NCBI RefSeq assembly: GCF_000189635.1
Contig: NW_002476086.1
Location: 186,001-250,000, forward strand
DNA: 64,000 bases
Direction: 5' to 3'
DNA from: Tetrahymena thermophila SB210
Taxonomy: Eukaryota > Ciliophora > Oligohymenophorea > Hymenostomatida > Tetrahymenidae
A program made the translations under genes and the position numbers. Below, one piece after another: positions 1-64,000 of this stretch (its first letter is position 1; every line of letters begins with the position of its first letter). The notes beneath the pieces are model-generated. The model was not told the origin of the DNA, searched no databases, and saw only the letters and a list, made by a program, of their open reading frames with translations.

Positions 1-1501
1 TCGTACTTCTCCAGCTCAGAAAGAACATATCATATTCACATTGAGATAAGCAGGTGAGCATTGCTTAATGTGTGGTGATGGTACAAATGATGTAGGAGCT
101 CTTAAAAAGGCTGATTTAGGTATTGCTCTTGTTGGTATCAAAGAAGATAACCCTTAAGAACGTAGATAAGAAAAAGAAAGAAAGAAAAAGATCCAAGAAG
201 AAATTAAAAGAGGTAATTTTAAATAAAATATTTTTTTTTTCTTCAAAAATTATTAAAATTTATTTAATAACTTTCTATGACAGACTAAAAAAATGAAATA
301 TATCCTCGATTTATTTTAATAAAATTTTACCTATCCTTAGCATTAATTTTATTTACTTACTTTGAAGACTATTTAAAAGTTTTTTAAATTCAATTTATCG
401 AATATTTACTTTCAAGACTATTCAAAAGTTTCTGAAATTAAATTTATCGAATGAATATTTATTTATTTTTCTAAAATTAAAATTATTTTAATTTATTTAT
501 TTTTAGATAAGGAAATATTTTTTGATAATTTGAAAATTTTCATTTTTGATTTAATATAAAAATAGATAAATAAATTAATAATATTATGAATATTTCCAAT
601 TTTCCTTCAATTATTTATTATAATTTAACTAAATTTTAATAAAACAGATTACAAAAAAATGATGTAATATATGAAAGAAGAGTAAGAGAAAAAGAAAAAC
701 TAAAGCATGTTTGGAGATTCGATAGAGTACAAAGTTGGCGATGCTTGTATTGCTGCTCCTTTTACTAACAAGCATTCAAATTCTATCAGATGTGTTATTA
801 TTTTACTTCGTTAAGGTATTTGCACTCTTGTAACAACAATTTAAACTTATAAGATTTTAGCCCTTAATTCACTCCTTTCTGCTTACAATCTCTCTGTTCT
901 TAACTTAGAAGCTCTTAAATTCTCAGAAACTTAATAAACTATTCTTGGTATAACCTCAGCTATAGCCTTTTATTAATTTTCAAATTCTAAGCCTTTAAAA
1001 CAAATATCTCCCGTTAAACCTGTTAGCACAATTTTCGAGCCTTACTTCTTCCTTTCTGTAATTGGATAGGTAGCCTTGCACTTATATGGAAATTCTAAGT
1101 GTGTTGATATTGGTTTGAAATACTCAACAAAGGAAGATCTTGCAATTACTCACGATTAAGAGTTTAAGCCAACATTCCTAAACACTACAATTTTCTTATT
1201 CAGCTTGTTATCTTAAACTTGCATTTTCCTTTTCAACAATGGAGGTGAACCTCATATGGAAGGATTTTCTAAACACACAAAGTTCTTTAAAATATTAATT
1301 GCATGTTTAGCTGGTTCCTTCATTTTTTCAATGAATCTTTTCCCAGAATTATCAGAATACTTTGAATTAAAGTTCGAAGGAGTTCCTGAAGAAGCTAACA
1401 ATGAGTTGGTAACTGTTTTCTCAATCATAGCTGTCACAAACTATGTCATGGAAATTAGTTTAAGATATCTTAAGTTCGGAAAGCTATTTAACTGGATTTG
1501 A
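1..1501 (+). CDS. ATP13A1: P5A-type ATPase (Spf1/ATP13A1 family), 3' part
   Basis: This is the C-terminal part of a P-type ATPase; the gene begins before the window. The first exon carries the P-type hinge motif ([18 protein letters not shown]), where the GDGTND aspartates bind Mg near the phosphorylation site. One intron (213-647, GT...AG) follows. The second exon reads [13 protein letters not shown], then [12 protein letters not shown] and [13 protein letters not shown], which closely match the end of the P domain and first C-terminal membrane helices of yeast Spf1 and human ATP13A1, and separate it from P5B and Ca pumps. Several hydrophobic segments follow, to TGA at 1499-1501. In known organisms this pump sits in the ER and extracts mislocalised tail-anchored or signal-bearing helices. 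About 400 of an expected ~1,200 residues are present. TAA and TAG are read through as Gln many times. Confidence 0.93.
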
Positions 1502-2440
1502 AAAATAGAATGATTTTTTAATAAAATATTTAAATATATATTTTAAAGCTGATTAAAAATAACTATTTTATTGTTCAGTTTGTTTGTGAAATCAAAGAGA
1601 TTTATATTTTATTATCAAACAAAAAAATGTTTTTTTTATTATCAAATTTCTTATTATTAGGTTTTTTAAATTTAAAAATTTAGCTAATTCATTAATAAAA
1701 AGGGATTTTTTAGAATAAATAAATTTATAACTAACTAAGAGAAATATTTATAATATTTAGTTAATTTATTCATCTATTTTATAATATTGACTAACTAATT
1801 AATTTTAAAAATTATTAATCTTAACTTTCACAGTTTTTCTACTAATTTTTATTCTTAGTGTGCTAATAAAATATTTATAGAAAAAAAAGTAAACAAACAA
1901 ACATACAAATAAATAAAGAGAAAAGTGAGTTATTGTAGGATCACCTGGAAATTTTTATTTGAAGTAGAAATTAATAGCATTTATTATTATATTGAAAGAC
2001 AATTTCTTTTAAAATTTTTATAATAAACAACTTCAAAATCTCTAAATTAAAACAATTTTTTGTAATTTCATTATATTTTCAAAATAATTAAAAGTTTATA
2101 ATTAATTTAATACAAAATAAATAATTTTTTTTGTTTTTATGTTTAATTAACTTTTTAATAATTTATTTCGTCAATAAATATGAATTTAACATTTTAAAAA
2201 CAAATAAATTGATAATTGTATTTATTTTTCAACATATGTAAAAACACAATTTTAAAGATAAATTAAATGATAATGATGCTGAATAATTTTAAAATGCTAA
2301 AAAATTAAGAGGATTGTGTAAAGATTCAAAAAACCTTACAAATAAAAATAAAAAATGATAAACAAAATAAATTAGAAATATTTATTTTTGTAAAGGATTA
2401 ATAGTAGTTGATAAACTTATATTGAATAGAAAGATTAGTA
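1502..2440. other. Intergenic AT-rich spacer between two convergent genes
   Basis: The two flanking genes converge here, so this holds two 3' ends. I see only very AT-rich sequence with homopolymer runs, and no frame with coding character. Confidence 0.6.
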
Positions 2441-4607
2441 TCATCTACGTTCTTCAGCAATAAACTTGGCATACAAAAGAGAGTCCTTTGTAATTTCAAC
2501 GTTGAATATGGCAATTAAAATGAAAGCAACAGATAAAACAAAGAAAATTCCAAACCAAGATCTCAAGGTATAAAGATTGGCTTAATATTGTTATTGTTCC
2601 TATTATAAAAATTAAAATACTTACTATAAAATTAAAGGGATAATTTATTTACAGTGAGCTTTACTTATTTAAGGACTCTAACCTTCATCTTCTTAGATTC
2701 TTAAGAAACTAAAAAAGTTTTATCTTATTCTTCTTCAGCAAAGATAACTTGACCGAAGTAATTATTCTAATGAACTAATTAATAGTGACCAATAACCTAG
2801 TTTTTAAAAGTAAAATTACTCAATGCTCGTTAAAATAGTTTATTTTTACTTTCTTTAAGGATTCAGTAAGGATTTCTTAAGCAATAATATAGTTTTCTTG
2901 GGAAAGAACCTTTTAAAGCTTGGGCAAAGAGGTAACTTCGATAGCCAAGAAAGAAGCATTATCCTTCTTGAATGAAGAAGATACTAAAGTCATACCGCAT
3001 AATTCAGTAAGGAAATATTTCATTTCTTCAGCATTAGAAGAGTCAATGTTAATTTTTTGTTAAGTAGATAAATTCTAAATAACATTTTGAGTAGCATCGT
3101 ATCTGAATTTTCCGCTAACGGCCATATTGACGCACTTTTGGAATCTTTCTGCTTTGTGTACTTCGTTAACTTACTTATCTTCGATATGGACATTTCCCTA
3201 TCAATATAACAAAATTAAAATCATTAACTTTTAGAATTTTTATTTTTAAATATGCATGCTTTAATTGTTTCAATGTTGAATAGCTTTAGGTATTTTAATA
3301 TTTATTTAGCTTTTACTTAAAAACAAATGCCCATATAAGCTATGAGTTTTATATACTCAAAGTTTATTATAAAAAATAAAAATTTTCTCTTACACTTTCA
3401 TCAACAGTGACAGAAACACCGAAGTTTTCAAAGTAGTTGCTGAAGCTCTTATCTTGAGAGAAGATATAGAATTCCTTTTTAATTTATTCTTCAGAGAAAC
3501 TGTAAACTGAGTTAATCAAAGATTCAGTGCTTTCTGTATAATATAAAAATAAATTATTTATTTATTTGCTAACATTTAAAATAGATTTTTATTTAGATTT
3601 ATATGTTCAAATTGCAGGATGATCCATCTATTAAGAAAGATATATTTGCAATTAATTAATATGAATTAGCTACAAAGTTTGTTTTTGAATGATAGTTAAT
3701 TTTATGATCAATAAATCTAATGATATTTTATTTTTGCATCTGATATTAATTATACATAATATTTTGCTTGCTTGAGAAATATTAATTAATGTCAAAATTT
3801 ATATTTTATTTCAGCTTTACCTGTGTTGAAGATTTGATCAAAGAGATGGTTGGATCCAGTATTTTCTAAGTTCAAAGTAGCCTTAATGGTTGAGCTGCCA
3901 ACAATCATTTCCTTAAATTTCTTATCCATATTTCCATTGATAAGGATGAGGAAATTAGCTCTAACAGGGTTGAAAATAGTTGCAGCAGTCTTACCAGCTT
4001 CCTTAATAAAGTTCAAAGCTTTTTCAGAAGGCTTGGAAATCAATGAACCGAAATTGTGCTTTAAGACATCAACTAAATCTTAAGTATCTAATTCAGCACC
4101 TTAACTTGAAGTGGAAGCTTTGTTGGTGAGAGTGTAGGAATCAAATTGTTTGCTAAGAACAACTAAATAAATTATTTTTAAAATAATGTGAATCAAATTA
4201 AGTTAATGAGTGAAAGTGATTATTTATATCTTGTCAAAAAAGTCAACTTCAAAGATATTGTCCATTCTGGAAAGTATTGTGTAATACAAATGTTAGCCTA
4301 ATAAATTTTTGTTTTATTTTAAATCAATATGCTGCCTATTTCGTTTTTTCCTATTTATTGATTGAATTTTTATTGGGCCTTTGGAAAAACCATTCAACTA
4401 CATTTTTGTAATATACGCAAATCTATTCAACTCTTTTTAAAATATTTTTCTAAGGATCTGCTAAGAATAACTAGATTTTTATTTTCAAACTTCCCATGAA
4501 TAAACGAATAACTTTACAGTTGCTTTTATAGACTTATTGAATTATAAATGATTCATAATATTGTAATTACGAGTGACTAATAATAGTAAAACCAATGTCT
4601 TTTTCAT
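2441..4607 (-). CDS. ATP6AP2 (prorenin receptor)-like V-ATPase accessory membrane protein
   Basis: A multi-exon gene. Exon 1 (4571-4607) starts MKKTLVLLLLVT, a signal peptide, and splices in phase (intron 4163-4570) to the luminal domain starting LSKQFDSY. A long luminal domain follows, then one hydrophobic helix (SWFGIFFVLSVAFILIAIF) and a ~20-residue cytosolic tail ending in Arg-Arg and TGA (2441-2443). Several features align by eye with human ATP6AP2: an early NPVRANFLILINGN block against its RPRATVMVMVKG, then a Leu-Glu-Asn-X-Gly segment, the FLTELCGMT region, and the tail pattern Asn...Asp-Ser-Leu-Leu-Tyr against its Asp-Ser-Ile-Ile-Tyr. Length (roughly 400 residues) and topology also fit. 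In animals this protein helps assemble the V-ATPase. Other exons are near 3821-4162, 3394-3533, 2863-3197, 2657-2802 and 2441-2610. The family call is my inference from short matches; gene and topology are secure. Confidence 0.65.
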
Positions 4608-4876
4608 TTGTTCTTTCCTTAATTTGCTTTTCTTTTATTGTATAAATTTCTTTTCGTTTTTATCCTTTATAATTAATTTTCATTGATTTTTTTAATTAAA
4701 TGATGAATTTCAATGCAATTTTTGTTTGATTGTTTATTCGTAAATATTTTTTCTTTCTTTTTCTCTTATCAATCAAATAATTTATTTCCTAACATAACCA
4801 TTTGCTTCTATACCAAGCTTATTTTTTATATGTATATATGTAAATAAATAAATGAAAGATTGTTGCGACAAAGGTA
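4608..4876. other. Putative promoter/5' leader of the minus-strand ATP6AP2-like gene
   Basis: Read on the minus strand, the bases just before the ATG at 4607 form an A-rich, purine-rich leader, as seen before other starts in this window. No other signal was recognised. Confidence 0.35.
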
Positions 4877-5026
4877 AGCGAGATATAAGAGGAAAAGTGA
4901 GGTCTGGAGCAATATTTTTTAGACTAGCTTTTTAAAACAAATTTATAACATTTGTTATAAATTTGTTTTAAAAAGCTAGTCTAAAAAATATTGCTCCAGA
5001 CCTCACTTTTCCTCTTATATAGCGAG
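4877..5026. mobile_element. 138-bp perfect foldback (MITE-like) element with 6-bp flanking direct repeats
   Basis: Bases 4883-4950 and 5953-shifted mate 4953-5020 are exact reverse complements: two 68-base arms separated by only two bases (4951-4952). Immediately outside the palindrome, 4877-4882 and 5021-5026 are the same six bases, agcgag, in direct orientation. This is what a target-site duplication looks like. The arms include GC-richer stretches (for example gaggtctggagcaat) unlike the surrounding spacer. There is no coding capacity, so it would be a non-autonomous element if mobile. Perfect arm identity suggests recent formation or insertion, or gene conversion. The superfamily is not assigned: six-base duplications do not fit mariner (TA) or hAT (8 bp). 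An assembly or amplification artefact is the main alternative explanation for the palindrome, but the flanking repeat argues against it. Confidence 0.7.
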
Positions 5027-5610
5027 CCCAAGCTTTCCTTTATAATCAGATTTATTTTTTATTTAATTTTTATTGTATTATCTTTGTTAATTTCTTTTAT
5101 TCAAATCTATTACTTTTCATTTGCTTATTAGCCTTATTTTATATCACCACTTTTCCCAAATGTTTATTTTTATTTGCTATTCCTCTTTTTTAATGTAATA
5201 TAAAAACTTATTTATTTATTTAAGATTGATTGATAGATAGATATTATTAAATGTATCTATTTTACTTTCATTTTTAAATATTTTATAGTTATCAAAAAGA
5301 GACAATAAATTAATTTCTATTACATTTTCTATTTTAATTTTATTATTATGTATTCACTTTAACATAATTCTAAGATATAAATTAATATTATTTTGGCTGG
5401 TTTTTAATTATATTCTCAAAGACTTTTAATTTAAATAAAAAGTTTTTAAAGATATTAATTTTTTTGGGGAGACAATTATTCAATATTAGCTTTTTCAATA
5501 TAACAACATTTTATTTATTTTGAATTTCAGTAATTTATTTATAATTCTTTCAATTCAAATTAATTTAATTTTTTCTTTTTCAAAAAAGAAAACAGAAGAT
5601 TTAATTCTTC
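5027..5610. other. Intergenic spacer with short tetranucleotide repeats
   Basis: AT-rich sequence with a short gatt/gata run near 5225-5245. The bases just before 5611 are A-rich and could be the leader of the next reading frame. Nothing else seen. Confidence 0.5.
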
Positions 5611-5901
5611 ATGTCTCCATTTCCATTTTAATATCAACAGATAAACTATTTCTAATCATATTAGTTTTTAATACAAACGATTTGTCATTTCTCAAATGAT
5701 AAATTTGTTGCTTATCGACTTCCAGCAGATATTTTTTACATTAGAACTTAGAAATAGAATTATTGTCTGATAATTAAAAATGATTTGGATGAGGGTTTTA
5801 GCGATGAGTCTTCTGGATACTTTGTAAGAGCTTATAAGTTTAAAAAAATGTCAAGTATAAATTTAGAGCATGAATTCTTGATTGTTTTGGTAAATTCATG
5901 A
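5611..5901 (+). CDS. Small hypothetical protein (96 residues in one frame; structure uncertain)
   Basis: With the ciliate code the ATG at 5611 opens a 96-codon frame ending in TGA at 5899-5901. The middle (around KFVAYRLPADIFY, then KNDLDEGFSDESSGYF) has balanced composition and glycine and acidic residues, unlike the surrounding spacer. A possible intron donor (gtaaat at 5890) just before the TGA could extend the protein into bases up to about 6025. The opposite strand of the same interval is also open and reads as a Lys/Asn/Gln-rich, glycine-free protein ending near 5610. I prefer the plus strand on composition, but the strand is not certain. No family recognised. Confidence 0.42.
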
Positions 5902-7044
5902 TAGCATAAGTTTTTTTGGAATAAGTTTTTTAAATCTTCAGTGCTTATGTTAATGAGGTAAAACTCAATCGGACCGCTATCGCAAAAAATTTACTAAAAC
6001 TAAAGAAAACTCTAAATTTTTGACAAGAGAACTAAAGCCAAAAGTAATCCTCTCTTTCTATTTAAAAAAAAATTCCTTATTCCCTTAGGAAAACAAATCG
6101 AGAAGAAGACGAAGAGAGACAAAAAAAAGAATGAAAAAGAAAAGAAAATTAAGATCAGAAAAAAATTTTTAATTTCAATAAAAAGACAGAGAGGAAAAAA
6201 TTTTAATTAAAAGTAATTAGAAAAACCAAAAAAATTTGATAAAAATAAAATTTAAAATAAAAAAATAAACAAAATAAATTAAATTAAATATAAAATAAAA
6301 TAAAATAAAGAGAAAGTAAGATAAACCAACCCAAATAAAATAATAAAAGCAAGTAAGAAAAATAAAAAATACAAAGAGAGATATTCAACTAACAATACAT
6401 TTTTGTAAATAAATATTTAAACATAAGAGCTATATTTTTTATGAAGTAATTTTTGTTTTGAAAACAAATAATTATGAGGATTTGTTTGTTTGAATAAAAT
6501 TTTTGATATTAATTTTAACAATTTTTAAAGAAATTTGAAGTTATTAAAAAAATTGTAATAATTTTTTATTTTCCTATATTATATTTTCTATCAAGTATTT
6601 ATAAACCCTCAATTAAAGATAAAAGTTACACATTATCCCAAAGGACTAAAATATTATTTGAATCTTTTTGGATAATTAAAGTAAGTTTTTAAAAAAATAT
6701 TTAGAAAATTTAGTTTTTTTATTTATTTTTTAGCATCTTCTCATTAAAAAATAATATACAAAAATACAAAAAGATTGTAATAGTTATAAAAATAATTTCA
6801 ATAAATGATTGATCTATTTCTTTTAAAAAATAATAAGTTTATTTAAAATTTACTGTAAATCATAATGAATGAAAATTAAAATTTTAGGATATATTTTCTA
6901 TTAATTTAAGTGAAATAGTTATCTTCAAAATATATTTTAATCTCATCAAATCCTATGTTAGATTATTATGATTTAATAATATATACATACATATATAACA
7001 GTTGCAAGTTTAGTTTACTTTATTTACACTTTTATTTTAATTAA
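5902..7044. other. Spacer containing a purine-rich tract (about 6087-6385)
   Basis: Between about 6087 and 6385 the plus strand is almost all A and G (repeated aag, gaa and gag runs), giving strong strand asymmetry for some 300 bases. It translates as a lysine-rich low-complexity string in one frame, which I do not call a gene. The rest to 7044 is plain AT-rich spacer and contains the 3' end of the minus-strand gene that stops at 7045. Confidence 0.45.
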
Positions 7045-9745
7045 TCATTTTTTTTTCTTCTTGCCTTTCTTCTTCTTTCCCTTTTTGGGATATGGGTCAT
7101 TTTCATAAGTCTCCCATAAAGTTCTATATTATGGAACATTCATAAATTGTCCTTTTTCACACTTTTTAATATTTCTAGCTGCTGTGGATGTCCTATTATG
7201 GAATGGTCCTAACTCAGCTTCAAAAACAGCTTCTGCTAACTTGAAGTAAGCTAAAGCTTCATGATTTCTCTCTAGCATGAACATTGCACATCCAAGATTA
7301 TTAAATGTACAAGCAGTATCTGTGTGTTCTATTCCATACAAATTTTCTCTTACTTCTCTGCATTTTAAAAAGCATCTTAAAGCAAATTCATATTCTTCGC
7401 AATTATACAAAGTAGCTCCTAATCCACTATATGCAAGAGCTCTGTCAGGATTTGAGTATGGAAGACGATCTCCTAATTACTTGCAAATCATCAAATAATG
7501 TAAAGCATAATCATCTCTACCTGCAGAAGAATAAACTGCAGCTTTGCTGTAGTCAAAGAACATATTAATTTAATCAGGTAAATCTTTTTCTTCAATTTAA
7601 ATCCATTCTTCCTAAATAATAAATTATAATCAAGTTTATAAAACAAAAATGATATTTTTATTTATTTGTTACTCTGGCTTTATCAAAGTTTTGAAGAGCG
7701 AAAAGATAGTTTTATTAATTATGTGAATTGATTGCTGCTTCAATTAGAGTTCTAATTTTTGGAGGTAACTCAGGAGGGTAAATAATTTCATCGATTACAA
7801 CAGGTATTACATCAATATCGCTAAGAACTCCTTTATTCAAATCAGATAATAGTTGCTCTCCATATTCAAGCTTTTCATAGTGCTTTTATAACAAATCAGC
7901 TGTCCTTGAAGGAGGAGGAGGTGGCATACCTGCCCAAATAATTTTTCTAGGAGGCTTTTCTCCCTTTTTAAGTTATTTCTTTTTAGGAGGCTTTGGCTTA
8001 GGTTTTGCTTTTTCTGGAGGAGGTTTAGGCACAGGTTAACCTTTTTTTATAATTCAAATCAATTTAAAACTCAAAAATATTTTATTATTTAAACTTTTTA
8101 CCTATGACGACTCTTAAATCTTTTTTTTTATCAAGAGGGTCTTTTTTGTAAGGAGGTGGGTTTTCCTATTCTACCTTCGGAATATCAGGTAATGGGGGGA
8201 GATCTTTGTTAAGGGTAGTATAAATATCATGCATATCAACTTCTTTAAGATCAGCCTAAAATATTTATTGTTCTTACATTTTAGCTAACATTTGCATAGG
8301 ATCTTCTAAGTCACTATCAGAACCTTCATCTTGTTCTCCATTATACTTCAAATAATAAAAATAAATTAAATTTAATAAAATCTTATAATTTTCAAATATT
8401 TTGAATAATTTCTAGTGTTTTTCAAAAAATAAAACAATCAACTTATTTATTATTTTTAAATTTTAACTTGCAAATGAACTTTTTTTAATGTATCTTAATA
8501 TGATCTAAAACAAATATAATCTTTAAAATGTTAAAAATCCAGATTAAAAAACAAAAAGCTTACTCCTCTCTCTTCTATTTCAATATCTCTGTAATAGTTA
8601 TCTAGCTTTTTATATAGCTTCTTATTTATACTAGGGAAGTTATCTAATCCTATTCTATCATTTTTACGTATTCCAATTATATCTCCAAAAAACTTTTCCA
8701 TAATAACCTTCATATTCTTTTCTTAATCTTTAGGATGCATTTCGTAAGCTATTCTGGCTAAGCACAACTAAAATTCATGGAATTCTAATCTAGGATCGTG
8801 CTCAACAGGTTTCTCAACTCCTATTAAATTTTTTAATTAATTTTTATAAAATAGTTTCAAATTTTTGTAAATTCAATATTTGGTCAAATAAATTATTTTA
8901 AAATTCTTAATTGTATTTAAACAGTAGAATTTACCTTCTGGAATTTGCTTTTCATATATTTATACCACATAATGCTTGTGATAAAATTCAATTTCCTTTC
9001 CGCTAACTGCTGGTATTATTTTCATCATGCTATCATTAACATTTTCAACACTCAAAACATTAGGAATAACATGACTTTCTTTCAAAAACATTAAAAATGC
9101 AAAAGTAGTCATTTTCTTTCTTTGAAGAGCTATTTCGTTCCATGTTAAAAGTAATTTCTGTTGGAAATAGTTTTCTGAAATATATGAAACATAACAATTT
9201 CTTAATTCTTCTTCATATTCGCATAATACTTAAATAGTAGTTTCTAAAAGTAGTTTTTTTGTTGTGTCATCAAATAAAGGACAACGAAGTATTTCTATAC
9301 TACCTTTATTAACAACTGTTTTTTCTGATAGAATTTCTTAAAACATCCTCTCAAAATGACTTCTTTCAGTAGGGTACATTATACGAGATAATTAAAAAAG
9401 TAAGAAGTTGAACTATGCCTTGTTTATCCCAATTTCTTAGTTCTTATGTTAATTCTTATCTTAGGGCTTGTTGGCGCCAGGCTTTTTAATATTTTATTGG
9501 TTTTCTTCTTCTTGCTATTGTTGTTAGTTTTCATCTACACAATCTAAAAACAGGTCATATAAAACTGAAAATGAAACTTTTGTCCCTATAATATTTCTAT
9601 CTAAAGCGAGTTGAAAAAGCTCAGAAAACTTCAATAAATGGCCATACTAATCTTATTTGGCAAATTAATTAAAAAGTTCATCCAAGCGCTTTTCCTCAGC
9701 TTCTTTTAAAATAACTGCATTGTGTAAAGGTGGATTATAATCCAT
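7045..9745 (-). CDS. Tetratricopeptide-repeat protein with proline-rich linker and lysine-rich tail
   Basis: Starts MDYNPPLHNAV at 9745 and ends KKGKKKKGKKKKK then TGA at 7045-7047; about 750 residues after removing introns (near 7612-7672, 8041-8101, 8350-8562, 8826-8933). The N-terminal half is helical without a family I recognise. A Pro/Lys-rich linker with a run of five prolines lies around 7915-8030. The C-terminal third has tandem TPR helices, for example QNYLFALQNFDKAR, then CEEYEFALRCFLKC, then FNNLGCAMFMLERNHEAL, and ALAYFKLAEAVFEAELG, resembling kinesin-light-chain-type TPRs. TPRs are protein-binding scaffolds; a role in cilia or transport is possible but is only a guess. The very basic C-terminal tail could bind RNA, microtubules or membranes. 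Confidence 0.85.
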
Positions 9746-10335
9746 CTGCTTTGTTTGTTAATTTTTTGAATACCCTTTCTGTCAAACCTTGTTATTTAAT
9801 TTACCTTTCTTTATATAAACTCTAACAAATTAGCATATATTTTTTATCTTTAAATTTACAAAAATTAAATTTCCTGCTGATTTGTTGCTATTTTGTTATA
9901 AAATCTGTTTAAATAATAGATATGGTTAAAAAGAAATTAGTAGTTATTATTTTTACCATAGATTTTAATTAAATAAATATCCATTAATAAATATAGTTAG
10001 TTAAGTTAATATATACAATATTTAGGTATTCAAAGATAGTTTAAAATATTAATTGTAACCATTTCAATATAAAATGAATATTTAATCAATTAGTTTAAAA
10101 TGTCGATAAACAATTTTAAAATAAAGCTAAAAATATGTAAAAGGTTAAAATAATTTCTTTTTAAAGATAAAATATATATTTTATCAAACTTTTTTAGAAC
10201 TATCAAAAATATTAATGCTCTCTAGTTTTTAAGTCTTAACTAATCAATTACTTTACTCAACTTTATATTAATTAGAGAACTAATTTATAATACAAAATAA
10301 CTTACCTAGATAATAAAATAAAAAGGAAAAAAAAA
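9746..10335. other. Divergent intergenic region
   Basis: Lies between two divergently transcribed genes, so it should hold two promoters. I see no motif beyond high AT. An A-rich leader precedes the tentative ATG at 10336. Confidence 0.45.
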
Positions 10336-12929
10336 ATGAATTAATAGATTAAATACTTTAATGATATTTCAATAGTAATTAATAATTTTGATGATCATTT
10401 CTGAATTATATTTTAAATATTTAAACAAAAGTTAGAAAGCTCTCCTTTATAGTCTCATTTAAATGTTTTTGTTGATCTAAGGTATAAAATTCTTATTTTA
10501 CTGCTATAAAATTTAATAATTATTCTTATATAGTAATTTGCAAAATATTTACTTCCCCCTTATATTAAAAAATTTTATAATTAAAATAATTTATAATTTT
10601 ATTATTTTAAATTTAGGAGTATTGATGTTTTTGCAAATCTATATATAAGTTATTTATTTATTTAATATTTTATAAGATTATTATTCTTTTAAGAAATATT
10701 TAATTTTAACAAAGTTAATATATTTTTTTTTTAAAAGTAAAAATAAATTCAAATTAGATGTTTAAAAATTTAGTGATGCTTTGTCAAATTGTATCAACCT
10801 TTAATCTTTAAAACTTGATCTCTAGTAAAAATAATTTGTTGGATATGTTTGAAAATTATAGTATTTAAACTAAATTTTCGAATGATTCATTTACATTTAA
10901 ATATTTTTATCATTTTGATTTTTTAACTTATAAATATTATTTAATTGTAGAAATAATCACTTGGATTCAAAAGATTTAAAAAACATATGTTCTTCTCTAG
11001 CAAAATGTCCTCATCTCTCAACATTAACTCTCTTGCTTTTGTACTTTATTTATTTATATTTTTTAATATTTGTTATTTTTAGTTTTAAAATATAAAGAGA
11101 TGATAAAGATATTATTTTTATATACATATTTTTTATTAAAATAAGTTTTATTTATTTATTTATTTTTTTGAAACAAATTAAAAATATATTTACATTAATA
11201 GTGAAAATGATACTTGTGATGAAGGTGCTTCATTAATAGGATCTTCTTTAACTAACATCAAGAATTTATCTAATTTAACGCTCAATATTTAGTAATTTTA
11301 TGAATTATTTATTATCATTTATAAAAGTTAGTCAGTAATAAATAACTATTTAAAAAAAATTTTTAGCATTTATGATTAAATTAATTAATAATCTTAATGA
11401 AAAAGAGAAAACAAAATTACATGTTTAGGAGTTTCAGCACTAGGATCTTTTTTCGAAAATTATAAGAGTCTCTCAATTTTTAAATTGAATCTCTAGTAAG
11501 AAAGACATTCTATTTTTAAAAATATTTAAAATAAATATTTTTCTCATTAATCAATTTAGCTCATTTATTTTGAAGCTTTTATTAAAAAAATATATCTTAT
11601 TTTCTCTCATATATTAAAGAAATAAGTTTATTTCTCTAATTAAATAATTTTAATATAATTTAAATTTAATAGATTCAACAAAATAGGTATATTAGGAGCA
11701 AAAAACCTTGGTACTTGCTTAGAAAAGTGCACTAACCTTACAGATTTAGCTTTAAATTTAGTGTATTTATATTTTATTAATTTTAGTTTTTTTTTTTTAT
11801 CTACTATCAATAATTTTAATCATAAAGATTTTAGATTATTGAAACAATTAATTTAAATTCATGTAAACAGGATTCGATTTTTCTATAAATTATAAAATTT
11901 TAATTTACTTATTTAAAATTTAAGCCGAAACGAAATCGAAAAATAGGGCGCTTTTGGTTTATGCTCGCCTCTAGTTAATTGCATAAACCTTAAAATTTTA
12001 TCACTAAATTTAGGGTAATAATTAAATGAGCTTTGTAAAATGAAAAAACTTAATATATTTGTAAAGAAATAACAATATTGGTGACGAAGGAGTATAAAAC
12101 ATAGGTTCTGTTTTAAAAAATATCCCTAAGCTGTCTTATTTAACTTTATTCCTTTAGTAATTTAATTTATAATTAATTTAAAATAAGATTGCTAAAATAT
12201 TATGAAATTAATTTTTTCGTTTAGTATTTTTATAATAAAAAAAATAACCATATTTCATTTAAAGCTAAAACTAAATAAGTTCGTAAGGTGCTTTAAGTCT
12301 TTGCTCAAATATAGCTGAATGCCCTAAACTTTCATCTTTGACAATGTCTTTAGGGTAAATTAGATATTTATTTTTGTTAATTTAATAAAAAGAATAGCTT
12401 TTATTATGATATTTTAATTCATTAAACCATTTTTATTTTAATTGTTAATTTAAAAAGATAAAATTATATTGGATCATAGGGTGCTTCAGATTTAATTTAG
12501 GCTTTAGGAAAATCCCCAAAACTCTTAATTTTATAGCTTTATCTTTAGTAAATTAAATAATTTCATATTAAAATATATTTTGATTTATGTAAAATAATAA
12601 ACTAAATAATATAAAATAAAAAGTTCGAATTAAATTGACAATAAAGGAGTGTAGTTAATAAGTGCCTCTTTAAAAAGTTTAGTACGGATCACTTATTTAA
12701 TACTCACATTAGGGTAAAAATATAATTTAAATACTTTTAATCATAATTTTAGCTTTATAATTCTAATTTAAAATATTTAGTAAAAATATAAAAAAGTTTT
12801 TTTCAACAAATTTATAACTACTTTAATATTAAAAGTGATAATAAGATTAGCTATATTGAAGGTTAAATTATTTCAAAAAAAGCTTTGAAGATGAAGAGAA
12901 TGGTGAAACATTAAATTATTTCAATATGA
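10336..12929 (+). CDS. Leucine-rich repeat (RNI-type) protein, one repeat per exon
   Basis: A series of short exons (about 75-100 bases), each coding one ~28-residue LRR, separated by AT-rich introns of about 90-170 bases. Clear repeat exons lie near 10755-10820, 10950-11037, 11199-11289, 11405-11493, 11671-11762, 11925-12014, 12062-12162, 12268-12353, 12455-12549, 12627-12713 and 12830-12929. Typical repeat: NNIGDEGVQNIGSVLKNIPK followed by LSYLTLFLQ. The consensus, N-x-I-x-x-x-G-A/V-x-x-L-x-x-x-L-x-x-C-x-x-L-x-x-L-x-L-x-L, is the ribonuclease-inhibitor-like class, a horseshoe used for protein binding. The last exon ends in TGA at 12927-12929. The 5' end is weak: the ATG at 10336 and an exon near 10433-10479 are plausible but not proven. 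It resembles the larger minus-strand LRR gene at 18727-24494 in repeat and exon design. Confidence 0.75.
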
Positions 12930-14045
12930 ATATATTTATTTAGTTTTTGCATCATTTGTTTATTTTTAACCATAATCAAGTTATTATATTTTTTTATAAT
13001 CAATTTATTTTAATTTATAATTAAGATTAAAAATTAATTTATTTACTATATAAATCATAAATACCTTAACTATAAAGAAATAAAATATCGAATATTTTAC
13101 TATTAATATACTTTAAAAAGTATATCTCAAAAAAAAGTTTGCTTTAAAGTAAATTATTTTAAATTTCTTCTTAAAATTTAATTTAAAAAGATGTAATAAA
13201 TTTGATATTTTAAAATAGATTTATTTTCGATTTTTATCAAATCTTTATTTTTCCAAAAAAATTTTTTTGATAAATTATTTAATCAGTTATGAAAAAAAAT
13301 ATTGTAAAATAAATTGTCAAATTAAATATAATACAAGACATAAAAAACACTTAAGATTAGAATATTTTTAGTTCCAAAAAAATTATTGAAACATTTTAAT
13401 TTGCAGTTTTTTATCAATACGCATAAGGTTACATAATCTAAATCCTCATTATTAAATTCAAGTCTAGTCATTTTTTTCTTAAAATAAGTATTAAAAATTT
13501 TTACAAAATAAAATTGAATTTAAAAAATGTTTAAATAAGCTTGAAAAATTAAAAATTAAGTTAAATTATTTTTTTTTTTAATCATATTTTAAATAATTAT
13601 TTTTTGATGATTAATTTAATAAATATAAAAAGTATTATTTAGTTTTTGAATAAAAACCTTAAAATCTTTAAATATTATTTTAAAGGTAAAAAGCTAAAAA
13701 TGTTTTAATTTGCTTCAAATCATAAACAAGTAACTTTTCTATATAAATTTTAAATTCAAACGAAAGCTTAAACCTTACAATTAATATAAATTAAAAGAAG
13801 AAATTAATTTATTTTTTAGCCAAAATTGTTTGATAAGATAGTGCTTTGATTACTCTAATTTTAACTAAAAATGCATTTATTTACGAAGGAAAACATAAAA
13901 TAAAAATGAAAATATTAATTACTCTTTCATTTGGAATACATTTAAATTCAATTATCTGTTTTCTTTTAAGGTTATCTTAATTTATTGATTTTCTAAAAAA
14001 TGTATTGACAACTTTTAAATGATTTTTAGATAGAATCTTTGTTGA
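12930..14045. other. Intergenic spacer between convergent genes
   Basis: Very AT-rich, with no frame of coding character on either strand and no repeat or RNA signal that I can see. Confidence 0.55.
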
Positions 14046-15152
14046 TCACTTTCTCTTAGAAGAAGATGTATATTCAAACTAGCTTTAATATTAATAATTA
14101 GATTATTAAACAACTGATGATTCTGGTTAGTTGTCAGAATTTTACTTTTCTTAGACTTTGGTAACTAAGAAGTATCCCATTAAAAGAGAAAGAACAAAAA
14201 TTATAGAAATATGAGGGGTGAAGATAGGAGCTAAAACATAAGAAGGTCCAGGGCATATGCCACCCAATCCCCATCCAATACCAAAAAGAATTGCACCTGC
14301 TATAAGCTTTAAATCAATTTTATTATTTTAGGGAACTTCAAAGACTTGAGAATAAACTGGTTTCTCTTATTATAAGATAAAGTGGAAGGCAAGGGCATTA
14401 GGTATTGCTGCTGCAGCCATCACAATAGCTAAAGAAGGGTCCCAGTTTTCTCCAATAGCTAGGAAACCAAGAACTTTTTCTCTTTTAATCATTCCTGAGA
14501 CTACTAAACCAGAAGCAAAAATGACTCCAGTTATAAAGGAAACAACTATTTCAGAGATATCAACATATTCATACTAGCGGTAAAGATAGAAAACATATCC
14601 TACAAAGAAAATGCAAAGAGCAGCTAACATGATTGGGACTAAAACATTATAGTCAATTTTGCTAACTACATTCAAGCCATCAGAGTCATCTAAGAAAGGG
14701 TGATAAAGTCTAAGAGAGGCAACACCAAATCCAAAAGCCATAAAGAAAAAAACGGCAACAAATGAACGAACAGAAAATCTAGGAAGACCACAGACACCAT
14801 GACCACTAGTACATCCGTTACCTAGTTTAGTACCAATACCAACAAGTAAACCGGCTAATGCGAATCCAAAAATGTCTAAGCTTGAAACTAATGCTTGAGG
14901 TGGTGAAAATATGTAAGTCTTGCCTTCATTTACAGGGTCGAACTTAAATATTAACCAAAACACGCATGATGTAATTGCCATTCCTGAAAGCAAAGATATC
15001 TTCCATTTAGATCCTTCATTTCCTATAATACCACTTAACAAACCACTCATTCCTGTAATTCTACCTTTCATATATAAGTGAAAAATAGTTGCAAGAGAAA
15101 TCAATAAACCTCCACCTAATGCTAGGTATAATTCATAAGGCTCTGCTCTCAT
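14046..15152 (-). CDS. YeeE/YedE-family (TsuA-like) sulfur-compound transporter
   Basis: An intronless frame of 368 residues from ATG at 15152 to TGA at 14046-14048. It is made of many hydrophobic helices in two similar halves. The first half carries [17 protein letters not shown] (about residue 110) and the second [16 protein letters not shown] (about residue 290). These are the two signature cysteine motifs of the YeeE/YedE family; in bacterial TsuA the conserved cysteines pass thiosulfate across the membrane. The tail after the last helix is Ser/Gln-rich and probably cytosolic. The sulfur substrate is inferred from the family. Lack of introns, while most neighbours have them, and a family best known from bacteria would fit an old transfer from bacteria, but composition and Gln codon use (TAA/TAG) are fully host-like. 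Confidence 0.92.
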
Positions 15153-16129
15153 TTTTACTTAACCTTTTATATTTTATTTTTTCAAAAACAATATCTTTTC
15201 AAATTAAACTATTTGCAAAAAATTTATATAAAATTTGCAATTACTTTCTAAGCTTATAAGAAAAATATTGATTGATTAATATACATAAATATATATATAT
15301 ACCTTTCTATTATTGGATGTATCTATTTATCAATATGTTAATTAATGTTTGATAATGCTTCAATTTCGCTGGATTCACAATTAAATTTTATTAATTTTTA
15401 TTTAAGTAATTATTCTCCCTCCATATATCTTATCTTACTGTTTTATAAATCATCTCTTCTGGAATTAATCTTCATACGCCTTAACTAATTGTTTTTATTT
15501 GTTTAATTGCTAACAATCTAATAATCTAGAAGTTTTTTCTTTATGTAAATAAATAATATCTTAATCTCATATTTTCTTCTTCTTATTTTTGCAAATTATT
15601 AAAATAAAAATTAACTACCTTATTTAATAATAATAGAATTTAATCTGTAAAATTATTAATCCATCCATAAAATACTTTTTAGTAAATTAAAGTAATATTT
15701 TTTATTTTAATATCAAAATCAATTAAAATAATTTTCCTTACTCGATTATTATTTTTTTTTTATTTATGATTATACTATGTAAAATTATATGGCATTAACT
15801 ATGTGAATAGGGTTAATTATGAAGATTACAATTGTTTTTTTGATATAGTTAACATATATTATGTTTTTTATATTGATTATAATTAAAAAAATATTATATT
15901 AAAGATATATTTCAAAATTGCTTGCTTACCAATAATTTAAAAACTACCCGTTTGATTTGATAAAATTAAATTAAAAATCAATGAAAAAAGCTATACTTTA
16001 TAAGCGTACGCTCAAATTATCATATTCAGCCAAAATATTATATTCAAATTTGAAGTAAAAGCTCATTAATTAAATTATTTGAAATCAAAAAATTCAACCT
16101 ACAAATTTATCTAATTGAATAAGATTGAA
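15153..16129. other. Divergent intergenic region
   Basis: Promoter region for the minus-strand transporter and the plus-strand coiled-coil gene. There is a short (at)n run near 15288-15300. No other feature recognised. Confidence 0.45.
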
Positions 16130-18062
16130 ATGAGACCTGGTGGAAATATAAAGGAAGAACTTCGAAAATTTAGATAGGTGAAGTATTCATAAGGACTACT
16201 TGATGTTAATTTAAATAGAACTTTTGAAAACTCCAAAGATTTAATTAAATGTTAGGGGACAAATACATATAAAAATGATACATAAATCTAATAAAAAAGA
16301 TCACCAATTCTAATAGCAAATGAATTAGAATTTAATACTTCTTTGGAGAAAAATTTCTTTTCTAACCCTATTTTAAATGGAATTCTCAGTCCTAGTAAGC
16401 ATTTACTTCATGTAGAATATTTTTGTTATATATTATGTTTATTTTATAGATACAGTATAAAAGTTAGAGCTGGTTAAAAAGATGGATGCAATAGAAGAAA
16501 GGTAAAAAAACTAATCTCAAGAATTACTTTTTACTGATGAAGATAAAGAAAATGTTAATACAATAAATAATGCAATTGTTATCAATAAAAATAATTAGCA
16601 AAAACCTATTAAATTTACTTTTGAACATAAAAAATCAAACAACAGATACATTTCTCAAGACCAATGTAAAGTTTTTTTTATTATTTTAAAATTCAAATTA
16701 ATTCATTTAAATAATCAATAATTTAATCAAATTAATTATTAATATATAATGAAATAGTGGCCTTATCTAGAAATACTATCTTCACTACTGACAAGTCATT
16801 TGACTTTATAGATTTTAAGTAAAATAATGGCTAAAATTTAAATAACAACAGTCGTATTTTAGAAAAAGAAAAAAATGAATAAACTGCCACATTCAGTAAA
16901 TCAATTTTTTGATAAATTGTATTTAAATATTTTATATTATTAAGAAAATTAATTCACACTAGAATGTGGGGGTTGCACAGAGCGTGAAAAAATTGGTTAT
17001 GATTCCATTGATGGAAACTTAACTACACCTTTATCTAATACTGCTAATATTATGGATATGAATAAAAAAGTTAGGTTCAGTAGATCGAAAGACAATTCTA
17101 TTTTAGATCATGAGATAGTTTCATTTTATCAGAACATTAAAGCAAGTAAAGAAAGATAAATGAAAACTCTGAAAAAAAGTGATGCTAAATCTTAATTAAA
17201 TATTTCATAAATAGAATAAAAATCTTTAAATAACACATAAAAGCCACCTAAAAAAACAAATAATATAACCATAAAAACAGACTTACTTAATGATTCTATC
17301 TTAAATAAATCTTTACATAAAATAAGTAATAATAATAATTTAACAGTCTCTTCTATATCCTTGCTTAAAAGCTGTAATTAAAACTCAACTATTCTTTTAA
17401 GTGCTTCACCTTATAATACAAGGAAGTCTAAGAGTGATAGAGGATTTACTCGCTCTTTAACACCAGTGAATTAATGTCCATAATCATAGGGTAGTAATAC
17501 GATCGAAATTAAAAAACTAAATTTATTTGAAGAGGATGAGTTGAGATAATAAATAGATATTTTGTTAAAAGAAAAAGAGTAAGATAAATTAATAATCCAA
17601 TCACTTTAAGAAGACAATAAATACCTTTAAAAACTATCAGAAAATTCTTAATAAAATCATAGATTCGAAATAGAAAATCATAAAATGTAAATTGATATGC
17701 TATAAGATAAAATATTTCAATAAGAAGCTCATATAAAACATTTAACTGCTCTCAATTCGTTAAGTCATTCACAAGTAAATAATTAGATTATTTTTTTCAA
17801 AGCTTATTCAAGTTATTAAATTATAAAATAAATTATTAATTTTACTTAAAAAAAATAAAATTAGATTGATAAAGAAGAATTAGATTATCTTAAAAATGAA
17901 AATGCTAACTTAAGAGAGGAAAAATTTTAGGTAGAAAACTAAGCTTAACAATTAAATTTCTTCTTAAATGAGAAAGTACAGGAAAATATGTAACTGGCAG
18001 AATAAATTATATTTTTAAGAACTGAATTAGATAAATATAGTTGCAACAACACTACTAATTGA
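16130..18062 (+). CDS. Coiled-coil protein of unknown function
   Basis: Starts MRPGGNIKEELRKF at 16130 and ends NNTTN then TGA at 18060-18062; about 540 residues after removing introns near 16395-16449, 16668-16760, 16915-16960 and 17775-17855. The N-terminal half is Ser/Asn/Lys-rich and probably disordered, with a basic Ser-rich segment around NTRKSKSDRGFTRSLTP. From about 17510 on it is a strongly charged Glu/Lys/Gln/Leu heptad region (LFEEDELRQQIDILLKEKE, later DYLKNENANLREEKF), a long coiled coil. No catalytic domain and no membrane segment. This looks like a structural or cytoskeletal scaffold; the function is not recognisable. Confidence 0.82.
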
Positions 18063-18726
18063 ACTTACTCAATACTGAGTAGAAAAATTTTCAATATAAA
18101 AGAAATAAAAATTATTTTATTAATTTTGATTTGTATCTTGTTTGCCTTTGATTGTATTATTGTTTATTAAAAATTGATACATATCAAATAATTTAAAAAA
18201 ATAATGATAAACTTATTAATTAAATTGCTTTAAACACTAAAAAAGCATGTTTAATTTTTAGAAATGTCCAAATTTTGATTAAATTAATTATTATCTCAAA
18301 AACAGTAAATTTATAATTGGCCAACATTAGAATAGTTTTTGATTACGATTAACAATTAATTAAATATTGGCATAATTCATATCATTATTTATTTTATTCA
18401 ATTAAATAAACTTTTACTTTTAGAATAATTTACAAAGTAGAGAGAATTTCATTTAACAGTTTTGAATAAAATCTATTTTAATTAATAATTTTAAATAAAA
18501 AATAATTGATGACATTTATTTATTTAAGAAATATTTTTATTTAATATTTATCACATTTCTGATAAAAGTAAAGAAGGGGATTTATATTTCAAATAAATTT
18601 AAATTAGGAAAATCTATTTATTTAAATACAGTTCATACAATCAACATTTGCTATAAAAAAATATTTATTAACTTTTTTAGGATTTTTAACTATTTATGTA
18701 TTAAAATTTGTTTACTTCAAATACAA
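18063..18726. other. Intergenic spacer between convergent genes
   Basis: Two 3' ends face each other here. AT-rich, with nothing coding seen. Confidence 0.55.
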
Positions 18727-21700
18727 TCATTCCCACAACCAGAAATCAAAATGAACCATCCTCTTTGATTTAATTAGTTTTTCACTCAAAATTTCTTTTG
18801 CATTGTCACCAATTTTATTTTACCTTAAATAGAAAAATTAAATTTAAAAATAAAATTGATTATAAAATAATTTATTTATACGTAAGTTTGAGGTAAACAT
18901 ATTAAAGATGTTAGCATTTTGATAAACCTCTGCCTAATTATAAAACACCATTCGTTTTGATTTTGTTTTTCCTTTGAAAATATTTTGCAGAAAAATATTT
19001 TAATTAATAATGATGAAATAGTTAATGCGTTTATTATTTGACTATATCAAAGCTATATCCATCCATTTATTTAAATTCAAATAATTTAAAAAAATTAAAA
19101 TATAAAAATTTACGAAAGTTTCAGAGACAATAATTTGAGTTTAGGACACTATGATATACCGAAAGCTAATCCTTATGCACCTTAATCTTAAATTCTATTC
19201 TCGCTTTTAAATATTATCAACAAATTGTGGAAAATGAGTATTTAAATAAGTAATTTTAAGATTTTAAATATATTATTGATTATAAAATAAAATTAAAACT
19301 TTAATTTCTTACTATAATGATAAATTCAGATCTAAAAGATTAGTACATTATGCCAAAGAATAGCCTAAGCGCGAAGCACCCAATTCATGAAGCTAATTAT
19401 AACTAAATTTAAATAATATTTTTTGATTTCAATTTTATTTAATATTATTATTTTAAAAAGTAGTTTTAAATTATTAGAAATTTAACTTCATACTTAAATT
19501 TTTACTTAAATAATAAAAGGTAATTATTTATAATGAATGAATTATATTAAGTAAATAGTAATATAAATTTTATTAAACAAAATTTTAAGAAATAAATATG
19601 GATTTTATTACTCTAGGCAGATATTCAAAGTTAACAAGTTGACACATTTCGCTAAAATCGAACCTAAAGCTTCAGCAAACATATAACCAATCTTATTATT
19701 ACTTTAATTAGTTAACAATATATTAGTTAATTGGATAAAAAAAGAAAACGAGAAAACAATATCTCAAAAAATTTAAAAATAAAATAATTTTTTTCTTTTA
19801 ATGCAATTAATATTGATTTTTTAACAAATAATTAAGTTAAAAAATTAATGATCATTGTGAAAAATGATTATATTTTGAAATGATCAATATAAAAATTATT
19901 AAAACTATTTTTAACCTAAGATCAAGGAAGATCTCAGAAGTAGATAGATTCTAGAAATCTGTTAATTTAGACAGAGTATCCCCAGTTTATTCATTATCTT
20001 AATCTATATTATTGCAACTTTGTGTATAAAATTAAGTTATCAAAAATATTTAGTAATTTTATTAATTGTTAAGAACTAATTGAATTAAAATTAAATATTT
20101 TTCTTTAAATATAAATTTTATATTGAAAAAAATAAAATTAGTAAAAAAATATTAAGATAAAAAGAAAGGATTAAAATTTTTTAAAAGTAATAAATTAATA
20201 TATTGTGATAAACTTTTTGATAACATTATAAAGATTAATTGAAAAAAAAGTAAGCTTGTATACTCCAGTTCTAGAGTTAAATTTGGTAAATTTGGTAAAT
20301 TAGAGCAATTTGCTAAAATACAGGCCATAACTTCAATCGCACTTTCACTTTCGCTAATGATATTGTTACTTTTATATATTTATATTTTTGAAATAAAATT
20401 AAATTAAATTAAATGATTAAATAAAATTTAAATTCTATTAAAATATTTCTGAAATATTGTTAAGATTTTTAAAAAATATAGATTTTTAAAAATTAAATTA
20501 ATTTATACTCAGTCAAGAAATAGAGGTAAATATTATATATTTTCAACTTTATGAATTAAATTATAAAATAAAACTTATAAAAAATGTAAAATAGAATAAG
20601 TCAAACCTGACTTTTGCTTTTTTAAATAAACTAAGTTTAAAATTTATAAGTAAATTTTTTTACCTAAGGTAAAGATTGCAATCAGATAAATATTTACACC
20701 TTCCTAAACCAGAACCAAATCCATTTAATGGTTCCTTACCGATCTAATTAAAACTATTAACATATAAATCATATGAATAATAAATATTTTTTAAAGAAAA
20801 ATGGATTAATTAGAAATTAAAATTGATTGATTGATTTTATATTTTTAAAAGTTATTCATATTTTTTTACCTTAAGCCAAAATCTAAATTTTAAAGTTCTA
20901 TAAAGTTTCCTATAGCAGAATCTAAAAGAATAGCTCCATAACTACCAATCCTATTTGAACTTTTAAAAAAATTAAATTTAAGGATCAAAATTCTTGCTAA
21001 AAAATAATTTTTTTATTGAATAAAATAAATTATTTTTTTACTCAAGTCCTAAAATCAAAGATTAAATTTTAGTGCAATTCTTTAAACCTGTGCTTAAATC
21101 TAGTATACCCTCATCACTTATATAATTAGAACTTAAAAAAAGTTAAAAAATAACTAATAATTATTAGGAATAATTTTTAATTTAATTTTAAAATAAAAAC
21201 ATACATTAATAAATTTTTACTTTAATTAAATTTAGGGATTTTAAATATTTATGCACTATGAAAAAAGAAGCCCTAAAGCAGAAGCACCTTTTTAATCTAT
21301 TTAATTATAGCTATTTAATAATATTTGTAAATTACTTATTGAAACAAAGAAAATGTTAATAAAATTAATAAAAATAAGTAAATATATGATGCTGTAATTT
21401 TAACTTTTATTTTTCATTAAACTAATCAAATTATGTCATAATATTTATTAATTTACCTCATATTAAGATACAATTCTTTCAGGTTATTGAGATTAAAAAC
21501 ATTTGTTAAAGCAAAAATTAAGGCAGATGCACTTTCATCTCCAATTTTATTATTTCTTTTTAAGTTTTAAAAAGTAACAAAAAGCTTATTAGAAGTTTAT
21601 TTTTATTAAGATAAAAAAAATAATTCATTTTAATCTTAAATTGAAATCAACATACAGACATATATTTATTTTAGAAATAAAATTAAAAAAAATATAAAAA

Positions 21701-24494
21701 AATCATATAGTTAGTTGTAAAAGATTTTAATAAATAAAAATCAAATTTACTATAAATTAAGGCTTAATTCTTAAAGATTTACAGAATTAACTAAATTTTA
21801 ACTTAAATTAAAAGATCTCTCATCACCATTAAGCTTGTTTTCACTTTAATTTTAAAAATAAATAAATATCTTATTTTAAACGAATTAATAAATGAAATAA
21901 AATTTAAATAATCTAGTTATCAATTAATTAAAAAATTTCAATGACAAGCAATTTTTCAAATGTTTTATTGGATTAGATAATAATATATCTATTTGTAAAG
22001 TATCAAATGCAAATAATTAAACAAAAAAAAATGAATTATATTATTTTACCAGGCGCTAAAATTAAATTTTGTTAGTTTATTGTGATTAGCTAAAGCGAAG
22101 ATTATATCTAATATGCCTTGAGTTTGAATATTATTATTACTAATTAATATTTAAAAATTTTATAATTTTTGGTTTTTATAAGGATATTTAAATATTTATT
22201 TTAGATAAATTTTTTGAACAAAAATTTCAAAATTTTAGAACATATCTTCTAGTAAAAAGATAATCTAAAATAAATAAATAATTTTACTCTAAAATTAATG
22301 TTAAACTCTAAAGGTTAGTCTATTTCTGAAAAGCAAATGCCAGCATAGAAGCACCCGAAGTTCCTATTTTATTTGATCTTTTAATTTATAATGTTAATTA
22401 TTTAATAAATTAGATAGAATAAATAAATTATAAAAAGTAATTACTATTATAATTTTAATAGAACATAAATAATATTTTAACTTACTTGTTAGTTAGTTAT
22501 AAAACATTAAAAAATTAGATTAAACTATGAATTTTTTTAAAAAAAGGTAAAATATTATTTACTCTAACCTAAATTTTAAAGAAGAGATATTTGTACATTT
22601 TGCTAGTTCTATATAAAATTTTTCTGAGCCTTCTACACTAAGGTTATGAGACCTTTTTAGTAATTTAATAATAAATTTCAATTTTTTCATTAAATATTTA
22701 CTAAAAGTCGAGATTTAAATTAAGAAGATTAACACAGTTAGATAATATAGCACCCATTTCTGATCCTATCTTTTCAAAATAGTTTCCGCTTTTCGTATAT
22801 AGATAAAATATTTATAGATTATAATTTAATTTAATATGAAATAAAATAAAATAAAATAATAGAAATTAACAAAAGATCAAAGTAAACTAAATCCCTTATG
22901 CTAACTATAAAAAATAATAATCTAAGGAAAAAAATTATTTATTGTAAAGTGTAAATAATTTAGATAGCAAATTTATTATCAATGCAGGTATTTTTAATTA
23001 AAGAATATATTTTTACTTTAAGTTAAGATCTAAGGATTATAATTTTGTCATATTTCTGAAAGCAGCTTCTAAGCTAGATCCTAGTTTATCTCTGATTCTA
23101 TTAAACCTTTTAATAAGTAAAAATAACAAGTTCTCGTAAGAAACATAAGAAATGATCAAAAAAATATTAATTCATATTATAAAATTTTATTAAAGCATCC
23201 AACAAGAAAATTTTACTATTTCAAAATAAAATCTAAATTGAAAAAAAAAGATAAATTATTAATATTTCTTTTAAAAAAATAGAAATTTATTTTTAATTTT
23301 ACCCAAGATTAAGATTCAGAGATTATATATTACAGCAATTTTCTAAAATTGAGCAGAAATTTGAAAAACCGTAATCTCCTATTGAATTTTTTCTTTATTT
23401 ATTTTAAAAAAAGCTATGTGAACTTATAATAATTATTTGTGTTGTTTTTTTAGTATAAAAAAGAACAAACTTTTATTTTTTTAAAGATTATTTCATTTAT
23501 ATAGGACTTAAAATCTTACTCCAAGTTCATTTCAAGTGTAGAAAGGTTTGAGTAATTTACTAAACCAACACATAGACCATATACTCCTTCATCACTAATA
23601 TAGTTAGAGCTATTTATAAATATTTATTATAATTATTTTCTGAATGAATGTTTAAGTTTACAAATGCAAACAATTCTTTCAAAAAATTAAATTTAAAGTT
23701 TTTTAATCTAAGTAAAAACTTAATTTAAAATAAATTGGAATTAATGAGAGTAAATGTAAAAATAATTTACTTAATTTTAATGACCAAATTTGAGATTTTA
23801 GTACAATTTGATAAAGAAAAACCTAGTATAGATGCACTTTCATAGCCAATTTCATTTTAGCTTTTTATTAATTAATTAAATTGAAATAATTATTAAACAA
23901 ATTAATTTTCGATTAATAATGAATAAATGTTATAAATATCTTTTTAAGGATATTCATCATAATTTGATTTTTATATATTAAATAAAGTAAGTAAAAATAA
24001 AAAAAACTAATAAATTGAACTGAAGTAAACAATATGTTATTTACGCTACATTAAGATCTAAAGCAGTAAGATTAGTGCATTTTTATAAAGCATTGATTAA
24101 ATTCTTAAAATAATCTTCATCACTTATTCTTCTATATCTATAACTTATTTTTTAATGGAATAAATAAACAAATAAACTTTTTATAAAAATAGAATTAATG
24201 CTTGATGTAAATGACAATTCTTCAATAAAAGATAAACTTTTAAAATAAAGTATTTATTTAAAGCTTGAAAAAATAGATTTGAAATTATATTTTATTAATT
24301 TATATTATTGAAAATTTAATTAAAATGTTGATAAAATTTAAAATATTGAATTACTTTTTCACTACATCTAATACTAGATTTTAGTGAGAACATAAAGAAG
24401 ATCCTATAAACTTTTTTTTGAGATATATAATTAATTCTAGATCAAAAAAGTAATTTACATCTTCTAAATTGTTAAATATTGCTTTTTCTATCAT
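18727..24494 (-). CDS. Large leucine-rich repeat (RNI-type) protein, about 22 repeats, one per exon
   Basis: Starts MIEKAIFNNLEDVNYFF at 24494; the last exon ends HFDFWLWE then TGA at 18727-18729. Between them are some 22 exons of 75-105 bases, each coding one LRR of about 28 residues, in introns of about 80-250 bases. Examples: RRISDEDYFKNLINALQKC (about 24060-24160), NEIGYESASILGFSLSNC (about 23775-23865), NKIGTSGASMLAFAFQKQ (about 22300-22385), NKIGYMFAEALGSILAKC (about 19610-19705) and NQLHELGASRLGYSLAQC (about 19320-19400). Most repeats keep N-x-I-G-x-x-G-A near the start and N/C-x-x-N-L-x-x-L-x-L-x-L at the end. One curved LRR solenoid is expected, probably for protein binding. I treat it as one gene because no exon in the run offers a start or a TGA in the correct frame that I could find, but a split into two genes cannot be excluded. 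Confidence 0.78.
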
Positions 24495-24838
24495 TTTGTG
24501 TGTTTGTTTTTTATTATTAAATTTATTCTGCAAAAATTAATTATGAAAACTTATGGAAAATGCTTGTATTTAAGTAAAAAGTCTAAATTAATTAATAAAT
24601 TTAATTTAATTGAAAAAAGTCTGACAAACTTAATTTGAAAATACATTTCTTTTAAAAATGATAAAAAAATTTCTCATTTATTTAAAATAAAAAGATTTGT
24701 ATTATTTAAAACCATAAATTTATTTATTTATCTTTTGTTTTTTTAATAAAAATAAATTATTTTTTTTGCAAAATATTTTGTAAATAAATAATTTTTAAGG
24801 ATTTTAAGCCTAAATAGAATTTTTTTTAAAAACAATTA

Positions 24839-24915
24839 CTGTAATTCCTCGCTGGGAAGGTACGAGACGAATGTTTGAGGATGCTTATTTTTGATCAATC
24901 TATAGTTCAGGTTAC
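24839..24915 (-). ncRNA. Candidate small RNA, H/ACA-like 3' hairpin (copy 1)
   Basis: An island of unusually high GC within AT-rich spacer. Read on the minus strand it forms a hairpin (24844-24872: attc and ctcg pairing with cgag and gaat, with a two-base bulge), followed at once by ttacag, which places an ACA box near the 3' end. Some 45-120 bases upstream lies a 32-base element shared with the second candidate at 26.2 kb. No 5' hairpin or H box was clear here. No reading frame fits. Confidence 0.33.
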
Positions 24916-24958
24916 AATTAAAAAAACATATTTTTTTTTTAGTAGATAAATTTAATTT

Positions 24959-24990
24959 AGTATCCACTTTTTAGATTAGACACTTTATCA
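24959..24990 (-). promoter_or_regulatory. Shared 32-bp upstream element, copy 1 (putative small-RNA promoter element)
   Basis: Thirty of 32 bases match 26409-26440. The core on the plus strand is attagacactttatca. Both copies lie upstream (minus strand) of a GC-rich hairpin island. The layout resembles the proximal or upstream element of snRNA-type genes, but that role is inferred. Confidence 0.4.
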
Positions 24991-26192
24991 TACAAAAAAT
25001 CATCTTTTTAATTCTTATTTATATATTCATAAATTAAATTAAAAATTTTCTAATAATAAAAATAGGCTTGTCAAAAAAAATAATTCAGCTTTTTAAGCCA
25101 AGAAAAATGTGAATTTTTAAGTTAAATCAATTTTATATTTTAAATATTTTATGCTACTTTTTGCCTAATTTAATAGTTAGTTATATAAATATTTTAATTT
25201 TAACATGTGCTTCCAAAAATTATTATTGCATCTACTATTTAATTTGAAATGATCTTTTTTGATCAAAAATTTTCTGATTAGTATTTCTTATCGAAAAATA
25301 CATTTAATTTACCAAAAACACTAACAAATTATTAATTTAATAACATACACTTTCATAATTTTTATTTTAGAAAGCGATCTTTCTAACTAACAATTTAAAA
25401 TGTAGGTAAATAAAATATTTTATTAATTTTTGTATTTTAATATGTTTCTAATAAGCTTCAATTATAAAATCTTTCAATTAATTTGAAGTTTACTTCACGA
25501 AAAATATATCATAATAAATTAAAAATATTTTTTGTTTATTATTAAACTAATTCTAAAATAATTGAAAAACATAAAATAAATAAGAGAATCCTAAAATTTT
25601 TATAACAATTAATGATACTAGATGAAATAACTAGCTATTATTAAATATTTAAATTAAATAAGTAATTAATTTTGTAATTACATTAATAGACTATAGCAAG
25701 AAGATAATTTAAAATTTTTTAATTTTAAGATGCATAAATGATTAATTGTTATTCTAAAAATTAAATTGCATAAAAATCTTTAAAATTTATTAACATATTT
25801 ATTTTATTAAATTTATGAAATTTATTAAAAATTAATTAAAAAATTACTATCAATAAAAGTTTAAAATAAATAATTTATTTGTTCAAAATCTTAAAATATA
25901 TTTTGGATTTACATATAAATATCATAATAAGTAAATAAGTAAATTATTTATATTAAAAATTATGAATTTTTTAGCGTTTTTTATAATGATTATGTTTTAT
26001 CTTATGTATTAAGAAATATTTATTTTGCAAACATAAATTTTTTGTAGACTTAAATGTATAGCAAAATGTTAAAATTATTTATTTAATTTTATCAGATTAA
26101 ATCTTATTTGTACATATTATATTTTTAAAGCTTATATTTCAACTCCATTTTTTGTTATCTTTTTTATTTTTCTTGTTTTTACTCAGTATCTA

Positions 26193-26300
26193 ATCTGTAA
26201 CGATAGTTGCAGCCATGACAACATAGGATCGGTCTTATAATTTTATAATCATGGATAAATACTAAACATTAGCCCTTTTGTTGATATTTATTTGAAAACA
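26193..26300 (-). ncRNA. Candidate H/ACA-type small RNA (copy 2)
   Basis: On the minus strand the order is: a 5' hairpin (26258-26288; aata and aac pair with gtt and tatt), an H-box-like ataaga (26233-26238, fits ANANNA), a 3' hairpin (26201-26231; cgat and gttg pair with caac and atcg around an internal loop), then ttacagat, so ACA is three bases from the proposed 3' end. This is the hairpin-hinge-hairpin-tail plan of box H/ACA RNAs, which guide pseudouridylation. A copy of the 32-base upstream element lies at 26409-26440. GC content is clearly above the flanking spacer. The structure was drawn by eye only; no target site was identified. Confidence 0.42.
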
Positions 26301-26408
26301 ATTATCTATTTTACTCTTTGATATTCATTTGTTATCTTAAAGTTTTTTAAAATTAATATATATTAAATAAAATTTATATTTTTTTTTTCATTTTTATAAA
26401 TCCAAGCA

Positions 26409-26440
26409 AGTATCCTCTTTTTAAATTAGACACTTTATCA
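26409..26440 (-). promoter_or_regulatory. Shared 32-bp upstream element, copy 2
   Basis: Matches 24959-24990 at 30 of 32 positions in otherwise unrelated spacer. It lies about 110 bases upstream of the proposed 5' end of the second RNA candidate. I did not see a third copy in this window. Confidence 0.42.
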
Positions 26441-27210
26441 AATCAAAACCTATTTCATACTTGATTTAATTTATGAATAAAATATAAGAATATTTTAGCT
26501 TGGAAATAATACTGAAAATTCTAAGAAAATAATAGCATCTATTAATTATTAAAAATATAACATTTTTTGTTTTTTTAGAAAACTATTTGAATTAATATTT
26601 ATTTGATCTTGTTAAATGTTTATAGATAATCTTTTTAATCTGGAAACACAATTATATTTTTTACTAATACGTTTCAATTATTTTTTTATTCTTACTCAGA
26701 TAGCTCTTTAAAAATTGAATAAGAATATTCTTAGATACATTTGTCATATATTCTTACTATTATTAATCAAAAATTTAGAAAATTTACAAGGAAAAATTAG
26801 TAATAAAATAAAAAGATAATAGAAGAAGAATATAAATAAAGATTTATAAAATTAAATAACTTTAGAATTTCAAAAATTAATAAAATTTTTTAATAATAAA
26901 ATCAACAAAGGTATTAATATAAATGTTCCTATAAAATAGTATTAAAAAAATAATGATTGTTATTTTTGGTTAAATTTAATTTGATTTAATGTACTAAAAA
27001 AAATTAATACACTTGTTTGAAGATAACTAACTATTCAAGGAAATAAATATATTTATCAAATATTTTTTTTTGTATTTTTTTTATGATCAGTTAGATGATT
27101 AGTGATCAAAAATAAATTTGTTTAATATACATAACAATACATATAAAAAAGAGGGTAAAATAAATTGAAAATAATAAATTAAAAATATTATTAATAAAAT
27201 AATAATAATA

Positions 27211-28128
27211 ATGAGAATGAGACTAGTAATTTTTTTAGCTCTTATTTGCTTCTGCTTAGGCTAAATTAATCTAAGAAAAGAAATTTAAAGTAATATACAT
27301 AATTTAGAATAATGTTAAAAACCTTGTTTAAATTAGATTGATTAAGTAATTCTTGGAGCTGTTTTAGGTTTTCGATCAGATTAACATGGAATTACATTTA
27401 AAAATAATCCCAAAAAAAATCTAATTTACTTGTGCTGCGACTAATAGAAAACCTATGATTTTTTGAATGGTTTAATAGTTCCTGATTTTACAGATGTTAA
27501 ATAGCTTAATATAGAAGACTCCAATAATTTTGAAGTTGATATATAACCCTTTTCTGGAGATGGTGCTAAATATGCTATTTAGCTTAATCATACATTTTAA
27601 AGAATAGCTTTTTAGCTTGAAACAAATTCATAACTTTAGGCAAACATGACATTTATACAAAATGAAATCCCTGAACCTAATAAATGTGATAATTCGTACG
27701 CAGTTGATAACAAAAACTGGTATTGGGTTTTTAGTAGTATAGGAGAAAGTGTTTTAACATAGGTATAAATTGGTTCCTAATTTGATGTACAATTCATTTT
27801 TACCACCAATCAAGAATATACTAAAGAAGAAGTTATCAGAATTTATTAGCAATACATAGCTACAAATAATGTAATGACTGTCCATAAACCCTTTGATACA
27901 CTCATGCATTTTATTAGTTCTGTTGTAAAAGGAGGAGCATTAAATCTTTCTAGTTTTGATAACTTTTAGGATTATTTAAATAATCTAGGTCCTTAAAGTT
28001 ACACCCCAGTTTTTACAGAAAATAATTATAAATCTATCAATTCTTTTAGAATTTTTGATAAAGAATCCAAAGATATCAAAAAATGTTCCTTTGAAACATG
28101 GAATTTCGTTAAGAAAAGTGAATAATGA
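27211..28128 (+). CDS. Secreted protein of unknown function (305 residues)
   Basis: A single open frame from ATG at 27211 to TGA at 28126-28128. The N-terminus MRMRLVIFLALICFCLGQI is a good signal peptide with likely cleavage near Gly/Gln. The mature part has a few cysteines (for example YLCCDQQ and later KKCSFETW), no second membrane segment, and an aromatic-rich WYWVFSSIGE motif near the middle. It is probably secreted or luminal in the endomembrane system. No known domain recognised. It stands alone between long spacers on both sides. Confidence 0.85.
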
Positions 28129-29062
28129 AGAAGAAAAAAGAGTATATAATAATGAATTGATATCAATTTCTATAGTATAAATATAAAAAACAGTAAATAT
28201 GTATTAATAGAATTAAAATATGAAGATATTTCTTTTCTTTTTTAATTATTTGTTAATTTAAAAAAAAATTGCTTTTATTTAAATCAAAAATAATATTGTA
28301 TAATTATTAAAAATAATGTTTAGATAGCAGCACAAAAATAAAAAATAAATTAATTAATTTCTCAAACTAATACAAATATTTTATTCTGAGTAACTCTTAT
28401 ATTTGAATTTGTATATTCATATCTATCTTTATTGACCATTTTAAGCTAAGGAAATTTATAAAAAAATATATATTATTTTAATTTAATTATCTTGGAATAT
28501 TATTAAGATTAGACTAATTATTTTATTTTTAAATTTGTTTTAAATAATAGTAATGCTTAAATGGTTAGTTAAATTTATTTTTAAAAATATATTTAAGATT
28601 GAATAAATTAATAGTAAATTAATTAAGAATAATTCAGAAATATTTTTTGAATGATAAAAATAAGAAGAATTATTTATATAATTTTTTATTTAATAAAATA
28701 AACTAAATATGAATTTACTTCAAAATAAAAATAAAATATTTAAAAATAAACTAGAAATAATTAATTTATTGATTTATTTATGTAAATAAAATTAAAAAAA
28801 AAGGATAATATTTATAAAGTATAGCATTTATTTATAAATAGAAATCTGAAATGGTTTTGGTTGGTTGAACATATGTGTATGTATTTGTAAATTATATACT
28901 TAGATTATTTATAATTAATAAATTTATTTTAAATTAAGATGCACTTATTTGATGAAGTTTTTTGAATTATATTTCATTTTAATTATATTTGTTGTGGTTT
29001 TTTTATTTTTTTCAATTTTAAATGATAAATAAGAGGAATAATACTTTTTTAATTTTCCAAGA
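28129..29062. other. Intergenic spacer between convergent genes
   Basis: AT-rich, with no coding frame or RNA signal recognised. Confidence 0.55.
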
Positions 29063-32000
29063 TCAATTAATGTTCCAAATATTAATCATAGAGTCATTTT
29101 TGTTTCCAGTTGTGAAAATGTGAATTTTTGTTTCATCATCTCTTTTGAAAGCAGTGACAGCACCAAATGGGAAGCAGTCAAAGTTGTGTTTTGATTTTTG
29201 AGTATCAATAGGGACGTCTGAGGTAGCATCCCATAATTTTAGAGTTCCATCAAAGGATGCAGTTAAAAGTTATACTTTCTTCATTTAGTCTAGATATTTC
29301 TTGTTCTTTTACTTTTTCTACTTGTTCAATGTAGAGTTAGGACTTACCATGTTAGAAGGAGCTGTTCCACAAGATGTAATACTTGCGTATTTTTAAGGAG
29401 AAACCATTCTGGATTTGGTAGAGTTGTATGCTGAAGTAAAGTTCAGATTGTTGCTTAAAGGGTTACTGTTGATTGAATTTATTGTAGTATTGCTACCTTT
29501 TTTAATTGATGAGTAATTCGAAATTCCACCTATTTTAACTTTACTTGGAGAAGCGTAGTGAGAGATGATATTTTCTTAATTATCTTATAATTTATCATTT
29601 TCAGGATTTTGAGGACGTTCGAAAATAATAAATTTATAAATCCATCCACTGCTATTTTTAATGGTTTTAATACAAGTAGAATCTTACAATTCCCATATTT
29701 TAATATCTCCATTTGCAGATCCTGAGAATAAGATGTCTTTACAAGTTTTTGATGCTTTCAAAGAGGTGACATCAGTGGTATGAGCTTCAGGGATGTTGGT
29801 ATCTAGGATCATTTTTTCGAGAGCTCCATTTCTAAAGTTCTCCTTGTAATATTATAAACGCCATATTTTAATTGTTCTATCTCTTCCACCTGAAGCAAGA
29901 TACTTGCCACATGGGAAAAGTTCAAGTGCATAAATAGTATCTTTGTGATCAAAGTATTTTCTATTTAGTATTTCACTATTAAAGGCATTCCATACAACTA
30001 TTTTTGGATCGCTTGATGCTGTGATAACAGTTTCGCAATCCTTCAATCCTAAAATACAGTTTATACTAGCATCATGTTCCCCTTCAAACGTTTTCATTAT
30101 ATCGAAATTCTAGTTTAGAATAGCAAAACCTCCAAATAATCCTACTAGAACCATGATTGACCCATCTGGTCTTTTTAAAGTTGATAAAGTAGTTATATCG
30201 CAAGTAAATTTCACTTCTTTTATGAAGCGATGGTCTTTCAATCCGAAAACTCTAACTGTCCTATCATAAGATCCTGTTAAATAGGTATCATCATCTATCA
30301 AAACTAATGAAAAAACTCCAGATTTATGATTTGTATTCACCTTTAATGTTAAAATATTATTTTCAATAAAAAAATAAATAAATAATTCTTATTGATTTTA
30401 TATAAATAAAATTAAAATAAATAAATTAGTATCAATTTTGACTTTTGATATTCATTAAAATTCAAATATTTTCATTTAAAATTTGTAATAAATTAGTTTG
30501 CTTTATTTCTTATTATATTTTAGAGATTTTTATTAATTTTATTAGATAGATCAATAGTTCGTCTCTCAGAAAAATAGTGCGTTTTTACTCGACTTAAATA
30601 GATCCAATTTGGAAAGATTACAATTTATTACAATTTAACAAATTTGAATATTTTCTTTTATACCGTTTAAATTATTTGCTCTTTTAATTTTATTAAGAAA
30701 AATTTTTCGGTTAAGCACTAAGATTAAATTTCTTTCCTCTGATAATTTAAATTTATGAATTAAGGAGTGTTGGTTGAAATTATTAAGAATACAAATGAAA
30801 CTAACTTAAAAATGTAAATTACACTTTTGATAAATTCTACTTTTGAGACTACCTAGTCTTCTTAAAGAGCAACATTATCACTTTTTTCTATAAATTACAA
30901 TGCTTCGATTTCTGGCTTCTCCTCGATTGTTAAGGCTTCTAAAGTCTCTTTGTTAAAGTCCAAAGCAAGCTTAGGCTTTGGCACTTGAAGGAAAAGATTG
31001 ATAGAATCAGAGAGGTCATGATATATTCTCTTGATATCTGAGTAGGCATCTCTGTATAGCTTTTAGCCTTCTCCTTTGTTCTTATACTAAGGTTTGTTTG
31101 AAGATAATTCTTTGAAGTCAGCAAAGAGATCTTTTATAGGAGCCAAATGAGGTTGTTAAGCGAGATTGAGTGTGAGATAACTGTAGCCAGTCATGCCTGT
31201 AAAGCAAGAAAGAGTTTCAGACTATTCTGTATTTAAAACAAGGTTGCCGCAGTTCTGGTTTTAATTTTGTATTTACTTTTGTATTTATTCTTTGTAACGA
31301 TTCAAGAGTGGTTGTATATTTTAAACAAGCTTCTTAAAGTTATATGATTAATTCTTTTAAACAGTTATATCTTTGACATTTTTGAGGAAATCATCAAAGT
31401 CATTCTTAATGTCAAGGTTAGATTCCTTTTCTTGTTGGAGATCTTGAGCCTTGATCTTAAGAGATTTAGACATTTCTTAGAATTTTTCAAATTACTAGTT
31501 TAGTTGAGCTTTTAACTTAAGCTTAACCTCTTCCATGTCTCTTGTGAATTCAGCGATGAGTGCGTCAAAATCAGCATCTATTTTTTCCTCTTCCTTTTTA
31601 ACATGATTGCGATATTTAAGAACCTGGCGATCAAGCTTAGCAAGAAGAGATGATAACTATCTGTTTCCATTAGAGAAATCGTCTTTATGTTGAAGAGAAA
31701 ATGATTTGCAAACTTAAATGAAATCATCATAGTTAAACATATGTTCTTTATGAAGACCTATATGCTACTAGCTATCAAAGTAGCAATCAGAGCAAAGAAG
31801 GACTTGCTATTCGCACCCCGTTTTTGTGCAGATTTTTTCTATTCCCTTTTCATGCTTTTTGCAATAAAGCTTAAAATTATTACCAGCTGCACCATTAGTT
31901 GGGCTATATTATTGATTAGCTTGGCTTAATTGCTGTGAAACTGTAGAACCTACTGAAGTATAAGCGACACCTGAGTTATAATTTGAAACAGAAACATTTT

Positions 32001-32244
32001 CACTAGCAGGAATACTCGTTTGTTAAATTTGAGAAGAACTGTAATTGTTAGTCCTTGAGTCGTATTATGCAAAAAAGGAGGAGGACTTTAATGCAGCAGC
32101 TTAACTAAAACTAGAAACAACTGAGCTATTGTGATTAACAGGAGTTTTTTTACGAGAATTGCTACGAGGAGATCTATTTTAACTCAACATTGATTGAGCC
32201 TTTGTATTCAAAGAATTTGATGATTGAAGTGCTCTTTGCAACAT
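29063..32244 (-). CDS. TRIM-like protein: B-box zinc finger, coiled coil, C-terminal WD40 repeats
   Basis: Starts MLQRALQSSNSLNTK at 32244 (an in-frame TGA lies just upstream) and ends MINIWNIN then TGA at 29063-29065. A Ser/Gln-rich N-terminus of about 125 residues leads into a B-box: CKKH, then CTKTGC, CSDC and HIGLHKEH supply the zinc ligands. A long charged coiled coil follows (around KLDRQVLKYRNHVKKEEEK and KLKAQLNQQFEKFQEMSKSL). After an intron of roughly 490 bases (about 30346-30830) come WD40 blades: YLTGSYDRTVRVFGL, VITASSDPKIVVWN, YLASGGRDRTIKIWRL, ILFSGSANGDIKIWEL and LLTASFDGTLKLWD. A Ser/Asn-rich insert separates the last blades. No RING finger is visible, so ligase activity is not implied. 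I join B-box and WD40 parts because the WD40 part has no start of its own. Confidence 0.82.
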
Positions 32245-33334
32245 GTTTCTTCAAATGTTTTATTTATTTTTGTTTAATTAGGTGTTTGTTTTTTAATGAA
32301 ATTTTCAAACAGTATTAGGTTGCTAAATGGACTTAAAGAGAGTCTATCTAATGTGATGATATCTTTTGTTCGCTATTTTTGTTGTGTTCTTTTGAAATAA
32401 TTTATTTATTTATTTGCTTGCTTGATTTTTTCTAATTTTTGTTTAGATTTTCTTTTATTTACTTTGATAGCTTCTAATGTATTTTTGAATCAAATAATGA
32501 ATCGATTGATACTAGTTGTTAATTTAAGAGTTTTGATTTTCTTATAATTTCTAAACAATATTTTAAATATGTGCTTGCTAATAATCAAGGCTATCCAAAA
32601 CATTGTCTGCTAAGAAGTTTTGAATATGTTTTGATGTTTAAATATTGATAAATCACTTTACTATTAATTTATTATTAATTTTCAAATAAATAAAGAAACA
32701 ATTGACAGAAAGGAAAGATAGATAGTATCAAATTTTTTATAATATTTAATTTATTTTGAATGTTTTTTGAATATTATACTATAGGTATATCTTATTTTTG
32801 CAAATTAGTTGTCCGTTAATATTTAAAAGATACATTTTATTTTGTAACTCATTTTTTTCATAATTATTTTTTTTTGTATTTGCTAGATAGATAGATATCC
32901 TAAAAGATTAACTTTTAAAAATGTTGGAATTACAAACTACTAAATAAAATATTTATTATATTTTCTAAGAAAAATTTAATATTAAATGAAAAAAATTAAA
33001 ATGCATAAATTGATAAAAAGACACAATTTATTAAAAAAGTCTTTATCAATATTTAATTCTTCATTATAAATTTACTTTTCTTAAACAAATTTTTTATTTA
33101 AAGTTCACAAAATTCTTTAAACAAACAATAATAATAAATATATTTCTTAGAATTTCAACAAATAGTCATTCATTAACAATCAAATTAATTACATTCTTTC
33201 AAAGAATTAAATTAAATACTACAGTTTAAATTTGTTAAAAAATTTAATAATAAATGAAGTATCTTGAGGAGATACATAAAATTATTAAATATCTCTATAA
33301 TTTAAATATTTCTAAGATTAAGTTAAAAAAGTTT
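32245..33334. other. Intergenic spacer
   Basis: Upstream region of the B-box/WD40 gene and 3' flank of the CNNM gene. AT-rich, with no frame or repeat of note. Confidence 0.5.
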
Positions 33335-35235
33335 TCAATATTTTTTTCTTATAGAAGCAAATTGATTTGATGTTATTCTTCTTCTTCTTGCAGCAGCACC
33401 AGTTTGTCCAAGAGTTCTAATAACCTTTATATATATTTTTAATAAAATTATTGAAATTTTAAGTGGAATTTATTACCTAATTCAGAGGGTCGCTTTCATG
33501 TTTATCTTCATCTAATAAACTTTGATTGATCATTACTTCAAAGATATCCTTTAAGCTGATTAATCCTAAAATAAAACCTTTAAAATTTTTACGATTTCCT
33601 AATCTCTCTTCAAGCTTTTAATTAATTTGCAAAATTAATAAAAATGTAAACTAAAAAATGAGATTTTACCTATGGATCTTCTAAATTGTCTAATATATTT
33701 TCGCTTTTCTTAACATTTTTAGTTTCAAAAACAAGAGCTACAGTTGATTTTTTATTCTAAAAAATCATCATAAGTTCTAATAAATTTGTCTATTCTGAAA
33801 TTAAAATAGGTTCTTAAAGCTTAACAATTTCATTAATAGGAGAGTTTATATCAGTATCAACATAATCTATTAATTATTTTGCTTTCAATATACCTATATG
33901 TAAATTTATTTACGGATTAAAACATAATATTTAAATTAATAAAATTTACCTATTACTTTACTTTCGTTGTCAACTTCATGAACAACTATATTTGAATAAC
34001 CTCTTCTTGCTATTTAATTTAAAAGCTTCTAGTTTACTAATTAATTTTCAGGTAACTTAAATATTTTTGCATAAGGTTGCATATGTTTTGTAACATTTTT
34101 CTCACGTAATTGCATAGTGCTTGTAACTAACTTTATTTCATCATCAGTCAACCCTTTCTGTAGTAATTTTTTAATATGAATTAGTATAAATTTAATAGAT
34201 ATAAACATTACTTGTGAATCTAAATTTGAGTTATGTTTGTTATTATTATCTATTTACTAAAGCTCCACCAATCCAACTATATCTTCTTTATTTTCGAGCC
34301 TACTATTGTCATGAACACCAAGTAATTTATCAAGTACTATTGCAACAGGCTTAGTAAAGCAATATAAAACTTTCATAAGCACTGTAGTAAGAGGAGCAAA
34401 AAATTGCCCTATTCTCAATTGGTATTTTCCTGTACAATAAGCTTATGGAATGATTTCGCCTACAATTACAACAGCTACTGTAGAGATTAACACAGCAAGC
34501 CAAGCTGGACAAACAGCATCTAAGAAAATAGGTAGGGCTTCCATAGCTATAGAGTTAGATAGAAGCAGTGTTGATAATAGTAAATGGTGATCTTTAATTA
34601 AAGGTTTAATCTTTTTAGCCTATATTTTAGATTATAAAATAAAAATCGCTAAATACAAATAATTTGATATTAATTTATGCATTCATTTATAATAGATTTT
34701 AAAATATAAATATTTTACTGCTTCTTTTTCTTATGAAGTACCATTTCTTAAGATTATATCTAATTAAAGATTGGTAATACCTAGATAGCCTACTGTTAAG
34801 CCAGAACAAATACCAGCAAAAGCTACTAAAACTATATTTTAAGTATTTTGGCTCAATTTTTTTAATTATGAAATTGTAATAAAATGAAGCAAAGAGAGAA
34901 TACAAATATTATTTACCTGTAGCGATGATGATAAAAGTATAAAATTCTGGATCATCTGATGTATACTTTTAGTGATGTTCTACGTCCTATTCTCCATCAA
35001 TATCTTAAACTTCATTTTCTCCTTCTTCAACTTAATTTTCATATTAATTATGATCAAATTGATCTTCATTGTTTAGCTACTGATTCATTTCATTTTGTTA
35101 AGAGTCAGCAGTTTACAATTTATTTTAATTATTTAATTGTGCCTTTTAAGCAATTTCTTCATTTTATGCCAAAGCTATCTGTAAGTAAGTTACAGATAAA
35201 CCCACCAAAAATACTGAAAATTTTAATATCCTCAT
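33335..35235 (-). CDS. CNNM/CorC-family membrane protein (DUF21 plus CBS pair)
   Basis: Starts [20 protein letters not shown] at 35235, a signal peptide, followed by an acidic Gln/Asn-rich luminal stretch. The DUF21 core follows: [16 protein letters not shown], then [20 protein letters not shown] and [13 protein letters not shown]. All three are hallmark CNNM/CorC segments, including the Gly-Glu-x-x-Pro of the membrane domain. The cytosolic CBS pair is seen in [40 protein letters not shown] and the end segment [13 protein letters not shown]. It ends SIRKKY then TGA at 33335-33337, with an Arg-rich basic stretch before it. CNNM proteins handle Mg efflux or its regulation; yeast Mam3 and bacterial CorC are relatives. 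At least five introns. Confidence 0.92.
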
Positions 35236-35879
35236 ACTTTAAAACTATTTATATTTAATTAATTAAATTAAAAAGAAAGAATATTTGATATAGTATAGTA
35301 TAGAACATAAATAAGTAAATTAAGTGTTAGTAGTATAATTATTTGAGAAAACAATTAACAAAACCAAATAATAATGAAAATGAAAATAGAAGTGCAGAAA
35401 CTATTAATAGTAAGACATTTAATAAAAAAATATTTGTTAATTTAGATAATTAATAATAAATATTATATCACTTACTAATTGTTCTTAAATTTGTTTTAGG
35501 ATGACTATTTTAACTTACATATTCTTTAAACAATCTAAAATAGTATAAAAATAAATTTAATTTTTATATCAATCATTTTACTTAATTATTGTTAAATTAT
35601 CTTTGTTGTGGTAATAAAATTAAATTAATAATATTTATTGAATTCATCTTAGTTTTTAAAATATTTGTTTATTTATTTGATTGCTTGTTTGATTGTTTTC
35701 TGTAGAGATTTTCAGAATTTAAGAAATAATAGTTTTATTCAAGTTGATTCATTAATTGTCAATAGATACGATAATTTAAAAAATTAAAAAAATTAATTAA
35801 TTACTAATTTTAAGAGCATTAATACTTCGATTTTTAGGATTTTTTAGAAGAGACCATAAAGTATTCATATATTTAAGGG
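35236..35879. other. Divergent intergenic region (CNNM and CFAP52 genes)
   Basis: Probable shared promoter region for two divergent genes. Nothing specific recognised beyond AT-rich sequence. Confidence 0.45.
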
Positions 35880-38518
35880 ATGAGTAGAACATTTTAAAGT
35901 GATTAGCAATAATAAGTTCCTGATGTTTTAGAACTTGATCATTTGATTGGATTTAACGGAAAAAATTCAAACACTTGTTTTTATCACCCATTGGATCAAA
36001 AAAAAATAATATATTCTGTAGGTGGATTAGTTGTCATAGAAAACTCTGAAGATAAGCATGATTAGCAATTTTTAAGGGGACATGATATGCCTATCTCTTC
36101 TTTAGCAGTTTCACCTTCTGGTAAATAAATAAATATATATTTGATATTAAATACTGTAAATGAATAAACATTAATCAAGTTGTTCTGAATATTGATTGAT
36201 ATTAAATTGGTTCATTTAAAATAAGTTACAAAATTAATTATAAAAAAATTAACAGGTAACTATATCGCATCAGGTTAAATTGGTTCAAAATTTACATAAA
36301 CAAGAGAGGCACCTGTAAGAAGATATTTTAAAAATTTACATACCTTTTAGATATTGAAAAGAGAGTTGTATTTTAAACTAAAATAAATATTATTAATTAG
36401 ATCATTCTTTGGGACTATAACAGAAAAAAAGCAATTTAGGTTTTTAAGGGAATGAGAGAAGGTGTTACTAATTTAAGTTTTTCTCATGATGATAAATTCC
36501 TTGCTGCAACTGGATAAAATAATACTATTACTATTTGGAATACCTAAGATTTTTCTATTGTTCATAACAAAGTTTTAGAGTGTTAAGTTTCATTAAGTAA
36601 ATTTTAAATTTTAAAACAAGATTTAATTTTAATAGAAGACTAAGATTTGAATTGAATATTTTTTTTAAACCTGCAGCTTTAAGTAGGATTAAATAAATAT
36701 TTTATTCACTCAGCTTTCTATTATTATCAATAAAATTTGCTATTATTTAATTAAAATATATTTTTCTTAGTTTAATGGGGAGCTCCAAGAAAGTCTGCAA
36801 ATAAATATAATTCTTACATTTTGATAACAGCTAATGGTCCTAATTTGCTAATTAACACTCTTGATTTCAATGTGGGATCTATGCAATACACACTAAAATC
36901 TACTAACTGCCAACTACCTAGCTCTGGTTTGATTCGTACATATACAAAGGCAATCGTAGATTCTAACTCTAACTATATTTTTGTTGGTACAACTGCAGGA
37001 GAAGTCTGTGTATATAGCATCAATAACTAAATTTTCAAAGCAGCTATTCCCGTAAATATTTTTTGCCTTTATAAACTTACTTTTATAAAACTCATTTATT
37101 TAAAAAATAAACTAAAAATTTACAATTTTAAAACATTTTTTATGAATGCTTTATTTTCAAAGGTTAGTAACAATGGTGTTTTAAGCATTGCTTTATTTTA
37201 AGATATTTTGTTTGTTGGAAGTGGAGACGGTAGATTAAAAAAATTGAGAGGAAGCGAAACAAAGTGGTCCTTAGAATCAGAAGTTTAATTAGATGGTGCT
37301 ATTACTTCAATTTCACCAATAAATGATTTTAAAGTAACTATTAGACATGAATGATAAATAAATATTTGATAAAATATTATTTAGGAACTAATCATTGGAA
37401 CAAGTTAAAATAATATATACAGAGTTTTAACATAGTCTGTGAATGCTATGCTACATACTGAAAGTCATTTAGCTTCAATTTAGGGTATTGCTTTTCCAAA
37501 CAACAGAAATGAATTTTTTGCAACAATTGATTTAAATGGATACACTTATATTTGGGATAATAATGAAATGAATGTAATTACTAAATTTACTCCAGGATAA
37601 ATGATGAGGACTTAGGGTACCTGTATTACAATTGCTGAAGATGAAACAATTGTTAATGGTTATTCTGATGGATTTGTTAGAGCATTTTAAGTGTCTAATA
37701 AACAGTATTCACCTCTAAAATGGGAGATTGTCAATGCTCACAAAGGAGCAGTCACATCTGTTTTTGCAGTACCTAAATTTCTTATTTTTTTTTTTCTTCA
37801 TTTAAATAATAAAATTTCATATTATTAGAATTAAAATTATATTTTGACTGGAGGTTAAGATGGAATAGTTAGAGTTTGGAGCAGAGTGAATAGACAGCTT
37901 ATTACTTAAATATCAATGCATACTAAAGATGTTGTCAGTGTTTTCCCTGATTTCTAAAAAGCTAACATCATTCACTCTTGCTCAGCAGACAAATCAGTAC
38001 ATAGCTTCGATTTAAAAACAGATAAAAAGGTTATTTTCCATCAAGCTAAAAACGGAAGTATTTTAGATATGTCATAAAGAAAAGATCACGAATAAGAATT
38101 AGGTAAAGATTTATTAAATTTTTTTAATTCTAAGTTTACTTATGATAAAAATAGTAACATGTGGTTTGAATATTCCTATTTTATAATGGGATTGTGATGT
38201 TTAAGAACCTGTTGAAAGCATTAATTATCCTGATCGCCTTAATACTGTGGAAGTCTCTCCTTCTGGTAGATACATGGCTCTAGGATCTGATCTTGGAGAA
38301 GTAATAAATATACATAAATAATTTTTAATTAATTTTCATTAAACTTTATTTTATATGATAAATAGGTAGTTATATTTGAAATTGCTTCTAAGAGATTTTA
38401 AGGTAAATATTTGGGTCACTCAAGTGGAATTTCAAAATTAAAATGGACTCCTGATGAAAAGCAGATCGTTTCTGTTAGCTCAGATTCAACTATATGCATA
38501 TGGAATTTCTTCCCTTGA
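35880..38518 (+). CDS. CFAP52: CFAP52 (WDR16), ciliary WD40 protein
   Basis: Starts MSREHF-like exon at 35880, with LELDHLIGFNGKNS matching the LELDAVIGFNG start of human CFAP52, then FLRGHDMPISSLAVSPSG. Further matches include NYIASGQIGS, IILWDYNRKKAI, the blade YIFVGTTAGEVCVYS, ILFVGSGDGRL, LIIGTSQNNIYRV, and the end QIVSVSSDSTICIWNFFP before TGA at 38516-38518. WD40 blades run along the whole length (about 620 residues after introns, as in human). CFAP52 is a conserved protein of motile cilia; it lies inside the doublet microtubules as a microtubule inner protein near the A-B junction. Introns are near 36123-36254, 36316-36400, 36590-36772, 37050-37160, 37350-37383, 37774-37831, 38103-38165 and 38301-38366. 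Confidence 0.93.
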
Positions 38519-39059
38519 AGTTTATTTATTAATTTATGTTGTATTAATTTACTTAATATAATTAACATAAACATATTAATTAATATTAAAATTTAAATAA
38601 TTTATTAACATAGAATGAGCTAAATAAATTCATATTTATATTAAAAAATTTAATATTTTATAAAATATAATAAATTAACCACATATTTTAACTTAGCACT
38701 AAAATATTATTAATTTTTTTTAGTGTTTAAATAAAATTTTGAATTAAAATTCTGATTTTTAAATATTTATTTTATTTTGGAAATCAAATTGCCTTTAAAG
38801 AGTTTTCAATAACTAAATTCTGCGAATTTATAAATTATAATTTTCAATTTTATGTTAAAATGATAAAAAAATAAATATTTAATGTTCATTCATTTTATTT
38901 TGGTATAATTTTAAAGAAAAATATTATTTTTTTTATTTATTCCTTGTATTTTTTTGGCGCAAAATCAAAAATTTTTGTTTAATAAATTTTTAAAATAATA
39001 AAAAAGTTAATAAATTATTGATATATAAATATATATTTTAATTGAACAAATATTTGAAA
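38519..39059. other. Intergenic spacer
   Basis: Very AT-rich spacer between two genes in the same direction; nothing recognised. Confidence 0.55.
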
Positions 39060-39626
39060 ATGGAAGAGATGAAAGTTGATTAAACATCAAGACTATAGAA
39101 CTTGATATAATAGCATCAATACCTAGATAGAGAATTGCGCTAAAATTATAGTTAAGAATAGGAATACTAGCAAGAAATTATGAAATAAGATTAAAAGTTA
39201 TTTGAATTGAGGGTAAAAAAGCTTTTGAGATTATATGAACTAGAATAAGGATAAGAATTATTGAATTTATAAAACAAAGAAAAGGATTTAGATTAGCAGT
39301 ATAAAGAAAAATTATAAAATTTACTAAGTTTAATTAACAGTAATGAAAATGAAAGCATACAACTTGTATCAATCACTAAAACACAGCTTATTGTTAACTA
39401 TTTTATTTTTATGCCCAACAAATAAAAAACTGTGAAGCTTTTAGAACTTGAACTAATAATTGATACATAGACATTCAAAATAAAAAATGTATTGAATAAG
39501 CATACAAATTAATATCTAACTTAAAATGAGCTATCTCTTACTCTTTATAATTTTACTTAAAACTATAATTTCGGATCTAAATCAGTCTTTTTTGTATAAA
39601 ACTACTAAAAAGCTAACATCATTTGA
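39060..39626 (+). CDS. Small Gln-rich coiled-coil protein (188 residues)
   Basis: One uninterrupted frame from ATG at 39060 to TGA at 39624-39626. The first ~100 residues are a Gln/Glu/Leu coiled coil (QEIMKQDQKLFELRVKKLL, then EQGQELLNLQNKEKDLDQQ); the remainder is more mixed, with segments such as LLELELIIDTQTFKIKN. No membrane helix or known domain. Nearly every Gln here is coded by TAA or TAG, so standard-code calling misses the gene. The next gene begins only about 150 bases downstream on the same strand. Confidence 0.75.
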
Positions 39627-39777
39627 AATTCAGACTTAATTTTGGTAGTTCTATAATAATAATTAAATTATTAAGTATTTACTAAAATTTAGTCAATTTT
39701 CAAAATTTCAAAAAATTAAATAAAAAATAAAATATTAGAATAATTTATTATTTTATAAAACTTTTCAAAATAATAAA

Positions 39778-40122
39778 ATGAGTCACAATCAGTCTTAAAA
39801 TAGTTCTTAAAATAGCCAGCATATCAGTTAAATATCATCTCAGGAGTAATCTGTATGTGCTAGAAAATTTAAAGATTTATCAACGATTTACTAATACTAT
39901 GGTCAGAAAAAAGCACAAATCCAGTAAAAATTTATTAACAATCAAGAACAATATCTTTTAGAGTTATATACATTGAATTAATAAATGCAAAATGGGCAAG
40001 TAGCTGAGATGCAAGTGATCTAAGAATTGAAATAGATCAACACTATTTGTATGAACATTTAAAAAAAGCTTTATGCATCAATAAAAGAGCAATTTGAATT
40101 ACTTTCATAAGAATCCATTTGA
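39778..40122 (+). CDS. Small coiled-coil protein (114 residues)
   Basis: An uninterrupted frame from ATG at 39778 (MSHNQSQNSSQNSQH) to TGA at 40120-40122. A Ser/Gln/Asn-rich N-terminus leads into a helical, coiled-coil-like C-terminus (FINNQEQYLLELYTLNQQMQ and CMNIQKKLYASIKEQFELL). Its size and helical pattern recall small subunits of helical complexes (such as BLOC or Mediator types), but no specific family is recognised. It lies about 150 bases after the preceding gene, unusually close for this window. Confidence 0.68.
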
Positions 40123-40706
40123 ATATTATGGTTTGTATTATTTATTTTTTTAGTAGCTTACTGCCTAACTATTTTATAAAATATTTTATATTTTTATCTT
40201 GTAAATGTATTTTAAATTGCTTCAACAGTATAAAAACTTGAATAAAGTTTTTTTAATTTATATTTACATTAAACTTATTTAGAGTTAATTATGTTATTAC
40301 TTTTACATTACTTTTTACTTTGCTAAATTTTAAACAATCAATTTTGCTTTTTTAAAGTAATATTTGATGTAATCTAAAATTCATAATCTTATGAATGAAT
40401 AGTGAAAGAAATTTATTAAATTATCTATATAAAAATTTAGATTAAACACTAATCACTAATTTTGATTAATTAATCTTTAATAAAAAATCTTTATCTTAAT
40501 AAGCGAGGAAAGCTAAGATAAAACTCAAAATAGAGAGCAAATCGATAATTGTATCAAAAACCTTAATAATTATTACAATAAAAACAAAGGTTTGATTTGT
40601 TTTCACACAATCAATAAAAGAAGTATTATTTTACCAAAACTAAAAAAATATTTTTGACTTTACTTAAAATCAAAATTAATTGAAGTTATATTTTAGTTTA
40701 ACAAGG
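40123..40706. other. Intergenic spacer
   Basis: AT-rich. A 12-base aagcgaggaaag at 40501-40512 recurs, inverted, at 51410-51421. Nothing else recognised. Confidence 0.45.
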
Positions 40707-43643
40707 ATGAGTATTTTTCTCAACTTACTTAACTTGCTTGTATTAGCTTGTTTCTATTTTCAATAAGTGAAATGCGTGGATATTTTAGAACCAGCAGATT
40801 TAATGTATGATGAGCTATTAAAGGAGAATAATTATACAAAAGATTACAGGATATTAAAGAAAAAACAAAGCGAAGAGACAATTATGGTTTCTCTTGATAG
40901 TTTGGGTCTAAATTATTAGATTCAAGCAAAGTATATTTATGATAATGAAGAAGTTAATGCAAAATAAGAATATGTATTTTCTTCTTACAGTAGCCATCTA
41001 TTTTTGACAGAATACATGCAAAGATCACCTTCAACAAACAAAACATTAATATAATTGTACTAGCAAAGCAAATTAATTGGCTATGAAATCAGGTTGAGCT
41101 TGCAAGATACCTCTAAAAATAATTAAACTGAGTTTGAATTCAAAATTACATATTATAGAGAAGAAGACATTGATTCTCTAGAAGATGGTACTTCGACTAA
41201 ATTTTTGAATATGTTCAGTGGAGACAGTGAATGGAAAAAAATAGACTTTCCTGTAAATTTAATGGAAATGATGATATTTACGCTAGAAAATGCATATGAT
41301 ATTGAATTTTTTATGTATTCAAAATTTGCCAACAATTTGACATCAACAACTCCACAAAACTGTGCTATCCCTTACACAATTTCCAGATATTCTCTAAAAA
41401 GCCTGTAATCAAGTCAAACAGTGATGATACTTTTGAGACGCAAATATGATATAAATCCTAAAACAACTCCTAATATAATAGACTTTAAACTGAGTATATT
41501 GTCTATTTATTCTCTTGATAATAAGCTTTCAATATTTCGCCATGATTTTGCTAATTTTGACGTTTTGCTCCCAATCTTCAATGCAAATAAAATTTTAAAT
41601 AAGAAAAGCAAGAATGAGACACAAAAAAGTTTTTTGGAAATCTCAAATAGTTAGCTCAATACTTCAAATTAAAATAAAACCTTTGATTTCTAAAACTCAA
41701 CAATTTATTAGTAAAAAAAAAATTAAACAAAATTGTTAAATTCAGAAAAAAAAAATTAATTAAAATATGCAAATTTGAACTAAACTAGAGGTATCAATCA
41801 AATAGAAAATTAAAAATAAATTTCAAGTAAGAAAAGGTAACTATAGTTGACTCCTTTTGAGTAATTTATTATTCAAAATGTAATGGAATATGAGGTTATA
41901 TTTCCAATTTATGATTATACTTAGCCCTTTTATTTAGGTGCAGTTGCATCATCCTGTAACTCGTATATTAAATATTAATTATGCAATATGATTGATGACT
42001 GCTCAAGCACTAATCTTCAATTAAATGAAACAGATTTAGTCTACTTCAGTGATAAATTTTCTAATATAGATTAAACTACTACAGCAAAAGTAATTTTTGT
42101 TTTACTTTATTTTAGTTTTTAAATAATATTTTTATTCAACTAATTTTAAATAGGCTTTAATAAAACCAAGTGAGTATAATTCTTGCAAGCCAAACTGTTT
42201 TGTTCATGCTATTCTTCATATAGAGCTGTTACTTGATCCTTAGTCTGATTTTGAAACTTTTAAATTACAAAGCTCTTAAATAATTCATGATATGAGTAAT
42301 CCTGCAAAACCATTTTTTGATTATCTACCTCTGCTTGCATATACTTTTTTTTCAGTTGAAGTTCCAGAAGATTTAAATCAACTAACAATTTAATATTTTT
42401 CAGGGTATTAACACTGCTATCTTTTGTTTTCTCACTCATATGTACCTATAAAGGATAATAATACTTCAGTAGTATCAGAAAGTATAGATGATAACACATT
42501 ACCAAGCTAGATATAGTAATTGAGAAGAACCCTTTAATATAGTGGAGATAAATTTTAAACTGAATTAGTTAAGTATGAACTCCCTGAAATAGATTTAAGG
42601 CCTGTAAAGCACTCCTTTTATTTAGACACAAAGTATCCAACATTTTAATCAGGTTAATTAATTGTTAAACCAGCCAAAAAAGGAATTCACATTTTTTCAA
42701 CAATTAATTTATCTCCTATGTATTCTCCATTCACCATTTAAGTAAACTCTTTTAACTTGAGGCAAATGACTAATTCCTCTTACATATCGATAACTCTTTA
42801 AGGAATAAATGACCTTTAATCTTTATACTACGACAAAACTAGCACTAAAGATAACAATATTTTATTATAATTTTGCAGTTAATTAACAGATATTACTATA
42901 TATGCCAGTTCTTGTCCAAATAATTAAACTATATCTTAATGCCATATCCCATCTAAATAACACCATTCTTTTTATTAGAATATCGCATCAAAGAATTCTT
43001 CTATTCCTGACTTATGTCCTAATGAAATATGCCATATTTTATTCACAATCTAATATAATCCATTTACAGTCTTAGAAGATTAAGAAGAATCAAATGAAAA
43101 TTAAATTAAAAAATTTTCAGTTACTTTGATTGAAATAGGTGATAAATCTTCATAAACAGTTAATAAAGACGACTAATCTAAAAATTAGCCAAAGAAAAAT
43201 GAGGCAGGAAATACTCAAGAAACTCCTTATAATTACAAGTGGATTATAAGTAAAATTATTTAAAGTTTTTAATTCTTATTTTAATTATTTTTTATCTAAA
43301 TTAAGTTTCATGCTGCATTCTTTTAGGATTAATTACTTTAGCAAGTGGTTTAATGTGCTACATCAAAATGAAACAAAACAAGATTTTAAAGTAAATGAAG
43401 CGTTAAAACAAATAACTCCTATCTAAAAAAAATGGTTAAAATGATGAATATAATGAAGATGAAGATGACGATGAAGATGATGATGAAGAGGATGATAATT
43501 TTGAAGTTGGAGAAGAATTCAAAATAAAAGATATTGAATCTAATAAAAAAATAAATCCTATTACAGTAAATGAAGATATGTTTTTAGAAAGGACAAGTAC
43601 AAATTCTAGATAGAATGGCGAATAATATCTTTCGATAGGGTGA
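40707..43643 (+). CDS. Large type I membrane protein with acidic cytosolic tail, unknown family
   Basis: Starts MSIFLNLLNLLVLACFYFQQ at 40707, a signal peptide. About 830 residues of extracellular or luminal sequence follow, with scattered cysteine pairs (for example SSCNSYIKYQLCNMIDDCSS, KPNCF, SSCPNNQTISQCHIP, and PDLCPNEICH) and many Asn-x-Ser/Thr sites. A hydrophobic helix near the end spans the last intron (LITLASGLMCYIKM), then a tail with a long Asp/Glu run (about 43440-43500) and TGA at 43641-43643. Introns lie near 42090-42152 and 43252-43326. The overall size is about 930 residues. The design resembles a surface or endosomal receptor. No domain is recognised with confidence. Confidence 0.83.
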
Positions 43644-44110
43644 TCAATATGATAAATTCACATAGCAATTTTTCAAAAATTATAAACAAATAGCAATATA
43701 AAAACATAAAATAAATATCAAAACTATATAAAACATAATATAATCATAACCATAACAATATTTAAAATCATTTATCATTAATTGAAGCTTCAAATATTAG
43801 TAATAATTATACTAACATTGAGAAATTTTTATTTATAAAATGCTCTCAAAGTTTCCAAAAAACAAAAAATCACCTAACAAATAATGAGTCTTATAATAAA
43901 ATTATTTTTGAACGAACATTTATTTAAACATTAATAATATATAAAATTAAAATATGCATTTCTGTTTGCTGTAACTCTTTTCTTCAAACAAAACCAAATA
44001 ATCACAGAAATTTCTATTAGATTTTATCTTTGTTTAATTTAACACTAAAATAAGATATATGTTTTGAAACTTTAGGTATTATTCGAGAGGATTATTTCAA
44101 GTTAAACTTT
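43644..44110. other. Intergenic spacer between convergent genes
   Basis: AT-rich; nothing recognised. Confidence 0.55.
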
Positions 44111-44416
44111 TCATTACTTTTTAGAGTTTTATATACATTTAGTAAGGAGGTCAGTTTCATTCTATTTTATTAAAGTAAAAGACATTTATGTAGAAAATAA
44201 ATATATTGCCTAATTAATATTTAGGATCAAATAATTCAATTATGCTTTTACTTTGCAAGATCTCCAATCTTTGTGAAATAAATTTAGGCAATCTGTCAAA
44301 TTCTTATTTTCTTAAAAGCATCCTTATTGCATCATTAACTTTTTAGCTGTCTCATATTGAGGATCTGTTTCTTTGATTGAGTCGCACTTATCACAAAACT
44401 CTTTACTTGATGACAT
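44111..44416 (-). CDS. COA4: COA4-like twin-CX9C mitochondrial protein (71 residues)
   Basis: Two exons: 44252-44416 (55 codons) and 44111-44161 (16 codons plus TGA), with a 90-base GT...AG intron in phase 0. Starts MSSSKEFCDKCDSIKE. The cysteines of the fold are spaced C-x9-C-x10-C-x9-C: Cys33 to Cys43, then Cys54 to Cys64. The segment DCLNLFHKDWRSC matches the ECMAQHQDWRQC of human COA4, including the Asp-Trp-Arg before the third cysteine, and a Gly precedes the first cysteine in both. COA4 is an intermembrane-space protein imported by the Mia40 disulfide relay and needed for cytochrome c oxidase assembly. Two more cysteines (8 and 11) near the N-terminus are extra. The exon join gives exactly the family spacing, which supports the intron call. 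Confidence 0.8.
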
Positions 44417-45612
44417 TTTATTTATATAAAATTAGATAAATATTTGATTTTTTAATTTACTGTGTTATCACTAAATTATCAAATTGATTAATGAAGATTT
44501 AGATTAATATTAGTTCTATTTAATCGTTATCAAAAATTGTAAATTGAATGATGCGAATTCATTTTCTACTTTACATTTCTTAACTAAAAAAAATAAAAAT
44601 AAAAAAGAAAACAATAATGAAATATTTTTATTTAAAATTAAAAAAGCTTAATTTCTAAAAAATCTTTATGAATGATATAAAATATTAATAATATTAAAAT
44701 AATAAATTAAATAAAATCAATCTAATAGCTTAAATATTGTAAATTTATGCTTAGATTATTTATTAGATTGAAATAAAAAATTAAATGAATTTTGAAATAA
44801 ATGGCTAGAAAATATTTTAACAACTAATAGAAAAAAAAGCTTAAAAAGAATATAAAGCTATAAAAATTCTATTTAAATGTATTTATTCAAATATAATAAA
44901 TTTATGGTTAAGTTACAAAGATTAAAGCGAATAATAAATGAATTTTTAAATAATTTAGGTTAGAAAATGTTTAAAATTTAACTAATAAAAATATTTAAAT
45001 ACTAAAATGAATTTTAAGCGATATAATTTCTATTTAAAAATATAAATTTTATTTTAAATATCTAAAGTGTATTTTGTATTTTTTATTAAATTAAAAGCAA
45101 GAATTATAAATTTCTATTAAAGTTAATATTAAACAAAGTTATGAGTTAATAATCAAAAGATTTGTAAATTTTTTTCATAAATAAAACTTGATGTTAAAAT
45201 CTTATTAAATTTATTTTATTTTATTCTTAACATTAAGTTTAAAATCATTAAATATTCAAGTGAATAGAATAGCTACAAACAACACTATTAACCAAAAAAG
45301 AAAAATATGTTTTTAAGATATTTTAAAATGAATATAACAAGTAGAGGGAGAGGATGAGAAAGATATATATATATATGCATTCATTTATTTTTACAAGGAA
45401 AAATAAGATTATTTATTTATTGATTAGTGATATACCATGGAAATTATAATGAAGAGTTTATTGATTGATTGATTTATTTATTTCTTTTCTTTCATTTTGA
45501 TAAGGAAAAGTTTGAAAGATAAAAGCTTTGGAAATAAAAAATAAGAAATATTATATAAATTATTGAAAAGAAAAAGGAAAAATAAAAGCTAAATAAGATA
45601 AATTAAGAGGAA
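44417..45612. other. Divergent intergenic region
   Basis: Contains promoters of the COA4-like and ACP-like genes. There is an (at)n run near 45363-45378 and a gatt repeat near 45455-45480. Otherwise plain AT-rich sequence. Confidence 0.5.
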
Positions 45613-46689
45613 ATGATGCAAAATTTAAAGAAGTTTATGAGCAAGACTATCCAAGTCTAACCTGTTTCTTTCAACTAAATTCCCAAAGCTTTCTACAATT
45701 TCCCTGAATACAGAACTGGTGGTGTCCAAGCCAACGTAATATATAAATAAGTTTTAATCTAGTAGAATAGAGTTTAGCTTTAGTTATTATTTCACTATGC
45801 AGTCAGATTCAAAGATTTATTCAATAATTTAGATCATAAAATTAAAAAAATTAATACTAAAATGTAAGAATAGAGAGGGATTTTAACTTCAAAAAAAATA
45901 TGAGAAAAATAATCTATCAACTGAGAACAAGTGTATTTAAATCATCTAAAGAGCAAGTGTTTATATAAAAATTTAGGTTTGAAAAATGGAGTAAAAGCTA
46001 GAATATTAAAATGACTAATCAAAGCAAATGTATTAAATCTAAATTAGTATAATGTCTATGCAAAATTTTGATAATTTTAGGCATTCCCAATAAAACTTTA
46101 TTCAACAAGTCTGAGAAATAAAAATTATATAAGTAGCATTTAAGAGCAAAGCAATTTAAAATAGAAATAAAAGATTATTAAGATTGAGGATACACAAGAT
46201 ATGTAAGTATCTATCTATCTAAGAATATACAAATTGAAAACAAATACTAAGCAGCAAGTGAATTTGACTAAATTAATATTATTGAAAAGATGATTGATTT
46301 ACATGCAAAATTTATTTGATAAATCTTAAAATTAAATAATAATTTATTCAAACACAAATCAATAAATAAATAAATAAAATAAATAATTTATAATCTCTTC
46401 AAATTATTTTATTTTTAAATATTAAAAGCCTGGTATTACTGCTAAGAGAATCATTAAATGTATTGGTGAAAGATTGAGAAAGTACGATCCTGCTAGATGG
46501 GAAAATGTTCCTATTACTTTTAAGACTCACTTCAGAGATGAAAACGGTTATAGTGATGTTGCCACCTCCATCCAAATACATGATGCCTTAGAAAGAGAAT
46601 TCGGTATTGATATTAAGGATAGATTGGCTTTAGTCACTGACGTTGAAACTGCCTTCTATATTGTTATGAGTCACCACGACCCCCTATGA
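45613..46689 (+). CDS. Mitochondrial acyl-carrier-protein-like (NDUFAB1-type) protein without the prosthetic-group serine
   Basis: Two exons (45613-45735 and 46429-46689) joined in phase 0 over a long 693-base intron give 127 residues. The N-terminus (MMQNLKKFMSKTIQVQPVSF) is basic and Ser/Gln-rich, fitting a mitochondrial presequence. The C-terminal ~75 residues follow the ACP fold: KYDPARWENVPITFKTHF aligns with the helix I end of mitochondrial ACP, and DALEREFGIDIKD with helix II. At the Asp-Ser-Leu site, where phosphopantetheine is attached, I read Asp-Val-Ala, so no serine is in place. ACP copies are structural subunits of respiratory complex I and partners of LYR proteins; a structural role without the arm is my inference. 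Strong codon bias (many C-ending codons) suggests high expression. Confidence 0.78.
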
Positions 46690-47679
46690 GAGAATATTAA
46701 AATACATAAAAAATCAATCAAGATATTAATAGGAGTAATAGAAATCATATTGGCGTTTAGAACAATATTCTTCTATTAATTCTAAAAAATCTAATTACAA
46801 TTAAAAGCTCACTTGCTTTGATTTAACAAAATTTATGCATGATCTCATTAAATATAATATGTGCATGTATTCGTATTTTGTTATCAATCAGCTGCTTGCA
46901 TCACCTTCACATCTTAATTATTTCTATATCCTTTTATATATAAATTATTTTTTATTTTAATAAAATATTTATTCAATTTTAACAATTTTCAAGTGGTTTT
47001 ATCATTTCACTTAGTCCAAAAGTTATTTCAACTTTTTTTTTAAATGATTTCAAGTAAAAATTAAAAAATAAAAACAATTATTGTATGAAGTTGCATTATT
47101 TTTAGCTAAAACTAATGGTAGAGATTAACATTATCATCAAATTATTTTTCTATCATATTTTTATTAATCAAATATTTTCTCTTTTTTTTATTTTTAAAAA
47201 AATTAAAATAATTTGATTGCCATTAAATTGTAACTAAAATCATAAAAGTGTAGGAATTTCTTTTGTGAATTTTAATTATAGTATTGGTTGCTATTTTTTT
47301 AATTTTATATTAGGAATAGAAATCAATATTTCTATTTCAAATATTTTTGGTGATAATATAACGAAAAATTCTGGTTCTTGCACAACTTACATTTTGTGTA
47401 AAACTATCTTATATTTATTATTTAGAATTTGATAGATATTAATCAAAAATCATATCAAGCGATTTAAAAAATTAATGTTTAATTTTAAAATATCTTTATG
47501 TAATTTCAAAAATCAGTTCTTCCTTTTTTAAATAAGATTTGCTTTTTTAATTTTTTATGAAGAAATGTTGTTTTAAAAATTTTTAATTAATTAATTAATA
47601 ATAATATCAATAAAAAAGTACATTGAAGCAATAAAAATAAAAGATTCTAATCAAATTGACTATTGAAAATAAAAAATTC
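46690..47679. other. Intergenic spacer
   Basis: AT-rich spacer upstream of the prominin-like gene; no other feature recognised. Confidence 0.5.
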
Positions 47680-50600
47680 ATGAAAAGTAGAATAAATTTG
47701 AAGCTCCTTCTAATATTAATAGGGATAGCGCTTTCTCTAGCAAAAGATGTAGAAATTTTTATAAATTTATTATTTAACTTTTCTAAAAGTTTATTTTTAT
47801 TATTTTTATTCTAGTTAAATGAGACTAAAATATTTTTCTCATCCTTACTCATTTTTTGAGATTATTTTTCATTAATTTTAATTGGATTAAGCTTATTCAA
47901 TGGATTGAAAATAAAAATAAATATTTAAAAGGGTATGTCACATAGCCATGGAAACTAAAAAAGATAAAACTATAAATAAATAAATCATAAAAGTAATAAT
48001 TAAGCAAGCGGAGATTAGCCAAGTGAGAAAACATCTTATACACCAACAGAATTATTAAAAGAGTAGTATGAAGTTAGAAATAAATTTAAAAAAATTTGTG
48101 GTGATTTCGATTTAGCTGATGATTAATAATGGCCAGTTTCAGAAATAGATGCATCTTAAATAGCACAATAGATGTTTGCATTTAATCTTAAAGATCCTAG
48201 GGATATATATGATATAATTGTTAACTAAAAGGAGATTGACACTATTTATTGGACCTAAATTATAGCTAAGCTTTAACCATGGATTATTATGATTTTGGTT
48301 TGTTTAATTGGATAGTGTATATGCTGCTGTTAAATATTTTGCATTCCTGAGCTTAAGATATTTCGTCGTTGTTGCCAAATAGATTTTAACAAAGAAACAG
48401 AGAGTAATTGGGAGAAGAATATTTATTTTTTTTTGATAGTTATTTTTGGAGGTTTGATATTCTTTATTGGAGGTTGCATATTTATGTCCTCAGATTTTGA
48501 TATAAGTTAAAACCAATTTTAATGTACTGTTCTATGGTCTTAAAAAGTTCTCCTTGGAGTTGATAAATAAAATTAAACTGCATTTTATGATGTATCTGAC
48601 TACGATGAAGATAGAATCAATAATTATTAAAATGTTTAGAAATTAAGCTTTTAAGATGATGGAGAATAAGATAACTTTAATAATAATAGTACTTGGGTTG
48701 CTAATTACGGTGGAGTAGATGTAATCAAGCATTAATTTTAGCAATTGAGTGAATTCTTTAAAACAATTTAAGATAAAGAGAGTGCATAACAGATAAAAGA
48801 AATATAAGTCACTCCATTTTATGATGAATACAACAGCGTGCAATCTATGATTCCTCAATTATATGAAAAGCATAAAGTAAATAATATTATTATCTTTAAA
48901 AAGATTTTAATTCAAAAAATAAATTTAAACCAAGCACAAATAATCATTTATTATAATCTAGCTGAAAAATTAAAATAATATAGAGAAATAACATATTCAT
49001 ATTGTTAATTAATGATTGTTAGATTTTTAAAATTGAAAATGGTCTTTTTATTTTCAAAAGCGAAAAATGAAAGAAAAAAATTATTTTTAACCATTTAGTA
49101 TAGCCAAAGTCTTTAAATTCCAAAAAATTGCTGCCAAAAATTAATAATTTGACTATTTTGAAGACTTTTAAATGAAATTTAATAATTTATAGCAATTATC
49201 TTGATTTAACTGAAAACTTAATTAACTAATTTTTTATATTAAAAGGGTAAGCAATTAGTGAATCCTAATTCAATAGATCAAGTTAGCTATATGAATAATT
49301 AATTTATTGAGCAGATAGGACCTCTATAGACAATAGGAACAATAGGATGGTTGCTATCTAATGAAATAAAATCAAGAAAATTTAAAATAGATTTTATAAG
49401 TGAAGTATAAAAACATTCTAATCATTTAGAAGAAGTTAGGGAAGAAATATCATCTCAGGCATTAGATGCAAAAAATGAGATTGATAATATAACTTATTTG
49501 GCAAATGTTTATTTAAAAAAAGTAGATTATCTTATAGATTAGTATAAACCTTTTGTCACATAAGGAGTTGATTATATTGAAAAATACTTTGAAGTTGTCA
49601 TGTTTATGGTTTTTTGTGGTTTAGTTGGTTTTATTTTTGTTGCTTGGCCAAAATTTAATAGTTGTGCTATTTTACTTCACTTTAGTTGGTACTGCAGTAC
49701 TTGTGTTCTTATAGTTGGACTCGCATTGTGCTTAATAATGTTCTCAATAGGCCTTATTTTAAATAATGGCGTTTGTAAAGCAAGTGAAGATTTTTTAACT
49801 AATCCAAACTTTTTCAAAGTAGAACATATAGATGTATCTTAACAATTAAAAAATAGTGTAAACTACTGTGTGTTTCACAATAATAAAAACTATTTTGAAG
49901 TCTAAAAGTACTTATAAGAAGTTGAAGTTCTAGAAAAAGCACTTGATGCATTTTTGAATTTGAATTTAAGTAAGCAGTCCCTTAACAGCAAAATTAATTA
50001 TGTTCAAAATGTTTTAGATAATGAAAAAAATGCATCTCCTGTTGCAGCTAGTGAAGCTAATAAAAATTTAAATGATTGGACTGATTTTTCCATTAAAAGC
50101 TCTTTGTAATTATCTGAAGGGTAATGTAGTATTAGCAGAGATTAGTGGGTTTGGTAAGATAGTGAGTGTCCATATTCTACTATAATTGATTCTAAGCAGC
50201 CAGATTTTGATCTTGGATTTACAGTTTGTTTAAGGATATTAAAAACAAATCCAGATTTTGTAAAGCAAAGATATAATGATCAATTTTAACATTGCAAGGC
50301 AAGTATAGAGTAAGAAATCATCAAAAGATTCAATGCAATATAAAAGTAAACTTAATAAATTTTAAATCTTTTTTAACATTTCAATTAAAACATAAACAAT
50401 CAAAATTATAGTTTTAAAAATTTTGTAATTTAACTTAAAATTTTGAATTTTATTAAAAGAAGATATTATTTATTTAATATTTTATAGATTTAAACTATTA
50501 AAAAAACTTCTTAGTAAACAAATAATTACAAAAATATTTTTAAATTGCATGAAATATATTTTAAAAAAATTTAATGAAAAATGTAACTTAAATTTAAAAA

Positions 50601-51339
50601 AAATAGTTACAGAAATTCTGTGAAAGATGTTTTTAGTGGAGTTTTAAATGATCTAAATGATTATAATACTCAAGTTGACAAATTAGATATTGATATTGAT
50701 AAAATATCAGCAAAGCTTAAAAATTTTAACAAAGAGTTTGATTAAATTTTTGAAGTAGTAACATCAGTGAATGGTGGATTATAATAAACTTTAGACTGCA
50801 CATTTGTAAAAGACACAATTATTAGAGCAAAAAACTCTGTTTGCATAACTGGACTTAATGGAGTCTTTTTATACACTGTATTCTTTTTAGCCTCTTCTGT
50901 CTTTTTAGTTTTTTTCAGCTTGTTTGTATGCATATCAGCTGCTAGAATCCTACCTAATAAAGATGAAGAAATACAAAAACAAATGATGCTTTCTACTTTA
51001 AATTAAAATTCTTCTTTTGTTATGAATACATAAAGAGCTTAATATAACCCTAACGAATCAAGTTACATTTACAGAAAGGAATAAAAAAAGGAATAAAACT
51101 CACCCAATAACTCATATGAGCTTGGAATTCAATATAAATCGAATAAAAATATTAATGCTAATAATAATGTAATATCTTCAGATTAAGAAAATCAACACTA
51201 ATCAAATCAGTAAATAAATTAACAACATCTTAAAGAATCTGATAACTCTTTTATGAAAAAGACTAAAAACTAACTGAGAGATATAAACGAAAATGAGAAC
51301 GATAGTGATAGTTATCATTCTGCCTAGAATCACTTTTGA
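47680..51339 (+). CDS. Prominin-like five-pass membrane protein
   Basis: Exon 1 (47680-47748) codes a signal peptide (MKSRINLKLLLILIGIALSL, then Ala-Lys-Asp) and splices in phase (intron 47749-47931) to exon 2. Topology then matches prominins: TM1 (WIIMILVCLIGQCIC), a short Cys-rich cytosolic loop (several Cys around 48335-48380), TM2 (FFLIVIFGGLIFFIGGCIFM), a large extracellular loop of about 250 residues, TM3 (VVMFMVFCGLVGFIFVAW), TM4 (CSTCVLIVGLALCLIMFSIG), a second large loop of about 270 residues, TM5 (FLYTVFFLASSVFLVFFSLF) and a Gln/Asn/Ser-rich tail ending in TGA at 51337-51339. The size is about 950 residues; later introns are near 48878-49245 and 50341-50600. Prominins shape membrane protrusions and cilia-associated membranes and bind sterol. 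The related Tweety family has the same helix number, so prominin is the preferred but not the only reading. Confidence 0.78.
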
Positions 51340-51781
51340 ATTTATATTATTCAGAAGATACATATATACCTTCATAAATACTTATCTACCTACCTACCTA
51401 GTTCCAAATCTTTCCTCGCTTTAGAGACTAAATTATCTAGATTTTTTTTCTATCTTTTGTTTAATTTTAAATTGAATTCTATTTTTTAAACAAGAAATTT
51501 TCAAATATTTTAATATTGTTTGTAATTATTTATACATAATAAAAGTGTATTATTTAACTCTTTTTGTTTTTAGTTTGCCACAATAAAATAATTATAAAAT
51601 CATTTGATATTATTATTAATATAAAATTATGTAAAAAGTAAGCATTTCTAATTTAGTAAAACTTAAAAAAAGAAATATTAAAGTGATAATTACTTAATTG
51701 GGTAATTCCTGTATACAATTGCTATAAATATAAATTAATAAAACCATAAAAAACTTAGTAATTTCGTTTTTTTTCTTTTCT
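51340..51781. other. Intergenic spacer between convergent genes
   Basis: Includes a short (ctac)n repeat near 51386-51400 and the inverted 12-base match noted for 40501-40512. Otherwise AT-rich. Confidence 0.5.
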
Positions 51782-53011
51782 TCATTCAACATAATATTTA
51801 AGTGATACAGTAACGTCATAAGGTACACGAGTTTCTATATATGCCATTTCAATATGGCTATCTACTATGTAGGTATGGAAATCCCAATACCAATTTTCCT
51901 TTCTTGGTCTAGTACGCAATTTGTGGAATTCTTACAGTGCCATCTAACCGAAATGATTCCAGTATAACTTTAAGCTTATTAGTGAGTCATTAGTTTCTAA
52001 AGACTCAGCAATCATTTTAAGCCCATTATCATCAATGTCATTTCTTGTCATATCTAAATGAACTAAAGATCTTGTTTTAGATAGCGCTTAAGCAATAACT
52101 TTAGCTCCATAGTGGCCTGTACGATTAGAAGCCAATATTAAACTTTCTAAGGCACAATACTCACTGCATAAATATTTAGCTAGTGCTTCGCAGCCTTTGA
52201 ATGATATTTTATTTGCTGTAAGATCAAGCACTCTTAATTTATTATTTTCAAGCAAATGTTCAGTAATTGTATAAATAGCCTCGCAATTAAAAGCATGCTT
52301 CTAAAGAGAAAGCTTTTCTACTGATCTATTTGACTAGAGCATCTTAGCGAAATGTATAGCTGTTTCTTATCCGATAGAGGTGTAAGTTGGTCTGTCTACA
52401 TTCAAAACAGCTAATGTGTTATTTTAATAATTTAATACAGAGGTTATACCAATCATTCCATCATGAGTTATATCATTATCTCCTAAATTCAATTCAATAA
52501 GATTCTTATTAGTGAATAAAATTTCAATGATATTCATAGCTCCATTAGTACGAATTTTATTAGATTCTAAATTTAAATAACGAAGTGAAAAGTTTTCTTT
52601 TAAGTGATTGGCTAATTCTTGACTTCCAGCAGTTTCAATATCATTACCTTGTAGATTTAATGACTCTAGATAGGGGCAATTACCAATTAATTAAGCTAAA
52701 CTTTCAGCACCAGTATCAGTAATTAAATTATAACTGAGATCAATATGGCGAATAATTTCTCCAGATTCTTAGAGTGTTTCACATAGAATAATTAAATCCT
52801 TATCTCTCAAGCGTGAAGAGAAATTTAATTTATCATTTCCTCTAAAAATGATGTCTAAACTTGTATTACCTCCTTATTCATCGTTTGGAGGTGCATTATG
52901 AGATGGATTAACTAATTCCCTAATCAGCGCTTTATTAGGTTGATGATGTATTTTTTCACAATGCTCACTATACTTTTAAGCTATGCTAGATCTTAAATCT
53001 TATATATTCAT
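51782..53011 (-). CDS. LRRC34-like leucine-rich repeat protein (409 residues)
   Basis: An intronless frame from ATG at 53011 (MNIQDLRSSIAQKYSEHCEK) to TGA at 51782-51784. RNI-type LRRs run from about residue 80 to 350: HIDLSYNLITDTGAESLAQL, then SLNLQGNDIETAGSQELANH, YLNLESNKIRTNGAMNIIE and HLDMTRNDIDDNGLKMIAES. After the repeats comes SLKLYWNHFGQMALQEFH, followed by a segment with Asp-x-x-x-Tyr-Ile-Val-Asp and Glu-Met-Ala-Tyr-Ile; human LRRC34 ends similarly, with a Trp-Gly-Asn-x-Phe motif, then a Val-Val-Asp-Gly...Leu-Ala-Glu-Val block. LRRC34 is expressed in ciliated and germ cells. Unlike the other two LRR genes here it has no introns and normal repeat spacing. The LRR class is certain; the LRRC34 assignment rests on the C-terminal match. 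Confidence 0.85.
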
Positions 53012-53470
53012 AATTGTTAACAAAAATTGTACTAAAGGGTTAATGAATTTGTTTATTATTATTCCTAAATATAAACAATAAAAATAACAACCAAAATTTA
53101 TTAAATATAAATATGTTAATGGAAATAGATGGTTTAATTATTTTAAGATTAATTGAATTTTATTAGCTTGCAAATCATTTGCATTTTTGAAACTATCAAT
53201 AAAAAAAAAAAGATTGAAAATTTTATAAAAAATAAATTAATGATTTTATTAGATGCTTAAAAATTTTATTAACTGTTTGAGAAAGAAAAAAGAAGGAACT
53301 GTAGATTGAGATAAGCAAACAATTAATTTGTACTTATTAATTAGAAATTCTATAAAGATGTCTGAAAGTTCATAATTTTGTGACATAAATTTGAATTAAA
53401 CAATACATACATATATAAAATCTTTAAATTAATAAGATTATTAATAAAAAAAGTGTTTTAAATTTTTTAT
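53012..53470. other. Intergenic spacer
   Basis: AT-rich spacer between two genes on the same strand; nothing recognised. Confidence 0.55.
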
Positions 53471-54181
53471 TCATAAATTTATATTCGTTGAAACTTAGTT
53501 TTAAAAGGAGGAAGGTTCAAACATAGATATCTAGTTAAACAATTAAGATTAGATTTTTTCTTAAATAAACGAAACTTCACTCACATTTAGTTTATATAGT
53601 TTCAAAAGCTATTTTTCAATTTATTTCAGCTAGGTAACAGCTTTATTAAAGTTAGGAGTTAATCCTTAATAAATTACACCATTTTAGCTATAGTTATATT
53701 ATTCATTTTCAAAATTTTATACATTTTTATTAAGAGCTTCTTAAATATTTTTTAATCTAGCATTAATCTCATCAAATTAATTACCAATCATCTAAGTTTA
53801 GCTTTCAAAAAATGAAATAGTGCTAAAACTATTGTCATTTGAGGAATGTTAAGATAGAAAACTACTATAAGGTTATGTAATCTATGAAATATCTTTATCT
53901 ATTTCATTAATTTTTTTTAAGTATTAATTTTATGGATCTTTATTTTTAATTGATTCTTTGATTTCTTATATATTATAATTTTAATAATGCTCCTTAAATT
54001 TATAAAAGTATTCATCAGTATCATTACCTAGCTAAAATTAAATAGCTTCTTCTAAAGAAAGAAAGTATTCTAATATTTTGCTCTAAAGATTAATTTCAGC
54101 TTAAGCTACTACTAGAGCCTTTTCATTATAATTGGGTTAATTTTATAATTTTTAGTATTATTAGTTTTGTCTTTAACTCAT
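53471..54181 (-). CDS. Coiled-coil protein of unknown function (236 residues)
   Basis: An open frame from ATG at 54181 (MSQRQNQQYQKLQNQPNYNE) to TGA at 53471-53473 without a needed intron. It is almost wholly helical and charged: VVAQAEINLQSKILEYFLSL, then FYKFKEHYQNYNIQEIKESI, and FDEINARLKNIQEALNKNV, with a C-terminal KAVTQLKQIEKQLLKLYKL. No membrane helix, zinc motif or known family. It is divergent from the E2F gene, with only about 320 bases between starts, so the two may share a promoter region. Confidence 0.78.
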
Positions 54182-54502
54182 TTTTACTTTTTTTTATAGT
54201 TTATTTATTTTTTGATATAAAATTAAAATTATAATTTTATTGGGGAATGTCTTCGCTTTTTTTTTTTCTGAAATATTATTTGCACCCATATTTGTTGTAA
54301 ATACAAACTATTTTAATAATTCTTTTATTAGTTCATCCCTTTACTTTTTTTGAGATAATTTAAAACCTATTAAATCTATAATTTATATGTTAATATCAAG
54401 CTTAAATTCAGTTAGATTTATAGTTAATTTTTAATATTTTTATTATACAAATTATTAAAATTTTTTTTAGCAGAAATCATACCTTAAAAATTTAAAAATA
54501 AA
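54182..54502. promoter_or_regulatory. Short divergent promoter region (coiled-coil gene and E2F gene)
   Basis: Only about 320 bases separate two start codons pointing away from each other, so both promoters must lie here. No specific site recognised; I looked for the E2F-type TTTSGCGC and did not see it. Confidence 0.4.
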
Positions 54503-55524
54503 ATGAGTAATAAAAATTTACAATTTGATAAAGATTCTTTAAAATAAATTATTAACATTCAATCTAACTAAAATGATAGCTAATATATCAACTAGAAAGA
54601 TGTTCATCAATGCACTAATTTATCAAAGAAAGCCTTCAATTAGGAGCTTGAGCCTTGCCTGTTTAGGAAGAAAGCAGCTTTTTAATACAAAAAATCAAAG
54701 GAAGATTTAAATTATAACATTGGTAAGAAAAGGAAGAATGTTTATGATAGAAGTATAAATGTTAGGGAAAATTAAAAAAGGCAAGACAATTCCTTAAGCA
54801 TTCTTACTCGAAGATTCATGAAATAAATTCGATCTGAATAAAACTAAACAATAGATCTAAACTAAGTATCAATTGTTCTCGGAGTTTAAAAGAGGAGGAT
54901 ATATGATATCACGAACGTGCTAGAGGGTAATTTTATATGGAAAATTTTTTAGAGCTTTAATTATCCTTTTTAAAATTAATTGAAACAATAAAGGGGGATT
55001 TATTATTTCTTCATCTAACATCAAAAGGAATAAATTATGTCAAAAAAGTGTCAAAAAATAAACTCAAATGGATAGGACCACCTAACTAAGAAGCAAAGGA
55101 GAATAGAATTATAGCTGAAGTTTAGCAATTAATCGCTGAAGAAATGATTTTAGACAAAGTAATATATGAGTTTAATGAAAAAATTTAAAATCTTCTGTAG
55201 TAAAAAGAGGATTTTTGCTACTTCAACAGAATGGACATATAGCAATTAGGCAAAAATTAAAAACCAAATGAAAAAACTATAGTCATTCAACTACCGAAGA
55301 AAAGTATAATTTAAATCAAAGATTTTTAGAAAGAATAGAAAGAAATAAAATCAAATATGGAGATTTTAAAAGGTAATCAAAAATTTGAAAGTCTTAAAAG
55401 AATATGTATAACCTCTACCTCGATAGGGAAATTTCAAAAAGGTAATACGCAATATTAATCACCCAAAAAAGATAATAATTAAATAAAGGTTTATCAAATT
55501 AGCCAGATTTCAAAAGATCAGTGA
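54503..55524 (+). CDS. E2F-family transcription factor
   Basis: Two exons (54503-54926 and 55028-55524), joined inside a Gly codon, give 306 residues. A Gln/Asn-rich N-terminus precedes the winged-helix DNA-binding domain: DNSLSILTRRFMKQI, then DLNQVSIVLGVQKRRIYD and ITNVLEGINYVKKVSKNKLK followed by Trp. The RRIYDITNVLEG recognition-helix motif is diagnostic of E2F rather than its partner DP (RRRVYDALNVL). After it come a leucine-rich helix (IIAEVQQLIAEEMILDKVIY) and a marked-box-like part (FCYFNRMDI, then TIVIQLPKKSIIQI) for dimerisation with DP. There is one DNA-binding domain, so it is a typical, not a DP-independent, E2F. Expected role: cell-cycle or meiotic gene control. No C-terminal Rb-binding acidic box is apparent. 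Confidence 0.93.
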
Positions 55525-55807
55525 GTAACAATTTATACGAGAGATTAAAACAAATGATATTTTCAATTGTGGAAAAAATAAAATACCAAATTTAGTAACT
55601 CAATAAACTAAATGATTTTTTGAATACTTTTTAGAAACACTTATATTATTGTACTTACATTTATGTTAAATTTATTTGAAATATTTAGCTTTCTTTGCTA
55701 TTTTTAAATTAACTAATTAATAATTTCCATTTACTTCAATTTGTTATAAGTAAGACTGAATTAATAAACGAAAGAGAGATCAAATAAACTGACTTCTTTT
55801 TTTCGTG

Positions 55808-58303
55808 TCATTTTTACTCTTGACCACAAAATGACTTATAGGAGTTGCTAAAAGATTGTCTCGAATATCCATTTTCATCAAGGCGATTAAATTCTGTCTC
55901 TATAATATACTAGAAGGCTGCTTCTAAAGTTTAAAGGTAGTAGCCAGCTTTATCACTATATTCTGTATTTTTAGTTATGAAGGACCTAACAATGTTGATA
56001 TCATGAATTATTTAGTACTATTGGGATTTAGCTAAAATATAAACTGTTATATCCATTAAATCTTCTGGTCCAATCTAAACTTTTTCATTGGAGTTATTTT
56101 TATGATAAAATTTATGAATGCATCTCTATATATTATCAAATACCTTCAATATTAATCTCAATTTGCCAATAGGCTTCTTTTCAACCAAAACCTATTTAAG
56201 AGCGTTTATGCATAAATCAAAAGGGATATATTATTTTTAAATATCTTATTCAACCTCTTCTTTTATCTCATCTAAAATTATTTCTTTTTCTAATTATTTT
56301 ACTTTTAAGGTATTTAAATCAGCTATCTCATCTTATTAAAGATGCCTTTTTTTACTATTTGCGCCTCTTAAGTCAGTTTGATCAGATGCACTTATGGATC
56401 TTTCATAGTTGATCTAACAATATTATAAATTTTAATCTTAATTTTATTTTGTTTCCTCTTCTCCTTCCTATTTCAAGTTATCTGGATTTGTTTCTTCAGA
56501 AAACTCTTCTTCTTAAACTGTTTCGTGTGACAAAACAAACTCTTAGGAGAAATATTTACTTTCTTATTCTTCTAATAATATTGGCAGAACATGGCCTTGT
56601 TAAATTTTAAATTATTGACACCTTTCTCTTTCTTATTTTCTCTCTTAAATTTCTTTTAATTTCATTAATGAATAATCTAAATTAGATAGAGTTGATTAAG
56701 AATTTAAATCTTAATTTTTAGAGGTTTAGGAATTAATTGATGATCTTAAATTTTCTTCTTGGCAATTCTGATCTTGCTCATTTTGTTAATTCTCTTCTTA
56801 TTTTTCTTAAATCTCTTCTATTTTATCATTTATTTTTTTAACACTATTTTCTTGAGCTAATGAACCTGCTTATCCTTATGCCAGCTAAATTTGTTATTTT
56901 TAGAGTTTCAATTTCTTATGATACTGTTTGAATATGTAAGCGATAGTTAAGTTATTAAGACAAAATTGGTCTTTTACTTTATAGAATTAAGGTTCCTTCA
57001 TTTTTAGTGGTTCAAATTTTTATTTATATCTTTAAAACTAATGAGTTAATGTTTTAACTGATATTTCATACTAGCATATATATACGCTAAGAGATTTATT
57101 TACCTCAAAATCAAATATTATGTTTACTACATAATTCCACAGAACATCATCAATCAAGAGCTTTGAATTTTCAAACTTCTCTATAATAAATGGTATACTG
57201 TAATAGTTTTTTAAAAGATTGCGAAAAATTGTTATAAAAATTTTTAATTCTTAATACAATCTATCAATATCTTCTTCTGAGTATTCACTGTCATCCGAGT
57301 TTCTTACAATTTAAACACCTCTCGGTGATTCTTTTTATTCGTAAAACTGTTGAAGTAGTGAAACTTAATCACCTTTTAGCTAATTCCTATGGGATTTGGG
57401 ATCTTTAATAATAAACCCATTTTAGTAATTTTCTAAGTTACTCTTCTTTTTCTATTTATTTTTATTGGATTTATGAGAACTACTTAATTTTGATAAATGA
57501 GTTGTAAATAAGCCATCAATATTATTTTCTAATAATATACTTCGATTAAACCAGCATTCTGTAAAAATCTAAACAAAGCACCGTATAATTTTATTTAACC
57601 AGTTTTTTCTATTTGAGTAAATCTAAGTTGTAAAAAAGTTAGTGACTTTTTAATAAAAGGCTATTGAATTCATAATCTTATATTGAAAATCAATTTGGCC
57701 AAATATTATTTCTTTTTGTTATTCTTTGCTTAACTGCTGCAAATAGCTATTAAATTGTTTTTAGCTGCTGACTTAACCTTATAAGAGTATTTATGATTAA
57801 TTCTAAGCTTGATTTAAGGAATTCCTGTTAGAGCATGAAGATTGACCACTTTCATTCGAATGTTTTTTTATTGAGTTAGATTTTTGATGGAATAAAGTTG
57901 AAGGATGATTACTTATTGAGCCTGAAAAACTTTACATTATTAATTCAATTTTGCCAAAAACTTGCTCCATTTCTTCGTCAAATATTTCATTGTTATTTTT
58001 TATAAAATTGTTAATTATTTTTTAGTTTATATCTCTAATTTTAGCAACATCCTCAACAGACATTTACTATTCTGAAATATTATATTAGCTCTCAGATTAT
58101 GAGAGCTTTTATTTTTCGAATAAATCCCACTTGTCTCTACTTTTTACAGCATCTACATTTTCCGTTTTCATAACTGTTTAAGATTATTTTTAAAGCTCTT
58201 GCTTAACTTGCTTTCTTTCTTCTGGTACTAACATAGATTCTTAATTCTGGATTTATTCTCTAGCTATATTCCTTGGTTTTCTATAGTTAATAAGCCAATC
58301 CAT
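55808..58303 (-). CDS. VPS9-domain protein (putative Rab5-type guanine nucleotide exchange factor)
   Basis: Starts MDWLINYRKPRNIAREQIQ at 58303; the frame runs 832 codons to TGA at 55808-55810, with no intron needed. The N-terminal ~680 residues are Ser/Asn/Gln/Glu-rich with helical stretches and no recognised domain. The last ~140 residues are a VPS9 domain: PFDLCINALKQVLVEKKPIG, then IGPEDLMDITVYILAKSQ and AGYYLQTLEAAFQYI. The conserved Asp (of PEDL) and the Tyr and Thr of the YYLQTLEAA helix correspond to the residues that in Rabex-5 and Vps9 contact and open the Rab switch. Such proteins activate Rab5/Rab21 on endosomes. The domain sits at the very C-terminus, followed only by a short Ser/Lys tail. 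Confidence 0.88.
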
Positions 58304-58316
58304 CTTAATCTCCTAC

Positions 58317-59077
58317 TCAATATTTTCTAATGAAATAAAAATTAAAAAATAAATTTTGAACACATTTATTATTATTTATTTTATGAATATATATTCCTAC
58401 TATAAAAATAGTTTTACACTAATTAATTTTCATTCTTTTAATCTCTCTAAAATTTAGTATTTATTTTTATAATAAAAAGTAGATTTTTGGATCTTTACTT
58501 TTTTAGTTTAATACGAGAAATTAGAAAATGAAATTATTACTTAATTTGACAAATAAGTGATCTTAATCGCATCTTTACTGAAATTTCAATTCAACAACTG
58601 ACGACTCTGATGCTATAACTTACTTTAAAGAGTTTTCCATTACTTTAGCCCATTGCAACTCCCTATCTTAAAATAATTAAGATGCCTAATTTAGATCTAT
58701 GATAAGCTAGTCAATCCATGCTACCTTTAAAAATAAATAAATTTAACTTTTTTCCTTTCATAGCATTTTTCATTAATATAAAGATTATATCCTTATATTT
58801 TAGTAGGTTGAAAAAGCTTAGTTGATATATCAAATTAATTTACTTATCTTTAGAGATCATTTTATTGCTAACTTTTCTTCTTGCGAGGAAAGCAAAGAAA
58901 ACCTTCTCTTTCGTATTCTTATGAACAGTTTTATCTCATTTGATTTTAGGAAGATATTCTCTGCTCCTCATAAATATTTTTTAAATATTGCTGTTATTGT
59001 TCTTCTAAAATTTAGAATTTTTTATTTAGCTACTCTTTCTTTATTTATAAATCACTCGAACTTGTTACCTAACCCAT
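58317..59077 (-). CDS. Small helical protein with Met-Gly start; 3' end uncertain
   Basis: Exon 1 runs from ATG at 59077 (MGQVTSSSDLQIKKEQLNKK) to 58844; a 119-base GT...AG intron (58725-58843) joins it in frame to VAWIDQLIIDLNQASQLFQD and WAKVMENSLKQVIASESSVV. The Met-Gly-x-x-x-Ser start fits N-myristoylation. The middle is a Gln/Glu coiled coil (ILEEQQQQYLKNIYEEQR) and then a basic stretch with two Cys and Pro (FLCFPRKKKSQQ). Past about 58540 the frame stays open only through AT-rich sequence to a TGA at 58317; a further intron and an earlier true end are more likely. The frame is also open upstream of the chosen ATG to 59365. An overlapping plus-strand frame is a shadow. No family recognised. 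Confidence 0.6.
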
Positions 59078-61606
59078 AGCCTCTAAATGCTAAAAAGTAT
59101 ACTTTCTTTACTCTAAGATACAACTATGATATTCAGTAGACTAAATTACTGAAAACTGTTTACTTTCCTTTACTTATTAGTGTTAAAGTATATTTAAAAA
59201 GGTTAGCTTTAATATACAAAGCTTTATTTGTTTAGCTCTTTGAATAAATATTTTAATATTATTATATTATCCAATTAAATTTTGTATAAACAGCGAATAA
59301 ATTAAATAATAATATGAATGAAAACTATTTGATCGCAATTTTTCATCAGAGTTAATAAATATCATCAACTTTTGCTTTGTTTACAATATTCTTCATCAAC
59401 TATTAAGAATAGTATTAAATTCAAAGTAATAAAAATATCAAATAATAGCTATCATTTTACAATGCAAATACTTTACCCTTAATAATATTTATGATAATTA
59501 TCAAGACTTTAATAATATAATTTCAATCTATTATAATATAATGATAAGATATTTTCTTTTATACAAAATTTTTATTTCAATATGATCTGAGTTGCACTAA
59601 AAATATGAACCATACTACTTTTTAAAAGTTTAAGACACAATTTTGGATATTCAAAGACTGAATATATGTAAACTATTTTTTTTTAATGTAAATTTAAATA
59701 CCATTAAATTCATTTTTTTAAAGGCAATTAATTAAATTTAAATATTTTAATTATTTTTACTTTTATAAGCAGTAATTTCCTTTATTTAATCCTTAAAGTT
59801 AACAATTAATAATTGCTTTACTATTAACATAAATTACCACAAATTAAAATAATATTCTTTATTTTTCAAGATAATTTTTAGTTTATTTTTTATATTTTTT
59901 GTATTTTATTTCATTAATAACTATTTAAATTTTATATTAATATTAATTTTTGTAAAAAGTAATGTTTTAGTGAATTTATGAGTTATTGTTTAGTAATAAT
60001 ATGTTTTTCTTTAGTATTTTTTGTGATTTTATAAGCTTAGAAGGTAATTTAAATTATCTTTTAAAGCAGATTATAATTTTCAGAGATATTAAATATTCAA
60101 ATATTAATATTATAAATTAAATTAAATGAAAAATTAAACACTTTTTCTACTTTATTATTTTTTTGTTTAATTTAAAGTATATTTTAACAATTTGTTTAGT
60201 TAGAAAATTTTACTTTTATTTTATTCCTTAAAAAAAGAAAGATTAATCTAATTTTAAATGTAAATCAATTAAATTTAAGAAATATTTTATTAATTAAAAT
60301 AAGTAAAATATAGACCATAGACTTTTATTGCTTATTTTATTTATTTAATAAACAATTAAGACAATAAATTTAAATAAATAATAACATTTTGAGTGAGGAA
60401 TTATCTTAATGTTTTTAAAAAAAAATATAAAATTTTAGTTATCATAAAATATAATATCTTTCTAAATATTGAATTAATTCTTTAATTTTATGATATTGCT
60501 TAACTTTTTAGTAAATAAATTTCTCTTACAAAATAAGTAGATGGTTAATTTTTAAAAGATATTTATAATTTATTTTTTTTATTTTTAGTGATTTTTATTC
60601 AAAAATTATTATTATTAAATGTGAATTTAAGGAATAATTGTATACAGAAATTTCGATTAGATGTTTTATAAAATCTTAATTTTTAGATCTATCCCAAATT
60701 TTACTTAAATCATTTAGCTTATTGATCTATATTAAAGATTTCATATAAGTAAATAAGATAATTAGCGTAATTGTTAAATAATTATCATCAATTTTAGCAT
60801 AGTAATTAATTAAATGCCATCACTAAATAAAAACACAATAAAATGACGCTATCTAGATTTATTTGATGAAAGATATCTTTCTCCTGCTTAAGCATAAAAA
60901 CTTTTTATTTTTAAATAAAATTAACTAATGATTCTCTAAAAATTTTAGTATATTTTTCAATAGTGAATTTATATTTTTTTATAGGAGAAAAGTTGATTAA
61001 TCTTATGTAGAAAAATAGTTCTATAAGAAAATTAAAATTATAAACTTATGGTAGAAAATACTACAAATAAATTAAATAGAATAGAAGACTAGTAGTAATA
61101 AAATTGGTCAAGGATAAATAAAGGGAATTTATAAACAATTCTTCAAAATTAAATAAGTATAAATAACTATATAAATAAGTAAATATTTCATTCTATTTGC
61201 ATACAACAGAAAATACTCTCAGCTATGAAAAGCTTAAATTTGCAATAAACAACAAGACAATAAATATAATGAAAATTTATTCATATAATAATTATCTAGT
61301 TCATTATTTAAGGTATTTCATTTAATTATTATTTTTATTTTATTTTTTATTGCTTACTCTATGAAAATGGCATAGAATATGTAAAATATTTAAGTTACTT
61401 ATGATAACTAATTAAATCTTATAAGGAAGACTAATATTCAATAGTCAAAAATAAATTTGTCAATACTATCAAAAATTTTTGAATAGCTATTTAATGATTA
61501 AGCTTATAGCTGCCTTTAAAATTGTAAAAAATTCACAATCATTTATATCAAAAATAAATTAATAAATCAAAAAATTAAGAAAATAATAAAAAAGCCAAAA
61601 AAAATA
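59078..61606. other. Long intergenic region
   Basis: About 2.5 kb of very AT-rich sequence. Small frames open only because TAA and TAG do not stop; none has convincing composition. A 74-codon Gln-rich frame at 61048-61272 was considered and not called. The part up to about 59365 may belong to the 5' end of the gene at 58317-59077. Confidence 0.5.
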
Positions 61607-61843
61607 ATGAATACCAAGGTTCTTTTACTTTTAATCGCTGTTGTCTTCGCTTGCTTTGCTCGTGCTGACTTGTAAGATTGTTACAATATTTGTGATGAGT
61701 AAGTCAAGTAATGCCAACCTGCTCCTTCTTCTCATGCACCCACTTGTGGTGATATTAAGGGTAGATGCTATTACTACTGTGAACACTTTGGCCATCCTTT
61801 TGGAGAAGTCCAAGCTTTGTTAAACAGATCAAGAAAAATCTGA
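61607..61843 (+). CDS. Small secreted six-cysteine peptide (78 residues)
   Basis: An intronless frame from ATG at 61607 to TGA at 61841-61843. MNTKVLLLLIAVVFACFARA is a clear signal peptide with cleavage expected after Ala-Arg-Ala (residue 20). The mature ~58 residues hold six cysteines at 25, 29, 36, 47, 54 and 58, with spacing C-x3-C-x6-C-x10-C-x6-C-x3-C, symmetric about the centre. Two CX3C motifs facing each other suggest a disulfide-clamped helical hairpin with a third bridge between the inner pair. The centre is Pro/Ser/His-rich (QPAPSSHAPT), the loop expected between two helices, and CYYYCEHFGHPFG follows. C-ending codons are frequent for this genome, suggesting high expression. It could be a secreted signal, defence or mucocyst peptide; the function is unknown. 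Confidence 0.88.
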
Positions 61844-62722
61844 GATACTATTAACTAATCTTAATTGGTTTATAAAGTAATCTAAAGATAGATTGAATTG
61901 ATTAGCAATCATTTAAAAATGCTTTAAATAAAATCGTTTTTTGTTCATTTTTATATTTTTATATTCTATGAAGTAAAATTTAACCTGGACAAAGCTTACC
62001 ACAAAATATATAAATTTATTTACATTACATAGTTTACAACCACAAGTTTTGTGTAAATTATCTTCTAAATTATAATAAATTTTAAGGTAAGGAAGGAAGT
62101 AATATTTAATCTATTTGAATTCTTTTCTCTCAAATATTAATAAAAAGGAAGTCTTAAAAATTAAGATCTATCTTCTTAATTCACATATTTTTATTTTTGA
62201 TTGATCATATTTTGAATATTATCTAAAAAAGTTATTTTCAAAATTCAAGTAGACAACTAATTTTTAAAACTTAATTGGTAAACACAATATTATATTGGAA
62301 ATACATTAACTAAATATGGTAAGTTTACTTTTTAAATGAATATTAAATAAAAGAATATTTTTTTGATAAAAACTCTGACCAAAACTGTTAGAAATTCTTC
62401 AAAAAATTTATTATGTAAGATATTATTATGAAGTTTCTAATAACTAATTTTAAAACAATAATAGCCAATCTTCAAATAAGAAAACTCTATAATACATCAA
62501 ATTATTATATAGTATTAATAACATTAAATAATTTAACCACAAAAAAATATTTAATTGAATTTTATTGTATTCTTTTATGAGCTATTTTCCTTATAAAAAC
62601 CAAAATAAGATTATGTATTGTAATGCAAATAATGACTTGAATTTCTATTATGAACTATAGTAAATTTTTATCATTTTTAAAGATTTAAACATTTAAAATC
62701 TGAATAATTAATAAAAATAAAT
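61844..62722. other. Intergenic spacer
   Basis: AT-rich spacer; nothing recognised. Confidence 0.55.
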
Positions 62723-63028
62723 ATGATATTTTCATTTGATATGTTAAAATATTATAAAGATATGTTTACTAATGAATCAAAGTATTATTTTGATGAATTT
62801 CATTTATTTTAATCTAAAATTTTGGCTGATCTAAAAAAATTATTTAATCAAGCTTTAATTGATTAAAGTATTTTGCAGAATCCTCAAATATCTAACTTTG
62901 AGAAAATTAATATTAATACTTTTAATTCATCATAATAATATCAATTATATGTAATTTTAATTTTAAATCCATCTTTCAATATCCCCTTTAACATAATTCA
63001 AGATTTAAAATTTTAAAAAATTTCTTGA
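62723..63028 (+). CDS. Possible gene fragment or first exon (hypothetical)
   Basis: ATG at 62723 opens a 101-codon frame (MIFSFDMLKYYKDMFTNESK, then FDEFHLFQSKILADLKKLF) to TGA at 63026-63028. The first ~75 residues have coding-like composition; a gtaatt donor at 62948 could end exon 1 there. Further coding-like pieces lie downstream (for example around NIEGGILRKK near 63037-63075 and KCLDKNKQFAETEIAQFII near 63200-63255), not in one simple frame. This may be a multi-exon gene or a decaying one; I could not build a single consistent model. Confidence 0.35.
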
Positions 63029-63725
63029 TTAACATTGAAGGAGGTATTTTAAGAAAAAAAAGTTATTTTAAATAGAGAATAAAATGATATTAAATAAAAT
63101 ATATTTGACTTCATTTATTTAAAATACTATTAAATAAAGCTCATTTTAATTTAAATATATGAACATTAAATCTAGATTCAATTAATTTTGAATTTTTTTG
63201 AAAAGTGTTTGGATAAAAATAAATAATTTGCTGAAACTGAAATAGCTTAATTTATCATAAATTAAATAAATTATTATTTTAATTAACTAAGATAATTTTT
63301 TTAAATAAAATTATATTAATGTAAATGAAATTTGATAAATAAATTTAATTAAAGCATTTCGATGTGAAAATTTATATTATTACCATTAAAATAGCTTAAT
63401 AATTAATATTAATTAAATTTTAATTTTGAAAATCCTTAAAAGTCATTTAAAGGTGGTGCATTTAAGATATAAATTTTTAGAGTTAAATGATTTTCAAATT
63501 TGCATATTTTGTTTATTAATTAAATTGATGAATAAATGAATGATGACTATCAAAATCTAAAGATTTGAAAAATTATTCAAACAAAATACATGCTTTTTGA
63601 GTTACATGGTTTTTTAAAAATATATTTATTCATTTTATATATTAAAATTCAAAATATTTATTAATTGATAAAGAGTTTAAAATCTATTTATTGTACTTCA
63701 CTTAGTATTAACCGCATAAATAAAC

Positions 63726-64000
63726 ATGGAAAAACAGAACTCGCTTAGGCTATATGATAGCTCTAAACTCAAAGAATAAATTAATTTATATAATATTTAT
63801 GATAGCTAGTCTTTCAAATAATCTAATTCATTATAAGTAATTAATTCATTGTCCCCATGCTTTTTATTCTATTATTCATAAAGAACTTACAAGCTTTTTC
63901 TAACTTTTAAAAATAGAATGAACAGTTCAGATACGAGTAGGAAAAAAAAAGAGTGGAAAATGGCTTAAAATAATTGCTTGAAGTTGAATATGACGATTAA
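63726..64000 (+). CDS. 5' part of a gene running off the window (hypothetical)
   Basis: ATG at 63726 (MEKQNSLRLYDSSKLKEQIN) opens a frame that stays open to the last base with the ciliate code, about 91 codons, with a basic Ser/Lys segment (NSSDTSRKKKEWKMA) near the end. GC rises compared with the spacer before it. A gtaatt at 63837 could be a splice donor, in which case the middle part is intron. No family can be named from this much sequence. Confidence 0.45.

Follow-up and report, generated by a model that had tools for sequence, protein, structure and literature searches.

A perfect foldback in the macronuclear genome of Tetrahymena thermophila as the probable scar of a programmed transposon deletion

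The foldback and its family

The window, that is, the whole stretch of DNA that was analysed, comprises 64,000 nucleotides of the T. thermophila macronuclear genome (C363:186001-250000). The contig from which it is taken (C363, 312,867 bp) starts with CCCCAA repeats and ends with GGGGTT repeats, and is hence a telomere-capped chromosome. The T. thermophila telomerase RNA matches C67 at 159/159 bases, a result from one gene that a near-identical sister species could share. Within the window lies a foldback whose two arms are reverse complements of each other at 68/68 positions and are separated by a two-base TT centre, with AGCGAG standing in direct orientation on both sides (Table 1). Given the base composition of the window, the number of perfect 68-bp arm pairs expected in 64 kb is about 10^-28. 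The GC fraction around the foldback is 0.23, and a 328-aa open reading frame in genetic code 6 (4713-5699) spans it mechanically. The first-pass annotation had described the perfect 68-base arms, the two-base centre and the flanking AGCGAG, all of which were exact on re-check, and had placed them in a macronuclear chromosome, which agrees with the position of the foldback in the interior of a telomere-capped ciliate chromosome.

Table 1. Features of the foldback, with positions counted from the first letter of the window.
Feature	Position	Strand	Evidence
Target-site duplication, left copy, AGCGAG	4877..4882	+	Exact 6-bp duplication in 9/13 foldbacks
Left arm, the 68 bp at the outer end of the transposon's terminal inverted repeat	4883..4950	+	Sharp outer edge; homology in 13 young half copies to about 65-70 bp
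Conserved 25-bp tip ATATAAGAGGAAAAGTGAGGTCTGG	4883..4907	+	53 genomic occurrences against 0 for the reversed control
ATATA at the start of the tip ATATAAGAGGAAAAGTGAGGTCTGG, proposed core of a boundary signal	from 4883	+	Mirrored TATAT in 27/64 half copies
Foldback centre, proposed excision junction	4951..4952	.	Centres vary among copies; subfamily arms conserved to about TTATAA
Right arm, opposite terminal inverted repeat, tip at 5020	4953..5020	-	Reverse-complement match
ATATA core in mirror position (plus-strand TATAT), whose end is 138 bp from the left tip	5016..5020	-	Spacing inside the 130-140 bp peak of half copies
Target-site duplication, right copy, AGCGAG	5021..5026	+	Matches the left copy

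We searched the genome (101,022,631 bases in 445 contigs) for related sequences. The 150-bp stretch that includes the foldback and its flanking repeats gave at least 66 matches from at least 33 candidates. The 25-bp tip ATATAAGAGGAAAAGTGNGGTCTGG, with up to three mismatches allowed, occurs 53 times and its reversed control not once, and a looser 21-bp pattern with up to two mismatches occurs 96 times against 7 for its reversed control. No exact match to the tip was found in viral contigs. The family is dispersed over many contigs, and its terminal inverted repeats begin ATATAAGAGGAAAAGTG and have fixed outer ends, as in a DNA transposon. When both tips were required without mismatch, eight foldbacks matched; we examined 13, including ones with mismatches or gaps, on C363, C78, C219, C173, C115, C114, C195 (two), C382, C31, C176, C257 and C25. 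Ten copies with clear ends and no runs of N measure 134-142 bp. The foldbacks on C31 (132 bp) and C382 (201 bp) have runs of N inside, and the one on C257, whose right end is poorly defined, was left out of the length range. Ungapped arm identity, indels included, spans from 69/69 (C114) to 45/69 (second C195 copy), so that the foldbacks are not uniformly perfect.

An exact 6-bp duplication flanks 9 of the 13 foldbacks (AGCGAG, TCTATT, CTTAAA, AATAAA twice, TATCCC, ATTTTA, TTTATT, and AATATC on C25). The duplications at C219 and at the second C195 copy have one mismatch, and no clear duplication was seen at C176 and C257 (2/13). The probability of nine or more exact duplications among 13 by chance, from base composition, is about 5e-24. 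The duplications share no common sequence, which indicates insertion with a 6-bp stagger, and their fixed length is again that of a DNA transposon. Furthermore, a scan of 266 kb for inverted repeats that stand 100-200 bp apart and are bordered by exact 6-bp duplications yielded six hits, all of this family. Our results show that a mobile element with terminal inverted repeats has been inserted many times with a 6-bp target duplication. This is what the first-pass annotation had proposed for the single copy that it saw, and the further copies that it suggested looking for, flanked by different 6-bp repeats, do exist. Among the loci examined no full-length copy of the element was found, and no transposase was detected by Pfam in 10 frames taken from three half-copy loci.

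The runs of N in the C382 (L014 4749-4949) and C31 (L099) foldbacks indicate that the assembly failed to read through the palindromes, and the number of foldbacks may hence be underestimated. Since palindromes assemble poorly here, one could suppose that the foldback is itself a false palindrome from folded or mis-joined reads. We consider this very improbable: the 6-bp duplications are specific to each locus and yet agree on both sides at 9/13, the arms of one copy can bear variants that are absent from other foldbacks (ACACCC, for example, is in both arms of C173 and of C115), and the half copies with a mirrored TATA core, described below, would be left unexplained. Even less credible is a host origin that has nothing to do with transposition, such as chromosome breakage or the formation of an rDNA-type palindrome. 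In T. thermophila short inverted repeats do give rise to a large rDNA palindrome (PMC5182062), but the foldback is internal to a telomere-capped contig, belongs to a family found on many contigs and is flanked by 6-bp duplications.

Half copies and the mirrored TATA core

The majority of the copies examined are in a single-arm state: in 64 half copies one arm is followed by unrelated DNA. We aligned 13 young half copies, picked for their likeness, and took the fraction of the commonest base in bins of five columns. This fraction is 0.94-1.0 over positions 1-65, except for positions 26-35 (0.62-0.71), drops to 0.75 at positions 66-70 and is then at background. In the outer flank it stays at background (0.51-0.54) until the tip is reached. 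The arms of these 13 youngest half copies are about 57-70 bp long, with unrelated DNA beyond. In L022 and L024 about 15 further bases are common to both by eye, with two differences, which suggests that the element extends inward past the usual end point. Part of the homology edge could also be the inner end of the repeat itself, since the end points are tighter than published junction variation implies.

No convincing partner arm was found inside the half copies at the tips of L009-L040, foldbacks apart, where about half of the loci have 4-5 kb of inner sequence and the rest about 0.5 kb or less. The candidate partner arms in L012 and L020 are weak, each with two mismatches in the tip and one in the duplication, and we do not believe them. 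A pair on C91 (943786 plus and 957171 minus, 13.4 kb) was rejected as a full element on account of mismatches in the outer six bases.

The positions of TATAT on the far side of the arm were then counted in two sets of half copies. The first set (n=30) leaves out ten foldback loci (L009, L010, L011, L014, L017, L021, L041, L051, L053 and L054) and the minisatellite loci L028-L031 and L034 with the plus copy in L018, and keeps L040, which ends 52 bases in. The second (n=36), fetched later, is without L071 and with L066, and includes chance matches (reversed pattern 7 against 96). L039 lies outside the tip cut-off and was not counted. One of three tip matches on C13 was taken into the analysis. 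These three weak matches (C13:620343, 628433 and 636359) have identical letters and stand about 8 kb apart, which suggests a tandem duplication that is probably unrelated to the foldback family.

In the first set, TATAT ends 130-139 bp from the tip in 15 of 30 half copies, and the other 10-bp bins between 70 and 329 bp hold 0-4. The second set shows 12 of 36 at 130-139 bp, one of them L066, a diverged foldback, and 0-6 in the other bins. With L066 removed, TATAT is found at 132-142 bp in 9/35, against a background mean of 1.8 and a maximum of 6 over 224 windows; this last window was chosen after both sets had been seen, and the 130-139 bin was not. When all 1,024 pentamers were ranked in 241 windows over the 64 half copies, a set from which L040 was also dropped, TATAT at 130-140 bp came first (27/64, against a mean of 4.6 taken over all 241 windows, peak included) and ATATA at 134-144 bp second. 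TATAT is absent from 130-140 bp in the remaining 37/64. No comparable peak exists in the outer flank, where windows hold 0-3 loci each (18 tips from 15 loci, four of the tips coming from foldbacks). Hence the far side of the half-copy edge often bears an inverted TATA core at the distance of the second tip, in most cases with the remainder of the repeat absent. As in the TATA class of IES flanking sequences, the cores form an inverted pair at about equal distances from the junction, with a spacing of 138 bp at our locus, distances being counted from the proposed junction.

We also looked at the 6 bp that stand beside the mirrored TATAT. An exact duplication is present in only 3 of 28 cases (L013, L033 and L066), with a mean of 0.13 under random pairing, so that most of the half copies examined are not simple double-ended insertions. 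An exact downstream 6-mer without an ATATA end is found in L020, L035, L037, L042, L084 and L094, and A+T-rich DNA allows such matches. In L013 (4855, C135:18454) one arm is 98.5% like that of the window and the other end is very diverged (ATATATGG), with an exact CATTGA duplication at 138 bp; here two ends of different age apparently stand within one insertion.

Origin of the foldback

The first-pass annotation took the 138-bp foldback for a foldback or MITE-like element. The insertion with its 6-bp duplication stands, and the retention of the foldback as a whole element is probably wrong. In a rival account on these lines, an intact palindromic element of 134-142 bp transposes as such and is kept in the macronucleus, half copies being decayed copies that have lost one arm. 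It accounts for foldbacks that have both ends, a 6-bp duplication and a fairly constant length, and it can point to L013 and L033, where 6 bp match exactly at 138 bp, next to an ATATA end that has diverged, as would be expected of a second arm in decay. The centres speak against it. If a palindromic MITE were copied as a whole, its centre should be preserved, but the centres read TTATAACATTTGTTATAA in C363, TTATAACATTTTATTATA in C78 and TTATAAGTTATAA in C382 (the latter adjoining the run of N), and those of C363 and C382 differ although their arms match at 67/67 positions. The copies are therefore not alike over their whole length, contrary to what defines a palindromic MITE or foldback family. 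The young half copies, moreover, stop at about one point. Finally, loss of an arm would leave no mirrored TATA core, and predicts no TATAT at 130-140 bp in unrelated DNA, where the peak is found. Taken together, we regard an intact MITE as an unlikely origin.

Very probably, judging from the sequences compared here, the foldback is instead the scar left in the T. thermophila macronucleus by the programmed deletion, as an internal eliminated sequence (IES), of a germline transposon. The germline interior, the excision and the protein factors are the parts of this account that we infer. The best reading of the survival of the outermost 68 bp or so is that the tips carry a boundary signal. The junction sequence varies among copies without a fixed consensus, as do IES junctions of the Tpb2 type, the variation here being among copies and not among sibling cells.

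In the mechanism that we propose, the germline copy would be a longer transposon with AGCGAG on either side. During formation of a new macronucleus, the interior of this transposon would acquire heterochromatin marks and be removed through the Tpb2 pathway, which is known from published work. The tip would carry a flanking regulatory sequence with an ATATA core, one of the class that published work places about 65 bp from IES ends, and this would put each cut about 68 bp inward of its tip. End joining would then fuse the two leftover repeat ends into a palindrome, near-perfect if the insertion is young; the perfect arms at our locus would be young terminal inverted repeats that meet at the excision junction. 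A half scar would result when a single tip serves as a border and an unrelated ATATA fixes the opposite side; such a pairing might arise, to offer a conjecture, if the transposon landed, for instance, within an existing IES or next to one.

This suggests that transposon elements can carry the signal that sets the position of the cut. We put forward, as a possibility that falls somewhat short of probable, a wider version of this idea: the tips of the family bear the host's deletion-boundary signal, insertions bring their own excision borders, are cut about 68 bp inside their ends in the soma and can impose a border on a neighbouring deletion, and the TATA class, which comprises 2,700 IESs, descends from the family or is mimicked by it. 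How newly arrived transposons gain clean deletion borders is an open question in Tetrahymena, and the family suggests an answer for at least some of them, namely a signal at the outermost tip. It supplies concrete loci, a defined signal and a prediction that can be checked in existing germline data. It also calls for caution, as a short perfect palindrome in a macronuclear assembly may represent an excision junction and not a resident element.

Half copies on C6, C50, C92, C144, C193 and C433 have common sequence beyond the arm and fit less neatly with an excision scar.

In these six (C6, C193, C50, C92, C433 and C144; L018 5594 plus, L028, L029, L030, L031 and L034) a minisatellite with a 71-bp unit stands directly inside the arm, and the outer flanks are unlike one another at the tip. 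C144 and C193 have about 2-3 kb in common at about 97%, with Rpb2-like coding matches. The shared interiors were rejected as a transposon body, the Pfam hits being Rpb2 RNA-polymerase domains (and PP2C beside C433) and no transposase. Telomere repeats are absent at both ends of C6 and of C144, at the start of C193 and at the ends of C50 and C433; C92 terminates in GGGGTT repeats.

Known boundary systems and further observations

Retained transposon ends, inverted boundary repeats and a proposed transposon origin of boundary signals are already in print. Lin et al. 2019 (PMC6547420) report that inverted repeats flank T. thermophila IES boundaries at almost the same distance on either side, that the commonest group, with a TATA core, lies about 65 bp from both ends of its 2,700 IESs, and that boundaries become variable in vivo when flanking signals of the TACCNT and C-rich classes are lost. 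The cores described here are likewise ATATA and TATAT in mirrored orientation, and stand about 69 bp from the centre. That paper reports the motif class and speculates on transposable elements as a possible origin, whereas the core in our family stands at the extreme outer end of a transposon repeat that is bordered by a 6-bp target duplication.

Hamilton et al. 2016 (PMC5182062) describe about 12,000 IESs with variable junctions, 83.3% of junction variants lying within 20 bp of the parental junction. They also describe about 1 Mb of putative transposon sequence retained in the macronucleus, with a bias to transposon termini "in some instances", which a 2017 review restates. Our copies resemble these termini in being, on our reading, transposon ends left by incomplete removal through IES excision; what is described here in addition, for one family, is how much remains (about 68 bp at either end), the form of the junction and the mirrored signal.

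For Ltl1, which binds an A+T-rich flank, a DNA-binding fold like that of Tc3 is predicted, and it was proposed that IESs under one boundary regulator may derive from one transposon (PMC6698652). The A+T-rich flank and the proposed descent from one transposon are points of likeness to our family; the control region of the D IES, in contrast, sits 75 bp or more outside. In Blepharisma, also a genome-editing ciliate with transposon-derived sequence, the MITEs are by description germline elements (PMC9942856), whereas here the ends alone remain in the soma. The short terminal repeat of the exonic IESs excised by Tpb1/Tpb6 has CACTTT, which is also inside our tip on the other strand, but those IESs have TTAA direct repeats and precise excision (PMC5182062, PMC5666084). 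A piggyBac-type (TTAA) element or a Tpb1/6 IES was rejected, as the duplications of our family are varied 6-mers and not TTAA. Among the matches listed in the open-access literature, we did not find the tip of one family with 6-bp duplications coinciding with the TATA class and leaving a foldback and half scars; a search for the letters of the tip in literature text gave no Tetrahymena paper among the matches listed.

Three other observations concern single loci. The foldback on C114 (L041 239-377) is perfect and its arm holds the stretch GTGTGGTCTGGGGCAAT twice; 52 bases from this arm also stand at the extreme end of contig C116 (L040). Judging from the outer flanks, the copies in L018 and L028, and, by similarity, those in L019 and L011, are inserted at differing points of related tandem arrays with units of about 150-500 bp. 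Elsewhere in the window, a code-6 open reading frame on the minus strand (14046-15218) has DUF6691 and Sulf_transp domains by Pfam, and sulphur transport of the Sulf_transp/DUF6691 type is known mainly from bacteria.
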